Assembly: GCA_963556145.1 (NCBI GenBank)
Contig: OY744470.1
Span: forward strand, 1,054,001-1,118,000
Direction of reading: 5' to 3'
Length of the DNA stretch: 64,000 nucleotides
Source of the DNA: Hygrocybe punicea
Lineage: Eukaryota > Basidiomycota > Agaricomycetes > Agaricales > Hygrophoraceae
The notes beneath the pieces are model-generated. The model searched no databases, was not told the origin of the DNA, and saw nothing but the letters and a program-made list of their open reading frames with translations. Positions 1-64,000 of this stretch are shown here, in pieces. Both the position numbers and the translations under genes were made by a program. The number at the start of each line of letters is the position of its first letter. Within the stretch, counting starts at the first letter, position 1.

Positions 1-1052
1 TCTCATCCACAGCGACGGCTTTTGTATGTGGGTTTACGCGGATTACGCCTGGAGAGAAGCATTTTTGGAATTTTTCGGCTAACTGTGGCGGAACCGGTTT
101 TTGAGGGTTGAGGATGATGAGTGGGAGGAGACGATATGATGCTGTGGCTATAATGCACAACTTGTGTCAATCATTTCATCAAGACATGGCCGCAGACTGG
201 TGGCACATACCGACAGGACTAAATTTTGCGTGATCTTTCCCGACACCCTTGACCGCGTGTAATTCCATATCAATCTCCTGCCCAGGTCTCAGTTTCGCAA
301 TCACGATGTTCGGATTCATCGGTGCAGGTGGGTTAGTGGCAAATACGGAGCCTTGTTCGCCTTTGGGCTCCCACTTGAGATGCGACGAGAGGACTTCAGG
401 ATTGGTGTAGAGCTTAGCGGGATCTGTTTCACGTTCTTTCACCTTTTCATTCCGTGAGCAGGTGACTTGTAGACGAAAAACAATTGTATTATGATCTGTT
501 GCTTGGTCTGCGTTACCTGTGCGGGACGTGAATGGGTAAAGGTAAATAAGGGATGAAAATAATTACTCTTTTTCATCTCTATCAATGCAGGATCGATATT
601 AAGAGGCACCAATCCCAGACGGTGCGAAAACACTTCGTCGACGATAACGGAAGTATTGTTCCATATGTACGCGTCTTCGATTGCAACTGTCGGAACCTGA
701 GCAAGACAGGTGATATCGCAAAATCGTGTAACACCAGAATGACTGACCTCCGCAATGATAATCCTTCGGAACGCATTTGCTATAGATGCATCGACGCCGA
801 CCAAATCAAACTCAATCGAGCGTTGTGACAGACGTTGAATTTGGACTTGGAGTTTCTATCCTTGCCGCAACTCAACGTCAACTTGACGGGCCCAACATGA
901 AGTTGTCCCACACGCACCCGTTTGAATATGGCAAGATCCCAAGCATTGTCTTCGCCATGATAATGTCCTGGATAATCCACACTTGAGATATTCGAAACAC
1001 GGCTTGTGCCAATATTGACGTGTCGTCTCTGGTCATGCCAAGCTGCACGCAT
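1..1052 (-). CDS. RPC40: DNA-directed RNA polymerases I and III subunit RPAC1 (AC40), 3' end cut by window edge
   Basis: This is the alpha-like subunit shared by RNA polymerases I and III; it pairs with AC19 to start core assembly in the nucleus. The exons I resolve are 912-1052, 748-855, 567-696, 211-516 and 1-147, with four introns of 50-63 nt and GT..AG borders, giving 277 codons before the window edge. Diagnostic stretches in order are VSNISSVDYPGHYHG near the N-terminus, EFDLVGVDASIANAFRRI (dimerisation region), HRLGLVPLNIDP, LRPGQEIDMELHAVKG, GKDHAKFSPVATASYRLLP and CFSPGVI. Each matches the conserved RPAC1 order. The ATG at 1052 gives an N-terminus of normal length. The family is usually about 340 aa, so roughly the last 60-70 residues lie outside the window. 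The patatin-like gene starts divergently 115 bp away. Confidence 0.95.
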
Positions 1053-1167
1053 ACCGCTTAGAGAGAATTTGCCGCACGTGACGCTCTTTGGATCCTATTT
1101 TTCTTATTTAGGAGGAGCCAGGGGCAAAATATAATCCGCAAATAAAGTCGCTACTCCGTTACATCGC
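1053..1167. promoter_or_regulatory. Shared divergent promoter, RPAC1 / patatin-like gene
   Basis: Only 115 bp separate the two divergent start codons, so both genes must share the upstream region. I see no clear TATA box. The assignment is by position only. Confidence 0.5.
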
Positions 1168-2291
1168 ATGGCCGAGCCTAGCACTGGACTCAGGTTGCTG
1201 TCATTTGGTGTGTCTTTTTCATCTACTCTAGATACCTCGTTTGACCGTTGCCACTGGCAGATGGGGGTGGTGTAAGGGGGTTGTCAGAACTGTTAATCCT
1301 GCAGCGGCTTATGCTTGGCATTCAAACGGCTGCAAATCTCCCCAACGAACCACTTCCTTGCCAAGTTTTTGATATGATCTGTGGGACTAGTTCTGGAGGG
1401 TTAGCTGTATTCCCCTCAGTATATGCCATCTATTCATTGCTCTCTTTATTTCAAAGGCTCATTGCTTTAATGCTTGGCCGCCTTGGTATGTCGGCCACTG
1501 AAGCCATCCAGGCATACCACACTCTTTCTGAAACCGTAGTTTCCCATGGGAAGAAACATTTTGGAGTTGGCAAGTACAAGGCAAGTGTCTTCGAATCCGC
1601 AGTCAAAAAGATTGTCAGGGAACGATCAGGGCATGAGGACTTGCGCCTGATTGACAATCGGTGGAACCACAACGGGTGCCCAACGTATGTAGAGTCATCT
1701 GGCCATCCGCTCCCCTTTTTACTACTATACTTCAGTTTTGTGTGCGCCCGGAATGCGGGAAACCTCGAGAATGCTTCCGCCCTCCTGTTTCGTACCTACA
1801 AAACAAATGACACCCCCAATTGCACAATATGGCAAGCTGCCCGTGCCACATCTGCCGCACCTTCGTTGTTCGAGAGTATCACCATCGATGGTGTAACATA
1901 TGTTAATGAGGGCTTCGAGTCCAACAACCCTACATTTGCACTCTTCATAGAAGCAAGAACAGCTTTTCCCAACCGGCCGATTGCATGTGTCGTTAGTATC
2001 GGGGGCGGTTTCTGGGATGTACCGAAATCCATTTGCGTCAAGGGCCGCTTTCACGGCATCCGTGATCAGCTCATGGACGATATCGATTCTGAATCTACAA
2101 ATGAAATCACGGCTGAACTCTTACGAGGGACTACAACGATGTACTTCCGGTTCAACATCCCGCTAGGTCCTTTGCCATGGGATTGGAATAAAGTAGGTCG
2201 GATCAAGAGACTCACATCTGCATACTTGAATGACGAGAAGATACATGAGGCTGCCAGGGCTCTTTCTTTCATTATTTCCGAACATACTTGA
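1168..2291 (+). CDS. Patatin-like phospholipase domain protein, 320 aa
   Basis: Exons are 1168-1207, 1261-1399, 1457-1684 and 1736-2291. Splicing joins TTTG to ATGGGG and restores the oxyanion motif DGGGVRG next to the start. The nucleophile elbow GTSSGG follows, and splicing gives SGGLIALMLGRLGMS, as expected of patatins. FVCARN..NLENASALLFRTY and the helix IWQAARATSAAP are also typical. Family members are Ser-Asp dyad acyl hydrolases acting on phospholipids or galactolipids. The catalytic Asp is normally in a D-G-G/A motif just before NNP; here that position reads VNEGFESNNP, with Asn in place of Asp. The protein may therefore be weakly active or inactive. There is no signal peptide and no NB-ARC or TPR extension, which many fungal patatin proteins carry. 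The start at 1168 is favoured because it places the glycine-rich loop correctly. Confidence 0.88.
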
Positions 2292-2594
2292 CACCCCGCG
2301 GGGTGATGACTTGAAACATGTATTTGTTCGCACAGTTATATATATTATCCTGTGTGGGATTCCCTGCATTTGGTTTGTTTTCATGCGTACGAATGTCGTG
2401 CACATCTCGGTCTTTGAATTTTATTGGTGGTGAGTGCGTGCCACAGTGTACAGTGGTGTCGATAGTGGAATAGGGAGGACATCACTCAAGTGACGTTGGT
2501 CCGTGTATTTGAGCCGTTTCCACACAAATATTAGTGACCTGCGCAGTTGTTGCTGAAGCCGGCGCTGGGGTAGTTCCTAGTACAGCGGTCATTG
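2292..2594. other. Convergent intergenic region
   Basis: This is the space between the 3' ends of the patatin-like gene and the HtrL/YibB-like gene. I see no further ORF with coding character and no repeat. Confidence 0.5.
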
Positions 2595-3868
2595 CTATCC
2601 AAAATTAATCGTTACCTTCGGAGGAATCCAGGATGCACCAAACTGTCTCTTCAGCACATCCTCCATGGCTAGCTCTGTAGCCACCCAACAGCTCTCCCCA
2701 GCCTTCCACCAATTCCAGATCCACCTCATGTTTGAATCCGAAACACGACACATCCCTTCCCTCTCCGATGTCCCGGCCATCCACGACTGATAATAGAACC
2801 AGCTACGCCTACAGCTGCCCCAAATGCCATCATGGGGTGAGCATGGGGCCAGCGGGTCTCGTTGCCAGACACTGATGATTCGCGAAGGCTCAAGAAGGAA
2901 GAGCGCATTGATCAGTGTCTGGTCTTTACCGACGAACATCCCACGAGACAGGTAATAATCATGGTACGCAAAGAAGTATTGGCGCCACCATCGGATCGTC
3001 CCTGGTGGTCCTCCGAAGAATGACCCTAGCGGTAGTGTAGTTGGATTGGAAAAAGCAAACAAAAAAATGCAGACTCACCTTCGCTGAAATCAGAGTCCAC
3101 AGGACCCATATCTTCTTGCCAATACCTCAGATTCGAAGACGGGATCCCCCAGAGTGGAAAAAACAATAAATCTTCTTTCGGTGTCCCACTTTTCCCACTT
3201 CCTTTCTGCCAAATTTCTTCGACCCTCCCCAAATCCGGCCAGTTGACGTATTTGTGGTCTTTCCTGAAACTCCCCGCGTCGCACCAAAATGCATATTCGT
3301 AATCCTTACCAGCGTTATTCACCGCTTCGTCCAGATAATACGCCTTGCCATTCCACACCGCATACAATTCAGGGGAATGTCGATGTTCCTCTCGATCCAG
3401 CGTGTGCATCTTGATGTACGCTTCTCGCCACCCGATGAGAGGTGGGATGTCGAATGGGGAAGAATACGACGTGTTGATGGTGATGGGGAGGTTGCCCCGC
3501 ATGGTGCGGATCATGGACTCCATCTCTGGGGTAGTGAAGAAGTAGACGTCGGTAGCGATGGGCTGCAGAAAGTGATACAGCCAAGCAGAGTACTCGCGCA
3601 TGCTGTGTTTTGACTTCGAGAGAGGGAAAAAAGCGGATACGAGGAGAATCCCTGCGGCATCGTGATTCAGTGTTGACTCTCGCTGGTTTTCGGCTTCCAA
3701 AGGAACACCAGCCGACCGTGGCGGGATGAAGGAAATATAAGAGAAGAGACCCAATATGGTGATCAGGAACAGGACTAGTAGAAAACCAATTAGCCTATTG
3801 CGTGTACCCATCATTGGATCAACTAGGATAAATAATAAATAAACAAGTTTTTTCTCGCTATCACTCAC
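2595..3868 (-). CDS. HtrL/YibB-like type II membrane protein, putative glycosyltransferase-like
   Basis: Two exons, 3079-3868 and 2595-3025, are joined across a 53-nt intron (3026-3078). The product is 406 aa from the upstream ATG, or 388-389 aa from the MMG pair 17-18 codons later. A single hydrophobic segment (about residues 25-46) near the N-terminus and no other membrane segment indicate a Golgi/ER-type signal anchor with a lumenal domain. The lumenal part contains LVSAFFPLSKSKHS, a region ending in YEYAFWCDAGSFR, and WQRDPLAP. This is the pattern I associate with the HtrL/YibB family, whose biochemical role is poorly defined but is grouped with glycosyltransferase-like proteins. The family call is from memory of motifs. 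The start codon is uncertain because the divergent DPH5 start is only 39 bp from the upstream ATG. Confidence 0.7.
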
Positions 3869-3907
3869 TGCCGCAGTTTCAAGTTATTGTACGCATTTGA
3901 GCCAGGA

Positions 3908-4993
3908 ATGCTTTACATCATCGGTCTCGGGCTTTGCGACGAGAAGGACATCACTGTACGAGGACTCGAGGTAACAGCACTCATCGTTTAATATTTCATC
4001 TATGAGAACCAAAAGACGGAACCAGGCCATCAAATCGTCCTCGCGAGTATATCTGGAGGCCTATACAAGCATTCTTATGGTTCAAAAGGATCGCCTGGTT
4101 TGGATCTGGATTATTTTGCTAGGACTCTGCTGACATGTCGTAAATAAGGAGGCATTCTACGGAAAAGAGCTGATTGTCGCTGATCGCGATATGGTCGAGA
4201 CGGACAGCGACGAGATCCTGAGAGGTGCGGACAAGGAGGATATATCCTTTCTGGTAGTTGGAGATCCATTTGGGTGAGCATAAACGTTCTTCTCGGATCA
4301 GCAGCCGTCTGACGGCACAGCGAAGGGCAACAACACATACAGATCTCATCCTACGTGCCAGGGCGCTCACCATACCAACTCACATCATTCACAATGCCTC
4401 TATCATCAATGCAGTAGGCGCCTGTGGTCTCCAGCTATACAACTTTGGCCAAACGGTTTCATTAGTTTTCTTCACCGAGACATGGAAGCCAGATAGCTTT
4501 TATGACCGAATTAAAGAGAACGCGGACCTGGGAATGCATACATTGGTTCTCCTGGACATCAAAGTGAAAGAACAAACCGACGAGAACCTCGCAAGGTAAT
4601 ATTCTGTCCTTTTCGTCAAAGACGGCCTCATACTGAACTTGCATCCTTAGAGGCAAGAAAATTTACGAACCGCCACGATACATGTCCATATCTATAGCGG
4701 TTTCTCAGTTACTCGAAGTCGAAGCTCTGCGCCAATGCGAAACGTTATCTCCAGATAACACACTCGCCATAGCTCTTTCTCGAGTCGGCGGTGGACAAGG
4801 AAACGAAGTCATTTTATGTGGGACGCTATCAGAATTAGCTTCCCACCCTCCTGAAGCTTTCGGAAGTCCACTTCAGAGCTTGGTCATTGTGGGGAGGAGG
4901 CTACACCCTCTTGAAGTAGAATATGCAGGACGGTTCGCGATCAACGGGGATACCTGGCGCGATGTGGCTATGAGAGTGTATGGATGCCTCTGA
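3908..4993 (+). CDS. DPH5: Diphthine methyl ester synthase (diphthamide biosynthesis), 290 aa
   Basis: DPH5 is the cytosolic SAM-dependent methyltransferase that methylates the modified histidine of translation elongation factor 2 during diphthamide synthesis. The five exons are 3908-3970, 4026-4097, 4149-4273, 4326-4595 and 4651-4993; all junctions keep frame. Recognisable blocks are [19 protein letters not shown] at the start, [19 protein letters not shown] joined by splicing to [65 protein letters not shown], and LHPLEVEY near the C-terminus. Length matches the family (about 280-300 aa). Nothing looks broken. The gene is divergent from the HtrL/YibB-like gene with a very small shared promoter. 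Confidence 0.96.
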
Positions 4994-5128
4994 GCAAACA
5001 CCGCTGCGCATTATATCAAGACCCGTCTCAAAAAGGTAAATGCATTCAAGTAATCATCATCATCACAGGGTTACTAAGAAACGGATGGTCAAAGAAAGTC
5101 CAAGCGTAAGCTACGGGTACCCCGACTA

Positions 5129-5450
5129 ATCCGACGATCCAGACCTGTCGCCTCGTTTCGCCATTGGGACTTCTGGCTAGAGTTCGCGATCCACCGATCC
5201 AGACCTGCCGCCGTCCCTCACCGCCATGTCCGAAATTCGTTTCGCCATCGGGAGTTCTGGATGGAGTTCGCGATCCACTGATCCGTACCTGTCGGCGTCG
5301 TCCCTCACCGCCACATCCAAAACACCTCTTTTCGCGATCGGGATTTTTGGCCGGACGAAATCCAGCGATCCAAACCTGTCATCGGGCTCCCTCGCCGCCA
5401 TACCGTCAATCACGCTAGCAGGCATTCGTTTCGCAATGGCCCCAGATTGT
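5129..5450 (-). repeat. Imperfect coding tandem repeat of about 90-99 bp, four units
   Basis: On the minus strand the unit runs AGG-x-x-x-GGATCG-x-TGGAT .. CCGATGGCGAAACGA. Three units lie inside the secreted precursor gene. The fourth (5129-5176) lies beyond its stop codon. Spacing between the AAACGA/AAAAGA dibasic codons is 33 and 30 codons within the ORF. Confidence 0.85.
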
Positions 5451-5606
5451 CTGAGAGTGGGAGAAGAGTCAATTGAAATGCATACACATGGTCCAACCAA
5501 GACGATCAACCAAGACGTACGCGATAGGGATCGCCAACGAGTTCGTTGCAAGAAGAGCAACCACAATTGTGGCGAGCGGCAAAATGGACGAGGAAAGCTG
5601 AACCAT
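5177..5606 (-). CDS. Small secreted Kex2-processed repeat precursor (candidate peptide hormone or RiPP precursor), 119 aa
   Basis: Two exons, 5521-5606 and 5177-5450, are joined across a 70-nt intron with GTACGT donor and CTCAG acceptor (5451-5520). The ATG at 5606 gives a near-ideal signal peptide: MVQLSSSILP, then a hydrophobic core LATIVVALLA, then TNSLA as the likely cleavage site (after residue 25). After it come repeats ending in the dibasic Kex2 sequence AKR at residues 35-37, 68-70 and 98-100. Each repeat carries R-[FYS]-GS-[LV]-D, then a variable P-[KE]-[IL]-P-[IM]-AKR tail. Predicted processed peptides are about 31 and 28 residues plus a C-terminal 19-mer. This architecture (signal peptide plus Kex2-cut repeats) is known from fungal pheromone, repellent and dikaritin-type precursors; no specific family is recognised here. 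A TATA box lies upstream. A longer reading frame from 5728 without the intron lacks a signal peptide and is less likely. Confidence 0.72.
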
Positions 5607-5737
5607 TGGAATGAAGAATAAAGAGGTTCTCGATCACAGATGAGACTGTTGAAGCGATTGAATGGAGAATCTCTGGCGTCAAGCCCGAATGCACGAATAG
5701 AATTGAAGTGCAGAATCCTGCAAGTCAACTTCCAGGG

Positions 5738-5745
5738 TTTATATA
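5738..5745 (-). promoter_or_regulatory. TATA box of the secreted repeat precursor gene
   Basis: The minus strand reads TATATAAA about 130 nt upstream of the chosen ATG. A perfect TATA box suggests a regulated, strongly expressed gene with a 5' leader of about 100 nt. Confidence 0.55.
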
Positions 5746-5998
5746 CGAAAGGTTGGTCGGCGTGAAACCTTTTGGGGCATGACGGTTAGTTGGTTGTACA
5801 CGCGTCGCGTCGGCGATAAATCATCAGCGCTGCAACTTAGCTTACTACAATATAATAGCTTCATTTCGTTACCATCCCAGTTTCATCATCTTAGCTCCAT
5901 AATCAAATACTCATACACTCCAGCCGTGAAGTGTTACAGTATGCACAAGAGTCTAATTATATCCACTAGCGAAGCGTTCCGCCGTTCCCATGTGGTTA

Positions 5999-7622
5999 TC
6001 AGATCACAAATGGGGTCGCTTTCGCTTTACCTCTATCATTCACCTGGTCGCGTCGGGTGATCGGTTCTTGCGTGAACACTTGGCTATGAGTATCCAGCTC
6101 ATATTCCGTGGTAACTGTCACCTTGGTGAAGAAGCAGAGTTAATGTACGAAAGAGGTTGAAAAAGAATATGTACTTGGATACTTTGCGTCTGGCGTCCGT
6201 TCTTCTCCTTGCGGAATAGGTTGGCCAGCTTGGAAAGGACATTACGTTTCGGGGTGCCCTGACTACGATGTACAAAGGATACCTCTGGACAAAGAGCTTG
6301 TTGCGGTAAAATCTGCACTCCATTACCGTTTTTGGAAAACTTGGTGCTGCGTCTTTGATTGAGCGGTGCGTCTGCTTTGGATGCATGTGCGTGTTCCGAG
6401 ACTCCGATATTCTGCGCGGTGTTGTGGTGATACCCCGTCACCCAGAAAATGGCAAGAGCATTGAAAATGACCTGACAAGAACGAGCCTTGGGATTGGTAA
6501 AATAAAATGAGGGGAAAACATACATCACTGCCACAACTTCCAAGGCATACCCAGCCCAACTCCTTGCCGCCCAAGACTGTCAGAACGAGAATATTAATCT
6601 GACAATGGCAAAGTAAGTGCATTAGACCTATGACAAGAACAACAAGACCCACAATCGATGTCGTGAGCGCCATAGCGGCTGCACTTGAGACATAGAGATC
6701 TGAGTTCTTATCAGCATAGAGACAGTAAGTACCACGCTCACCACAACGTGCGAATGGCCACTCTCCTGATCACCGGACTCAGAACGCGCTTGGAATTGAA
6801 CAAGGGCCAGAGGAAGAGTATGGTAAGTGTGACGTTGATGAAGCTATTAAGTCGGGCATGAGAGATGCAGTTTGATAAGCGATGTTATCTTTACCTGTCG
6901 TAGGCGAGAACGGGGATGGAAGCAATAGCCTTAAGTCCAATAACACATACCCCATCATCTCGAAAATAGTGTAACTTTCCTGGAGTACATTGGTTGATCA
7001 GCGCAGTAAGCCAAGGTATTGAGAACTTACCAACAAGCATGCAGAGGCCTATAACTACAGAATACAACGACAGCATCACAAAGCAGCCAATATAGACGGG
7101 GGACCTGAAACGCCTCATTCCCGCGGCAGGGGACCAAACGACATGCACCTTTTCGACTGAAGAAATAACCGTGAGATTATAGAGGACCTGATAGCCAAAA
7201 ACTCACTCAAGTACGCATAAATGAATACCTTGGAAGTCGCGTAGAACGCGATGCAGACATATATTGCGGTGGAACAAACAGCGGTATGGAATTCCAATCC
7301 AATGCCAAATATAAGGATGCTACCTGGTCTTTACGTTAGTAAGGAAAATGCACATGGAGGAGACGAACTTGTGAAGAGGAACATCCACGAGTCCGCGAAG
7401 ATGAGGATGATACAAAGTCGAGGCCACGGGATGCTATGGAGTGCGCTGAACGACTCTGCGCACAGCCTACGGGATAGGCAATGTGCAAGGACCGAGAGAC
7501 CTGTATATCAATGAGCGGGACGCGAATGAAACGGCGATAACAAGCCACTAACCAAGAAAATTAATCACAGCGCTCAGCAATTGCGTACCAGTAGAGGGAA
7601 ATATTGATCCCTTCGCTAACAT
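5999..7622 (-). CDS. Conserved fungal seven-transmembrane protein of unknown function, 385 aa
   Basis: Ten exons keep frame throughout: 7553-7622, 7369-7500, 7207-7323, 7031-7156, 6895-6979, 6742-6843, 6653-6683, 6524-6598, 6175-6471 and 5999-6121. The product has about seven hydrophobic segments. Family-typical blocks are EKVHVVWSP, RFRSPVYIGCF, YFRDDGVCVIGLKAIASIP, NVTLTILFLWPLF, RRVAIRTLW, NILVLTVLGGKELGWVCL and VIFNALAIFWVT. These are followed by a hydrophilic, probably cytosolic tail that ends with VTVTTEYELD. I recognise this as a widespread, receptor-like Agaricomycete membrane family with no assigned function. The start at 7622 follows from splice phase and gives a short extracellular N-terminus. 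It lies directly upstream of the secreted precursor gene on the same strand. Confidence 0.85.
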
Positions 7623-8811
7623 GGCTTCGACAGTGTAGGTGGGTGGACAAGATGTCAGGAAATGTCGACGGAAGGTAAAGTGGTTTGACGCTCCGATTGC
7701 TTGTGAATTGAAATTTTGTTACAATCAATACGTCCTTGTTGAACCTGCATGACAGTGCCTCCTGACCCCCGTTAACAGCTCGGGTTATATCCCTACCCAC
7801 TTTTCCTTGAACGTGATTACAGCGTAGCCGCGACGCAATCCAAGCCCATTAGACTTGTTCTTGTCAGGGGGGAGAAAGCTCCTGTATTCAGGGATATGCA
7901 CCACCCTCCAAGAATCTCTAGGGGGCTTACCCGAAACTAACGCAGCGGAGGTCTTGCATGGGGATATGGAAGGCAACGAGGCACTTCCGACATGTTTTGA
8001 ACAACAAAGCATCAAGGGCTGTTAGCGCCACAAATCCTCTTCGCCTTGAATGATAAGGCCTTGAATGATAAGGTGTTACCAGGTCGGCCCGAACGGACCG
8101 CAACTGGCGAATGAAAACTGAAGCATAATACCATTTGCTGCAAAGGCAACCTGCTATGTGGCAACCCACAGGAGGGCGCAGTCCTCACGGGAAGCGCAAT
8201 CATTTCGCTGACATCTGACTACCGTCGAACACCAACCGAAGGACATACTGAGTCTGTGCTGGGTGTCTGAACATCCTAATCTTCTCATAACTAAACACCA
8301 TCGTATACTGTCATTGCTCGCACCACACGTAGTCGGTACTCCGATCTAAGAAGTGGAACGACAATGAGCATCTAGGAAGCCAAAAGCATGAAGAGCTCGC
8401 TACTCACATACAGGGTCACTGCAGAAACTCGGGGAGCGTGTAAAATTAAAGATGTCGTTCAGGAATTTCGGTTCGGGAGATAGCCGTATTGTGTGGGGTG
8501 TAAATATTCCCTGTAAATGGGAGATTTCTCAGTGAGAAACTCTGATGAAGAAGAGGATGACCGTACTGCCTTCCCAACGGTTGTATTTCGCACTGATGTC
8601 ATGTAGTTCTTCTTTGATAGAAATTTTGTAGGCCTAGTCAATTGTTATCACTGCCGGCTACTGGGGTCGTTAAAAAACAGTTCAGGTATTCGCATACTGC
8701 TCCGCTCGTTCACTCATGTGCGACCCCAGGGACATTGAAGTGAATGGGCACTGGTCTGTACACCACAGTATGGAAGAGATGCACGATGCGTCGACGATCA
8801 CCGCAGCTCAC
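7623..8811 (-). other. Unresolved region with coding-like fragments
   Basis: Minus-strand open stretches, for example around 7785-8203 (containing LFKTCRKCLVAF) and 8459-8641, look partly coding but I could not build a consistent exon chain or name a family. A short direct repeat TTGAATGATAAGG occurs twice near 8045-8073. This could be an F-box-like or lineage-specific gene, or a relic. Confidence 0.25.
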
Positions 8812-8889
8812 CTCAGTGGGATTCCGAATGTCCTTTAGCAACTCTGTAACATCAAGATTGGACCAAAAAACCTGCAAAGGGTTATCCAT
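8812..8889 (-). CDS. Possible first exon of an unidentified gene
   Basis: An ATG at 8889 opens 26 codons (MDNPLQVFW, then a leucine- and charge-rich stretch ending NPTE) and stops exactly at a good GTGAGC donor. Later exons could not be traced confidently. The call is tentative. Confidence 0.25.
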
Positions 8890-9147
8890 GAACGTGTGAT
8901 GAGCAAATGGGGTCGTGGTCGATCAGAATCTGAGCTGCTGGGGAAAAGATCGCGTCGAAGTTTGCCGGAGAAATCAGTTACCGAGAGAGACTTGTCGTAG
9001 ATTGGTAAGAGGAGACTGAACCCAGGTTGTTGTTGTAGGTTTGAAGCGGTCGACGGCGGAACCAAGTCGATTAGGAGAATGCTGCAAACTGGTGATGTAA
9101 CACAGCAGCTCATGAATATCAATGCCGAAGCGCTGCCCGCTGGAACG

Positions 9148-9396
9148 TCAATTCCGCAGATTGCAACATACCCTTAGCGCAACTGTATTCATCGGATCCG
9201 ATAGCACCGCTATCATGTTCTCAGAGATGGGTTTGCACGCCTCCATGTACGCCCGAACAGCCTTCTCCGGGGCAAAAAGCTTTGCTGTCACCCGCTGCAG
9301 TAGTGCGTAGAATGGATGTCCTGGGCGCTTAAGTAGGCTAATGATTGATAGCGCATCCGAAAGGACTGATTGTCCAAGAGATTCGCGTTTCGCCAA
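9148..9396 (-). other. Unidentified coding-like exon
   Basis: An 82-codon minus-strand stretch includes SIISLLKRPGHPFYALLQRV and ENMIAVLSDPMN. Its amino acid composition is normal for a globular helical protein, and it ends near a possible GTATGT donor. Its relation to the fragments on either side is unclear. Confidence 0.3.
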
Positions 9397-9490
9397 CGCC
9401 GACTCTGTCTAACACAGCAGCAAAATTCAACAAAAACCCCAATGCGAGACACAGAACCTACACACTTACAAGTAACAATGCCAAGTTTTA

Positions 9491-9950
9491 CTTAACATCT
9501 TTGAGCCTTTCGTGTCCTCGCATACTCCTCTCGTAACAGACGCTCTGCGGCGGCTGCATTGGGCCTAAGCCACGAACTTGAAGGGTCACCCCAAATCGTC
9601 TTCGCAGTCAGAAGCGCCTCCATGTGGCCATCGCCGAGGTGGCATCAACGAATGGTACAACGTCGACCGAACGTCCGAGTGTGTCTGGTAGGCGGATGAG
9701 GAGATTCACGACGCGCGAAAAGCCAACAAGGATGTCGACATCACTGTCAGGCCTCTGAGCACCCCTAGCTGACCGAACCAAAGACAACCGCCCATGTGAT
9801 ACTTCGATCTACTGGCTCGAATATGGGGCTGCAGAGGGATCGGAGCCAGTCGATGTCGATGGCTGCTGTAGGTACTGTGGTCATGTCGGTTTGGGTCATT
9901 GCGGGAGGCTGAGGGGGCGTATCGAAACAGAGGTTCGAGAAATAGGACAT
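9491..9950 (-). pseudogene. Frameshifted minimal nucleotidyltransferase (MNT-type) gene
   Basis: The minus strand encodes WAVVFGS in one frame and ARGAQRPDSDVDILVGFSR in the next frame; together they form the nucleotidyltransferase signature GS-x-ARG-xxxxSDVD with both metal-binding Asp residues. A further stretch DVVPFVDA continues. The downstream block MEALLTAKTIWGD is in a third frame. At least two frame changes without splice sites indicate a relic, unless the assembly has indels here. Intact family members transfer nucleotides onto protein or small-molecule targets. Confidence 0.6.
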
Positions 9951-10009
9951 TTTCTGAGCGATTTTGTAGATATTTAAGAGTCAAAATTTTGTGCGAAATA
10001 GACAACTTC

Positions 10010-11060
10010 TTTTAGGTTAATCCATCAGGTCACGTGTCCAAACAGATACACATGACTCGGAAATCTCCGGAGCTCTGAGTATAAATGGTAACTTGAGTGC
10101 ATCATGTCATCTTTTTTTCAATTGCCATGTTTTTGGTTAGTGTTGGGTGGGTCAAGTAGGCTCAGGTTATATTGAAATGGTGAGAACCAGGAGTAGTGCT
10201 ACAACTATTAGCTGGCTTGTAGCCATAGCTGGTGTTCAGCTACAAATCAGCTAAACTGTCAGCTAATACAAGACATCTAAATATTCAGCGCTAGATGACA
10301 GATAGCTATTGTTGATCTAGGTTGTTAGACCCCTTATGCAAACAAGAGGCTAGTCTATTTACAGCTCATATCCCTTAATACAGCACAAATCTGTGTTGCA
10401 GCTTCTACTAGAACCCTTGCAATGGTGGAGTTTCCAGTGTCTTGACTTTGCTCATATCACTCTTCTTCCTTTTCTCAGATTCTCTTTTCAACACAAAATT
10501 TACAACCAGTGTGTTTCCTTTTCATTCTTTCACTGCTTTCCAATACCAACATTTGTTTGTCCCATTGTTTAGTGGACCCCTACACACTGATCAATTATTC
10601 TCCAGACATGACATGCTTACATACTTTTCTAGTTGATGATACATTGGCGCATCATATCTAGACTACAAGGAATGTGCCACCTACTCCAAGAAGATTAGCA
10701 AGGGCTCTCTATCCTCCAACTCTGATTCCTATGACTCCTCTGACCACACTAGTCTCTGGGAGAATGACAACAATGACTTCAGTGTTTCTTCCATAGAGTC
10801 CTCTCACTATTTCAGTCTCCAGAGTTGCAGATGCTGCAGTCCCAAGTTAATCTTTAGGACCTTGAAGGATGTCTTCCCAGCACCCTTGGGCCCAGAGTGA
10901 GGTGCTTGTCTCATGCAGCTCCTCTCAGTTTATGAGCATAACAAGCTTGGGAATGCTGATCTGTGCATGATTATTTGTTCTGAGGTTCTTGATGTTCTTG
11001 ACATACAGCAATCTATGAACTGACATTCATTCCAAGTTGTTATGTTCCTCAAGGTGCAAG
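10010..11060 (+). mobile_element. Degenerate Ty3/gypsy-type element, 5' part (copy 1)
   Basis: This stretch is clearly similar to 47690-48780: ACATGACTCGGAAAT and the TATA-like GTATAAAT near its start, and ACACAAAATTTACAACCAGT further in. The start looks like a promoter-bearing LTR or leader. Stops break all frames. It runs directly into pol-like sequence at 11065. Confidence 0.6.
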
Positions 11061-11064
11061 ACAT

Positions 11065-11613
11065 TTGCTTCAGGGGTTGAGGAGGGGTACAATGAGGACA
11101 AGAAGGACAATGAGACTAACAAGAAACAACAAGGACATCAAGGTTGTTCCCATGCAACAGAGTTGTTACCACTCCTGTCATGATTTGGGTGGGAAGTACA
11201 ACATCAACCTGGACAGATTCTTGTGGCCTAAAGAAGAAAAACTTAGCCACTTTCTTATCAAAATACAAGAAGCCACCTTCACTTGGAACAAATCTGAGAA
11301 AGGACAATTTAATACTGATTACTTCCTGCCCATCCATATCCAAACTGTGCCTCACACACCTTGGGTTCACAAAAACATTCCAATTCTGCCCAGAATACTA
11401 GCAGAGGTTGTGCAAATTATTAAGGATAAGATTGCCACCTGTACTTATAAGCCTTCCAACTCCTGCTACCAGTCCTGGTGGTTCTGCATTATCACGAAGG
11501 GTGGTATTAGCTTGTCCATAGTCCATGATCACGAATGGACATTTATCTATTATATTTTGGAAAGTAGCCTGTGGAAGAATAATTTGTTTATGCAGTTCTG
11601 GAAGTTTGAATGA
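11065..11613 (+). pseudogene. Ty3/gypsy pol fragment upstream of the RT core (copy 1)
   Basis: The open stretch contains YNINLDRFLWPKEEKLSHFL, FNTDYFLPIHI, HTPWVHKNIPI, IIKDKIATCTYKPSNSCYQS and WWFCIITKGG. These are the typical blocks just N-terminal to the RT palm of basidiomycete Ty3/gypsy elements. Homology stops at SIVHDHEW, before the RT catalytic motifs, so this is a truncated relic. A near-identical segment is at 58880-59220. Confidence 0.8.
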
Positions 11614-11641
11614 AACAGACCTGGCTCAACTCTACTGCCCT

Positions 11642-12539
11642 TGTTGCTGTAGAGGGTTGACGTCCCCCTGAGTCCATATTGTCAATATCTCATGGGACGA
11701 ACAGGACACCTTCAAACGACTTGCATTCCAACCAGACATAACCTGATGTGACGTGACATGATGTAACCCGACATGATGTGACATGATGTAACCTGATGTA
11801 TGCCACTTTGTCATGGCCACTTTTGGACCAAATCCATTAGGCTCATAAGCCCCAGAGTCCCAATTCTAGGAGATGGATCTCATCGGACTTGATTAGACTT
11901 GCCCTATATATGCATCCCCTCATCCTTTTGGAGATATACATGACATTTTAGATCTTTTTCTTGGATATGTGTTTTCCCCTCCATTTTCCTGTCTCTGTCG
12001 CAGTGCAACCCCCCTCTTCAGATCCCCATTGCAACTTTCTTTTGTAGTTTCCATTGGCCAAAATAGACATGACCAAAAGTAGACTACCCACACATGTACT
12101 ATAAAAATGGTCCCTGATGACTGTACAAAAAAAAGATACCCTTAGTCCCCATTTTCCTACAACTTAGAAGCATCTTTTAATCCCTTCAAATACTTGTCCT
12201 TGTAAACTCTTAGGCTTTCGTAGTTGTCCTCGTTGACCTCCTCTTAGTTCCTATCATTCGTTCATTGTTTCCAACCCGACCTGACCCAACTTGACCCAAC
12301 CTGCTGTACCTGACATCATCGGCATCATCAGCATCATCAGGTTCATCGTTATTTATCCATTTTCAGTCCATTTTATCATTATTTGTCCATTTTCTTAGTT
12401 TTATATGGTGGCTTTACTTTCCATTTCTCTTACTATCCTTTTACCACTATCCCTGACACTGGTTATCCACTGTCACTTCTATGCTGACACCCCTTGGTTA
12501 GGATTTATGTTCCGAAGCCACCCTGAACCCGCATCTACA
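11642..12539 (-). mobile_element. Solo LTR, copy A (898 bp)
   Basis: On the minus strand it begins TGTAGATGCGGG and ends TACAGCAACA, giving a TG..CA structure. It carries a TATA-like CTATATATGC (near 11912) and a pyrimidine-rich tail. An inverted homologous copy is at 53892-54765. I see no convincing 5-bp target duplication. It interrupts a transposon-type ORF that ends abruptly at 12540. Confidence 0.6.
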
Positions 12540-12849
12540 CTGCAGTACTCTGACAATGATTCGGTGAGGCAGTCTGTCAACTCAGGAAGATGTTTCTCAC
12601 ATTCAGGAAATGGTCTAACCTTGACTAGGTGAAATTGTTTCACTTTCTTGGCCATTTCAAGAATGTCCTTCCAATGAGGTGGGAAAAATTGCATTTGTGT
12701 GGGCTTTCCCTTCTTTTCTCCATCGTATGGTGTCTTTGAGTGCCACTTGGCACATTTCGGAGGATGATCCATGTCAGAATCACTATCAGCAATGGAATCT
12801 TCAATGTTATCCAAATCATCACTTTCATTATTGGAGGCAACACTCTCAT
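12540..12849 (-). pseudogene. DUF6532-like transposon-associated protein fragment
   Basis: The minus-strand stretch has an acidic N-terminus, then FFPPHWKDILEMAKKVKQF and RPFPECEKHLPELTDCL. This resembles the DUF6532 proteins common in Agaricomycete repeats. The reading frame runs directly into solo LTR copy A at 12539, which truncates it. Confidence 0.5.
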
Positions 12850-13338
12850 CTCATGCAGCTAATTCCTGGAGTAATTCACATCAGGAGCTTTTGGACTGCA
12901 GTTCTTTTTGTGATGAGCTCTGAGAATGTTGTATGTACACTTGGATGTGGCCTCAGAAAACTAGAATGTATAATATTATTAATAATATTACATCATGTGA
13001 GTACAGGAACTTATACCATATCCTGCTTCTGATGCCCGGTATTGGAAGCTGCTTTGTCCCCAGCACTTCTGGAAGCTTATATATTGAAGGTCAGTTACTC
13101 AACAGCAAAAAAAATCTTGAGTTGACACACCCCTACGCTTGCGTTTTTTCCCTGTGATAGCCTTCCACATATCTTGAAGATTTGCAACAGCAATCTGTTC
13201 ATCTTCATCAGGTGAATGTTCATCAAACTTTGACAAAGTTGAATATGAGAATCCACAAAGTCCATAATGTAGAAAAGAAAGAAAGACCACGAGGAACTCC
13301 AGGTGTGGGTTGAGGTGGGTCATTGGAGTCATTGAAAG
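12850..13338. other. Transposon debris without recognisable domain
   Basis: There are only short frames. One minus-strand stretch ends in KAITGKKRKRRGVS, a basic tail like a nuclear localisation signal. I cannot assign it. Confidence 0.3.
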
Positions 13339-14526
13339 TCATAAAAAAGTTGTTATGTTGTTTGGCTTGGCTATTGTCATCTTCATCACTACTACACCCA
13401 GTCCCACTGTCATTCTTGTCACTACTGCTCTCAGACTCTGAGTTGGCATCATCCTGTCTATTGGTCTAATGCTGAGCAGGTCTTGGGTAATTTTGGTTTG
13501 TGAGGGGTCCCTGTGCTGTCTCAAATGTGCTGGGGAAAAACCAACTAGGACGGTGGGATAATTGAGGTCAGACATGCACACAGCATATGCTGTGCTGGAT
13601 GATGACATCTGTGTCAATGACATATCGAGGGCGATGTCTTGTCCTGTGTGTGGAAAAATGAGGTCCACCTGATGTCGGTATTCATCCAGGAAAGGGTATT
13701 GTTGTAAATGAGTGTGGGAGGTATCAAGGTTATAGATGGAAAAGGATAAATGAATGTGGGTCCAGGTTTCGAGTCATGGCACAGGTGACAAGCTGTGAGA
13801 ACAAGTTGTTGGGTATTGCATTGAAGTGATGATGTGTGAACAATAGGGGTCGGTTCACTGTATTGGGAAATTGTATGGTCTGTGGTCGAAGTCCAAAGGT
13901 GTGTGCTTCAGCGATGGTCAGATTGGAGGGAACAGTGAAATGTCTTGTGATTGAGGATTGTTCAGAGTGTACAAGCAGGTGAGGAATGTCAGGGAGGATA
14001 ATGGCAGGCACAGGATATGAAAGTGGAAACCGTATATCCGGAAATGGAAATTGTCAATTACGTGTTGGTCTACTGTCGAGGTGGATGTCGGTTTCATCAA
14101 TGAAGGAAGGTTGCCTTTTCCAGAGGCAAATCATGATGATGTAGAAACCAATCAGGAAGGTGATCACTATGGCACCAATGATCATCACAGTTATGAACTG
14201 TTTGGTGAGGATAGCCATGGTGAGTCAGTTTTGGAAGACAGTATGTTGTACAGCGAAGACAATGGAAGTGACATCCATTGGCAAGGTGACTATTTGCGTG
14301 CGGCAAGGTCATGTGGGGATGTGTCCATGGTCGGTCTGGATTGTTCTAGAAGAAAGGAAGAAAAGGGAATAAGAACAAGAATAAACAATGATGTCCAAAA
14401 GAAGAAAAAAAGCAAATTAGAATGAAAAAGGAATGTGTGGTAAAGCGGAATTGTCATGGTGGGTACCGGAGTTGGAATTGGAGTTGTGGAGTTGAAAAAT
14501 GTAACATAAATGCCTTGAGACTGCAC
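13339..14526 (-). repeat. Dispersed repeat, inverted copy of 29740-30735
   Basis: The minus strand here matches the plus strand at 29740-30735, including the translated stretch TPIPTP.PTM.IPLYHTFLF and the marker MTRNLDP. It is about 1.0-1.2 kb long. At the other locus it follows a Ulp1-protease reading frame, so it is probably the 3' part of the same transposon family. Confidence 0.7.
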
Positions 14527-16608
14527 TGCTTATTGCATTAGAAAAGTCACAGTGACACAAGCCAATACCTGTAAACACAGTGTTGCATGTTAAATCTTAA
14601 CCATTTCATATAAAACCCTGCACCATTGAGCACATGTGGCTCATTTTATTTTCTTAGCCAAAGAAAACCCCTCTACATTGTCTGGAATGCCCATGGAGCC
14701 AGATTGCCCCACAGTTGCAGCTTGGATCTGGTCAACAACTGTTTGAAGTTATAGGATGGATACTTACTTGAAATCCATCTTGAAGTACTTTCCTGCCATC
14801 CTCATGCTGGCCAGCATAAATCACCAACCATTCTGGATTTTCAGAAACGTCCTCCACCCATTTACCTGAAAGACTTCTGGGAGTTATCCCAGAAGCCTCC
14901 ATCTCTCTCATCTTCTTCTCCACAGCCGCCTGAACTGTTGGAGTGATTGTTCATTTGCGGAGGTCATCAAGGTGTACACTGGAATAAACAGCTGGGTGAA
15001 ACAGAATAAATCCAGTGGTTAACAGTGACTGACAGAAGTGCAACATATATGATCACACCAGGCAATCTTTCGATAAACTGTTTGAACTGATTCGCCCTCC
15101 GATTGAAGAATCTTGTTTCTCGAGCTTCACCTTTTTTGTCATTTGGATTCTTGGATCTATATAGTCGGTAATGAGAAACCTTCGGTCCATGGACACTTGG
15201 AATCAAGGACGACTTTGCTGAAGGTAAGGGTATTTGGCCACTCCATGTGTTGTAAACACGAGAACCTTTAATGACCTAGTTCAGACTTAGCTAACAGTGC
15301 TGTATGGCTACCTGAATAAATAGAAAGACATACCTTTGGCCTCTTGCCAGCCGTTGCTGTAGTTTTAACCATTTTCCTAGTGTAGATCAATTGGCGTTCA
15401 ATCAATTGGCATTCGATGTCATTCAACTAAGAAAATTGGTGTTTAAACAGACTCAGAAAATACCATCACTGAAACTTATAGAAACAGTGTGCACCAGAAG
15501 GATATCAAGGAAAATATCTGAAGGTTTGGAAAACTGTTAAAATTTAAGGGCGATCACTTGCTGCAGAACACAGGATGGGTTGGTAAGGGGTGACCTTCCA
15601 GGAGTTGAGTTCGCCATACATTGAGACCAGCCAGGTACATACCTGATGCCTGAGCGAGCCTGCCAGTGGACATCTTGAAGATATGAACTTAACAGAACCA
15701 CACGAGCAATTGCAACACGTGATTGACGAGTACAAGAAAACTGGTGGCTGCTTGCCGGGTCATGGGCAAGTACATCAAGTTCTCAGTTATGGGGGTACAC
15801 ATCTTTTTATATCTCTACTTGAATATACTCACTGTTTTTTCAACCGTCAGCCACCTATTTCCATCAATCGCAATACTACTAGTTCACTACTCCATGCGCT
15901 ACTATTTTACCGAATTGAAGCAATGACACCATGTAACCCAAGTGTGGGTTCAAATGATTCACGGTACTGCTCTGATAACTTTCCATCCATGTGTGATGGT
16001 ATTTGGAATGGATACCCATGGAGGTGGATTCCCCACAGTTGCAGCTTGGATCTGGTCAACAATTGTTGGTACTGCTACCATCCCCTTCATGAAGTCACTG
16101 ACACTCTGTACTTGCCTCACAATTCTGTATTTCTGATGATGTCACCAGTGGCACCTCTCCTGCATCTCTCTTCAGCCCCAGAAGGGGCCCATTATGTTCA
16201 ACTACTGAAGCCCCTGTTTCACAACTAGGTGGCTCAACAAGGTGAAGAAGAAGATGGATGCCACACATGCCAGATGCATCACAGCAGAAACTGGAAGTAG
16301 GTAAGTAGTCTAGGCTTTGGTAGTACTGCCAGAAGTTAGGAGTAGCACTGATGCCATGCAGAAGAAGATGAATACCACACAGAAGGAGATGGAGGTCATG
16401 TGGGAGAAGTTGAAAAATGTCTGAAAATTTTCAAAGCCCATGGTTCTGTCCCACTCTGAACCCTGCTTGACTGGTTCCTGCCATGACAAAACTTTTCAGG
16501 AACAGGCCATGAGAGATTTGTGAATGAACACAAGGAGGATTTCACAATACAACTCATGGTGGATGCTGACATCTTATAGTTGTTATTTAGGTATAGTTTC
16601 ATCTTATT
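14527..16608. repeat. Repeat-rich region with an internal 65-bp duplication
   Basis: The segment CCCCACAGTTGCAGCTTGGA with its flanks occurs twice, at about 14683-14747 and 16009-16072. Longer plus-strand open stretches at 15683-16228 lack any domain I recognise. This is probably decayed transposon. Confidence 0.4.
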
Positions 16609-17981
16609 TTGTTAACTAACCTTTTTAAATTCTGCTGCAGCACCATCTGCAAAGACAGTATCACTGCTGCCCATCAAACCACATCAGCACTTATTCTCAA
16701 AGCAATTCAATACTGCAGGCTCTCAACAGAGCATTGTGATTGCCTCATGGAGATCTGTGACTATGCTTTTCAGGATGAAGTCGGCGCAGAAGACGGCTTT
16801 GTGCTGAGTGTAATCGACAACATCCCCTCTCTACAAGTAGTAAGCAAATAAAGTATGGTTTTGTGTATAATCTCTTCACCTCCCTAAATAAGTACAAAAC
16901 TAGTGGTGACCCGTGCTATGCACAGGGGCACAAAGATTGTGTTAGATAGTTACATAACATTGACTTGGACTAGTACACGTAAGAAAGTCCAATTACATAA
17001 TGATACTAAATATAGCCAATGTGTCTATGTCTGGCAACTGCACTTCAATTTTCTCATCAAAGATCCTTGTGCTGGTGCCAGACTCAGAGGAGTAGGTATC
17101 AGTGCAGCAGCTGGCTTTTTCTTGCCTGCACAGGTTATAAAACTGCCCTCCCAAGGAAGTTTATATTGTTGATCTGGACATGGAACAGTGAGGGGCTCTC
17201 ATTCAAGTCCATCTGGACCCAGATTGGAAATCCTTTGATGGTGACCTAGGTAGTGTTTGATGGTGTAGAGATTCATATCTCTGTGGGCATGTATCCTTCT
17301 ATTTTCCTTCATCTCCCTTCCCTCTGCATTCCCCTCTATTCATTATATTCCATTTCCTTAGTACACTCCCTTTTATGGATACTATACAGTACCTATATAG
17401 TGTTTTGTGTACATACATACAAACAAGCTGAGTTTTGGGTTTTCACCCTAACAACAAAGACTTGCACACCCCGAATCTGTGGCTACAAAGGTTGCATTCA
17501 CCACAACTAGAGCCCACTGCAAGGATCTGTCAGCTCACTTCACATTCCTTGTATTTTCTATACCCCGTTTGCCATTTTTGGCATAAAAACCCTCTTTTTT
17601 GGCTGCAAAAAAAAGATTTCCTGCACCTCATCATCTCATCATAGCTTCAAAAGCTTTCCCAAGATGTTATCCAGTCTCTACTTGCTTATTTGTAGGTTTC
17701 TTGCACCTCCCGATGGCAGCCGTTCCCTCTTGCAAGTCCTAGAGCCAGTGACACGTCACATGCCGATGAACCTGACTTTCGTTTATGATCAATTTTCCTC
17801 AGCTTCGGTCTCTCTGTTTCATATGTACTCTTATATTATATCACCATCCACATCCATTCCTTCATTTCCTGCCCAACTTCCACCTCCAAAGACCCCGAAA
17901 ACAACCAAAATGCCCTAAGTGTTGCACAAGTACCCAAAACCAGGCAGGTTCAAGGACTAGACAAACTACACATTGGATTAG
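16609..17981. other. No recognisable gene; degraded repeat-like sequence
   Basis: Short plus-strand frames at 16609-16851 and 16903-17172 have normal composition but no family match that I know. The rest is AT- and pyrimidine-rich with no coding signal. Confidence 0.3.
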
Positions 17982-18610
17982 GTGAAAGAGGGAAGTAAGA
18001 TGAAGGCTTATGTGCCTGTGGACAAAAGTATGTATTGGTTAGTCTTTACAGAGGGTCCCACATGGGAAAGCATATCCAAACCTGTTGAACCTGCCACCAA
18101 CCCATTCCGGTGCCACTGGACATTGCTCAGGCACCCTACACATCTCTGTTCAATGTCCCACATTCCCATCTCGCATCCCAACACCCCCCATTCACCTTCA
18201 CCATCCCAAACGAGCAAATCTGGCCCTGGTTTGGACACCCTGCCAACATGCCATGTCACCATCAATGAACTTGCATACCCAGTCCGGCTTCCATGTCCCC
18301 ATGCATCCTATGCCCACAGACTGTGTTTTATGCATCTGTACAGGCCCTGGCACCCTCATGCATGTCATTGTCACCATGGTGGACCAACCCCATCAAATTC
18401 CAGGACCCACAATGCCAAGTGCATGTACCTGCATCATTGCCCAGCCTCTCTCCTTGCCAGGGACCACCCCCTACACCTTCGTACACCCCCCCCATACGCC
18501 TTCAGTGTCACTAACAAGCCATTCCCATGCTGTTTGGATGATGCGGCCACTGGTCATGCCAACCCACCTCATGCCCCCAGCAAGTTGACACCTGTGGCCC
18601 CTCCCACCTT
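17982..18610 (+). other. Proline/histidine-rich open region, probably not a gene
   Basis: All three plus frames are open over long stretches because the DNA is C-rich and stop-poor. No domain is seen. It merges into the 159-bp tandem repeats downstream. Confidence 0.35.
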
Positions 18611-19240
18611 CATTGGACCACCTGCTGCCTTGTATGGCTTCCCAGAGCTCCACACCATCCTTTGCAAGCCCTCATGAGCCGCCTCTGCTGTTATCGAGAC
18701 CCCACCCACATGTCACATCACTCCACCTCATGGCATATTTGACATCCCCAGCCACTCACATGTTCGTTGGACCACCTGCCACCTCATACAGCACCCCAGC
18801 ACCTCCCATTGCCCCTTGTGAGTCCATACAAGCAGCCCCCACCGTGTTCAACCTCCCCAGGCCATGCCATGTCACTCTGCCTCATCCCCCTGCCTATTCG
18901 ATGTCCCCGGCCTCGTCCCCCTTTGTTGGACCACCTGCCGCCTCATACAACTTCCCAGCACCTCACGGCATCCCTCACGAGTCCATACAAGCTGCCCCTG
19001 CCATTGTCAAGTCCCCAATGCCATGTCACATGAACCCGTTTGGTACCCCCATCTACTTGATGTCCCCGGCCACTCACACCTTCGTTAGACACCCCGCTGC
19101 CTCACACCACATCTCAGCACCCCACAGCATCTCTCACGAGTCTGTACCAGCCACCCCTGCCATTATCGAGGTCCCACGCACATGCCACCTCACTCAGCAT
19201 CATACCCCCGTCTACTCGACCTTAGTAGCAAATGCTGCTT
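18610..19240 (+). repeat. Minisatellite with 159-bp period, about four copies
   Basis: Repeats are marked by GTTGGACCACCTGCCGCCTC, CACGAGTC and GCCATGCCATGTCAC motifs. In one frame each unit gives FVGPPA-x-SY .. IQAAP .. CH-x-T. The period of 53 codons preserves an open frame of 246 codons (18613-19353), but neighbouring frames are open too, so coding status is doubtful. Confidence 0.75.
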
Positions 19241-19630
19241 TGCCAATGCTAAGACTGATGTCAAGGCTGGTGCTGATGCTGATGCTGATGTTCATGCTTG
19301 GGCTAATATGGCAGCTGCTGCTAATAAAAATTCCAACTCCAATGGCATTGTGATGATCCCTTAGCAAATATGTTCATTAGAATGCTAATGATGACACTAT
19401 ACCAATGCCAATGCCAGGGCCAATGCCAATGCCGAGGTTTATACCTATGTCCATTCTCATGTCATTACTGCCACTGTTTCTAATGTCAATATGGCATCCA
19501 ATACCTATGTATAACTCCTTAACCATGGCATTGATGAGACTGATTAAGGATGCCAATGCCCATGCCAATGCTGATGCCAATGTGAACACCAATGCTGATG
19601 CACACACTGATGCTGATGCCAATCACAATG
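19240..19630 (+). repeat. Degenerate hexanucleotide-type satellite (GATGCT/CCAATG)
   Basis: Runs of GATGCTGATGCT and CCAATGCCAATGCC with imperfect variants fill the region on both sides of 19380. Confidence 0.7.
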
Positions 19631-19671
19631 AAGTGTATCAATGATATTTCATTGGGTGGAGAGTATTACAT

Positions 19672-19918
19672 GAGTAACAATGCCCCCTCAGAACTTCAGC
19701 CCAACAGTCTGAGATGGGTAACAATGGCCCCACTGAAATTCGCCCCAATGGTCTGAGATGGGAAACAATGCCCCCACCGAACTTCAGCCCACTGGTCTGT
19801 AATGGGTAACAATACCCCCACTGAACATCGGCCCAATGGTCTGTAACAGGTAACAATACCCCCACCAAACATTGGCCCAATGGTCTAACACGGGTAACAA
19901 TGCCCCCAGAGAACTTCA
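19672..19918 (+). repeat. Tandem repeat, 44-bp period, about five to six copies
   Basis: The unit is GGTCTGAGATGGGTAACAAT followed by GCCCCCACTGAACTTCAGCCCA. Copies diverge by a few bases each. Confidence 0.8.
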
Positions 19919-21275
19919 GTGTAGAGGCTCCAGATCATGTGGATCCATATCCTCTTCATATCTGACTCCATTCCCATCCATTCCCATTTCCATATTATCG
20001 ATTCCACTCGATTCCAGTCCCTCCAATCAATTCTGCTCCGGATTCTGCCTCTGGAATCGTTCCTGCTTGTGATGCAATGTCCCTAATGACCCAGAATCAG
20101 TACATATATAATTTTAAATCATATATATTTGTTTCCCATCCCCTAGTACATAGCACCACTTCTCCTATCCTCCTCTCCACTCGCCCCCTATCATTTACAG
20201 CCTTCGCTTGTAGTACATAGTTACTACAGCACAGGATCCTTCATGGTAGTATAAAAGTAGTACAGATATACACATAGAGATATAGACATACATCTTATCA
20301 TCCCACTTCAGTTCTATTTCTGAGTCCTCTCTTTATATCATCTATACCTCTCTTCGTCCTTTTCCCCACACTCTCCCTCTGATTCCGGAACCCCCGGATT
20401 TGGGTTGGATTGATTTGACAACTCTCTAAAGAAACTGAATTCCTCAGATCACTTCCTAGCTGATCACCCCTTTCTGTAGATTCCTCTTCTGGATCTACAC
20501 CGACACTCACCGTCACATCAGCCCTACAGTCTCACATGTGTGACAATATTCTGGCAGAGACCTTGGCCCACCTGTCTGACTCAATAACTTCGACATTCCT
20601 TAATTGGACCATCAAGAACCTAACAATAACATTTTATCAGCCCAGATCAGCTGGCCTGTCTTACACCTAACATTGTCAACCTTGGTTGACCCATCTGACA
20701 TGGGATAGGCTAAAGGGCGTAAGCGGATACAGAATGGGGTAAAGGATGGGGACGTTGAGGAACGGTGAATAGGTGTTCAGTGGAGATCTCAAAACCAAGA
20801 GGGTTTTGCGAGTTTGGGGAAAAAACTTTTGTTTTCGACTTTGAGGAGCCGGCAAGCCGCTGAGAAAATTGACCGAAAGGTTCAGCTTTGGCGGCGCCAG
20901 GTGGAAAGGTGCTGACTAAGCAGAAAAGTCTGAGATCGGCAAATTGGGAAGAGATGCCGAAGGAGGACCGAATGGAGAGGATGGTCAGCGTGGCGAAAAC
21001 AAAAGATTTTGAGCACAAGGTAAGACTCAGATTCAGAAAAGAGGGCCGTATGGCGATCGGGCGCGAATCCGAGTATACCAAATGGAGCTCAAGCTCACAA
21101 CAGGCAGATTGCGATCGATCGTGATACGGCTTCCCCAAACAAGGTTGAGATCCAACGGGTTATGTGCAATATGTGTACATGGGCGTGTATGGCATGTTTA
21201 TTCATCTATTACTAACAGCTTTGGTATGTTATTTCCGGTACGGAATTCTTCTAAGGAGACTGCAAGTTCTTGGAT
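19919..21275. other. Non-coding repeat sequence and 3' flank of the tyrosine-recombinase element
   Basis: The part from about 20100 to 20520 looks like an LTR R/U5 region (TATAAAAG near 20251, pyrimidine-rich tract), unassigned. From about 20700 to 21275 base composition matches the Ngaro/DIRS element, so this is likely its 3' untranslated and terminal region. I could not delimit the terminal repeats by eye. Confidence 0.35.
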
Positions 21276-24200
21276 TCATTGCTTTTTGTAAGCTTTAGTT
21301 ATATTCATGGGCAGGATTTCTTCGATGCGGCGCCAGTACAAGAGGAATGCGAGTGAAGTCCAACCGCCGACGGCTGCTACGATTTCTGGGGGAGTGCCGG
21401 CGAGGAGCAGTTCGGAGGCGCCACCGATGCGGAAGCCGTGTCCGAGAACGAGAGAGAGGGAGGCTGAGGACCATATCTTGGTACAAAAAGCGAGAAAGTT
21501 GTGCTTGAGAAGGTGGGACCATTGCCCGTTCTTGTTGAGAAATGCGAAAAGGGGGGCATGTGCGGGTACGTTGGCATTGATGAGCAAGTGGTTCTGGAGA
21601 GCTTTTACGGGGCATAGAGGGTCGTTTCGTGCTGTGAGGATGACGGTTCCTCCTTCTTCTTTGGTGGATTTGGTCCATGGGATGTGGAAGGAGGCGAAGG
21701 ACGATTGGTCCGGGTTGGATTTGAAGGTGACGGTGGTGGAGCGGGGGGCATGGAATTTGGGGTCGAAGGCCGCTATGGAGGGAATGGTTGTTTCTCCAAG
21801 GCGGCAACAGCCCCAGAAAGTGGTGGTGGCGACGGCCCAGATGGCTGCATGGAGGGGGTTGGATAGGTCGAGGGCGCTAAGCAGGCAAGTTAGGTGCTCC
21901 GTGGTGACGGGGGAGCGTTTTTTCTTGCGGAAGGTAGAGCCTTCTTTGTTTGCCGTGGTGCGGGCCATTTGGACCCAACGTGAGTCGCCATTCCAGGGGG
22001 CGTCGTTGGTTTCATGCCAGGCTCTGATGCCGGATAGCCACAATTTGATTGTGCGGCCGGAGACCTGTGCCGAGTGGACACTGATGAAGGCGGCGAGGAG
22101 GATGTGGGAAGCAGGCATGCGGTCTGATTCGGGGATGCCGTGTTGGTCGCAGAATTGGGTAAAGCGAAGGAGGCCGGCGCCGTAGGAGGTCTTTGTGGCA
22201 GGGGCGAAGGAGGCGTGGATAGTATGGAAGGTGAGCTCTGCTATATCATCGGGCAGGGATTCCCTGACGGTGTGTTGGAAGCGTAAGGAGTGTGGTGTTG
22301 ACCAGTAGCGCAGGCGGTCAGCCGCAGTGACGTGGGGTCTAGAGGGGTTAGGGGTGATGTTACGACCGACCTGCGGTTTGCGGGGGTTGATGATTCGAGC
22401 TGTAGAGGTGCACGGTGGTACATTAGGTGGGGTTGGGAGGGAGTGAGCCCGAGGGCGCGGCCGACGAAATTTGGGTTTTTCCACCTGAGGTACCTCCTCT
22501 GCAGTCGCGACAGCACTTGCTGCCACGGCATTCCAAGACTTATATCTGGGTTACAGGTTAATGGGGGAGGGGAGTGGTAGGGGGGGGTAGTCATACCTGT
22601 ACATGAACGAGGAAGGGGCGGAGCTCTTCAGGGAGCTGGAAAGACGAGAAAAGGCGGTTAGCCTTGGGGCCTTCGATACCGCGCGATATCGGGTCGGCTG
22701 GGTTTAGGGAGGATTCTATGTATTGGAGGGATAAGGAGATATTGGAGGCGGAGAGGGCGGAGGCGGAGCGGCGGATCGACAGATTGACTTCGAAGTTGCG
22801 GCTGTGGCCCTTGTCGAAGGCGGCAATGATGCCTTGGTTGTCGGAGTGGATGAGAAGGTAGGAGTTGGATAGGTTGTGTTCTTCAATTAAGTAGATGAGG
22901 AGTTCGAGGGCGACACCTTCGAGCCACCCAATATCTCTCGAGGGGCCGTTCCAGTTTGGCGTGAGTTTCCAGGCGTCCCATTTGCCCTGGAAAAGGATGC
23001 CGATGCCCCAGGAAGTGGAGGCGTCTACGAAGAGGTCTATGTCAATGATAGGGCCTCTGGGGGACAGGGATCTGGAGGTGCCAGGGTGCGAGAGAGTCTC
23101 TGACCACCATTTTAGGTCGGAGATGAGGGACTTGGGTGGGAAACGGCGGGTGAAGCAGTCGCCTTTGAAGGAGGCAATGAAGTTGGAAAGGGAGGCGAGC
23201 CGGGAGCGGCCGTTGGGGTAAACGAAGGCGATGTGGCAGAGGGAACCGTGTATTTTCATGACGTCTAGTATTTGGCAGCGGTTGGTTGAGAAGGATGTGA
23301 TGAAGGAGGATGAGCGAAGGAGGAATTTTAGGCGTTTGGTTTCGGGGAGGGAGACTTGTTTGGATTCGATGTTCCAGAGGAAGCCGAGGTAGGTAAATGA
23401 GGTGTCGAAGTCTTGGCCTTTATCGGGGTGCCAGGGGATTTGCAAGGGGGCGATGCGCTGTAGGGCGCTAGCACGGTCATAGGAGTAAGTGTAAGGAGGG
23501 GTGGAGCCGGTAATGGGGGTGCGGAAAATGGAGAGGTCATCTTCGTATTTATTTATGGGTCGGACACCTTCGGACATCCAGATATCGACGCTGGCATTGG
23601 AGATCATGCCGGCATTACTACTAGAGGAGGAGCAGCCGAAAGGGCAAACGTGGTCTGGATAAAAGCCGTCCGAGCTTTGTACTACAAACCATGGCTTGTG
23701 CTCGGGGTGGATAGGACAGGTGCGGTGGAATTTGGCGATGTCCAGGGTCATCGCTTGTGTTCCGGGTGGAGCGTTGGCGATCTATGGGTAGGGAGTAAGC
23801 ACCGGAGTGGGTGACGAGAGAAGGGGACCCCGAATGGGTGGTATAGCCCGAATGGGCAGCGGTGAAGCCAAAATAGGCGGGGTTTGGTGCCAGGATGGGC
23901 AACGGGTGTGTACCCTAATGGGTATGGGGGAGGCAGTAAGGGAGGGAACTCACAATTTCAGAAATTTCGGCCGTGGAGGCGAAACGAGTGGGGAATTTGG
24001 AGTTATCAATGAAATGATTGGTGGATGGGTGTAGACGATCACCTTTGGACGGATGGCGGCATATTCTGAGTTTGTCGGGTAGGCCGTCCGGCTGCGGTTG
24101 GGAATTGACGATAATCGGGGAGGATTGGAAAGGACCTTTGAGGATTTGTTCCATCTCTTCGCGAGAGAAGGGGCCACTCATGCGCTGGGATTTGACTTCT

Positions 24201-24988
24201 TCTACGAGGTAATCTTTAATGTAGTCTGCGTGGAGGAGGGCAGAAGGGTGGTTCGGGAAGATTACTGTTTCTTTGAGGGGTGGAAATTCCCCCATTGGGA
24301 AGCCGGATCTGAGGTTGCGGACTAGGAAAGGATATTTGTCGGAGAGGTCGTGTTTGTCTAGGAAGAAGGCGAAGGCGTCTGCAGAACATGGCGTTAGGAT
24401 GCGGGAGAAGATGGCGTTGTGGGAAGGGGAACGGGGCAGCGGGGAAATGCGGGGGGTCATGTCTAAGAGGAAGTCGTGTTTGGGGTCATGGAAATCAAGG
24501 AGGTTGAGAGTCGTGATGTCAGAGTTTCTTGGGGGGTTCTTTGCGGCAGGTCCAGGAGAACGAGAAGTGGTTCTTGTCTCCACAGAAGGTGCAGTGGTGT
24601 GTGCGTTTTTCTCCATGGGTGCAAGCCGTGGCCTCACCTTTAAAGTTCCAGATTCTGCAGAGGGTGAAGGCGCCTCTAATGGCGATAATATCGTTGTCGC
24701 GGATACAGGAGTAGAGGGCGGAGCCATCTTCAAAGGAAGTGGCGGTGCAATTTGGGAAGAAATGGCCCCTGCGACAACAGATGAGGCAGACGGCGGTCGA
24801 GGGGTCGCCGCCGCTGCCTTTGCGAAAGGGGTTGGAGGGGCGGGAGGAACCAGAGGCAACGGGACGTTCTGGGAGTGGGGTTTTGTGGAGGAAGGGAGAA
24901 GGGCGCCAGGAGGGAATAGAGAAGGTGGAGGGGCATTCAGATTTCTTGATGACGAAGAGCATTTTTTGCTTTTCATATTCTTTGTCAT
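21276..24988 (-). CDS. Ngaro/DIRS-type retroelement ORF2: reverse transcriptase, RNase H and tyrosine recombinase
   Basis: Three exons, 23954-24988, 22597-23781 and 21276-22538, join in phase 0 to about 1160 codons. Intron 1 is 172 nt (GTGAGT..CATAG); intron 2 is 58 nt (GTATGA..ATAAG). The RT palm reads TLDIAKFHRTCPIHPEHKPW, then CPFGCSSSSSNAGMISNA, then the catalytic YEDD in NKYEDDLSIF. RNase H follows with DLFVDAS, ALELLIYL, LLIHSDNQG and NPADPISRG. The C-terminal tyrosine recombinase retains the R-H-R-Y set: GCCRLGE, HGFRIGG and LYWRR. No methyltransferase domain is seen, which favours Ngaro over classical DIRS. All catalytic motifs are present, so the copy may be recent. Expression must overcome a frame change from ORF1, which overlaps the first 470 nt. 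Confidence 0.85.
23782..23953 (-). other. Spliceosomal intron inside the RT domain, built of short repeats
   Basis: Removing this 172-nt segment joins SEI to IANAPPGTQAMTLDIAK and restores the RT palm in frame. It contains several variants of CCCATTCGGG and CCCATCC. Its length is not a multiple of three and the frame is broken without splicing. Confidence 0.75.
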
Positions 24989-25901
24989 AGAAGTTAGCCG
25001 AGTATGCGAAGGGGAGGGAGTTATAATCTTTTCTCATACGGATGTCGAGTTCAAGGATGGCAGGGAAATATTCCACTGCATCTTCGCGACTCTCGAAAAA
25101 ACCGAAGTGGGAGTCCCAGCGCACGTACCATGTGCCTTCTGAGCCGTCTTTACCGGTGAGGGAGGCAAAGCGCACGTAATTGCGCGAGGCTTCGATCCAT
25201 GCCTGGTGGGATAGGTCAGTTTCTTTGCCGTATTTTGTCTCGAAGGCCTCAATGTTGAGGACTTGTGGGGATTTGGCGCCAGGTTTGACGGGGTTGATTT
25301 TCCTAAGGGTTAAGGTGCTGGAGTCACGGTTAATGGCGCGGAGAGAGGTGTTGGTGAAAAGGGAGAGAGGTGAGTAAACGCGGTATGTAGAGAGGTCGTA
25401 ATGAATTTGGTGGAAGCCCAAAGTTGTGGGGATGCCGGGGATGATCTCTACTTCGCCTTCCGTATCTCTGTGTTGCTTTTTGGTTTTCTTGGGGGGGGAA
25501 TCATCGAGATCGGAATCCATACGGCGTTTAAGGAAAGCGGAAAAAAGTTCTTTGGAGACGGGGGAAAAAAGGGAAAGGGAGTTGTGAAGGGAGGAGGAAG
25601 GGGTGGGTGATTCTACGGTATCGGGAATGGTAATAAGAGAAGAATTTTGGGAAACGGGAAGGGAGGGGGAGTCAGGGTTGGCAAGAATATATGCGCGTTT
25701 CAAATCTCGTTCATTATTACGGTCCGTTTTCTCTTTGTTGATGGCGAGTTTTCGGAGGCGAGGGAGTTTCTTTAGGCATGCTGAGATGAAGGAGTTAAGG
25801 TGAGTTTTTGGAGTATGAGCGGGGGTGGAAGGAGGAGGAGGGGTGGGAGTGTCATTGCGAGGGGGAATTGCATTACTGGTGGAAGGAACAGAGGCCGTCA
25901 T
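24519..25901 (-). CDS. Ngaro/DIRS-type retroelement ORF1 (Gag-like, zinc knuckle), 460 aa
   Basis: A single exon from the ATG at 25901. The N-terminus is proline- and serine-rich, then basic with DLKRAYILANPDSP and an SPPKKTKKQ basic cluster. A globular middle part contains FHQIHYDLSTYRVYSPLSLF. Near the C-terminus is a zinc knuckle CLICCRRGHFFPNC (C-x2-C-x4-H-x4-C) and a second Cys/His cluster HCTFCGDKNHFSFSWTC. This is expected to package the element RNA. ORF2 overlaps its end in a different frame. The region upstream to about 26205 is probably the element leader. Confidence 0.75.
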   Translation of the reverse strand: MTASVPSTSNAIPPRNDTPTPPPPSTPAHTPKTHLNSFISACLKKLPRLRKLAINKEKTDRNNERDLKRAYILANPDSPSLPVSQNSSLITIPDTVESPTPSSSLHNSLSLFSPVSKELFSAFLKRRMDSDLDDSPPKKTKKQHRDTEGEVEIIPGIPTTLGFHQIHYDLSTYRVYSPLSLFTNTSLRAINRDSSTLTLRKINPVKPGAKSPQVLNIEAFETKYGKETDLSHQAWIEASRNYVRFASLTGKDGSEGTWYVRWDSHFGFFESREDAVEYFPAILELDIRMRKDYNSLPFAYSANFYDKEYEKQKMLFVIKKSECPSTFSIPSWRPSPFLHKTPLPERPVASGSSRPSNPFRKGSGGDPSTAVCLICCRRGHFFPNCTATSFEDGSALYSCIRDNDIIAIRGAFTLCRIWNFKGEATACTHGEKRTHHCTFCGDKNHFSFSWTCRKEPPKKL

Positions 25902-26205
25902 TGGGGTGGAAAAAAGGACAAGCGGGAGAAGAAAAGGGGAGAGGATTATGGGGATGAAGTACTAGGAAGTATCTAAAGGGAGGTTTGGTGAAAATATTCA
26001 CAAAAGAGAAGAGAAAAAACGGTGAGCGGGTCGAGACGCGCAGTGATGATGCGGAGGCGGAAGAAAGAGATAAGGTTTTCCGATTTGAGTTCGGTCGGTT
26101 ATACAAATCGGAGAGTGGACTTTCACCGGCAACTTCCTTTAGCGTATCCTTAGATAACTTTATGGCTGTGCTTATAGTTATCACGGAATAAGTCACAGCA
26201 TGATG

Positions 26206-26810
26206 TGCTCTTGCCACCCATTTAGAATGAGACCATGCAGAATCTGGGTCAAAGCAGCTAGCAATGTGTGGTAGTCAGGATTCTCAGCACCAAGTCATGC
26301 TTTCTCCATAAAAGCAAAGTACGCCAGACTGCCAGTTTGGTGAAGTGAGCCTTGGTGGACATGCAGAAGGGCCCAAGTCAAATTCAAACAGAGATGAAAA
26401 AGGCCAAACCCAAGCTGACATAGGACATGCCAAGTCCAGGGATTTAGATCGTTGACTTGCAAAGCCTGTCCACCATGGATGTGAGCATTGGTTGACTGAT
26501 CATTGATGGTTGGTATGGCATTTGTGCCTAATGTCTCAGTATCTAGCCCAAGTTGCACAAGGTAAGTGTCTTCATGGATTGATGACTCATCAATGGTTGT
26601 TGTCTGCAGAGGGTACTGCTTGGTCTTCTCTCCTGGAGGAAGTGGATATTGGGGAATAGGTTGTGAGGCAGGATTGTGTGCATACTTTTCAAATGACTTG
26701 CAGTATCAACACAGGATTTGGGTGAAGATGACTGGAAATTGGTGACTGAGTGTCTTGATCTGCTCAAAGCTAAGATCAAGGTCAGAGTGCAACAGTCCCT
26801 TGAAGTCTTT
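26206..26810 (-). pseudogene. DUF6589-type transposon protein fragment
   Basis: The minus strand reads DQSTNAHIHGGQALQVNDLNP, LCQLGFGLFHLCLNLTWALL, HVHQGSLHQTGSLAYF and NPDYHTLLAALTQILHGLIL. The pattern 'GDQ.T..R.RGAQ' followed by 'FH..LN..W.L...H.GS...GSL..F' is characteristic of DUF6589 proteins in Agaricomycete repeats. Homology ends abruptly near 26206, where the Ngaro/DIRS element begins, so that element appears to have inserted here. Confidence 0.6.
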
Positions 26811-27398
26811 GTATTGACTGGTGATTGGCATCAGCCTCAAGAGAACCACTTGGACTGATAGATCTCATATCCATCCTGGCTTGGGTCCAGGAGATCAAGT
26901 TGAAAATTTGGAGGTGACCAGTGAGCATTGTCAAGCATCACCAAGATTTTTTGCATGCAGTCTTTCCAGGATGTTCAGTGTAAGGCAGCACTATGAGTCA
27001 GTATGTACACACACATTCTGTATGCCAAAAGTGATGGTATGTTCTCTTTGGTACCTGAAGACAGTTCCAGAAGCATTGGCCTGGGTGTATCCTTGATTTG
27101 TATCACATCATCCAGCAAGAAACTTTCAGCCTCATAGAATGGAAACAGGTTGTCCAGGAGGTCTCTTGGTGTCTCCAGAAGGCAGTCCTGTGATGATTCT
27201 GTGGATGGTGGGCCTTTAGAAGTGTTCAGCTGAGACCAGCCAAGACTTGATGGATCCCAGGCTCAAAATGCAGGTGTTGGCATCCAAAGGCTCATTAGAA
27301 ATGAACCAGGCTGTAAGTCTTTATGAGTTCATGTGGCAGAATCTTGTCTGGGTGTTTGCAGTAGCCACTGGCATCCCAAAGTCCAACATTTGTCCAAT
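26811..27398. other. Transposon debris flanking a hAT insertion
   Basis: No frame longer than about 90 codons and no domain is recognisable. It probably continues the DUF6589 element. Confidence 0.3.
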
Positions 27399-27406
27399 GT
27401 TGGGTG

Positions 27407-28539
27407 TAGTGTTGGGGAAGTTTGGTCTAAACCTGGTTTAGACTGAACTGAAACTGCTGGTTTTGGTTTTGGTTTGGGAATTTCCAGCAGAGACCAAACC
27501 ATTCAGTCTCAGTTTGGGGATTTGGCTGCATGCCAAAATGGTTTCAAACTAAGTTTGAACCGCAAACCAATAATCCTCAGTTGGCCACTTGGTGGACTTC
27601 CAAACTCACCCTATCCATCCACCAACCACACACCAACTGTGAAAAACACTGCCAACATACGTGAAATGAGGACAATGGAGCATCCAACATCAACAAAATG
27701 GGCGTCTGGGAGTGCCCTGCCACCCATATATGTTTTTTATTTTATTATTTTATTCACTAACAATTATTTTAAGTTGCAGATCAATACACCACCACCACCA
27801 CTACCACAATGACAATGACAATGACAATGGAAATGGCAATAGCAATGGCAACAAAAATGATTGCCACCACTGCTCAACCACAACAGTGACCATCACCACC
27901 GCATTGGATGTGCCAACAGCAAGGCCCAAGGCCCACCCACAGCCCAGCCTCAGCCCTACATCAAACATGTTCAAAACACGTGCACAGCAATGAACATAAA
28001 TGAGGGGACGTGGAAAAGGCCAAACATGCAGCAGGGGGTGGTGTGTCCACCCCCACTGCTTCATGGTAAGTTTTTCTTTATACTATTAACATTCAGCACA
28101 CCACCACCACCAGTACACATCCACCAAGAACAACCAACATGACCAACGTGGGTGCAACTTGCTCGTCATTGACATATGATGTGGCATGCCCCACCACAAC
28201 CTTCACAACATGTATGACATGTTGGGACACCCATGCAAAGAGCCACACATATGGCTCAAGGCCCACACAAGGTGTGCCAGCACCCCAATCACACCTCGAA
28301 CACAGGTTGGCCACATCAATTGACGTGTGCAACACTGTTGCGAGGTCAGAATGGTGCAGGAGGACTGACCACCCAGCGGTTCATGGTTCAGACTGCATTT
28401 GGACTGAAACCGAACCAATGTAAATGGTTTACATTGGTTTTGGTTTCAGTTGAGGATTTTTTAGTGGAACTGAATGGTTTGGTTCTGGTTTGGGGCAAAA
28501 AGACCCCAAACTGGACCAAACCAAACTTCCCCAACACTG
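27407..28539. mobile_element. Non-autonomous hAT-type DNA transposon, 1.13 kb
   Basis: Terminal inverted repeats TAGTGTTGGGGAAGTTTGG (left) and the complement of CAGTGTTGGGGAAGTTTGG (right) are flanked by identical 8-bp duplications GTTGGGTG at 27399-27406 and 28540-28547. Eight-base duplications are the hAT hallmark. Sub-terminal regions are rich in GGTTTTGG/CCAAAACC blocks. No transposase frame is present; the interior holds a CAATGA/CACCAC simple repeat (about 27787-27860) and short unrelated frames. Confidence 0.9.
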
Positions 28540-28675
28540 GTTGGGTGGTTGTCTGTATTCTTGTTCCTTTCTTTCTTTGGGGCATTGGGGTTGACAGTTA
28601 TGAAGGAAATACTTGTGTTTGCTAAAGGATGTTTCATTGTTAATGATAAGAGATATATTACTACTGTACCAATCT

Positions 28676-28735
28676 GGTCAATTCACCACCCCCTGTGATG
28701 CATGACACCTCTGGTGAATTGACCGATTCACCAGA
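28676..28735. repeat. Nested inverted repeats (hairpins)
   Basis: GGTCAATTCACCA at 28676-28688 pairs perfectly with TGGTGAATTGACC at 28712-28724. TCTGGTGAAT at 28710-28719 pairs with ATTCACCAGA at 28726-28735. The two stems compete for the middle arm. The site lies just before the Ulp1-type reading frame, so it may be a transposon end. Confidence 0.6.
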
Positions 28736-29950
28736 TGCAGGGGGTGATGCGTGACATTAGGAAAATTCACCACTTACTTTTTGAGTACTCAAAAATGATA
28801 CACAACCTCGATATTCCTACCCAGATTATACATTTTTATTTATTCTGCCCTACACTATCTATCGATGACTTTCTGGCTTTCCAAATCCATCACACAGTGG
28901 ACCTCCCTGCCAATGATACTTGTATTACGGACCAACCTCCGACTGCCACCATCACTGACATAAAATATCTTCTCTCAGTCCCGCCACCCCACATGCTGTG
29001 GTGAAAGATCTGTATCAATGTCTGCAGGCCACCTCACCCCTCAAAGCTGCATCATTGGCCTGTCCACAGATCATAGCAGTGGCATCAAAGAGATTCCCAC
29101 CCTGGATCATGACCTACTGGTCTACCATGCAGCACGTCCTCAACAATCAGCGTGCAGGGTCTCTGGCTGACCACTCTCTGTGTCAAAGCTGCATGCAGAT
29201 GACGACCTGTTCAAGGGCATTGTGGCCAAGGTTCACCACCTCCTGTCAAATTTGCCATGGACTGGGTCAATCCAGGGTTTTCGCGACAAAGAGAACATCA
29301 TACACTTACACAAGTACCTAACAAAAGCATGGCTCAGGACAATTCACGAAAACCAGATGTTGGACCTCTTGCAACAAGATCTCCTGCAATCAAGCTATGA
29401 AGGAGATGGTATCATCATTGAGCCTGCAGAATTCAAGGGGACCTTACAACGAGCCCATTCACACCGAAAACATCCTGCCAGGGGTCGCACACATTATCTA
29501 GGACAGTTGTTAGCTTCCGGAGCACAGCAATACCTCGGGACCATCATGAACACTCAAAACACTCACTGGAACGTGATCATATTTGATTTCCAGGCCCATC
29601 GCATTTGGCATGGTGATTCTCTCGGCTGGGAGATGGAAGAGAAGGTTAAGCAGGTGCTCGATTGGTGGACATTTAAATACACGTCAGTCCAGTTCACATA
29701 CCAGAGCCTACCGATCACACATCAAGCCAATTCAATCTTGTGTGGCCTTCTGTGTTACATTTTACACTCCACAACTCCGATCCCAACTCCGTTACCCACC
29801 ATGATGATTCCGCTTTATCACACCTTCCTTTTTCGATTCCTTTTACCTTTTGTCTTCTTTTGGACATCATTGTTTATTCTTGTCCTTGTTCTCTTTTCTT
29901 TCTTTCTTCTAGAACAATCCAGACTGACCATGGACACATCCCCATGTTAA
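28735..29950 (+). pseudogene. Transposon-associated Ulp1-type (C48) cysteine protease, disrupted
   Basis: The best open part is 29180-29950. It contains the C48 protease order: NTHWNVIIFDF (catalytic His), IWHGDSLG (catalytic Asp), VKQVLDWW, and HQANSILCGLL (catalytic Cys). Proteases of this family accompany several large fungal DNA transposon groups, notably KDZ-like elements. Upstream homology (28735-29320) is split over several frames, so the gene is decayed although the catalytic residues survive. The following 1 kb is the repeat also found at 13339-14526. Confidence 0.65.
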
Positions 29951-30735
29951 CTTGCTGTACCCGAATAGTCTCCTTGCCGATGGACATCATCGCTATTGTC
30001 TTTTCCCTCACCCTGACATATTGTTGACTTCATCCCACAACAAACCGATACACAATGGCTGTACACCCAACACAGCTCATTACCGTTATTGTTATTGGCA
30101 GCATTGCCATCACCTTCCTGATCGGTTTCTACATTGTTATGATCTATCTTTGGCATAGATGCCCTTCCACCATTGATACATCCGACCTCCACCTTGACAA
30201 TATATCGATACATAATTGACAATTGCCATTCTCAGATATATGGTTTCCACTTTCGTATTCTGTGCCTACCATTATCCTCCCTGACAATCTGATGACATTC
30301 CTCACCTGCATGCAAACTCTGAACAATCCCCGATCACAAGACATTTCACTGTTCTCTCTAATCCGACCATCGCCGAAGCACATTCTTTTGGACTTCAACC
30401 ACAGACCATACAACTTCCCAAACAGTGAACCAACCCCTATCACATATTGTTCGCGTGACATCACTTCATTGCAGTACCCGACGACTTGTTCCCACAGCTT
30501 GTCACCTGTGCCATGACTCGAAACCTGGACCCACGTTCATTTATACTTTTTCAACCATAACCTTGATACCTCCCACACTCGCTTACAACAATACCCTTTC
30601 TTGGATGAATACTGACATCAGGTGGACCACATTGTTCCACAGACAGGACAAGACATCACCCCTCGATATGTCATTGACACAGACATCGTCATCCGGTACA
30701 GCTTATGCTGTTCGCATGTCTGACCTCGACTAGCC
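29740..30735 (+). repeat. Dispersed repeat, inverted copy of 13339-14526
   Basis: The plus strand matches the minus strand of the other locus over about 1 kb, with many small differences. The match starts at TGTTACATTT and includes the CATGACTCGAAACCTGGACC block. Confidence 0.7.
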
Positions 30736-31350
30736 CACTGTCTTAGTTGGTTTTTCCTCCATACATTCCTTTGTTTTCTTTCATGCCGACATTGCCACTA
30801 CATCCACACCACCTCAAGACACTCCCTTCACCAATCCCACACTGGACGATACCCCTCTTTTACCCGACCGTGCATCGCACTTGTCAGACTGCGCATTTGC
30901 CCATTACAGCAAGTGTAGACCCCGAATAGGCAATTCTGTGCATCACATGATCCGATGACAAATCATCCGAGTCATCCGGACCTCTTCCATCCTTAATGAC
31001 ACCCGGGCCTCCAGTTGGATCGTGAGAACATCGACATGAGGCGTCCTCATGTCTGTCTCATGGTGAACATATGGTCTAGTTGGACATGTTGTAGCTTCAT
31101 GGTTGCATTTCTATTTACCTCCCCTCAAGACCAGCCACTATATGTACTGTTCTTGTTGTTGGTTCGGACTTTGTCTTCTTTTCCTTTCCTTACGTTTAGT
31201 CTGGTTCTTGGGGCAGACTCATCTTGTTTTGGGTAACCCCCACGGCTCGCAATGACATTAGACCTTGACCCCCCCCCTCTTAGCAGTGTTGTCTTAGCTG
31301 TAAGCAACAATGAAAGCTGCTGTTCTCCCCTCTGGAAGCTGATCCCCTGT
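30736..31350. other. Spacer between the Ulp1 element and the LINE
   Basis: No convincing frame; pyrimidine-rich with poly-C near 31270. Possibly the 5' region of the LINE. Confidence 0.3.
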
Positions 31351-31571
31351 TAAGTTGATTGTTGCCAGAGCCCGCTGCAGAAGCGATCCGTAACATTCTG
31401 GCAGGGAATGTGTTGTTCCATTTCTTCTTGGCAGCAGATCACCCCTTGATCAATCCCAAAAATGTCATGGTGGGGAGGTTGGAGGTCTTGCATCATGTCT
31501 TCACCCAACATAAGAATCAGGTCAGTATTTCATATGCATGTACGGGACACATGCACTGATGGACAGGCAGT

Positions 31572-32150
31572 GTGCTGCAGTCAAGGCCTCTGCTATGTCT
31601 CCCTACCAGCCAAGCATTCTCATGCCATGGCCAGCAACCAACGATGGGGATTCAGACATTGATGTCGGATCAGTTCATTCCATCAGATCTGACAACACAT
31701 CAGCATCCAGGGATATCACCGATAGGGAAATGCGACTGCAAATCCATCCATGACGTATGTGCATGCTGCGCTGGGTTCCACCGCACAGGAGATCAGCTAT
31801 GCAGCACCAGGGAACTGAAATGCACTAATTGCCAAGAGGGTGGACATGGTGCTGCTGACCAACAATGCTGAGTCTTCAGGGAGCGTCTCCATCAAGCACA
31901 TGATCGAGACCCCAACGCCAAGTACAGACTCTTCCCCACCAACAACCCTAGCACATGGGGCAGAAAAGACATGGATCCCATGCAGAACATGTTTGACATG
32001 ATGTGGAGAAGGGACGTACCCCCAGACAACACCCCATATCTGGACGAACGACACAAACAGAATAGAGGAGGGAGAGACAACCAGAGACTTCATGACAGAA
32101 GCCACCCAGGACCCGAACAACAGTGGACAGCACCAGCACCAGCTACAGAT
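31572..32150 (+). pseudogene. LINE ORF1 (Gag-like, CCHC zinc knuckles)
   Basis: The frame gives CACCAGFHRTGDQLC and CTNCQEGGHGAADQQC, two knuckle-like clusters, then a stop at 31869. In the same frame the expected continuation VFRERLHQAHDRDPNAKYRLF and FPTNNPSTWG follows. This is typical of fungal LINE ORF1 proteins that bind the element RNA. Confidence 0.7.
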
Positions 32151-32398
32151 TGACAAAACCAGAGGATAGGCATGCAAACTGCCCAACAGACATTACACAC
32201 CTACTGGACAGATAGACCAGTGCCGCCTACCTCCAGAGGATGGTGGGCTGATGAACCACTTGAAGGCACCCAAATCACGAGACGGAAATCTACCCACACA
32301 GACACAACGACCACTTCACCACAAACAATGACCCCACACCCATCCCAACAACAACAACAACAACAACAACATCACCCTATCCACTCACCCTCAACGGA

Positions 32399-33170
32399 GT
32401 GGCTCTATATATGACCTCCACTCCCACTCCCAACTCACCGAAACCACTAACCCTATGGCAACAGAATGTCAAAAAATCGCTTGTAGCCCAGCACGACATG
32501 CTAGACTCAATCAAAACCAACTACAACTTTATTCTCATACAGGAACCATACATCGATTTCAAGGGGCTCTTGAGAGCCAACACCTACTACACAGTGATAT
32601 ACCCCCCACAACACCATGACAGGCACACAACACATCCCACCCGATCAATAATACTGGTCAACAGGTGGCTTCGATCTGACTCCTGGTCCCCAATACTAAT
32701 TGACTCTCCTGACATCACAGCAGCAGAGATAAAAGGGAACTTTGGGATTATCAGGATCGTCAACGTATACAATGACTGTAACAACAACAATAACATATCT
32801 ACACTGTGACAATACCTTGGTAGCATAGCAGCTCAAGCTCCAGTCCAGACCCCAGTCCACTATTTCCTGGCAGGAGACTTCAACCGCCACCATCCACTCT
32901 GGGATGAAGAGTGTAACAACCACCTCTTCACCAATGCTAGACCTTTGCTAGACCTCTTGGCCCGATACGACATGAGAATGGCATTACCAGAGGGCACACC
33001 AACACTGCAGTCCATGTCGACAGGCAACATGACCTGAGTTGACAATGTTTTCTGCTCCAGTTCCATAATGGACCATGTAGTGCTATGTGACATGAGACCA
33101 GGCAATAGGCCAGCCAAGACTGACCACTTCCCAATAACTACAATGCTAGATCTAACCACCCCATCTAGAC
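32399..33170 (+). pseudogene. LINE endonuclease domain
   Basis: LTLWQQNVKKSLVAQHDML, FILIQEPYIDF, IRIVNVYND, then FLAGDFNRHHPLWDE and (after a stop) MDHVVLCD match the order of the exonuclease/endonuclease/phosphatase fold used for target-primed reverse transcription. At least two stops interrupt it (near 32808 and 33036). Confidence 0.8.
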
Positions 33171-35156
33171 CTCAAATACAATGCCTAAACCTTCGCACGG
33201 TGGACTGGACAGAGTTCAGAGACTTACTCAAGGAGAACCTGGGCATCCTCCCAGCCCCAGTAGAACTTACGTCGCACGACTCCTTCCACCGGGTGCTAGG
33301 AGAATTGGAGGGAGTGGTCTGGAACACAGTAACGAAATGCGTCCCTGTGACTAAACTATCCCCCTACAGCAAACGATGGAGGAACCAAGACCTGAGAGCA
33401 GAATGGAAAACAGTCCACAACCTCAGCAACAAATCATACCGGCACCAACATGTGGAGGGACACCCAATCCACAAGGTGTACTACAAAACAGCCAAACACA
33501 GGTATGCAGCGCATATACAGACAGTCAAGGCAACACATTGGTCAGAATGGCTAGAGAGTATCGACACATCTAGTCAATGGATGGCGAGCCAATTGGTGAC
33601 AGGTCCTGCATCGGATGGAGGGAGGGCGAAGGTCCCCACACTCCATATCACAGACATCATAACAAATGAGAAACATGAACTGAAGACTAATGCAGATAAG
33701 AGTAAAGCCTTTCACAGCAACTTCTTCCCCAGCAAATCTGCCACCTCGTCAGTCCCCGAAGACCCCAAGTATCCACCGCCAGCATGGAACTTCCGACCCA
33801 TCACCAACGTGCAAATCCACAGAGCCATCCAATGTATGCAGCCATAGAAGGGCACCAAACGCAACACCCCACCAAACACAGTATTCAAGAACACCGGCAA
33901 TATGCTGGTCCCCTTTCTTGGCCCATTTTCAGAGCGACCTTTGGGTTGGAGACATACCCAAAACATTGGGCAGTCATGGAGACAATTGTACTGAAGAAGC
34001 CAGGCAAGCCAGACTACTCCATCCCTGGAGCATGGTGGCCCATAGTACTATCAGATGGGTACGCGAGGCTGATGAACTCATGTGTCAATGAAGACATCAT
34101 GGTCATGAGTGAGAGAGCCAGAATCTTGCCAAACAATAATTTTGGAGGGAGAGCTGGCCATAGCACAACGGACGCAATCCTATTTATGAGCAAGATGAAT
34201 GGTGGAAAGGTAATGTGGTATCGTTACTCTCCCTTGATGTCAAAGGGGCCTTTCCGAGTACAGCCATTGACCGCATCATGCATAATATGTGAAAACACGG
34301 CTGACCAGTGGAGATCACTGGGTGGCTAGAGAGAACTCTCACCACCTGTCATACCACACTGACCTTTGATGAATTCACCTCAGAACCCTTTGATGTAGAC
34401 AACGGACTTGACCAGGGCAGCCCCGTCTTGCCGACATGCTACCTATTCTACAACTCAGACCAGCTCGACATCCCCATCATACACAATAGGGAACATGGCA
34501 TCCTGTACCTTGACAATTCCAACGTACTCACGGTGGGCCAGAACTTCAAGGAAGCACATGCGAAGCTTGAGTCCATGATGGAGAGGCCAGGCAGCATTCT
34601 AGAGTGGGCAAGGGAACATAACTGCGAATTCGGTGTTGACAAATTCCAACTTATCGACCTGACACAATGGTGACAGGTGGACCCAGACAACCAACAGAAA
34701 AGGACCACATTAACAGGGCTACTGATTAACATTGCCGGAAGACTCATACCCCCCAAGACATCAACTATGTTTCTTGGCGTACACATTGACCGCAAACTCT
34801 GATGGAAGGAACAGGGAGTGGCAGCACTCAAGAAGGGCCAGGACTGGCTTTTGGAGTTCAGGAGGCTATCTAAGACATCAGGAGGGATACCAACGAGGAT
34901 CATGAGATGGCTTTACCTGTTGATCATGGTACCGAGAATGCTCTATGCTGCAGAGGTCTTCATGGGTTCGACTTCAAAGAAAGATGGAATAGGGATTAGG
35001 AGAGGTGGAGGAGGCACGGCGATGGTACAAAAACTAACAGGCATACAATGCAAGGCAGCCGTAATGATCACCGGTGCACTGTCAACCACGGCCACTGACA
35101 TCCTAGATGTCCATGTGGACCTTTTACCATTTCACTTTTTAGTAGATAGGATTTGA
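33068..35156 (+). pseudogene. LINE reverse transcriptase domain
   Basis: Fragments in changing frames read ETIVLKKPGKPDYSIPGAWW, PIVLSDGYARLMNSCV, GGRAGHSTTDAILF, LDQGSPVLPTCYLFYNSD and then GILYLDNSNVLTVG. The last aligns with the YADD-type catalytic box but reads YLDN, so the second catalytic Asp is lost. FLGVHIDRKL follows. Confidence 0.8.
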
Positions 35157-35399
35157 CATGGGGCAGCTCTACACCTTGCAACACTCCCACTGGCACACCC
35201 ACTAAGCAAAGCCATCAAGAACACACAGGTATTCCAGGTAAAGAGACACCCCACCCCCATACATGACCTGATATGGGACTACGATGTTAAAACGGAACAC
35301 GTGGAGAAGATCACCACATGTAAATACAACACAAAATGGGAACCAGAGGTCACGACACAGATATGGCCATCACAAGAAGAGGCCAAGGAAGCTCATGAA

Positions 35400-35870
35400 C
35401 AAGATAACAACAATATCAAAATATACACCGATGGATCAGGTTTGGATGGCATGATAGGTGCAGCGGCGGTACTCATGTGAGCAGGGCAGAGGAGAAAGAG
35501 AGTCAGAAGGTACAAATTAGGAAAACAGGAGCATCACATGGTACACAAGAGAGAAGGGATAGGTACGATACTGGGACTGGAGTTGCTGAGAGGAGAAAAG
35601 GGTTCAAGGCATCTCAATGTTTGTGGATGGACAGGCAGCGATACAGGCGATCAAATCTCTCGAAGCGGGCCCCTCACACTACATATTCGACCTGTTCCAC
35701 AAGAGGCTAGACATGGTTAGGAGGCAACATAAGAGGATGAACCTGACAATAAAATAGGCACTGGGACATGAGGGCATCGGAGGCAATGAGGCAGCAGATG
35801 GACATGTGAAGAGAGCAGCACAAGGGAATGCAACAGCAGCCACAGGACTTCCCGCCCCACTACGGCACGC
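35400..35870 (+). pseudogene. LINE RNase H domain, 5' part, split by an insertion
   Basis: IKIYTDGSGLDGMIGAAAVL opens the domain, MFVDGQAAIQAI gives the next Asp, and GHEGIGGNEAADGHVKRAA gives the last acidic box. Several frame changes occur. The continuation beyond the inserted LTR element begins at 38149. Confidence 0.8.
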
Positions 35871-36031
35871 TGGAGGGGGAATCTCCGGACCTCAGGGAAG
35901 AGCTCAGGGGGAGCCGTGGCTGGGAGGGGAAAGCTGAGGAAACCCAAGGATGGATGACTAAGCTACTACAGGAAAGGGAATCTACTGGCTAAGGGTCTCT
36001 GGGGTCCTAGGGGCTAGCAGCTACTGCTGCA
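35871..36031 (-). repeat. 3' LTR (161 bp)
   Basis: Direct repeat partner of 37988-38148; on the minus strand it is the downstream LTR, preceded by the polypurine tract. Confidence 0.8.
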
Positions 36032-36088
36032 GATACCCCCCTCCACAATGGTGTGCGCCCTCGCACACATCTCCTGCCTCTGAAAATC

Positions 36089-37048
36089 TCATCCTCCATG
36101 AAACTCCACCCACTCATCTACTATCCTCGCTATCACCGGCGCTAAGAGAGGTCCTAAAAGCGGGTCGGGGTTGCCACACTGAGGGCATACCATCTCCATG
36201 AGAATGTGTAGCATAATGTTCACATCTGGGGGGAGAAGCTCTAAGAGACTGTACCGTGAGTCAATTCCTGGGCCCCATGCGAGCTCAGCTATAGCCCATG
36301 ATCGATCAATCGCAAAGGGGATGGCCACACCAAGGGCAAGCGCTATTGATGACTGGACGGGACCATACGATGTTGATGCAGGGAAGATTGTCGGCTGTTC
36401 ATCTTCTATAGTCTGAGTACCTGCGTTGACGAGTTGTGGGGGCGGTGCGATTGGTGGGATAATTTCGGTGGGAACTAGTTGGCGAGGGGGCTGTACTGGG
36501 TTGGGAAATGGGTGACGGGTGTGGCGTTGGGGTAACAGGCGACGGTTGCGGCGGCGTGTGCTGCTCCACGGTCGAGCACCTGTACATAGATCTGAAAAAT
36601 TGCGTTCATATATACTAAGTTGGGATACAAAGACGGGGGCCGATGGTAGCGCTTGCGGGGGTGGTATATCACGCTGTGGGATCTCAGGGTGCGTTCGCGA
36701 TGTATTTTGGGGCCGGTACGGGGTACGGGGCGTGTGTGGGGGCGCTCGCGGCGCGTTTTGGGGCGTGTAGGGGGCTTGGGGCGTCTCTGGGGCCATTCGC
36801 GGCGCGTTCTGGGGCGTGGTCGACGTGTCGGTCACGGTTGGGCTCAGCCGGGGTTCGTTTGGGCATGCGGGCGCTCGCGTCGGCTGTTCCTGGGTCGACA
36901 GAGATGGGGCCGGGTGTTGGGGACGCGGTGGGGGCCTTATCGACGCGTTTTGGGGCGTGGTTGACGCGTTTTGCGGTGTCGTTGGACGTCGGGGACGTGG
37001 TGTGGGTCTTATCGACGCGTTGGGGGTCACTGCTGGGACGTGGGGCAT
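36089..37048 (-). CDS. Non-autonomous LTR element ORF b, proline-rich protein with Cys-containing C-terminus, 319 aa
   Basis: The N-terminal half is low-complexity with repeats of the type TPQNAPR and P-rich linkers. From about residue 180 composition becomes normal: LVNAGTQTIEDEQPT, then a helical region with ALGVAIPFAIDRSWAIAELA, and CPQCGNPDPLLGPLLAP near the end. No family is recognised. Its start lies 4 nt after the stop of the upstream frame, so both may form one Gag-like product through frameshift, splicing or reinitiation. Confidence 0.5.
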   Translation of the reverse strand: MPHVPAVTPNASIRPTPRPRRPTTPQNASTTPQNASIRPPPRPQHPAPSLSTQEQPTRAPACPNEPRLSPTVTDTSTTPQNAPRMAPETPQAPYTPQNAPRAPPHTPRTPYRPQNTSRTHPEIPQRDIPPPQALPSAPVFVSQLSIYERNFSDLCTGARPWSSTRRRNRRLLPQRHTRHPFPNPVQPPRQLVPTEIIPPIAPPPQLVNAGTQTIEDEQPTIFPASTSYGPVQSSIALALGVAIPFAIDRSWAIAELAWGPGIDSRYSLLELLPPDVNIMLHILMEMVCPQCGNPDPLLGPLLAPVIARIVDEWVEFHGG

Positions 37049-37051
37049 TTC

Positions 37052-37678
37052 TCAACGCGTGGGGGTTGGTGATGATGTGGCGGCAGCGGCTGGGCTGGAC
37101 TGGGGTTCGTTTGCGTACGCGGTTGCTCGCGTTGACTGTCCTTGGGTCAACGGCGACAGGGCTGGACGATGGGGCTGTGAGTGGGGCGTTCTGGGTAGCC
37201 CTGTTGCGTCTTGGGGTGCTGTTGGTTGCATACGCGGCGGTGGCGGCGGCGTTTGGGTATGTGGTGACGTGGCGGTCACGTTGGACGATGGCGGCGTTGT
37301 TGGCATGCGTGCTGACGACGCTGGGGTTGGTGACGTGGTAAACAGGGGTGCCGTCGACGTTGTGGGGACCTGGGACGCGGTTGGCAGCCTGGGCGACGCG
37401 AATGGTTTTGCGGCCGGTGTTGGCCGCGTGTTTTCTTCCTGTGGTGAGTCCTGGGCCGTCGATTCGAGGTGCGTACCTTCTTCTGCTCGACGTAGCACTT
37501 GTCGTGCCGTCTTTTCTTTCTGTCGCATCTTTTCCTTCATCTTTTTCTCTGCGTTTTTCTCTTTCTCTTCGCGTTCTGCTGCTAACCGTTTTTGCAGCTC
37601 GAGGATCCGTGCGTGGAGTTCTGCGTGGAGTTCCTTCTCCATCTGCCTGATCTTGTGGTTTCGTGTCTTGGGTCCCAT
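37052..37678 (-). CDS. Non-autonomous LTR element ORF a, coiled-coil Gag-like protein, 208 aa
   Basis: It starts MGPKTRNHKIRQMEKELHAE and continues as a highly charged helix to about residue 65 (EREEKEKNAEKKMKEKMRQK), a likely coiled coil. The rest is Pro/Thr/Ser/Ala-rich. It is the first long frame after the 5' LTR on the element's sense strand, where Gag is expected. No database family is recalled. Confidence 0.5.
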   Translation of the reverse strand: MGPKTRNHKIRQMEKELHAELHARILELQKRLAAEREEKEKNAEKKMKEKMRQKEKTARQVLRRAEEGTHLESTAQDSPQEENTRPTPAAKPFASPRLPTASQVPTTSTAPLFTTSPTPASSARMPTTPPSSNVTATSPHTQTPPPPPRMQPTAPQDATGLPRTPHSQPHRPALSPLTQGQSTRATAYANEPQSSPAAAATSSPTPTR

Positions 37679-37987
37679 GGTATAGTCGCGTAGTTAAAAC
37701 AGATTGTATGCAGTTGGAAGTAGTAATTCAGGCGCGTGAAAAAAATAGGTGAGGAGTGAGACCAAACTGTAAAAGTGGGAAAATGAGACGGAATGATGAG
37801 AAACTAAGGAAAGGGAAACAAAAAAGAGGCGAGGGGGAAAGGGCGTTGTGTCGGTTGTGTTTTGCGCTTCGTTTGCGCGTCTTGTTGATTTCCTGGTTAC
37901 TTGCTTCAATGTCCGAGTTTGTGTGTTTCAAATCTTTCGAGATCTGGTCCTACGGGTGCGTGGCTCGAATCTCTCTCATCACCACGT

Positions 37988-38148
37988 TGGAGGGGGAATC
38001 TCCGGACCTCAGGGAAGAGCTCAGGGGGAGCCGCGGCTGGGAGGGGAAAGCTGAGGAAACCCAAGGATGGATGACTAAGCTACTACAGGAAAGGGAATCT
38101 ACTGGCTAAGGGTCTCTGGGGTCCTAGGGGCTAGCAGCTACTGCTGCA
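37988..38148 (-). repeat. 5' LTR (161 bp)
   Basis: Direct repeat partner of 35871-36031. On the minus strand it precedes the candidate primer binding site and ORF a. Confidence 0.8.
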
Positions 38149-38640
38149 ACGCTCTACCACATAGCAAGATGGCAACGGTGAGATCATTCCTAGACAGACT
38201 AAAGAAATGGGCAGACAGGGAATGGTGCCAGTCCCTGAGGTGCAGACAGCTCCTGGAAATTGACCCAAGCTTCTCACCGGCCACATACCGGAAAATGACC
38301 TGATCCCTGCCCAAGAAACACATCACAATCCTCACACAGCTGCGAATGGGTCATGTAAGACTCAACCATCATCTGCACAGGATCAACCGTGCTAACACCC
38401 CCATTTCCCCCATTTGTCCTTGCTGTCATCGCCACCACGAGACTGTCACCCACTTTCTCCTGTTTTGCCCAGCACACGACCATGCACGCCAGAAACTACA
38501 CCAAATGGTAGGGCGTGATGCAGGATACATGAAGAAACTGCTATGCACCCCAAAGCACCTTCCGCTGCTCTTCCACTACATCAACGACACACAGCAACTC
38601 CGGCAAGCGTTTGGACACATTCCTGACATCACACCCGAAT
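38149..38640 (+). pseudogene. LINE 3' coding remainder: end of RNase H and C-terminal zinc-finger domain
   Basis: After removing the LTR element, GGCACGC joins CTCTACCACA and the LINE frame resumes. The tail has LTQLRMGHVRLNHHL, CPCCHRHHETVTHFLLFCP (C-x2-C-x7/8-H-x4-C) and LLCTPKHLPLLFHYINDTQQ. This is the classic C-terminus of fungal I/Tad-type LINEs. Confidence 0.75.
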
Positions 38641-38976
38641 GAAGCAGCTAACCCTGCCGCCTCCCACCACCCCATTACACTCACATCCCATGCACCACAC
38701 ATCGCACGCTGCACACCCTATTCCGCATACCCCCTGGCCCCCCGGCCCCGACCTTCCCACCCAATATCTTATAATCTAACCATACCTAGGTTTCACTTAT
38801 TACAGGAGATACACTCCTACCGGGAACAGCACTGCCGTGCCCACATGTTGCCTCAGGACTTCATGCACCCTTTGACATGACAAGTAGCAATATCAGGAAT
38901 CTCTACATACAATGTACCGTAAAGGAGAATAAAATAGGAAATTTTAAAATTTAAAATTTTTTTAAAAAAGAGACAG

Positions 38977-39090
38977 ATGGATTCTTCTGGTGAGGATATT
39001 GTTATCAAAAAAAGGAAACCTCGTGCATGCCCAAGGTGTGGTCAGGTGGGCTGTCCAGGTGCATTTAATAGTCGACCATGTATGCCTTGA
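38977..39090 (+). pseudogene. Short zinc-knuckle ORF, transposon C-terminal fragment
   Basis: A 37-residue frame encodes MDSSGEDIVIKKRKPRACP then RCGQVGCPGAFNSRPC. The K-[KR]-x-R-x-C-x2-C-x4-C-PG..SRPC pattern is the basic Cys-rich tail I associate with Agaricomycete transposon proteins. It sits directly after the LINE A/T-rich end and has no upstream body. Confidence 0.4.
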
Positions 39091-39281
39091 TTAATTATCT
39101 TGTACTACCTCCTCTTCTCCCTTTATTTTATTTATTTTATTTATTTAATTTTCTACCACATAATTCAACCGGCCAAACACGTTATCACTTGTGATCACCT
39201 GCACGCATTATAATTTTGTCCAGTAGAATCGCTCATAGACATCAGTATCGAGCCCGACATCATACCAGCAGCTAGGCCAAA

Positions 39282-40654
39282 ATGCCACCGAAGCGGAAAC
39301 GAGGAAACGAAGATGCCCTTGCTGCAGAAATCGCATCTACAAAGGAAGAAGCCACACTCACGATTCTCACTCTTATGAAAACGTATGACTTTTCGATAGA
39401 AGTTCTTATGGATCGCTTGACGGGTAGGTCCAAATCTACAATACCTGAGGGATGACGAATAATCCCTGTGTGTATGCATAGAGAAAGGCTTGCATGTCAG
39501 CTTTTCTCGTGTGAAGTTCTCCGACATTGCCCGCTTTGTCGGGCTCGATCGTCACGCTGCCTTGCACGACATCGACACCTTTGAATTGCATCGTTCTCGC
39601 ATTCCTACGGCTCTCTTTAAGGAAATGGTCAAAGATATGGATCTCATGCTGATGCAATACGGGACGCCCGCAGAGCATCAAACGGAGGAAGCGAGTTCTC
39701 GATTCATTGCACCTGTAACATTTTCTCCCCTCCGAGTCGTAGAACAGGCATCTCATATTCTCCGAAATGCAGATATTTAACCACCTACTTGGACAGTTTA
39801 ATTATGCAATCAAGAATAACCCGGAGACTATGCTGCACGGCCGTATATCAACGAAAGGTAGGATCGAATACCAATTCGTGACATTCAGCGGTGTCACCCT
39901 TGTTTTTGTTGAGGTGAGGCTAGGAACGGGGAGTCGCGAAGAGTACTTGAATGCGATTGCACAAATTATTGCTGAAAGCGACGGTAAGGAGGATGACTTG
40001 CTCTTCAATTACGCAGTCGTCTTGACCGTGTGGGCCATGCAGCTTGTGACTGGAACAACTCCAAAGAGGGCATTTCCATGCCGATATTTGGTATCCTCTG
40101 CGATGGCGTTTCGTTCGAGTTTTATAAGTACGATGGCAGCTTGGATACCCCAACGTTTTCCAAGGGTCGGCTTTCTGCAGGATCACAGGGGCCTCTTGTG
40201 GCATTTCCGCTCGCCCGTCTGGACATGAAGACACCTACTCAACCATTCATACGCAGCCTTCGCCTGGTCTCCGAGATCATCTTTGATGTGCTCCTCGTGG
40301 CGTTCTCTTCAAGCTTGACAGCCTACCGAAACAAGTCCATGGCCAAGACTGCGGAAACCGAAAAGCCGAGGAAGAGTTTGGGTGGTTGGGAAGGGGCAAT
40401 TGAGAACGCTAATATCGCACAGCAGATGTTCAGAGACGGGGAAAAGCAGCGCAATGCTGGGCATATCCAAGAAGCAAATGCAGATAGTTTGGAGGCTATG
40501 CGACATCTCACTCTTAGGTACTATTTCTCTATCATTAGTTGTCTAATAACACAGGCTTGAAATCCCACTTTCCAGCACAGATGCGGTTCCGGGCATCTAC
40601 AGATTCCCGTCTCTGATGGACTCCTGGGTTGATGCAGATGTTGAGAGCATGTAA
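39282..40654 (+). CDS. Agaricomycete-specific protein with a possible PD-(D/E)XK-like core, 379 aa
   Basis: Five exons, 39282-39423, 39482-39714, 39773-39983, 40043-40517 and 40576-40654, keep frame with introns of 57-60 nt. It starts MPPKRKRGNE, a basic, probably nuclear-localising N-terminus. Conserved blocks are APIFNHLLGQFNYAI, STKGRIEYQFVTF, GVTLVFVEVRLG, AIAQIIAESDACDWNN and MPIFGILCDGVSFEFYKYD. A charged helix with RKSLGGWEGAIENA and QMFRDGEKQR follows. I know close relatives only as hypothetical proteins of mushroom fungi. The IEY..F....LVFVEVRL arrangement resembles a nuclease-fold E-x-K strand, although the Lys is Arg here. That fold assignment is inference. Confidence 0.8.
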
Positions 40655-41960
40655 ATTCAACTTCCACCGTGTATTTTTAGTACTATTCCTGTAAGCTCTC
40701 TCGTCACTTCACATACATCTCCCAAACTTGGTATTTCCTCAGTACTAGTGTCTTGTTAACAATTCTATCTACTTTTTTAAATTTTTACACAAAGAGGAAA
40801 ATGGCGTCGAGCAGAGGTTGAGAAAGTGGTGTCGAATTTGGGGTGGCTATCATTACGAAAACTCGGAACGGAAACGAAGTGTTACCGTAACAGATTTGCG
40901 TTTTATCACCTGCCTTCCCACCTGCCTTCCCAGTACGAGTAAGGTAAGTATATAGGAGTCAACAGGCACGCACTGCCAGAGCACTCAGGCTTGCCAGTGG
41001 CCGCGAAACTTGAATGCATGCAAATCATTCATTGATCGCATTAGTATCTCCGAACGTCGCGACGAAACGATCGTACAAGGAATATGATCGTTGCATAAAT
41101 AATGTGCCTAGGATATATAACCATTGGTTATATGTTACCTTGTAGTCGGGGGATACTGGTGGCGCTGTGCATGTTTCATAATTGCGCGCCCTGCGCATCC
41201 CCTGGCATAGCATCAGGGGAATTGGTTAGCACAACCAAGCCATAAGGTTACTTTATAAACCGCACTTACTGTCAGTGGAAATCCAAAGTTCCTTTCCTCC
41301 ATACATATATATATATATAGGGTATTTCCTATGATAGCGGCAAACTTGAAGAGACTCGGCTGAAGTGATGAGAGTAAAATTATACATATATGTGTATAGT
41401 GCCGCAGCGGCGCTGAGTCCGTAGCTCGGTCGATGCGTAGCAACCGTTTAACCTTAACGCAATCTTTTAGTGGCGACGGCGAGGAGAGGGGGCAGGGGAC
41501 TGACTTGTTTTAAGAGAGACAGGCCTGGCGACGATCATGATCACGATCATGGATGCATGAATTTTTCGGTGAATGCCGGCTGCTCGTCTAAATGGACTTG
41601 AGCACAACTTGGACCAGTGGAAACTGCTGGGCGACAGCGCCTGCGACGCGACACGATCTCAAGTGATATGATATTGTTTTTTCATTTATAGGGTTGTTTA
41701 TTAATAATGCTTAAGGCTCTGGAGATTGGAGAGTCCGAATGAGGGGGCTGCAAACGTGAAACGAAAAGCGGCATTGATTGGTTAGAAAGCTGGATACACG
41801 GGGACAATAAGCTCACTACTCCCGACATCTACATCGACATCGCCACCGACACCAATACCGACACACCACCGTTCCGCACTGGCAACCTCCATCACCCTCC
41901 GCCCACGCCCCGCCCACCACGTAACGGGACCACATCTTCTCTACCCACGACCTTTTTAAA
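40655..41960. other. Intergenic region, no gene seen
   Basis: There are only short frames. A (TA)n stretch lies near 41304-41320, and a repeated TACATATATGTGTATA near 41384. No repeat family is recognised. Confidence 0.4.
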
Positions 41961-41989
41961 ATTTAAAAGAAAGTCGGTATGGATAATAA

Positions 41990-42345
41990 AAACAAACAGG
42001 AGCCTAACCTTCGTTGTACGATTCCACCACGAACGGATTGGCGTGAAATTTTTGTCTGTTCAGTTGAACGTGGTGCGCTATGGTCTGCGTCCGGCCGTGT
42101 GCGAGCTTGTTCTTTTTCTGTTTTTTGACTGCGACCTCTAGCCTGGGGTGCGTAGGGATTTGATCTGTGGAGGTGGTGGGTGTTAGTGTAATGTGATATG
42201 AGTGATCTAAACTGTTTATAGAATGGGAAATGACTGTGGAGGTTGGATTACGGAGGTTGGTTGATTACGCACTGTGCTCCCCAAAAACAGTGGCCGTCGG
42301 TGTTTGTTTATACTTGGCGGAGGTGGTTTTCGAATGGAGTTTGCC
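41990..42345 (-). other. Possible short gene, unidentified
   Basis: The minus strand encodes LEVAVKKQKKNKLAHGRTQT and KFHANPFVVESYNEG before a stop near 42009, with a good CACAG acceptor near 42168. An upstream ATG (near 42344) gives MANSIRKPPPPS. The basic composition would suit a small nucleolar or ribosome-associated protein, but I do not recognise it. Confidence 0.3.
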
Positions 42346-43249
42346 ATTTTATCCTTCTTTTTCTTTGAAGCTTTGGAGCTCTCCCGAAGGGGTTGAAAGC
42401 GTCAAAGTTGGAGTGTCTTTGTTGTGAGATGTTTGCGAACGTCGCTTGGGAGATGCCAGCTGCTCAGAGCGCTGATCACCACGGCATTGAATCTCTTCCC
42501 TCGAGCACGAGTACGAGTACTTACGACTTCGATCAAGCACTGCAATATTGATGATACCAGTGACTAGTCACTGACGATCTGATTCCTGACGCCCCTGCAG
42601 ATCCCGACGCCACTCATTGATAGTAGACTTTTGGGCCACATGCTGCGAGGATCGATGTACATGGGCTGAATTTCAGCGGGGAATAATAGGTGTGTCATGA
42701 CTATTATTCTAAACCGTTTACTTGTAGATGCAAGCTTTTCTGGTGGGATCTTCGAGACGGCGACGACGACGCATGCATAGCCCCAGGTTGTGATGTGGCT
42801 ATAGCGAATAACCAGAAATTGGTAGGTGTTGTTTTTTGAACTCGGCTAAGCTTTCTCACCATGCGTTATTACAACAGGACTGATGAATCGATGAATGATA
42901 CAGCATTGGATATGATATGTGATATGTGATATGTGATATACGTGCACGTATGCAGACGGACGGATGCTTTTACGCGAGCTCCTGAATCCAAATGGGTCTC
43001 TTGAGCGCTGGGATATTGGATGGCCGTGATAATGTGTTGCGAAGTGCGGGATGGTCGGGGATGGGAGAGAGCACACGTTTCTGGGATTATCGGCGGTGAT
43101 CGGTTCTGAGAAACCGGAATAGGAAACAGGGCAACCGCATATAGTAACCGGTGTTGATGCGTATTTGTATGTGTGCCTAAGTTTTGATGCCGGACTAGAT
43201 CGTTTTGTGCTCTTTTCTTTCTGCACTCGTTTCGCAGACAGCCACAACG
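42346..43249. other. Intergenic region, promoter of the OPT transporter
   Basis: It has a repeated GATATGTGATATGTGATAT (42908-42940) and otherwise unremarkable sequence. No gene is supported. Confidence 0.4.
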
Positions 43250-46200
43250 ATGTCCCATCCATTCGCTGCTCGATTGCCGACACCGACATCGACGCCGACG
43301 ACTGTGCCCCCGTTTCCCCACGATGCCCAGTATTCCTATTCCCAAGACGACGACCACAACGACGACGACAGCGACGACGAAGACGTCTTTGCATTTCTCC
43401 CGCCCAGCACCGCAGACCAGCAAAACACCGACGTTCTCTTCCAACAACAACAGCAACAGCAGCAGCAACAGCAACGCCAACTCCAACAACTACACCAACA
43501 ACTCCACCTTCCTGATCTCACCCCCGAACACGGACCCCCGCTCCCGCTCGACCCGCCCCATCTTTTCTCCTCCAAACTCGACTCCCCAGCTTCTTCTTCC
43601 TATCCAGACCCTCACTCGTTCGCCCACAATGTCCCCTCCACTTCCTTCCCATCTCGCCCCGTCCCACAAGCCTCTACCACCGCCGCTACTTCAACAGCAG
43701 GCGGGTCCCCATCCTCAACCACTTTCCGCGACGCCAATCTCCCCCTCCCCCAGTCTCTCAACGAAAAAGACTTGGAAAACCAGTCTCACCTGAGACCCTC
43801 CTCAAACAACGAGAGCTTGACCTCTCCCAGCATGTTGGAGGAAGACAGTTGCGTCGGTTCAATAAAGTCCGTCACTCCCTCTCGCTCCACCCTTTTTCTC
43901 ACTCATTCCTTTTTCTCAGAATGGAGTTCGACTTTGACGGCGTCGAAGACGAAGACAGTCCTTTCCCTGAAGTACGAGCTTCCGTCTCAAACATCGACGA
44001 TCCCGACATGCCAACCCTCACACTACGTATGTGGTTGGTTGGTCTTATACTTTGTATGGTCAGCAGGTACATACACACACACTCTTCTCCACCCCCGTCC
44101 TAACCCGTCTCACAGCGCCGTCAACGTCTTTTTCAACTTCCGCGCTCCCGCTCCATACGTGGTCCCACTCGCTCTACTCCTCATCGCCTACCCCTTCGGA
44201 AAACTCCTCGCCTTTTCCCTCCCAATCACAACCTACAGACTACCTCGTTTCCTCGGTTCAACAGAGTTCTCTCTCAACCCGGGTCCTTGGAACATCAAAG
44301 AACACGCCCTCGTTTTCATAATGGCAAACGTCACGGTCCAAGCTCCGTACGCGATGAACGCCATCGTCGTCATCGAGGAATTCTACGGCATAAACCTCGA
44401 CTATTGGTTCAATCTCGTATTCGTCCTTGGCACTCAGCTCACTGGGTTTGGCATCGCCGGTCTCTGTCGCCGCTTCCTTGTTTGGCCCGCCAGCTTGGTC
44501 TGGCCGCAGAATCTCGTCGTGTGCACTCTGCTCAACACCCTCCATGCAGAGGAAGACGAGGGCTCGGGTGGAATCAGCAGGTTCAAGTATTTTATTATCG
44601 TCCTCGTCGCTAGCTTCGTTTGGTGGATCTTCCCTGGCAAGTCTTTTCTTGTCGTTCCTTGCAAATACCCTTGCTCACAAACCGTCTTTCTCTCTCTCTA
44701 GGATTCATCTTCCAGGCCCTGTCCATCTTTTCCGTGGTTTGCTGGATAGTCCCACGTAATGTCCCCGTCAACCAGCTCTTTGGCGTACAGACTGGTTTGG
44801 GGATGAGCTTCATCACTTTTGACTGGACGCAGATCTCTTGGATTAATAGCCCCCTCATGGTCCCTTGGTGGGCAGAGATTCACGCTTTTACTGGCTTTGT
44901 CCTCTTTTATTGGATCCTCACCCCGATATTGTATTATACAAACGTACGTTTCCTTCTCCCCCCTTTCCCCAACTCTCTTCTCACTCACTCACTCCCTCCC
45001 TCCCTCTTAGACATGGCAATTATCCCACTTCCCCATCTCCGCCAACGTTCCCTACGACCGCTTCGGCCAACCCTACAACATCAAACGCGTCCTCAAACCC
45101 GACGACACCTTCAACCTAACAGCATACGAAGAATACTCGCCATTATACCTCCCAGCGACGTACGCCGTGACGTACCTGCTGGCGTTTTCTCTGACGACGT
45201 GCATCATTGTGCATACGGCGTTGTATCATGGACGGAGTTTGATTAATGGGGTGAAGAGGATCAAGGTGGAGCCTGATGATATTCATGCAAAGTTGATGAG
45301 GAATTATCCCGAGGTCCCGGATTGGTGGTATGCGGTTGTGTTTGTGATGTTTTTTGGATGTATGATTGTGGCTATGGAGGTGGGTTGGGTTGGGATTTTT
45401 TTTTGGGGTTGGGGCCAAGTGCTTTTCTTTTTTTTTTGCTGATGCATTTTGTGAAAGGTTTGGCATACGTCGGTCCCTGTATGGGCGTTGTTGTTGGCGG
45501 TCTTGCTCCCCATCATATATGTCATACCCGCGGGCTTCATCTATGCCATGACTGGCCAAGCGGTGCGTGTTTTTAGTTGTTAGTTTTTTCACTGTTTCTC
45601 ATTCGTTTACACCCCCCCCCACCCCCCACCCCCCTTTTTTTTATTCTTCTTGCCAGGTCCAAATCAACCTTCTTGCGCAGATAATTCCAGGGACGGTTCT
45701 GCCTGGTAACCCTCTTGCGAATATGGTGGGTTTTTCCGTTTCTTCTCTCTCTCTCTCACTGTCTCTCGCTCCTGTTTTCGCTTGACGCTTTGTCTGATGG
45801 TTTTTTTTGTTGTTGTTGGTGTGGAATTGTGGATGTGATACAGGTGTTCAAGGCGTATTCTGTGCAGACGTTGTTAGAGGCGATGTCGTTTGTGCAAGAT
45901 TTGAAATTGGGGCATTACGTCAAGATCCCACCGCGTGCTACGTTTCTCGGTACGTTTTTTTTATTTTTTATTTTTTTATTTATTTATTTTTTTGTCACCC
46001 CTCACCGATGTTGGTTGATCATAAAACTCGACTAACGATGTTTTTTTGTTGTTGTAGTGCAAGCCGTGGCGACGACGTTGGCGGCGTTCGTCCAGGTTGG
46101 GGTGAAGCAGTGGCTGTTTGCTAATGTCAAGGATATATGCCACCCGCACCAGGCGAGTTTCTTGACGTGTCCCCATAATCAGGTTTATTTCACCGCTTCT

Positions 46201-46984
46201 GCTATTTGGTGCGTGAACCTTGTTCTTTTGTTGTTGTGGGTTCTAGCCGCTCGCTCACCACAACACACATTCGTATAGGGGTCTCATCGGGCCAAGTCGA
46301 CAATTCGGCACAGGGTCCATCTACCACCCGCAACTATACGCGCTCGTTGTCGGAGCGCTAGTCCCGGTTCCGTTCTGGCTGTGGCAACGGCGCTACCCGA
46401 ATTCGTGGGCCAAGTTTATCAGTGTGCCTGTGATGTTGAATGGGGTGACGTTTATACCGCCTGCTACTGGGATTAATTATTCGTCGTGGTTTTTGGTTGG
46501 GTTTGTGTTTCAGTATTTGGTGAGGAGGGGGAGGTTTCCGTGGTGGAGCAAGTTTAATTATGTGACGAGTGCTGCGTTGGATTGTGGTGAGTGTTTTTTG
46601 GGTTTTTTGTTTTTTTTGGGTTTCGGCCGTTTTTGCGGGGGAGGGGGGGGGGGAGCTGGTGTTAATGTTGTTTCTTTTTTTTTAGGAACGATGCTGTCGG
46701 TCATTTTTGTGTTTTTCGCGTTACAGGTGAGCAAAAATGAGGTGGTGGTGGGGAGGTTTAACGACGGTCGCTGATTTCTCTCTCTTGTAGTGTTTCAATG
46801 GTGGAGTCAATTTTGAGTGGTGGGGCAATACGGTGTTTATGAACAGTGCGTGTTGTTTCTTTTTGTTTTTTTGTTATTGTTGTTGTTGATGGCGGTGATG
46901 TATTTCGTTTTGTAAATAGCTGCGGATTGGAACCGGACGGCGTTGAGGCCGATACCGATTGGTGGTGTGCCGATCCCGTTGTAG
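43250..46984 (+). CDS. OPT-family oligopeptide transporter
   Basis: This is a proton-coupled small-peptide importer with about 12-16 membrane segments. It has more than ten exons; the first are 43250-43866, 43920-44066 and 44116-44636. Exon 4 begins at 44702 and the stop is at 46982-46984. Family signatures are SLNPGPWNIKEHALVFIMAN (the NPG motif) and GHYVKIPPRATF (the KIPPR motif), plus NPGxxN-region neighbours such as WNRTALRPIPIGG at the C-terminus. The N-terminal cytosolic extension is long (over 200 aa), with an acidic run, a polyglutamine tract at 43443-43475 and Ser/Pro-rich sequence; this is unusual in length. Intron 44637-44701 starts with GC rather than GT, and phase supports it. 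Nothing appears broken. Confidence 0.93.
43443..43475 (+). repeat. CAA/CAG triplet repeat encoding polyglutamine
   Basis: A run of CAA and CAG codons encodes about 11 consecutive Gln followed by Arg and further Gln-rich sequence within the transporter N-terminus. It is likely to vary in length between strains. Confidence 0.8.
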
Positions 46985-47690
46985 GATGTGGGGGTGTCGG
47001 GAGGGGTGTGATGAGGTGTTGGGGTGTGGAGGATGGCGAGAGGAGGGGCATCAAATTTCTCTCCCCCCTTTCGTACACGCGCCAGTGCCAGTGCCAACCA
47101 ACCAACCTACACGAGCAAGAGTGCTAGCACAAGCAACAAGCCCAATACACACCATCTCCTCCGGGTTGCAAGCGAACTGAAAGGGATTTTTTTCTTTCTT
47201 TCTTCTTCCTTTCTGTCATTTTTTGTTTGTTTGTTTGTTGCAAATACCAGTATTCATTCACCATTCCCCCCATTCCCTTGTGTCCCGGACACCCCGGCAC
47301 GTCCATTGTTTCGATTTCGTGACCTTCCCCTTCTTTTATCTTCTGTCTGGTTTGTGGGTCGAGTAAGTAAGGCTAGTGTCATCTATGTATTTAATCTCTT
47401 TTTTTCATGTACAATTTGTACCCGATCATTTTTTCTGTCCGTGTCCATATGATAGATTTACCTTTTATTGCGATTGTCACAAACCAAAAAAAGTTTTTAA
47501 AGTCAGAGGACCCGGGACCGGGTAACTGGTGAAATACTCTATACCAATCCACATAGTTTCAGAGGGAAAGTTTGTTTACCTTCAGAGGGCTATCTTTCTC
47601 TGTATTTATGTATTTAAAGTATTTGTTCTACAGAGAGTTATAGGTGAATTGTTCATTTCAGTCACTCCAACTTTTATTTGCATTTGCCTA
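46985..47690. other. 3' flank of the OPT gene, no gene seen
   Basis: T-rich sequence with TTTG repeats near 47220-47240 and no supported frame. Transposon sequence begins about 47690. Confidence 0.4.
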
Positions 47691-48780
47691 ATCCGTCCAG
47701 TCACAGGTCGAGATACACATGACTCGGAAATTTCCGAAGCTCTGGGTATAAATAGTAACTGAGTGCAGCATGTCAACCTTTTCTTCAATTGCCAGGGTCA
47801 ATTGGTCAAATGATGATGGCAGGCTCAGGCTAGATTGAAATGGTGAGAACCAAAAGGTCTCAGAGACAGCTACAAGACAGCTGGACTGACAGATTGTTTC
47901 TCCCAGAGTGAACAAAGAATCTACATAACTTAGAGTTCACTGAGGACAGTCACAATCAGTAGTGGGGTTCTGACATAGAACCACTGACAAGGTCTTGGGC
48001 CCACATTTTATGGCTTTGAAATGCAGGAATAAAAGACAAAGGGCTCTGCAGAAAGAGTGGGATTCAAAGCCCAACCTTCAGCTACATAATGACTTCTGTG
48101 GAGCTCAGGCTTGAGGCAAAATTGGTCCATAAGGGTCATACCAAGGGTTATCTTGATGAGGAAAACCATGGCAATGGTGGAGTTTCTTCTGGTGTCTTGA
48201 CTCTGCTCATATCACTCTTCTTCCTTTTCTCAGATTTTCTTTTCAACACAAAATTTACAACCAGTGTGTTTCCTTTTCATTATTTCACTGTCTTCCCATA
48301 CCAACATTTGTTTGTCCCTTTGTTCAGTGGGCCCCTATGTACTGATAAATTATTCTCACAATATAACATGCTTACATATTTTTCTAGTTGATGATACATT
48401 GGAGCATCTACTCCAAGAAGATTAGCAAGGGCTCTCTATCCTCTGACTCCTCTGACTGCACTGATCTCTGGGAGAACAACAACCATGACTCCAGTGTTTC
48501 TTCCATAGAGTCCTCTCACTATGAGGTCTCCAAGCCTGAGGCACATCTTTACTATTTCGGTCTCTGGAGTTACAGATACTGCAGTCCCAAGTTAATCTTC
48601 ATGACCTTGAAGGGTGGCTTCCCAGCACCCTTGGGCCCAGAGCAAGGTGCTTGTCTCATGTGGCTCCTCCCAGTCTACAAGCATAACAAGCTTTGGAATG
48701 CTGATCTGGGCGTGACTATTTGTTCTGTCATCAATATGTTGTGGTTATCCCAGGCCAGGTATCTGGTGCCTCCATAAAAC
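47690..48780 (+). mobile_element. Degenerate Ty3/gypsy-type element, 5' part (copy 2)
   Basis: Homologous to 10010-11000, including ACATGACTCGGAAAT, GTATAAATAG and AACACAAAATTTACAACCAG. The two copies differ by several indels. The pol part found after copy 1 is absent here. Confidence 0.6.
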
Positions 48781-49509
48781 AATGTTGTGATCTGGATTGG
48801 TTTGATATGGTGAATCCATTTTGACAGTTTGTGTGATGTGCTTGCCTGCTTCATGACCCTGGTTATGCTTCTCATTTTGCCTGCAAAAACCTCATCACAT
48901 AGCAGCATTGGAGTTGGAAACTGCTCTTGGTTCTTGTCAGTGGCCTACTTGATCAGCTAAATGGAATGGCTTGCCTGAGTGTCTAATAGCTTGCAATTGG
49001 ACCAAAGCCTCCTGGGAATGTGGGTGAGCAGGGTCATGCAACCTTTGGCCACTTCATGCGCATAACTGGCCAAGTCTTCTAATGCCAAGGTGAGAAACTG
49101 TGTGATTACACATAAACATTGAGGCTCTTTCTTGAAAGGTTTGACGGGTTGCCTACACTGGGGTCATAACTGGCAGCGATCTCAACAGATTCCAACTGCA
49201 GGCCTTGTCAATAAGCTGATGTTAACAGCACATTGCTCCATGCAATCGCTAGCTGTGGATGCTTGAGCATCTGTAGCATGTGCTTCCATGGCAGGCTTTG
49301 CTTAGAACCTGTCTGATAAGCCAGAACAAGCTTGTGCATACAGGCCACTTTGTCTTGTCTGTATTCAAGTGTCCAGTGCAGGTTTATGACGACACTGACC
49401 ATGCCTGTCCATCTGTCCATGTTGGTGATGCCAAGGCAAAGATTGTCCATGTTGAGAATGATCATATAGGCTCACAGCAGGATCACATCATCTGCTGCAC
49501 ATTTTGACT
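48781..49509. other. Transposon debris
   Basis: No domain recognised. A plus-strand frame at 49280-49507 and its antisense at 49208-49465 are both open, so neither is compelling. Confidence 0.3.
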
Positions 49510-49884
49510 TCACTTATAATGATCAGTGCAGATATGTGGACCCTCACCTGTTGGTGATATCTCTACCCACCAATAACCTGAACCATTGTGCATCTTTGAG
49601 GCTACCAATCGATGGCCACCATCAAAGATATCCACCATCATATTTGGTGGGGCAGCGGCATTCTTGGGCAGCCTGGTGAGTATGTCCCAATCATAACAGG
49701 TGAAGCCTTTGAGTGGCTGTCTGAAGATCGCTTGACCTGTTTTCATGAGCTCTGACAGAGCATCAACATGGGCCTGGTTGAGCTTGCGCTGCATATCGTG
49801 TGGCCTGAGTGGAGGTGTGTGAACACAAAGCAACACGTGATCTTCCTCCATCAGTAGCCAAAAGAGAGAAGAGTTTGCTGACAT
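49510..49884 (-). pseudogene. ParB/DGxHR-like domain fragment, transposon-associated
   Basis: The 124-codon frame contains HVLLCVHTPPLRPHD, KLNQAHVDALSELMKTGQAI, a Pro-rich spacer and IFDGGHRLVASK followed by GYWWVEI. The order 'n.aH...L...M..G' then 'DGxHR' is the layout of ParB/DndB-type DGQHR domains, here with DGGHR. The sequence is probably one exon of a larger element gene with the acidic frame at 50387-50986 upstream on the same strand. Confidence 0.5.
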
Positions 49885-50386
49885 GGTGGTTCAAGTTCAA
49901 GAGCATAAAACACAGGCTAAGACTGACCTCATTTTTATTTGAATACAATTACAAACAAAACACAACAAAACACAATACAATATACAAAACACAACACATA
50001 CAAGATGAAACAAAGCAAAGTGAAAAAAAGACAACAGCAGGACACAGTAGCAAAACACAGTAGCAAACACAACCCAAACAAAGACAGCAAAGCAAAGTCC
50101 AACAGATAACATCAGCAATACATGCCAGTATGTAGATAGATGTCTCACTGCTTGCCTCAGTCATCCCTGTCAGCCCACATACAATCTGCCAAGTCACTCA
50201 TGGCCCTCATGACAGTTGCTCTCCTCTCTGGATCCCTGAGCATCCAGCTGATCTTTGCATCCTTGACCATGGCTGCGATGATGAGATGCACGCTGTCCTC
50301 ATGGGGTTCAGACTCGAGATCAGTCTCACTTCCTGTTTCATTGGGGTTGTCGGGCTGAGGAGAGGCTTGCTTACCAGGTTCGCCAT

Positions 50387-50986
50387 TTAGGACTGGTACA
50401 TCATCGTCATCATCTTGTCTGAGTGTGCTGCAGACACCAATGAATCCTCAGACTCTGGAGGATCATCATCCAACTCATCCTCATCATTATCTGACTCCTG
50501 AGAACCCTTTGACTGTTTTGCAGGCTTGGTGGGCTGCAGATAAGCAGCGCTGTCAGATCTGTTGCATCTTCCTAGCATGACAGGTTTGATTATTGGAAGT
50601 TGTTTTCCACTGTGGCTGGGATTTCGCATGTCAGCTGCCGGCTTGGGATTGTTGGGAGCTGTAGTTATGGCAACTGATGTTGGATTGAAGAAAGTATGAG
50701 GAGGGGGCATGGCTGTCTTGGGGGGAGCTGGAGGTGGAACTGGGGCATTTGTTCCCTGGACGCTGTTTTCAAAGAAGATCTGTAAGTCATCTGGAGGTGG
50801 AATCGGTGCATTGGTTTCCAGGGGATCCATATTTGTATTGCTGTCTTCAATGGGGATAGGGTTGAGGACTGAGTCATCATCAACCAGCATGATGATGTTG
50901 TTGTCTCCTGTGGGTGGGGTGTCGTTGGGCCTGGGCAGATACTGCTGGATGTCCACATTGACAACTGCAGGTCCCTCCTGTTCCAA
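50387..50986 (-). other. Acidic, proline-rich open frame upstream of the DGxHR fragment
   Basis: A 199-codon frame has PPP-rich stretches, then an acidic block with QESDNDEDELDDDPPESEDS. This composition is common for disordered parts of fungal transposon proteins. It could be the N-terminal exon of the gene that includes 49510-49884. Confidence 0.4.
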
Positions 50987-52425
50987 TCACTGGTGCAGTT
51001 CCAGGCCAAGTCCCATTGCTGGGATTGGTCCGGCTTGACGCTGCGCTGCAGAGATATACTCTGGATTCTTGACAAGGGCAAAGACTGGCACTGGAGGCAG
51101 AGGTGGGGTCGCCACTCACACTGGCTCTGTCAAGAACTGGCATCGATATTTTACTGAAAAACTCAAATGTGACATCACTTACCCACTGGCACCTCTATCA
51201 GCTCTCCAGGCAGGAGTATGGTTCCTGGCTGAAACCCAACCAAACGAAGAACTTGCACATAGAGCGAATTTTGCTGGCGAATGACCCACTTCATTTGATC
51301 CTCTATGACATGACTCTTGGCAGCGGTAGGTCAATTCGTTGAGGGAATGACAAACTTCAGGAACTCGGCGTTCAACTTGACCTTGTGGGCCCACAGGAAA
51401 CACATGATCTGCCAGTCATTGCAGAATTAATATCCAAGTAGGGTGTGATCTGTGCTCAGTGCGGTTTGCTCACCAATGTCCGAGCCTCCACTGTTGCCTC
51501 AAGCACTTGCTGTGATAGCGGCTCTGTCGATTCATTGGCCCATTGCTTGCCTCTGTGGGTTGCATGCAGGGCATATCAAATTTGTCCCTCTGGATACTCA
51601 TTCCAGCCATACATGTAAGCCATGGGGGAAGCTGCCCTGGATTGGGAATTCTTGACACACAGCAATCTGTGAACCAAGATTCATTCCAAGGTTGTTAAAC
51701 TCCTCAAGGTGCAAGACATCAAACATTCCTCTGTCAACCTTGTTTGCTTCAGCTGGGTTGAAGGATGAGAGTATGTTGTCTGGGCCCCATCAGTGTTATG
51801 ACCACAGCTCATGGTTATATGAAAAATGTTTGTGTCATTGAGAAGAAGTTCTTCAAGAACTTCAAGGGAAACATGCTGGACTTACATGTGTGCTGATCTG
51901 TCTAGCCAAAATTTTCTAATCTAACTAGTCATATTCCAGGGTCTGGAGATCAATATGGGCCAAGTTTGTACCCTCATGTTGATGTGCCTTCTGACTTTTA
52001 CTACCCAGCCAAATGCCTCCTGAAGCTCTGAGGTATCCAAAGAGATATGTAAGCCCAACAACAAGAATGAGCCCATGCAATACATTATAAAGCATGGCCT
52101 CACCACACTCACCATGATCAGTTTCCTGACTGGATTCAGGTCTGCCCACAGCATGGTGCAACCCACCACACCTGATTTGGCATCAACATGATAGGCCAGG
52201 GCTTCCTAATTGCCCACACTATCACTTTGCCCCAGAATGCAGGATTAAGATCTGAACAGCCAATCAGAATGCCCATTTATGTACCATGTCTCAGCTTATA
52301 ATATAGAAGAATGTATTGGAACATCCCACTGGATCATGTGCAGTGGATTTGTGTGGTGGGGGTCACATTATTAAATCTAAAATTTAGTTGACATTTTCTT
52401 CTTCCTAACCACCATTCCCAACTAT
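50987..52425. other. Mixed transposon fragments
   Basis: The part 51650-51770 repeats the TTGACACACAGCAATCTGTG segment also seen at 10997-11090 and 53638-53750, so it is gypsy-type debris. The rest is unassigned. Confidence 0.45.
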
Positions 52426-52427
52426 CA

Positions 52428-52683
52428 GATGACCTCTAGAGGACCAACAAACTCAGAAAGGTTTGTCATTGTGGTGGGCCCCTCTCCCCATTGCGTGGCA
52501 ATGTGCTACAGAAGTGAAAAGTTTTGTGAGAGGGGGGTTACTTGGTTTGTCCCCATCTTTGGATGACCTCTACCTTTTGGTAGAAGACCAACAAACTCAG
52601 AAGGGTTTGTTGTTGTGGTGGACCCCTCTCCCCATTGCTGAACAATGGGCTACAGAAGTGGAAAGTTCTATGAGAGGGGGTTA
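52428..52683 (+). repeat. Tandem duplication, about 132-bp unit, two copies
   Basis: Both units contain ACCAACAAACTCAGAA, GGTTTGT, GTGGTGG and CCCCTCTCCCCATTGC, and end near GAGAGGGGGTT. The first runs 52428-52548 and the second about 52561-52683. Confidence 0.75.
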
Positions 52684-53575
52684 AAATGAGCTAATCTGGA
52701 TCAAACTTTGTGTTAATAGCTACTGTCAACCCCTGAATTCAGTCTAACCTCCTGCAAACAGCTTTTATTGCAGTCACAATAAATATCTGTCTCAATAGTG
52801 TCAATAGTGTCCATTTACAGAACACATAGCTGAGAGGCTAAGTTTTGGACAACAGAATAAATATAAATATTACCTGGTCAGGCTAATGTCATGTGAGTGT
52901 TCAACTCTCCAACATGACCAATATGATTTTGAAATCACCCAAACTTGACAACAACCTCATGGATATCAAGTTAGTAATGAGATATTGAGATACAATGGGT
53001 CAATAGATACATGTGTGAAGGAGGGAGTCAGATTTCATTACTATTTCCACCTGCATTTGGGATATGATTAAGCAGGAACCTGTAAATGATGGCTTTAGGA
53101 TGTTCCCCATTCACTATGAGCCTCACTGGAACCAGCTTAACTATAGCTTGGTTTATAAGAGCAAATGAGTACAAGGAAAATCTGGGGGCCATGAGTTATG
53201 TGCAGCTCTGGCTTATAGGTCAAAGTTCATACATTACTTGGCCTGATCAAGGGACAAGATTTGGGCTGTTGTACACCAAATGATGGAAGCAAACTTTCTC
53301 ACTCAACTTTTCAAGCATTTGTCAATTGCCATTGCAATATAAAGACACTGCAACACTACCTATTCCAAAATTGGCACCTGTGATCCGGGCACCTGGGATC
53401 CAGCCACCTTATTATTGGGACACCAAATTCTCACAGTTACAAAGTCAGCAGTCACATGGTTTCAAAAGTATTCCCAGGGCTTCAAAATTGTTCCCATGGC
53501 TTAGCAAATTAGAGTCTGACCCTGAGTTGAAAAATCCACAGTATAGAACAATTCCTTTAGAGGGACTCACAACAG
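52684..53575. other. No recognisable feature
   Basis: AT-rich with short frames only; CAATAGTGTCAATAGTGTC near 52793 is a small direct repeat. Confidence 0.3.
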
Positions 53576-53579
53576 GCAT

Positions 53580-53885
53580 GACAAGCTCGGGAACGCTGAT
53601 CTGTGCATGACTATTTGTTCTGAGGTTCATGATGTTCTTGACACACAGCAATCTGTGAACTGACATTCATTCCAAGGTTGTTATACTCCTTAAGGTGCAA
53701 GACATCAAACTTTCATCTTTGAACCTTGTTTGCTTCAGCTGGGTTGAGGAGGGGGACAATGAGGACAACAAGGACAACAAGGCTGACAAGAACAACAAGG
53801 ACATCAAGGTTGAGGACATCAAGGTTGTTCCCATGCAACAGAGTTGTTACCACTCTTGTCATGATTTTGGTGGGAGCCTTGCCTG
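53580..53885 (+). mobile_element. Ty3/gypsy fragment (copy 3)
   Basis: Matches 10942-11180: GACAAGCTCGGGAACGCTGA through the GACAACAAGGACAACAAGG repeats to CCATGCAACAGAGTTGTTAC. It ends where solo LTR copy B begins. Confidence 0.65.
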
Positions 53886-53891
53886 ATATGA

Positions 53892-54765
53892 TGTAGATGC
53901 GGGTTCTTGGTGGCTTCGGAACAATAAAGAGAAATGAACCTAACCAAAGGGGTGTCAGCGTAGAAGTGATGGTGGATAAGTCAGTGTCGGGAGTAGTAGT
54001 AATAGTAAGGGAATGTAAGTAAAATATAAAGCCACCGTGTAAAACTAAACAAATAACGATGAATCCAGCGATGAACGGAGTGAAAACGGACAAGTAATGA
54101 AGAACCCAACGATGCTGACGATGTCGGGTATGGTGGGTTGGGTTGGGTCAGAAACAATGAACGAATATATGGGAACAACGATAAAGACGACGAAGTGGAC
54201 TATAAAAAGCTAAGGGTCTACGTGGACAAGCATTTGAAGGGATTAAAAGGCAATTCTGACTATAGGGAAACGGGGACTAAGGGTATCTTTTTTTTGTACG
54301 GTCGTCGGGGACCATTTTTATAGTACATGTGTGTGTAGCTACTTTCGGACATGTCTACATTGGCCGATAGAAACTACAAAGAAAAGCTGGAATGGGGATG
54401 TGGAAAGGGGGGTTGCAAAGCGATGAAGACAGGAATATGGAGGAGAAAATGAATATCCATGAAAAAGATGGAAAATGTCCTACATATCTCCGAAAGGACG
54501 AGGGGATGCATAAATATGGTAAGTCCGAAGTTGGGGATTGACTCCGATGAGATCCATCTTCTAGAATTGGAACTCTGAGGTGTTTGAGGCTGCCGGATTT
54601 GGTCCGAACGCGGCCGTCACAAAGCAGCATACATCGGGTCACATCAGGTCACATCACGCCGGGTTACGTCGGGTTGGAATGGGAATCGTTTGGAGGTGTC
54701 GGATTCGTCCGGATTCGTGTTATATCGGCGATATGGACTCAGAGGGACATTGAGTCTCTACAACA
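53892..54765 (+). mobile_element. Solo LTR, copy B (874 bp)
   Basis: Begins TGTAGATGCGGGTTCTTGG and ends CTCTACAACA. It aligns with the minus strand of 11642-12539 over its full length, so the two copies are inverted relative to each other. No clear target duplication is seen. Confidence 0.6.
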
Positions 54766-54776
54766 AGGTTGCATAC

Positions 54777-55150
54777 CACTCTTCCAATGACATCCTTGAC
54801 CTCCTCAAGCAGCATGACATCTTTGATGTTGAGGTTTCATACCACAAGTTAGTGGACAGGACCTGCAGTGGTCCTGAGCTTTTCGCATCCATCTCTGATC
54901 CTGACTCGCTCAAGGCTGTCATTGATCCTGTGACTACTGAGCTTGGCCTGGCTATTGCTGGCTTGAAATCACTCAAGAGCCAGGAAACAATGGGCTTCTA
55001 CTTTAGAGTCGGTGAAAATCTCTACACCATCACAGCCTGCCACATCATTTTCCCTGATGACAAGGCAATAATCCCTATGCCTACATCAGTACATTCTTTT
55101 CCCTGAGCAGATAAGTGCAATTCTGACTACATCTACCTACCTGGGCCTAA
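54777..55150 (+). pseudogene. Fragment of an Agaricomycete protein family with trypsin-like ITAxH motif
   Basis: The frame reads NDILDLLKQHDIFDVEVSYH, GPELFASISDPDSL, GLAIAGLKSLKSQETMGFYF and RVGENLYTITACHIIFPDD, then a stop, then GPKKEVELKKWR. Family members begin 'ndvLdLL..y.I.DVeV.yrES' and have 'FRV...LYaiTaRHvLF', where TARH resembles the histidine box of trypsin-like proteases. Only the N-terminal third remains, truncated by a stop at 55104-55106. Confidence 0.5.
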
Positions 55151-55740
55151 GAAGGAGGTTGAGTTGAAAAAGTGGAGGTGGGTGATTTGGGAAAAGGGTG
55201 GCGAGACAATGGATTGGTGGGTCCCAATCTCTCACTTTCAATGCAAATGAGACATGGAGGGTCAAGTCAAGACATGGAGGGTCTAGTCAAGTCAGGGGTG
55301 GTCAAAAACTGTCTGGGAGGGGGTCTTCTACACTCTGCAGTGTTGTAGAAATCAACGACCATGTTATTTGAGGGGTATTAAGTTTTGAATGTTTGGTTTT
55401 AGGCGACCATTGGTCCTCTAGGCTATGAATCATGGAAATGGTCAGGAATAGTGAATAACTAATAATATTTGAGACCAAAGTCTCATGACACATAGGTAAA
55501 TATCAAAAAACAGATGGGTTCCATCGCTTATTTCTTATTACAGCTAAAGTGCTGAAGTCAGATCCTATAAAAATATCGCATTTGGAATATGAATTTTTGG
55601 CACTGTGAGTCCTGAAATATTGTCAAAGATGACTGAATGTGAGGTTAGACAGGGATAGTGGTCAGAGTAGTGTGAGAAGGAGTGGTGGTGAGACAAGGAG
55701 TGGTGAAATAGTGTATGAGAGAACATGGTGAGTACATAGG
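55151..55740. other. No recognisable feature
   Basis: There is a short duplication of GACATGGAGGGTC near 55252-55286. No gene is supported. Confidence 0.3.
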
Positions 55741-55750
55741 TGTCCACCCC

Positions 55751-57616
55751 TCAAGAATCTCCAGCTGCAGAACTTTCCAACCCCTTGAACACCTTCAAGA
55801 TTGAAGCAAGATTACCCCAAGTTACATCAGGTTCTGGAAATGGGCATATAAAGTATTTTTGATGCTCCAAGTAACTCCTCTTGCAGGGTGCAACAAAGTC
55901 AGGTTGAGTTATGGCTTTTGAAGTTGACTGACATCTGTCACATCTCAAACTGCAATGATCTTTATTCATGCTCAACATCATGAACATCGCGGTCAAGCAT
56001 TATGGACATTCTGGCAAGGCCAGACCCCAATGTTGGTCAGGGTTAGTTCTCACCAGTTCTGTAGCATCAACTTTCTGCTGGACATTGAGAATGAATAGCA
56101 GAATCAAAGTGTGGGTAAGGAGATGTTGATGGTTGAAAGACCCTGAGGAAACACCAGAGGCGGTAGCAGCAGGAAATGAGCGGGTAGTATCTACATTTGG
56201 TCCACAAGTACTGGTGAGTTCATCTTTGCATGTCGAATAATGGAATCCATGACGTTGACTGATTTCAACTGACAAAGGAAAGCCAGCTCTATGAAGGTTG
56301 GAAGAGCCTCCACAACCTTGATGGGGGTGAGGATCTTCCTACCAAAACCCAAAATCCAGAAGTATGAATTACTGAAAATGGATATATACATCTTCAATAA
56401 CAATATGTAGCAGTAGATGTTGATTCACTTACTCTTCTATAAGGCCCATCCAGGAATTCCAGCTTACTTGGTGGTAGAATGTGTGGCCACAGTGAGGCCC
56501 TTTGTGAAACTGTTGTCTTGAATAACTGCCTTGAACACAGAACCAAAGGCCATTTTGATAACCTTCAATTTACACGTCAATGAAATAAAATAATCCACTT
56601 TGAAACACAGGATGATGCACATTGTGAGGTAGATCCAAATCATTTTGGTTTTGACCAGGAGGTGAGTAAAGAATTTCCCCAGTTTCAACTGTGGTGTGTC
56701 TCTCCAGTATTGTAACAATGGCAGAATCCTTGAAGAGTTGCATCCACTCAGCACATTTTAAATGCATGTTCTTGAGTGAGTGACCACTGTTCATAAATGC
56801 ATGCATGGAGCAAAACTGGAGATAATTGAAGGTCAGCAAAATTCCTCATAAAGTGGTGAAAATTTTACTAGAACATTGTGCCCATGCTGGTAGAAACTCT
56901 GAAAATGTCCCTCAACATGCAAGAAAGCCAAGCTCCATCTGTCTAAATTTTCCTCACATGTGTATATGTGAAGATATAACAGCAGTCAGAGAGTACTTCC
57001 ATTGTTCAAAAACGACTTGCTCCACATGTTCAAGGTGTACTATATATTTGAATTGAGCAAAGCAATTGACTGAAATATAAGTTTCACCTTGAGGAAATTG
57101 GTCTGTTCCATGTTGTGCTTTATGCACAACCATGGTGTCCCAACCGGCGCATCCCAAGTGACACAGGCTGTTGCTCCTTCCCCTGTGCAAAGTGTAATGT
57201 TGCAGCCTTGGAAGCTGCAACTGACAAGATTCCCCCCATCAGCACAACCGTGGCAGAACTGTGTCACCAAGTTAGAAAAGTCATAAGTAAAACCATTAGA
57301 AAAGATTGCATTTACCATGTTTTTGATCATAATACCATTGCTCTCAGACCCAATGCTGGCCCCACTTTGGTGATCTAGGTTCACTTGACCAAACAATTGC
57401 AGGTGTCTTGAAGCTCCACTAAGATTGTTATCCATGGCATCCACAATCAAGATGCAATTAGGAAGCCCCATGGTTTCCCTTGAACCTTTTGAACCTTCAC
57501 TTGCTCGACATTGGATTGCTGCTTCCATTTCCGCAAGTTGTGCCCACTTTGGTAAGGGCCCATACAAAGATGCCTGTGATACTACAGTCAATGGTCCATG
57601 GACAACTGGATTCTAG
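55751..57616 (-). pseudogene. Transposon-type gene with Cys-rich (PHD-like) finger, decayed
   Basis: The most complete minus-strand piece is 57040-57591: LPNCILIVDAMDNNLSGASR, RHLQLFGQVNLDHQSGASIG, then FCHGCADGGNLVSCSFQGC and CNITLC..GATACVTWDAPV. The C-x2-C-x7/8-C-x4-C pattern resembles a PHD-like finger. Downstream minus-strand pieces at 56570-56839 (CAEWMQLFKDSAIVTILERH) and 55751-56275 look like further exons of the same decayed gene. I do not recognise the element family. Confidence 0.45.
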
Positions 57617-58869
57617 TAGGCAGTCTTGCTTTCTCACAGTCATGTGAATTTGGTCACCTTTGAGACTTGTCAACATTGATGTGGCATAGCATGCTCCAAG
57701 CTATTCAATTAGAGGCTAAAGGTAAGCTGTTAGTGATAGGTTTCTGTGTTGCTGATATGCATGCTGCATGTCTGAGGTCCAATTCTTATATTTTACTATT
57801 TTTATTAGTTAGTTTTTGTTATGTACTTATTTTAGCACAACTAGCACAAGGGAAATTATAGGTTGGAGGAGTACTAACTGATAAATTATAGTCAACTTCA
57901 TAGAGGGCAATGTCATACTGACTTGAGAGGAACATACTGTGAAGTGGGATGGATAACAATGCATTTGTCTGCTCGCATTCACTGTAATCTACACATCTCT
58001 TTGATACAACAAGGATCAGAGATTGGAATGGATCAATATATAGTGGAAAGAAAGAAAACATACTCTAAAGAGACAGGGAGAATGGAAATCACATGGGAAA
58101 ATAACCTGAAAGAGTTTTGAAAGGAAGACAAAGACAATCCTATGACAAAAGAAGAAAGGGGTTAGAGAAAGAAAGGAATTAAAGGGTTATCTGTCCAGGA
58201 TGAAATGGAGCAGTACATGAATGAAAGGTGAATGATTATCTGACAGCAGGGGGACCGATCTGACTCCAGGATTCTTTATCATGGTCCACAACTTTGTTGG
58301 AGATGATTGCAAAAGAATTGAGAGGTTGCATTCATGGTCATGAGCCATCGCAAAGTCACAAAGTGTCAAGGTTGTTTTGACAGATAGCTGTAGAAGCAAT
58401 CCATAAAAGTCACACTTACCAATCTGAATTCTGATGTGGTGGTTATTATACCAACAGTGGAACACAATGAAAGAGAATGTTGTTGCTGATCCAATACCAG
58501 GAAACTGGGTTGTTGTTTATCAAGGAGTCAGACATATGCCAAGGAGATGTCATGCCTAGGAATGATATGCCAGAATTCATATGTGACCCCTATTGATTCT
58601 CATGATACCCTTCCTGTTTCCATTCTACCTTCAGATTCTGACCCTGCCTTTGATACATCCTCCTATTTTCATTTTGATTCCTCCTTGTCTCTCAATTCAT
58701 CTTCTGAAGAATTTTATTTCTCATTCAAGCTCAATTTCTCTGCAAATCTGCTGTTTTCAACTGTGGATGCACTATCTTTATTGTCAACTCTCCATTCTCA
58801 CCTTGTGAAGTTATCCTTGGCAGCTAAACATGCATGTGCCTGATTTTACTCTGGGAACCTGATACCCCC
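57617..58869. other. Repeat-rich, no recognised gene
   Basis: Plus-strand frames at 58547-58843 are Ser/Leu/Phe-rich with no domain. The rest is AT-rich. Confidence 0.3.
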
Positions 58870-59510
58870 AGGAACATCACAACAAGTACAACATCAACCT
58901 GGACAGATTCTTGTGCCCTAAAGAAGAAAAACTTAGCCACTTTCTTATCAAAATACAAGAAGCCACCTTCACTTGGAACAAATCTGAGAAAGGACAATTT
59001 AATACTGATTACTTCCTGCCCATCCATATCCCAACTGTGCCTCACACACCTTTGGTTCACAAAAACATTCCAATTCTGCCCAGGATCCTAGCAGAGGTTG
59101 TGTGAATTATTAAGAATAAGATTGCCACTGGTACTTATAAGCCTTCCAACTCCTGCTACCAGTCCTGGTGGTTCTGCATTATCAAGAAGGATGGTATTAG
59201 CTTGTACATAGTCCATGATTTACAACCACTCAATGCTGTCAGTATCCAGGCCCCATGGTCCCTCCCATGACAGAACAACTAGCTGAGTCCTTTGGTGGAC
59301 ATTCATGTTACAGAACCTTGGATCTTTTTGTCTCTTTTGATCAGTGGCTTGTACATCCAGATTCTCATGATTATATGACCTTTCAGTTCCTGCTTGGTAC
59401 CCTTCATCTCACACATATTGCAATGGGATATATGAAGTCACCTCAGATCATGCATGGGGATACTACATATATGGTCTATTCTATTCTAATATCCTTTTAG
59501 TCGTGCACTC
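58870..59510 (+). pseudogene. Ty3/gypsy reverse transcriptase fragment (copy 4)
   Basis: It repeats the 11177-11520 block and continues further: DGISLYIVHDLQPLNAVSIQ, then EQLAESFGGHSCYRTLDLFV (LDL aligns with the first catalytic Asp), TFQFLLGTLHLTHIAMGYMK and MHGDTTYMVYSI. Stops at several points make it inactive. The YxDD-containing segment is not seen; other sequence takes over at about 59515. Confidence 0.8.
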
Positions 59511-59514
59511 ATCG

Positions 59515-60378
59515 CAAAAGAAATAGAAGGCCTTCGCAGAAATTTCAGTAACAACATTGTTAACACAGTCATATGGCAGACATTTCCAAAACCCTCATGC
59601 CATCTCCTACCTCCTTACTCTTCCCACCATGTGGCCAAACATGGTGTACACACTAGTAGCCTTCTCCTGCCTCCTTGCCCTCCCCAGCACCCTCCCCAAG
59701 TGGCCAAACATGGTGTACAAACTTTCTGGCCCATAATGTCACCCTCCCCAACACCAGACCACTTCATCTGTGTTGAACCCAACTATCACTTCATCGAGAT
59801 CCTCCTTATGGTTGGTGGCACATTTACATTTTCTATATCAAGAAACCTGTCTGCTTTGACAGCTCTGGCAATGTCCATGTCCACCGGCTTATTATGACTG
59901 TCCTCTCTTGTTGCCCTTCCTGTTCTGACATTGATTGGATGTGCTGTGAAAGTAACTGGCAAAATGGTCGCAAATTTGTAACAACCAAATTTCAAGGTGA
60001 TGGTCACCATTTGCAAAGCATCTGTGACAACACCATTAGGCTGCCATTCATCACCTGTCAAGGTACTAGGTGTGTTTACCTTTCCCTGGATGGGTGAAAT
60101 ATTGATGTTGAACTGGAATCATTTTCTATTGCACCCTCATCCTCAGATAGCACCAAGGTTGCAAGGAAGAAACCGAAGGTTGCAAGTAGGGATGCTGTCA
60201 GAGGGCAAATGTGGTACTCAGCAACTTTCCAGGATGGCAGGTCTGGAATGAGAAAGATGTCATTGTATGCCAGTGATGTTGGGGAGTTTCCTATGGAGAG
60301 ATAATTGGGATCTTCAGAACTTGGCTTTGGTTTCATGCATATCTCATTCACTCAGTATGTATCCTCTATGCCATATAT
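59515..60378. other. Unassigned sequence splitting the gypsy pol region
   Basis: A duplicated segment GTGGCCAAACATGGTGTACA lies at 59630-59649 and 59700-59719. An antisense frame at 59786-60061 has no known domain. It may be a secondary insertion between RT and RNase H. Confidence 0.35.
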
Positions 60379-60469
60379 ATGTATATCACTAACATACTGC
60401 AAATGAAGGGCTGGAACAAAACGGAAGCTTCCCTGGGGTTACAAATGGACGGTGATTTTGGTTCAAAAC

Positions 60470-61270
60470 TAGAGTGCTATATGGATATTCTGGAAGAGAA
60501 GATGAATGGAATGTTGCTGATGCTGGGAAGGTCCAAAAATTTTGCGACTGGTCCCCACCAAAGAATGCAACTGATATACACACATTTCTCAGTACTTGTG
60601 GACTTATGCAGATAGTAATCAAGGATTTTGCTATGCACACCAGGCCCTTGGTTTATCTTACTCAGAAAGGAGTACCCTTCAATTTCCAGGCCATGGAACA
60701 GGCCACTTTTGACTTCTTAAAACATGCTGTCATCACTTGTATTGTGTGCCATCAAATGCCAAATGGATTGAGAAGTTATTTTGACCATAGATTCATTGGT
60801 TATTGGCATTGGATTCATTCTCATGCAGATCCATGACAATGGAAAATGCTACTCTAGCCAGTTTGGCTCCATCACGTGGAACAACCATGAAGCACACTAT
60901 TCCCAGGTGAAACTGAAGTTATTTGGCCTTTTCTATGCCCTGAGCATTCCATGGCAGACCAACTCTCCTACCAACCTCCAACTGAAGCTGATCCACCTGA
61001 TACCGATGACTTTCAAGAATGGATTCACTGGTTGGGAATCTGTCAACTACAGGCCTTTTCAACTCAATCTATCCAACTGTGTTTTTGCAAAATCCATTCT
61101 ACATCACTTGAGATGGATGAAGGCAACCTTGAAACTCAATGTGTGACAATGCACATACAAACCATCAACCTAAAGGTGGCCTATATTCCTTTGGAGAAGA
61201 AAATGAGAAGTTTGGACTTAAATCTTGGTCACTTGGACAATTGTGTAGATTGGTTAGAGTACCCTCCTTG
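60470..61270 (+). pseudogene. Ty3/gypsy RNase H fragment
   Basis: GKVQKFCDWSPPKNATDIHT, FLSTCGLMQIVIKDFAMHTR and PLVYLTQKGVPFNF match the RT-RNase H connection. YSSQFGSITWNNHEAHYSQV and KLFGLFYAL match the RNase H core. DTDDFQEWIHW matches the later linker. Several frame changes occur, and the strand agrees with the RT fragment at 58870-59510. Confidence 0.8.
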
Positions 61271-62439
61271 ATTTTTTTGATTCTTTTGCTGCTTCTTTGT
61301 CTTATTTTCCTTTCCCCCATTTTCCTTTCTCTCACATAGCTGGCTGGGGACAGTCAGTTTTTCCATTAGGCCTCCCACTATGCAACCACCCCCACTATAT
61401 GGCCTTTCCCTCTTACTTCTTCTCCTCCTGTGAGCTACTCACAGTACCTGGGAAAATTGGAGAGAGGAAATGACAAAAGATAGGGATACATGACACAACA
61501 AAGGTAGTAGGGTTTGCATTGAAAGGCAAAGATCAGAGTGGATAGGAAGAAGAAAAACACAGGGAGTGCAAATAGACATCAGATGGAGAGGCAACTTGGA
61601 GGAATGGTCAACAAATGCAAATAGATTACAAGGAATATATAGCAAATTGTACAAGGGGTGCAAGAAATACCAAAAGAGAGGAGATACAGATGTTATATTC
61701 TATGATATATGTATTGTTTGCCTAGATCAGGTGTTAATCCTGTGCACAACACTAATGAAACTGTGATATACTTTTTATTTTCTTGCTGCATGTTGAGATC
61801 TGTGATTCATATGTATGCTTGCTTCTTTGACTAGTGACTTCCCTCTTTTGCCCACTTCTGGCCTTTCAGGACTTCCTCAGAGCCAGTGGGAAATTGTTGC
61901 CCTCAAAGGTCAGGATGGCTTTCAGTAATATTCATCTGAAGGCCTCATGAAGATGTTCAGGCAGTAGGAGGGGGGACAGGAGTGTATACTGTGGTTGGAC
62001 CTGGTAGGCCAGCTCCTGGAAGAATCCTGCCAATGCTGAAGGGTGAGGATGAAGCATGTCTGCAAAAATTCCACTCATGCAGGGTCAAGAATCATGGCAT
62101 GACTGTTTATGCGGTCTGGACAAATCATGTGGGCTTCAAGTGCAACCTGCAGTAAAAGAATCACTGCAATCTTGCTTTGAACTGCACAAGTGCTCAAAAG
62201 GACATAAACAAGCGTCAAAAAGACAGATCCAATGTCGTGCCATGGATGGTGAAGGAATTGGTCTAGTTTGGGCTTCATGGCAATTCATCCACCATGGTAC
62301 ATCCCTTCCTGATCGCAATAGCAGTTGTAGACATCTTGTCCACAACAACCAATGTATAAATACCATAAATCCTTTGCTCTGCCCTCCAATTCAGGCATCT
62401 GCACAAAGGATTTGCTGGCTGTATTTTGAAGCACTGCCC
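61271..62439. other. No recognisable gene
   Basis: The plus-strand frame at 62056-62445 has normal composition but no domain that I know. The rest is low-information repeat sequence. Confidence 0.3.
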
Positions 62440-63084
62440 CTATAGCGACTGATTAGGCAATATATATGGGAGTTCCCTACAGCACAAAAAGCTGATTAGA
62501 CTAGATGTATCGTAATGACCAATAATAATCCATACAGTACAGGTCACCAACTCCTTCACCAATCTAGGTTCTTCAGAGGTAATTGGATCAGAACATTGGC
62601 TTGATGCATTGGTGAGGTCATTCCGAATGGACTCAGAAAGGTCAGTCATGTCATAGTATTCACTGCAACACTGAAAGATTGTTTCTCCTGCACCATTGTC
62701 AGGGGCAAGGAGCAGACCATGGCTATGATTGCCATCATTGCTGGAACATACTTATTTGAGCTTGGCTCAAGAAATGCCATGTCAGTTGACTTACCCATTT
62801 GACTTTCCAAGCACATCATCAATAAATTTGGGTTTCCCATGTTCAAGTAAACTCTGGGCATCTTCAAGTTTACGATGTGTCAGATGCATTTGAATGTTGT
62901 TAAGGCTCATGTCATGGTGAATCACATGCCACTCCACTACTAGGAAACGATGGACTGTGGAAATGTGTTCTTCATTTGGTGTAAAACGATTAGACTCACC
63001 TTCCAAAATGCCATATATAGCTTTTAACAGATCACCGACACTTTCGCTTTCCTGCAGTGGCTTTCTGGTACTTCCCAGGACCAA
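62440..63084 (-). pseudogene. FunK1-type fungal protein kinase relic
   Basis: The best stretch (62791-63084) reads KPLQESESVGDLLKAIYGIL, then HRFLVVEWHVIHHDMSLNN, then KPKFIDDVLGKSNG. This matches the FunK1 order, with the catalytic loop 'HRDMS..N' mutated to HHDMSLNN and the family-specific 'FIDDVLG'. The remaining frames downstream are not in register. It is a short inactive remnant. Confidence 0.55.
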
Positions 63085-63616
63085 CTGTAGTTTCAGTTAG
63101 GATTCTCAACCTGAGCCTGGACAGTGGTGATGACTTCATGATCACTACAATCAAACCTCCAATCTATGAGGTAAACTATGCCTGGTACAATGCCAACTTT
63201 GATGAATCATATCTAAGATTCATGCTTCACAAAATTGTCTTGACTCCTCTCGGTACGTGTCCTTGATTACCATCACTGTGTTCAGTCTTGCTTCCCAGCC
63301 AAATGAAGGTTCTCCTTCTCCAGAAGAAAATGGGCCAACCATTCTTGTACATTTTCCTGTATGCTTGAATGGTCCACATGACCCACTGTGGCACTGTTTG
63401 TATCAATCATGTGAGAGTCTCACAAAGTTCTTGCCAACTATCAGATAAGATGATCATCAGTGTATATGGTCTAAGAACATACTAGTATACTGCCTTTGAC
63501 ATTGTCATCAACCAAACAACCAAAGTAAAACACAGTGATGGTTTTGGTTTGGAGGTTGATATTGCTCAAGTTTACAACCTGGCAGAGCTGGACAAAATTT
63601 GGAAAGGTGTTGCACC

Positions 63617-63936
63617 TAGGGAAATGCAGGGATAAGGGTAAATCCTTTTCCGCAGGTATCCGTACTCTTAAGAGTACGAGTACGGATACAGATTCTCGTA
63701 TCCGTGGGCTTCAAAATGAGTCAGAGATCATCCAAAACGGTCAAGAATTGACTGAGATAGAGACTAAACATTGATTGGACTCTATCTCAGTCAATTCTTG
63801 ACCGTTTCAGGTGATCTCCGGCTCATTTTGATCGCGAATCCGTGGGTAAAATCCGTGGATATTGCATCCATATCTGTGGGGAGTACGAGTACGGATACAG
63901 ACAAATGTATCCTGGGATTACCCCTGCATTTCCCTA
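63617..63936. mobile_element. Foldback MITE of hAT type, 320 bp
   Basis: Terminal inverted repeats TAGGGAAATGCAGGG and CCTGCATTTCCCTA are flanked by perfect 8-bp duplications GTTGCACC (63609-63616 and 63937-63944). The interior is a long palindrome: AAACGGTCAAGAATTGACTG is followed by its complement CAGTCAATTCTTGACCGTTT. GAGTACGAGTACGGATACAG occurs as direct copies near 63676 and 63880. There is no coding capacity. Confidence 0.9.
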
Positions 63937-64000
63937 GTTGCACCCCTCAACCAAGGGGGGAAGAGTTCGGTTCATGGAGACAAAGGACAGGATGGAGAGA

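Follow-up and report, generated by a model that had tools for sequence, protein, structure and literature searches.

Kex2-processed repeat proteins (KEPs) are a published class of fungal precursors, of which one survey describes 7878 in 1345 of 1461 strains (PMC7329392). By that survey's account 1680 of them come from Basidiomycota, 103 of these lying near DUF3328 genes, and 2560 of the 7878 are without any homologue. In Agaricomycetes, mass spectrometry is described as having revealed KEP peptides from C. cinerea, L. edodes, P. ostreatus and P. eryngii (PMC9769878), and the same work, which portrays KEP peptides as common in fungi and their roles as largely unknown, relates that six kep gene knockouts in C. 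cinerea gave no apparent phenotype. Here we describe, in a window of 64,000 nucleotides (i.e., the whole stretch of DNA that was analysed), a locus that is probably a KEP-like precursor gene yielding linear peptides.

Anatomy of the locus

On the minus strand, where all features of the candidate lie, a two-exon open reading frame gives a protein of 119 amino acids once a 70-nt GT-AG intron is removed, and translation of the window thus bears out the intron, the 86-nt first exon and the product proposed in an earlier sequence-only reading. Exon 1 (5521..5606) carries the start codon and an N-terminus, MVQLSSSILPLATIVVALLATNSLAIPI, which is signal-peptide-like by a crude hydrophobicity/AXA rule, in agreement with the signal peptide claimed before, and A25 is the candidate residue after which it would be cleaved. 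The intron (5451..5520; GTACGT...TTGAC...CTCTCAG) has a GC content of 0.46, lower than that of the exons (0.52 and 0.58), and exon 2 (5177..5450) holds three AKR sites, the units U1 to U3 and the terminal TAG at 5179-5177. The TATA box that had been reported is present as the TATA-like TATATAAA at 5738..5745 (i.e., 5745-5738 in the direction of the gene), its first base 139 nt ahead of the start codon and with no other ATG in the interval.

By translation and unit alignment, exon 2 begins with the leader QSGAIA-KR (5426..5449), which ends in the first predicted Kex2 site, and continues with U1, MPASVIDGMAAREPDDRFGSLDFVRPKIPIA-KR (5327..5425), U2, GVLDVAVRDDADRYGSVDRELHPELPMA-KR (5237..5326), and the C-terminal U3, ISDMAVRDGGRSGSVDREL-stop (5177..5236). 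The peptides predicted from these units are of 31, 28 and 19 residues, as expected from the earlier estimate of two to three peptides of 19-31 residues. The core R-[FYS]-G-S-[LV]-D, already recognized then, is carried by all three units, inside a longer common peptide core, [VI]-x-D-[MV]-A-x-R...R-x-G-S-[LV]-D, to which U1 adds one residue. As to the claim that three AKR sites end the repeats, the three sites are there, at 5431-5426, 5332-5327 and 5242-5237, whilst KR on both sides is found for U1 and U2 only, U3 being C-terminal.

With just three KR sites in a product known from its sequence alone, one could think of a secreted repeat protein acting whole, for instance in the cell wall, with its KR sites idle or one of them serving a propeptide cut; ordinary secreted proteins are also described as matured by Kex2 (PMC9769878). 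Against this, KR falls at the equivalent place in the leader and in each KR-bearing unit (IAKR, IAKR, MAKR), and the 119-aa protein has neither a cysteine nor, in a Pfam search, any domain, so that we consider a protein acting whole distinctly improbable.

The units also repeat at the DNA level, as a family (D1) with spacings of 60, 84 and 87, each divisible by three, and Tandem Repeats Finder returned no entry for positions 4000-7000 of the window. Peptide similarity between U1 and U2, and between U2 and U3, was equalled in none of 5000 shuffles each; that between U1 and U3 is weak (equalled in 130 of 5000). The array does not end with the product. Its in-frame TAG falls within the repeats, and beyond it the frame runs on at 5129..5176 with PEVPMAKRGDRSGSSD, comprising an AKR and a shortened unit, up to a second TAG at 5128-5126. 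The gene lies within the extent first given, 5129..5745, the left end of which therefore includes sequence past the stop.

This in-frame TAG, with further repeat beyond it, makes a decaying KEP gene a real rival, in which a formerly longer array would now be truncated in U3, with expression or selection perhaps lost. It would be in keeping with such decay that the continuation past the stop still holds an AKR, and so would two results given below, the even spread of substitutions over codon positions and the search for homologues and paralogues. The start, the signal-like N-terminus, the splice sites and the three upstream KR sites, however, are all intact, and two fully flanked units are retained in the product. 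Moreover, at least one known precursor, S. cerevisiae MFalpha1, normally ends in a unit that lacks KR, its fourth motif being described as C-terminal (PMC6339444). A functional precursor is thus the preferred interpretation, decay being unlikely though of some weight.

U3 also contains, at 5221-5177, an in-frame 45-nt stretch, GTGAGG...CTCTAG, the removal of which by splicing would delete the TAG; it is short, and by eye its branch site is indistinct. Supposing that this stretch, with GTGAGG at 5221 and TAG at 5177, served as an alternative intron, skipping the stop would give two peptide sets from a lineage-restricted family with the RxGS[LV]D core, and splicing would decide which of the cores get released. 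We hold this to be very improbable indeed.

Chance, coding potential and relatives

How easily such an architecture arises was assessed by a scan for ATG starts with zero or one intron, a product of 70-230 aa, a signal-like N-terminus and at least three KR. The signal-peptide rule of the scan is crude, was devised after the 119-aa protein had been seen, and is distinct from SignalP; under it the window returned one hit, the candidate gene, against none in 20 control loci from the same genome (10 kb each, 200 kb in total; L008-L027) and none when the window was dinucleotide-shuffled 150 times. When at least two KR were accepted, the counts were three starts in the window, none in the 20 control loci and four in the 150 shuffles. 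Besides the candidate, the three comprise two overlapping minus-strand ATG starts near 13330, with products of 77 and 74 aa, which have a signal-like N-terminus and two KR without a repeat, and are likely due to chance. With the repeat exon fixed and the upstream 650 nt shuffled, a signal peptide appeared in frame in 13 of 3000 trials. The architecture is hard to obtain randomly and the anatomy is real, its origin by chance being unlikely.

The codon-usage reference comprised 994 codons in five ORF fragments, one or more of them extending into an intron; on this scale the candidate frame reached 0.113, compared to 0.060 and 0.014 in the shifted frames and to a maximum of 0.073 over the two shifted and three antisense frames; 2 of 2000 mononucleotide shuffles matched it. 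For exon 2 by itself the frames are not separated, another frame scoring 0.107 versus 0.103, and the positive control is biased, as the reference was scored against a table containing itself. Differences between the units are distributed 14/12/14 over the codon positions, with pN of 0.20 and pS of 0.24 (64 codons, stop codons dropped), and such even figures give no indication that purifying selection has acted between the units.

These last figures, which look neutral, would also suit a non-coding minisatellite whose repeats are open, and preceded by a signal peptide, by chance, or a locus whose product is instead the 131-aa one of a plus-strand ORF (5226-5618). Multiple frames are open across the repeats, and the 13 shuffles of upstream sequence mentioned above show how often the signal peptide can come about fortuitously. 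On the other hand, neither the shuffles nor the control loci ever produced the full architecture, and all D1 spacings keep the reading frame. The plus-strand ORF matches no Pfam family, has a codon score of 0.061, lower than that of the candidate, and starts with MSEIRFAIGSS, where no signal-like stretch is discernible by eye. We accordingly give little credence to either the minisatellite or the plus-strand product, and retain the minus-strand precursor.

Searched against the database, the 119-aa protein had 39 candidates, none at E <= 1; in the genome, a protein search for paralogues found only the two exons of the candidate gene itself at E <= 10 (best candidates scored), and a DNA search with 5129-5745 matched itself alone. 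The missing homologues are weak evidence, since the database seems to lack a close relative of the host fungus, to judge from two other genes of the window. One is the diphthine methyl ester synthase gene DPH5 (about 4040-4993, plus strand), which converges on the candidate gene in a tail-to-tail arrangement and has a best database identity of 82% among the best 120 of 6371 matches. The other is an ORF for an uncharacterised fungal protein (3029-3868, minus strand), whose best identity is 66% over 70% of the query among the best 120 of 186, two of these being named as a glycosyltransferase family in a source.

A spliced fragment of DPH5 is up to 82% identical to proteins named diphthine synthase, and PF00590 is carried by 120 of 120 (the best 120 of 6371). 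Those of its matches that bear names, at 73-82% identity in the same best 120 of 6371, are from what we take to be Agaricomycetes. A DPH5 tree gave no supported placement of the host; it was made of the window sequence and 46 of the best 120 of 6371, selected by name for spread of orders. The host is most likely an Agaricomycete lacking a close relative in the database.

Elsewhere in the window are a patatin-like phospholipase ORF (1248-2291, plus strand; PF01734), a partial RNA polymerase Rpb3/Rpb11 dimerisation domain (442-855, minus strand; PF01193) and an OPT oligopeptide transporter domain (43205-44698, plus strand; PF03169). Multiple open stretches with hydrophobic segments occupy 6118-7202 on the minus strand and may be exonic parts of a gene for a multi-pass membrane protein, none of the three that were searched having a Pfam match.

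Predicted processing

If the preferred interpretation is correct, the spliced mRNA would be translated into a preproprotein of 119 aa entering the ER via its signal peptide, and in the Golgi a Kex2-type protease would cleave it after the three KR sites. Removal of KR by a carboxypeptidase would then leave three linear peptides, short and probably unstructured, with lengths near 31, 28 and 19 aa, together with a 10-aa leader fragment. The first of these would have MP at its N-terminus, possibly a site for dipeptide removal of the STE13 type. Once released, the peptides would most likely be extracellular, taking part in interaction with other organisms or serving as a signal. The reading frame, the splice signals and the repeats are seen directly, as are the kexin-type and DPPIV-type domains in the genome; that the gene is transcribed and spliced, and its product secreted, cut and in any way active, we infer.

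The genome seems equipped for these steps. Kexin-type P_proprotein matches lie in two places about 7 kb apart (C2:6478715-6486062; L006, L007), each with one internal stop, as an intron would produce in exon-by-exon matching, and a DPPIV_N gene lies in one; with a kexin P domain and DPPIV_N present, the usual KEP processing is possible in this host. The two P-domain matches score nearly alike, and the Kex2-type gene at C2:6478715-6486062 is perhaps tandemly duplicated.

What the peptides would be is narrowed down by the rest of the genome and by their composition. UstYa (PF11807) has three matches, on contigs C34 and C40, none of them on the candidate's contig, C36 (matched exon by exon, best candidates scored), and the 20 matches to STE3 are confined to C8, C2 and C40, again with none on C36. 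This gives little ground for a cyclised dikaritin or for an STE3 mating-locus gene, and favours linear peptides. As to a pheromone, the predicted peptides lack Trp and are net acidic; alpha-type pheromones pair with STE2. The Rep1 peptides of Ustilago are hydrophobic; the three predicted here, with GRAVY values of -0.05, -0.42 and -0.56 and net charges of -1, -4 and -1, are not. Of the sequence-only reading, the Kex2-cut secreted precursor is what the anatomy, the chance controls and the presence of kexin and DPPIV_N in the genome best support, whilst the dikaritin RiPP, which had been included in it, is left unsupported, with no UstYa match on C36.

Comparison with known precursors

Whether the candidate is called a KEP depends on the definition. 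It fits a broad one, which asks for several related cores with Kex2 sites (KR/RR) on either side in a secreted precursor, by its signal-like N-terminus (by the crude rule), two KR-flanked units and one that is C-terminal. Umemura 2020 is described as demanding at least three tandem repeats of at least 8 aa between Kex2 sites (PMC7329392), for which three units of 19-31 aa, two of them between KR sites, are a borderline case. Le Marquer 2019 demands at least three similar fragments with the C-terminal one initially omitted (PMC6339444); by this rule, as understood from its description, the candidate falls short, two similar fragments preceding the C-terminal one. KEP-like is therefore the label used here.

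With dikaritin precursors of the ustiloxin type the candidate has in common a signal peptide and Kex2-flanked repeats, and it differs from them in lying on a contig without a UstYa/DUF3328 match. The Ustilago repellent Rep1 and the ascomycete alpha-factor are Kex2-cut repeat precursors, as the candidate would be, whereas the candidate's predicted peptides have a net negative charge, range from hydrophilic to neutral, and are free of tryptophan.

The candidate alone settles no open question. It offers an example of how a short first exon may conceal a KEP-type gene, and, as a precursor with a different core, one more candidate that can be tested for a part in signalling by fungi or in their biotic interactions.

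Its closest likeness is to the KEPs themselves, as far as these are described (PMC6339444, PMC7329392, PMC9769878): a short protein with a signal-like N-terminus and with KR between its repeated cores, for which, as for 2560 of the 7878, no homologue was found. It departs from them in having two doubly flanked units where both surveys, by their descriptions, require three, in its imperfect repeats, and in the TAG within the array. With the KEPs of C. cinerea, Lentinula and Pleurotus it shares both host class and architecture; the cores of the latter two, and several of those quoted for C. cinerea, end in W (AADW, APSW), whilst those of the candidate, compared by description, lack tryptophan and are built around RxGS[LV]D (PMC9769878). 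By its architecture, then, the locus is a credible but unproven further KEP-like precursor, belonging to a category that is itself already known and ordinary.
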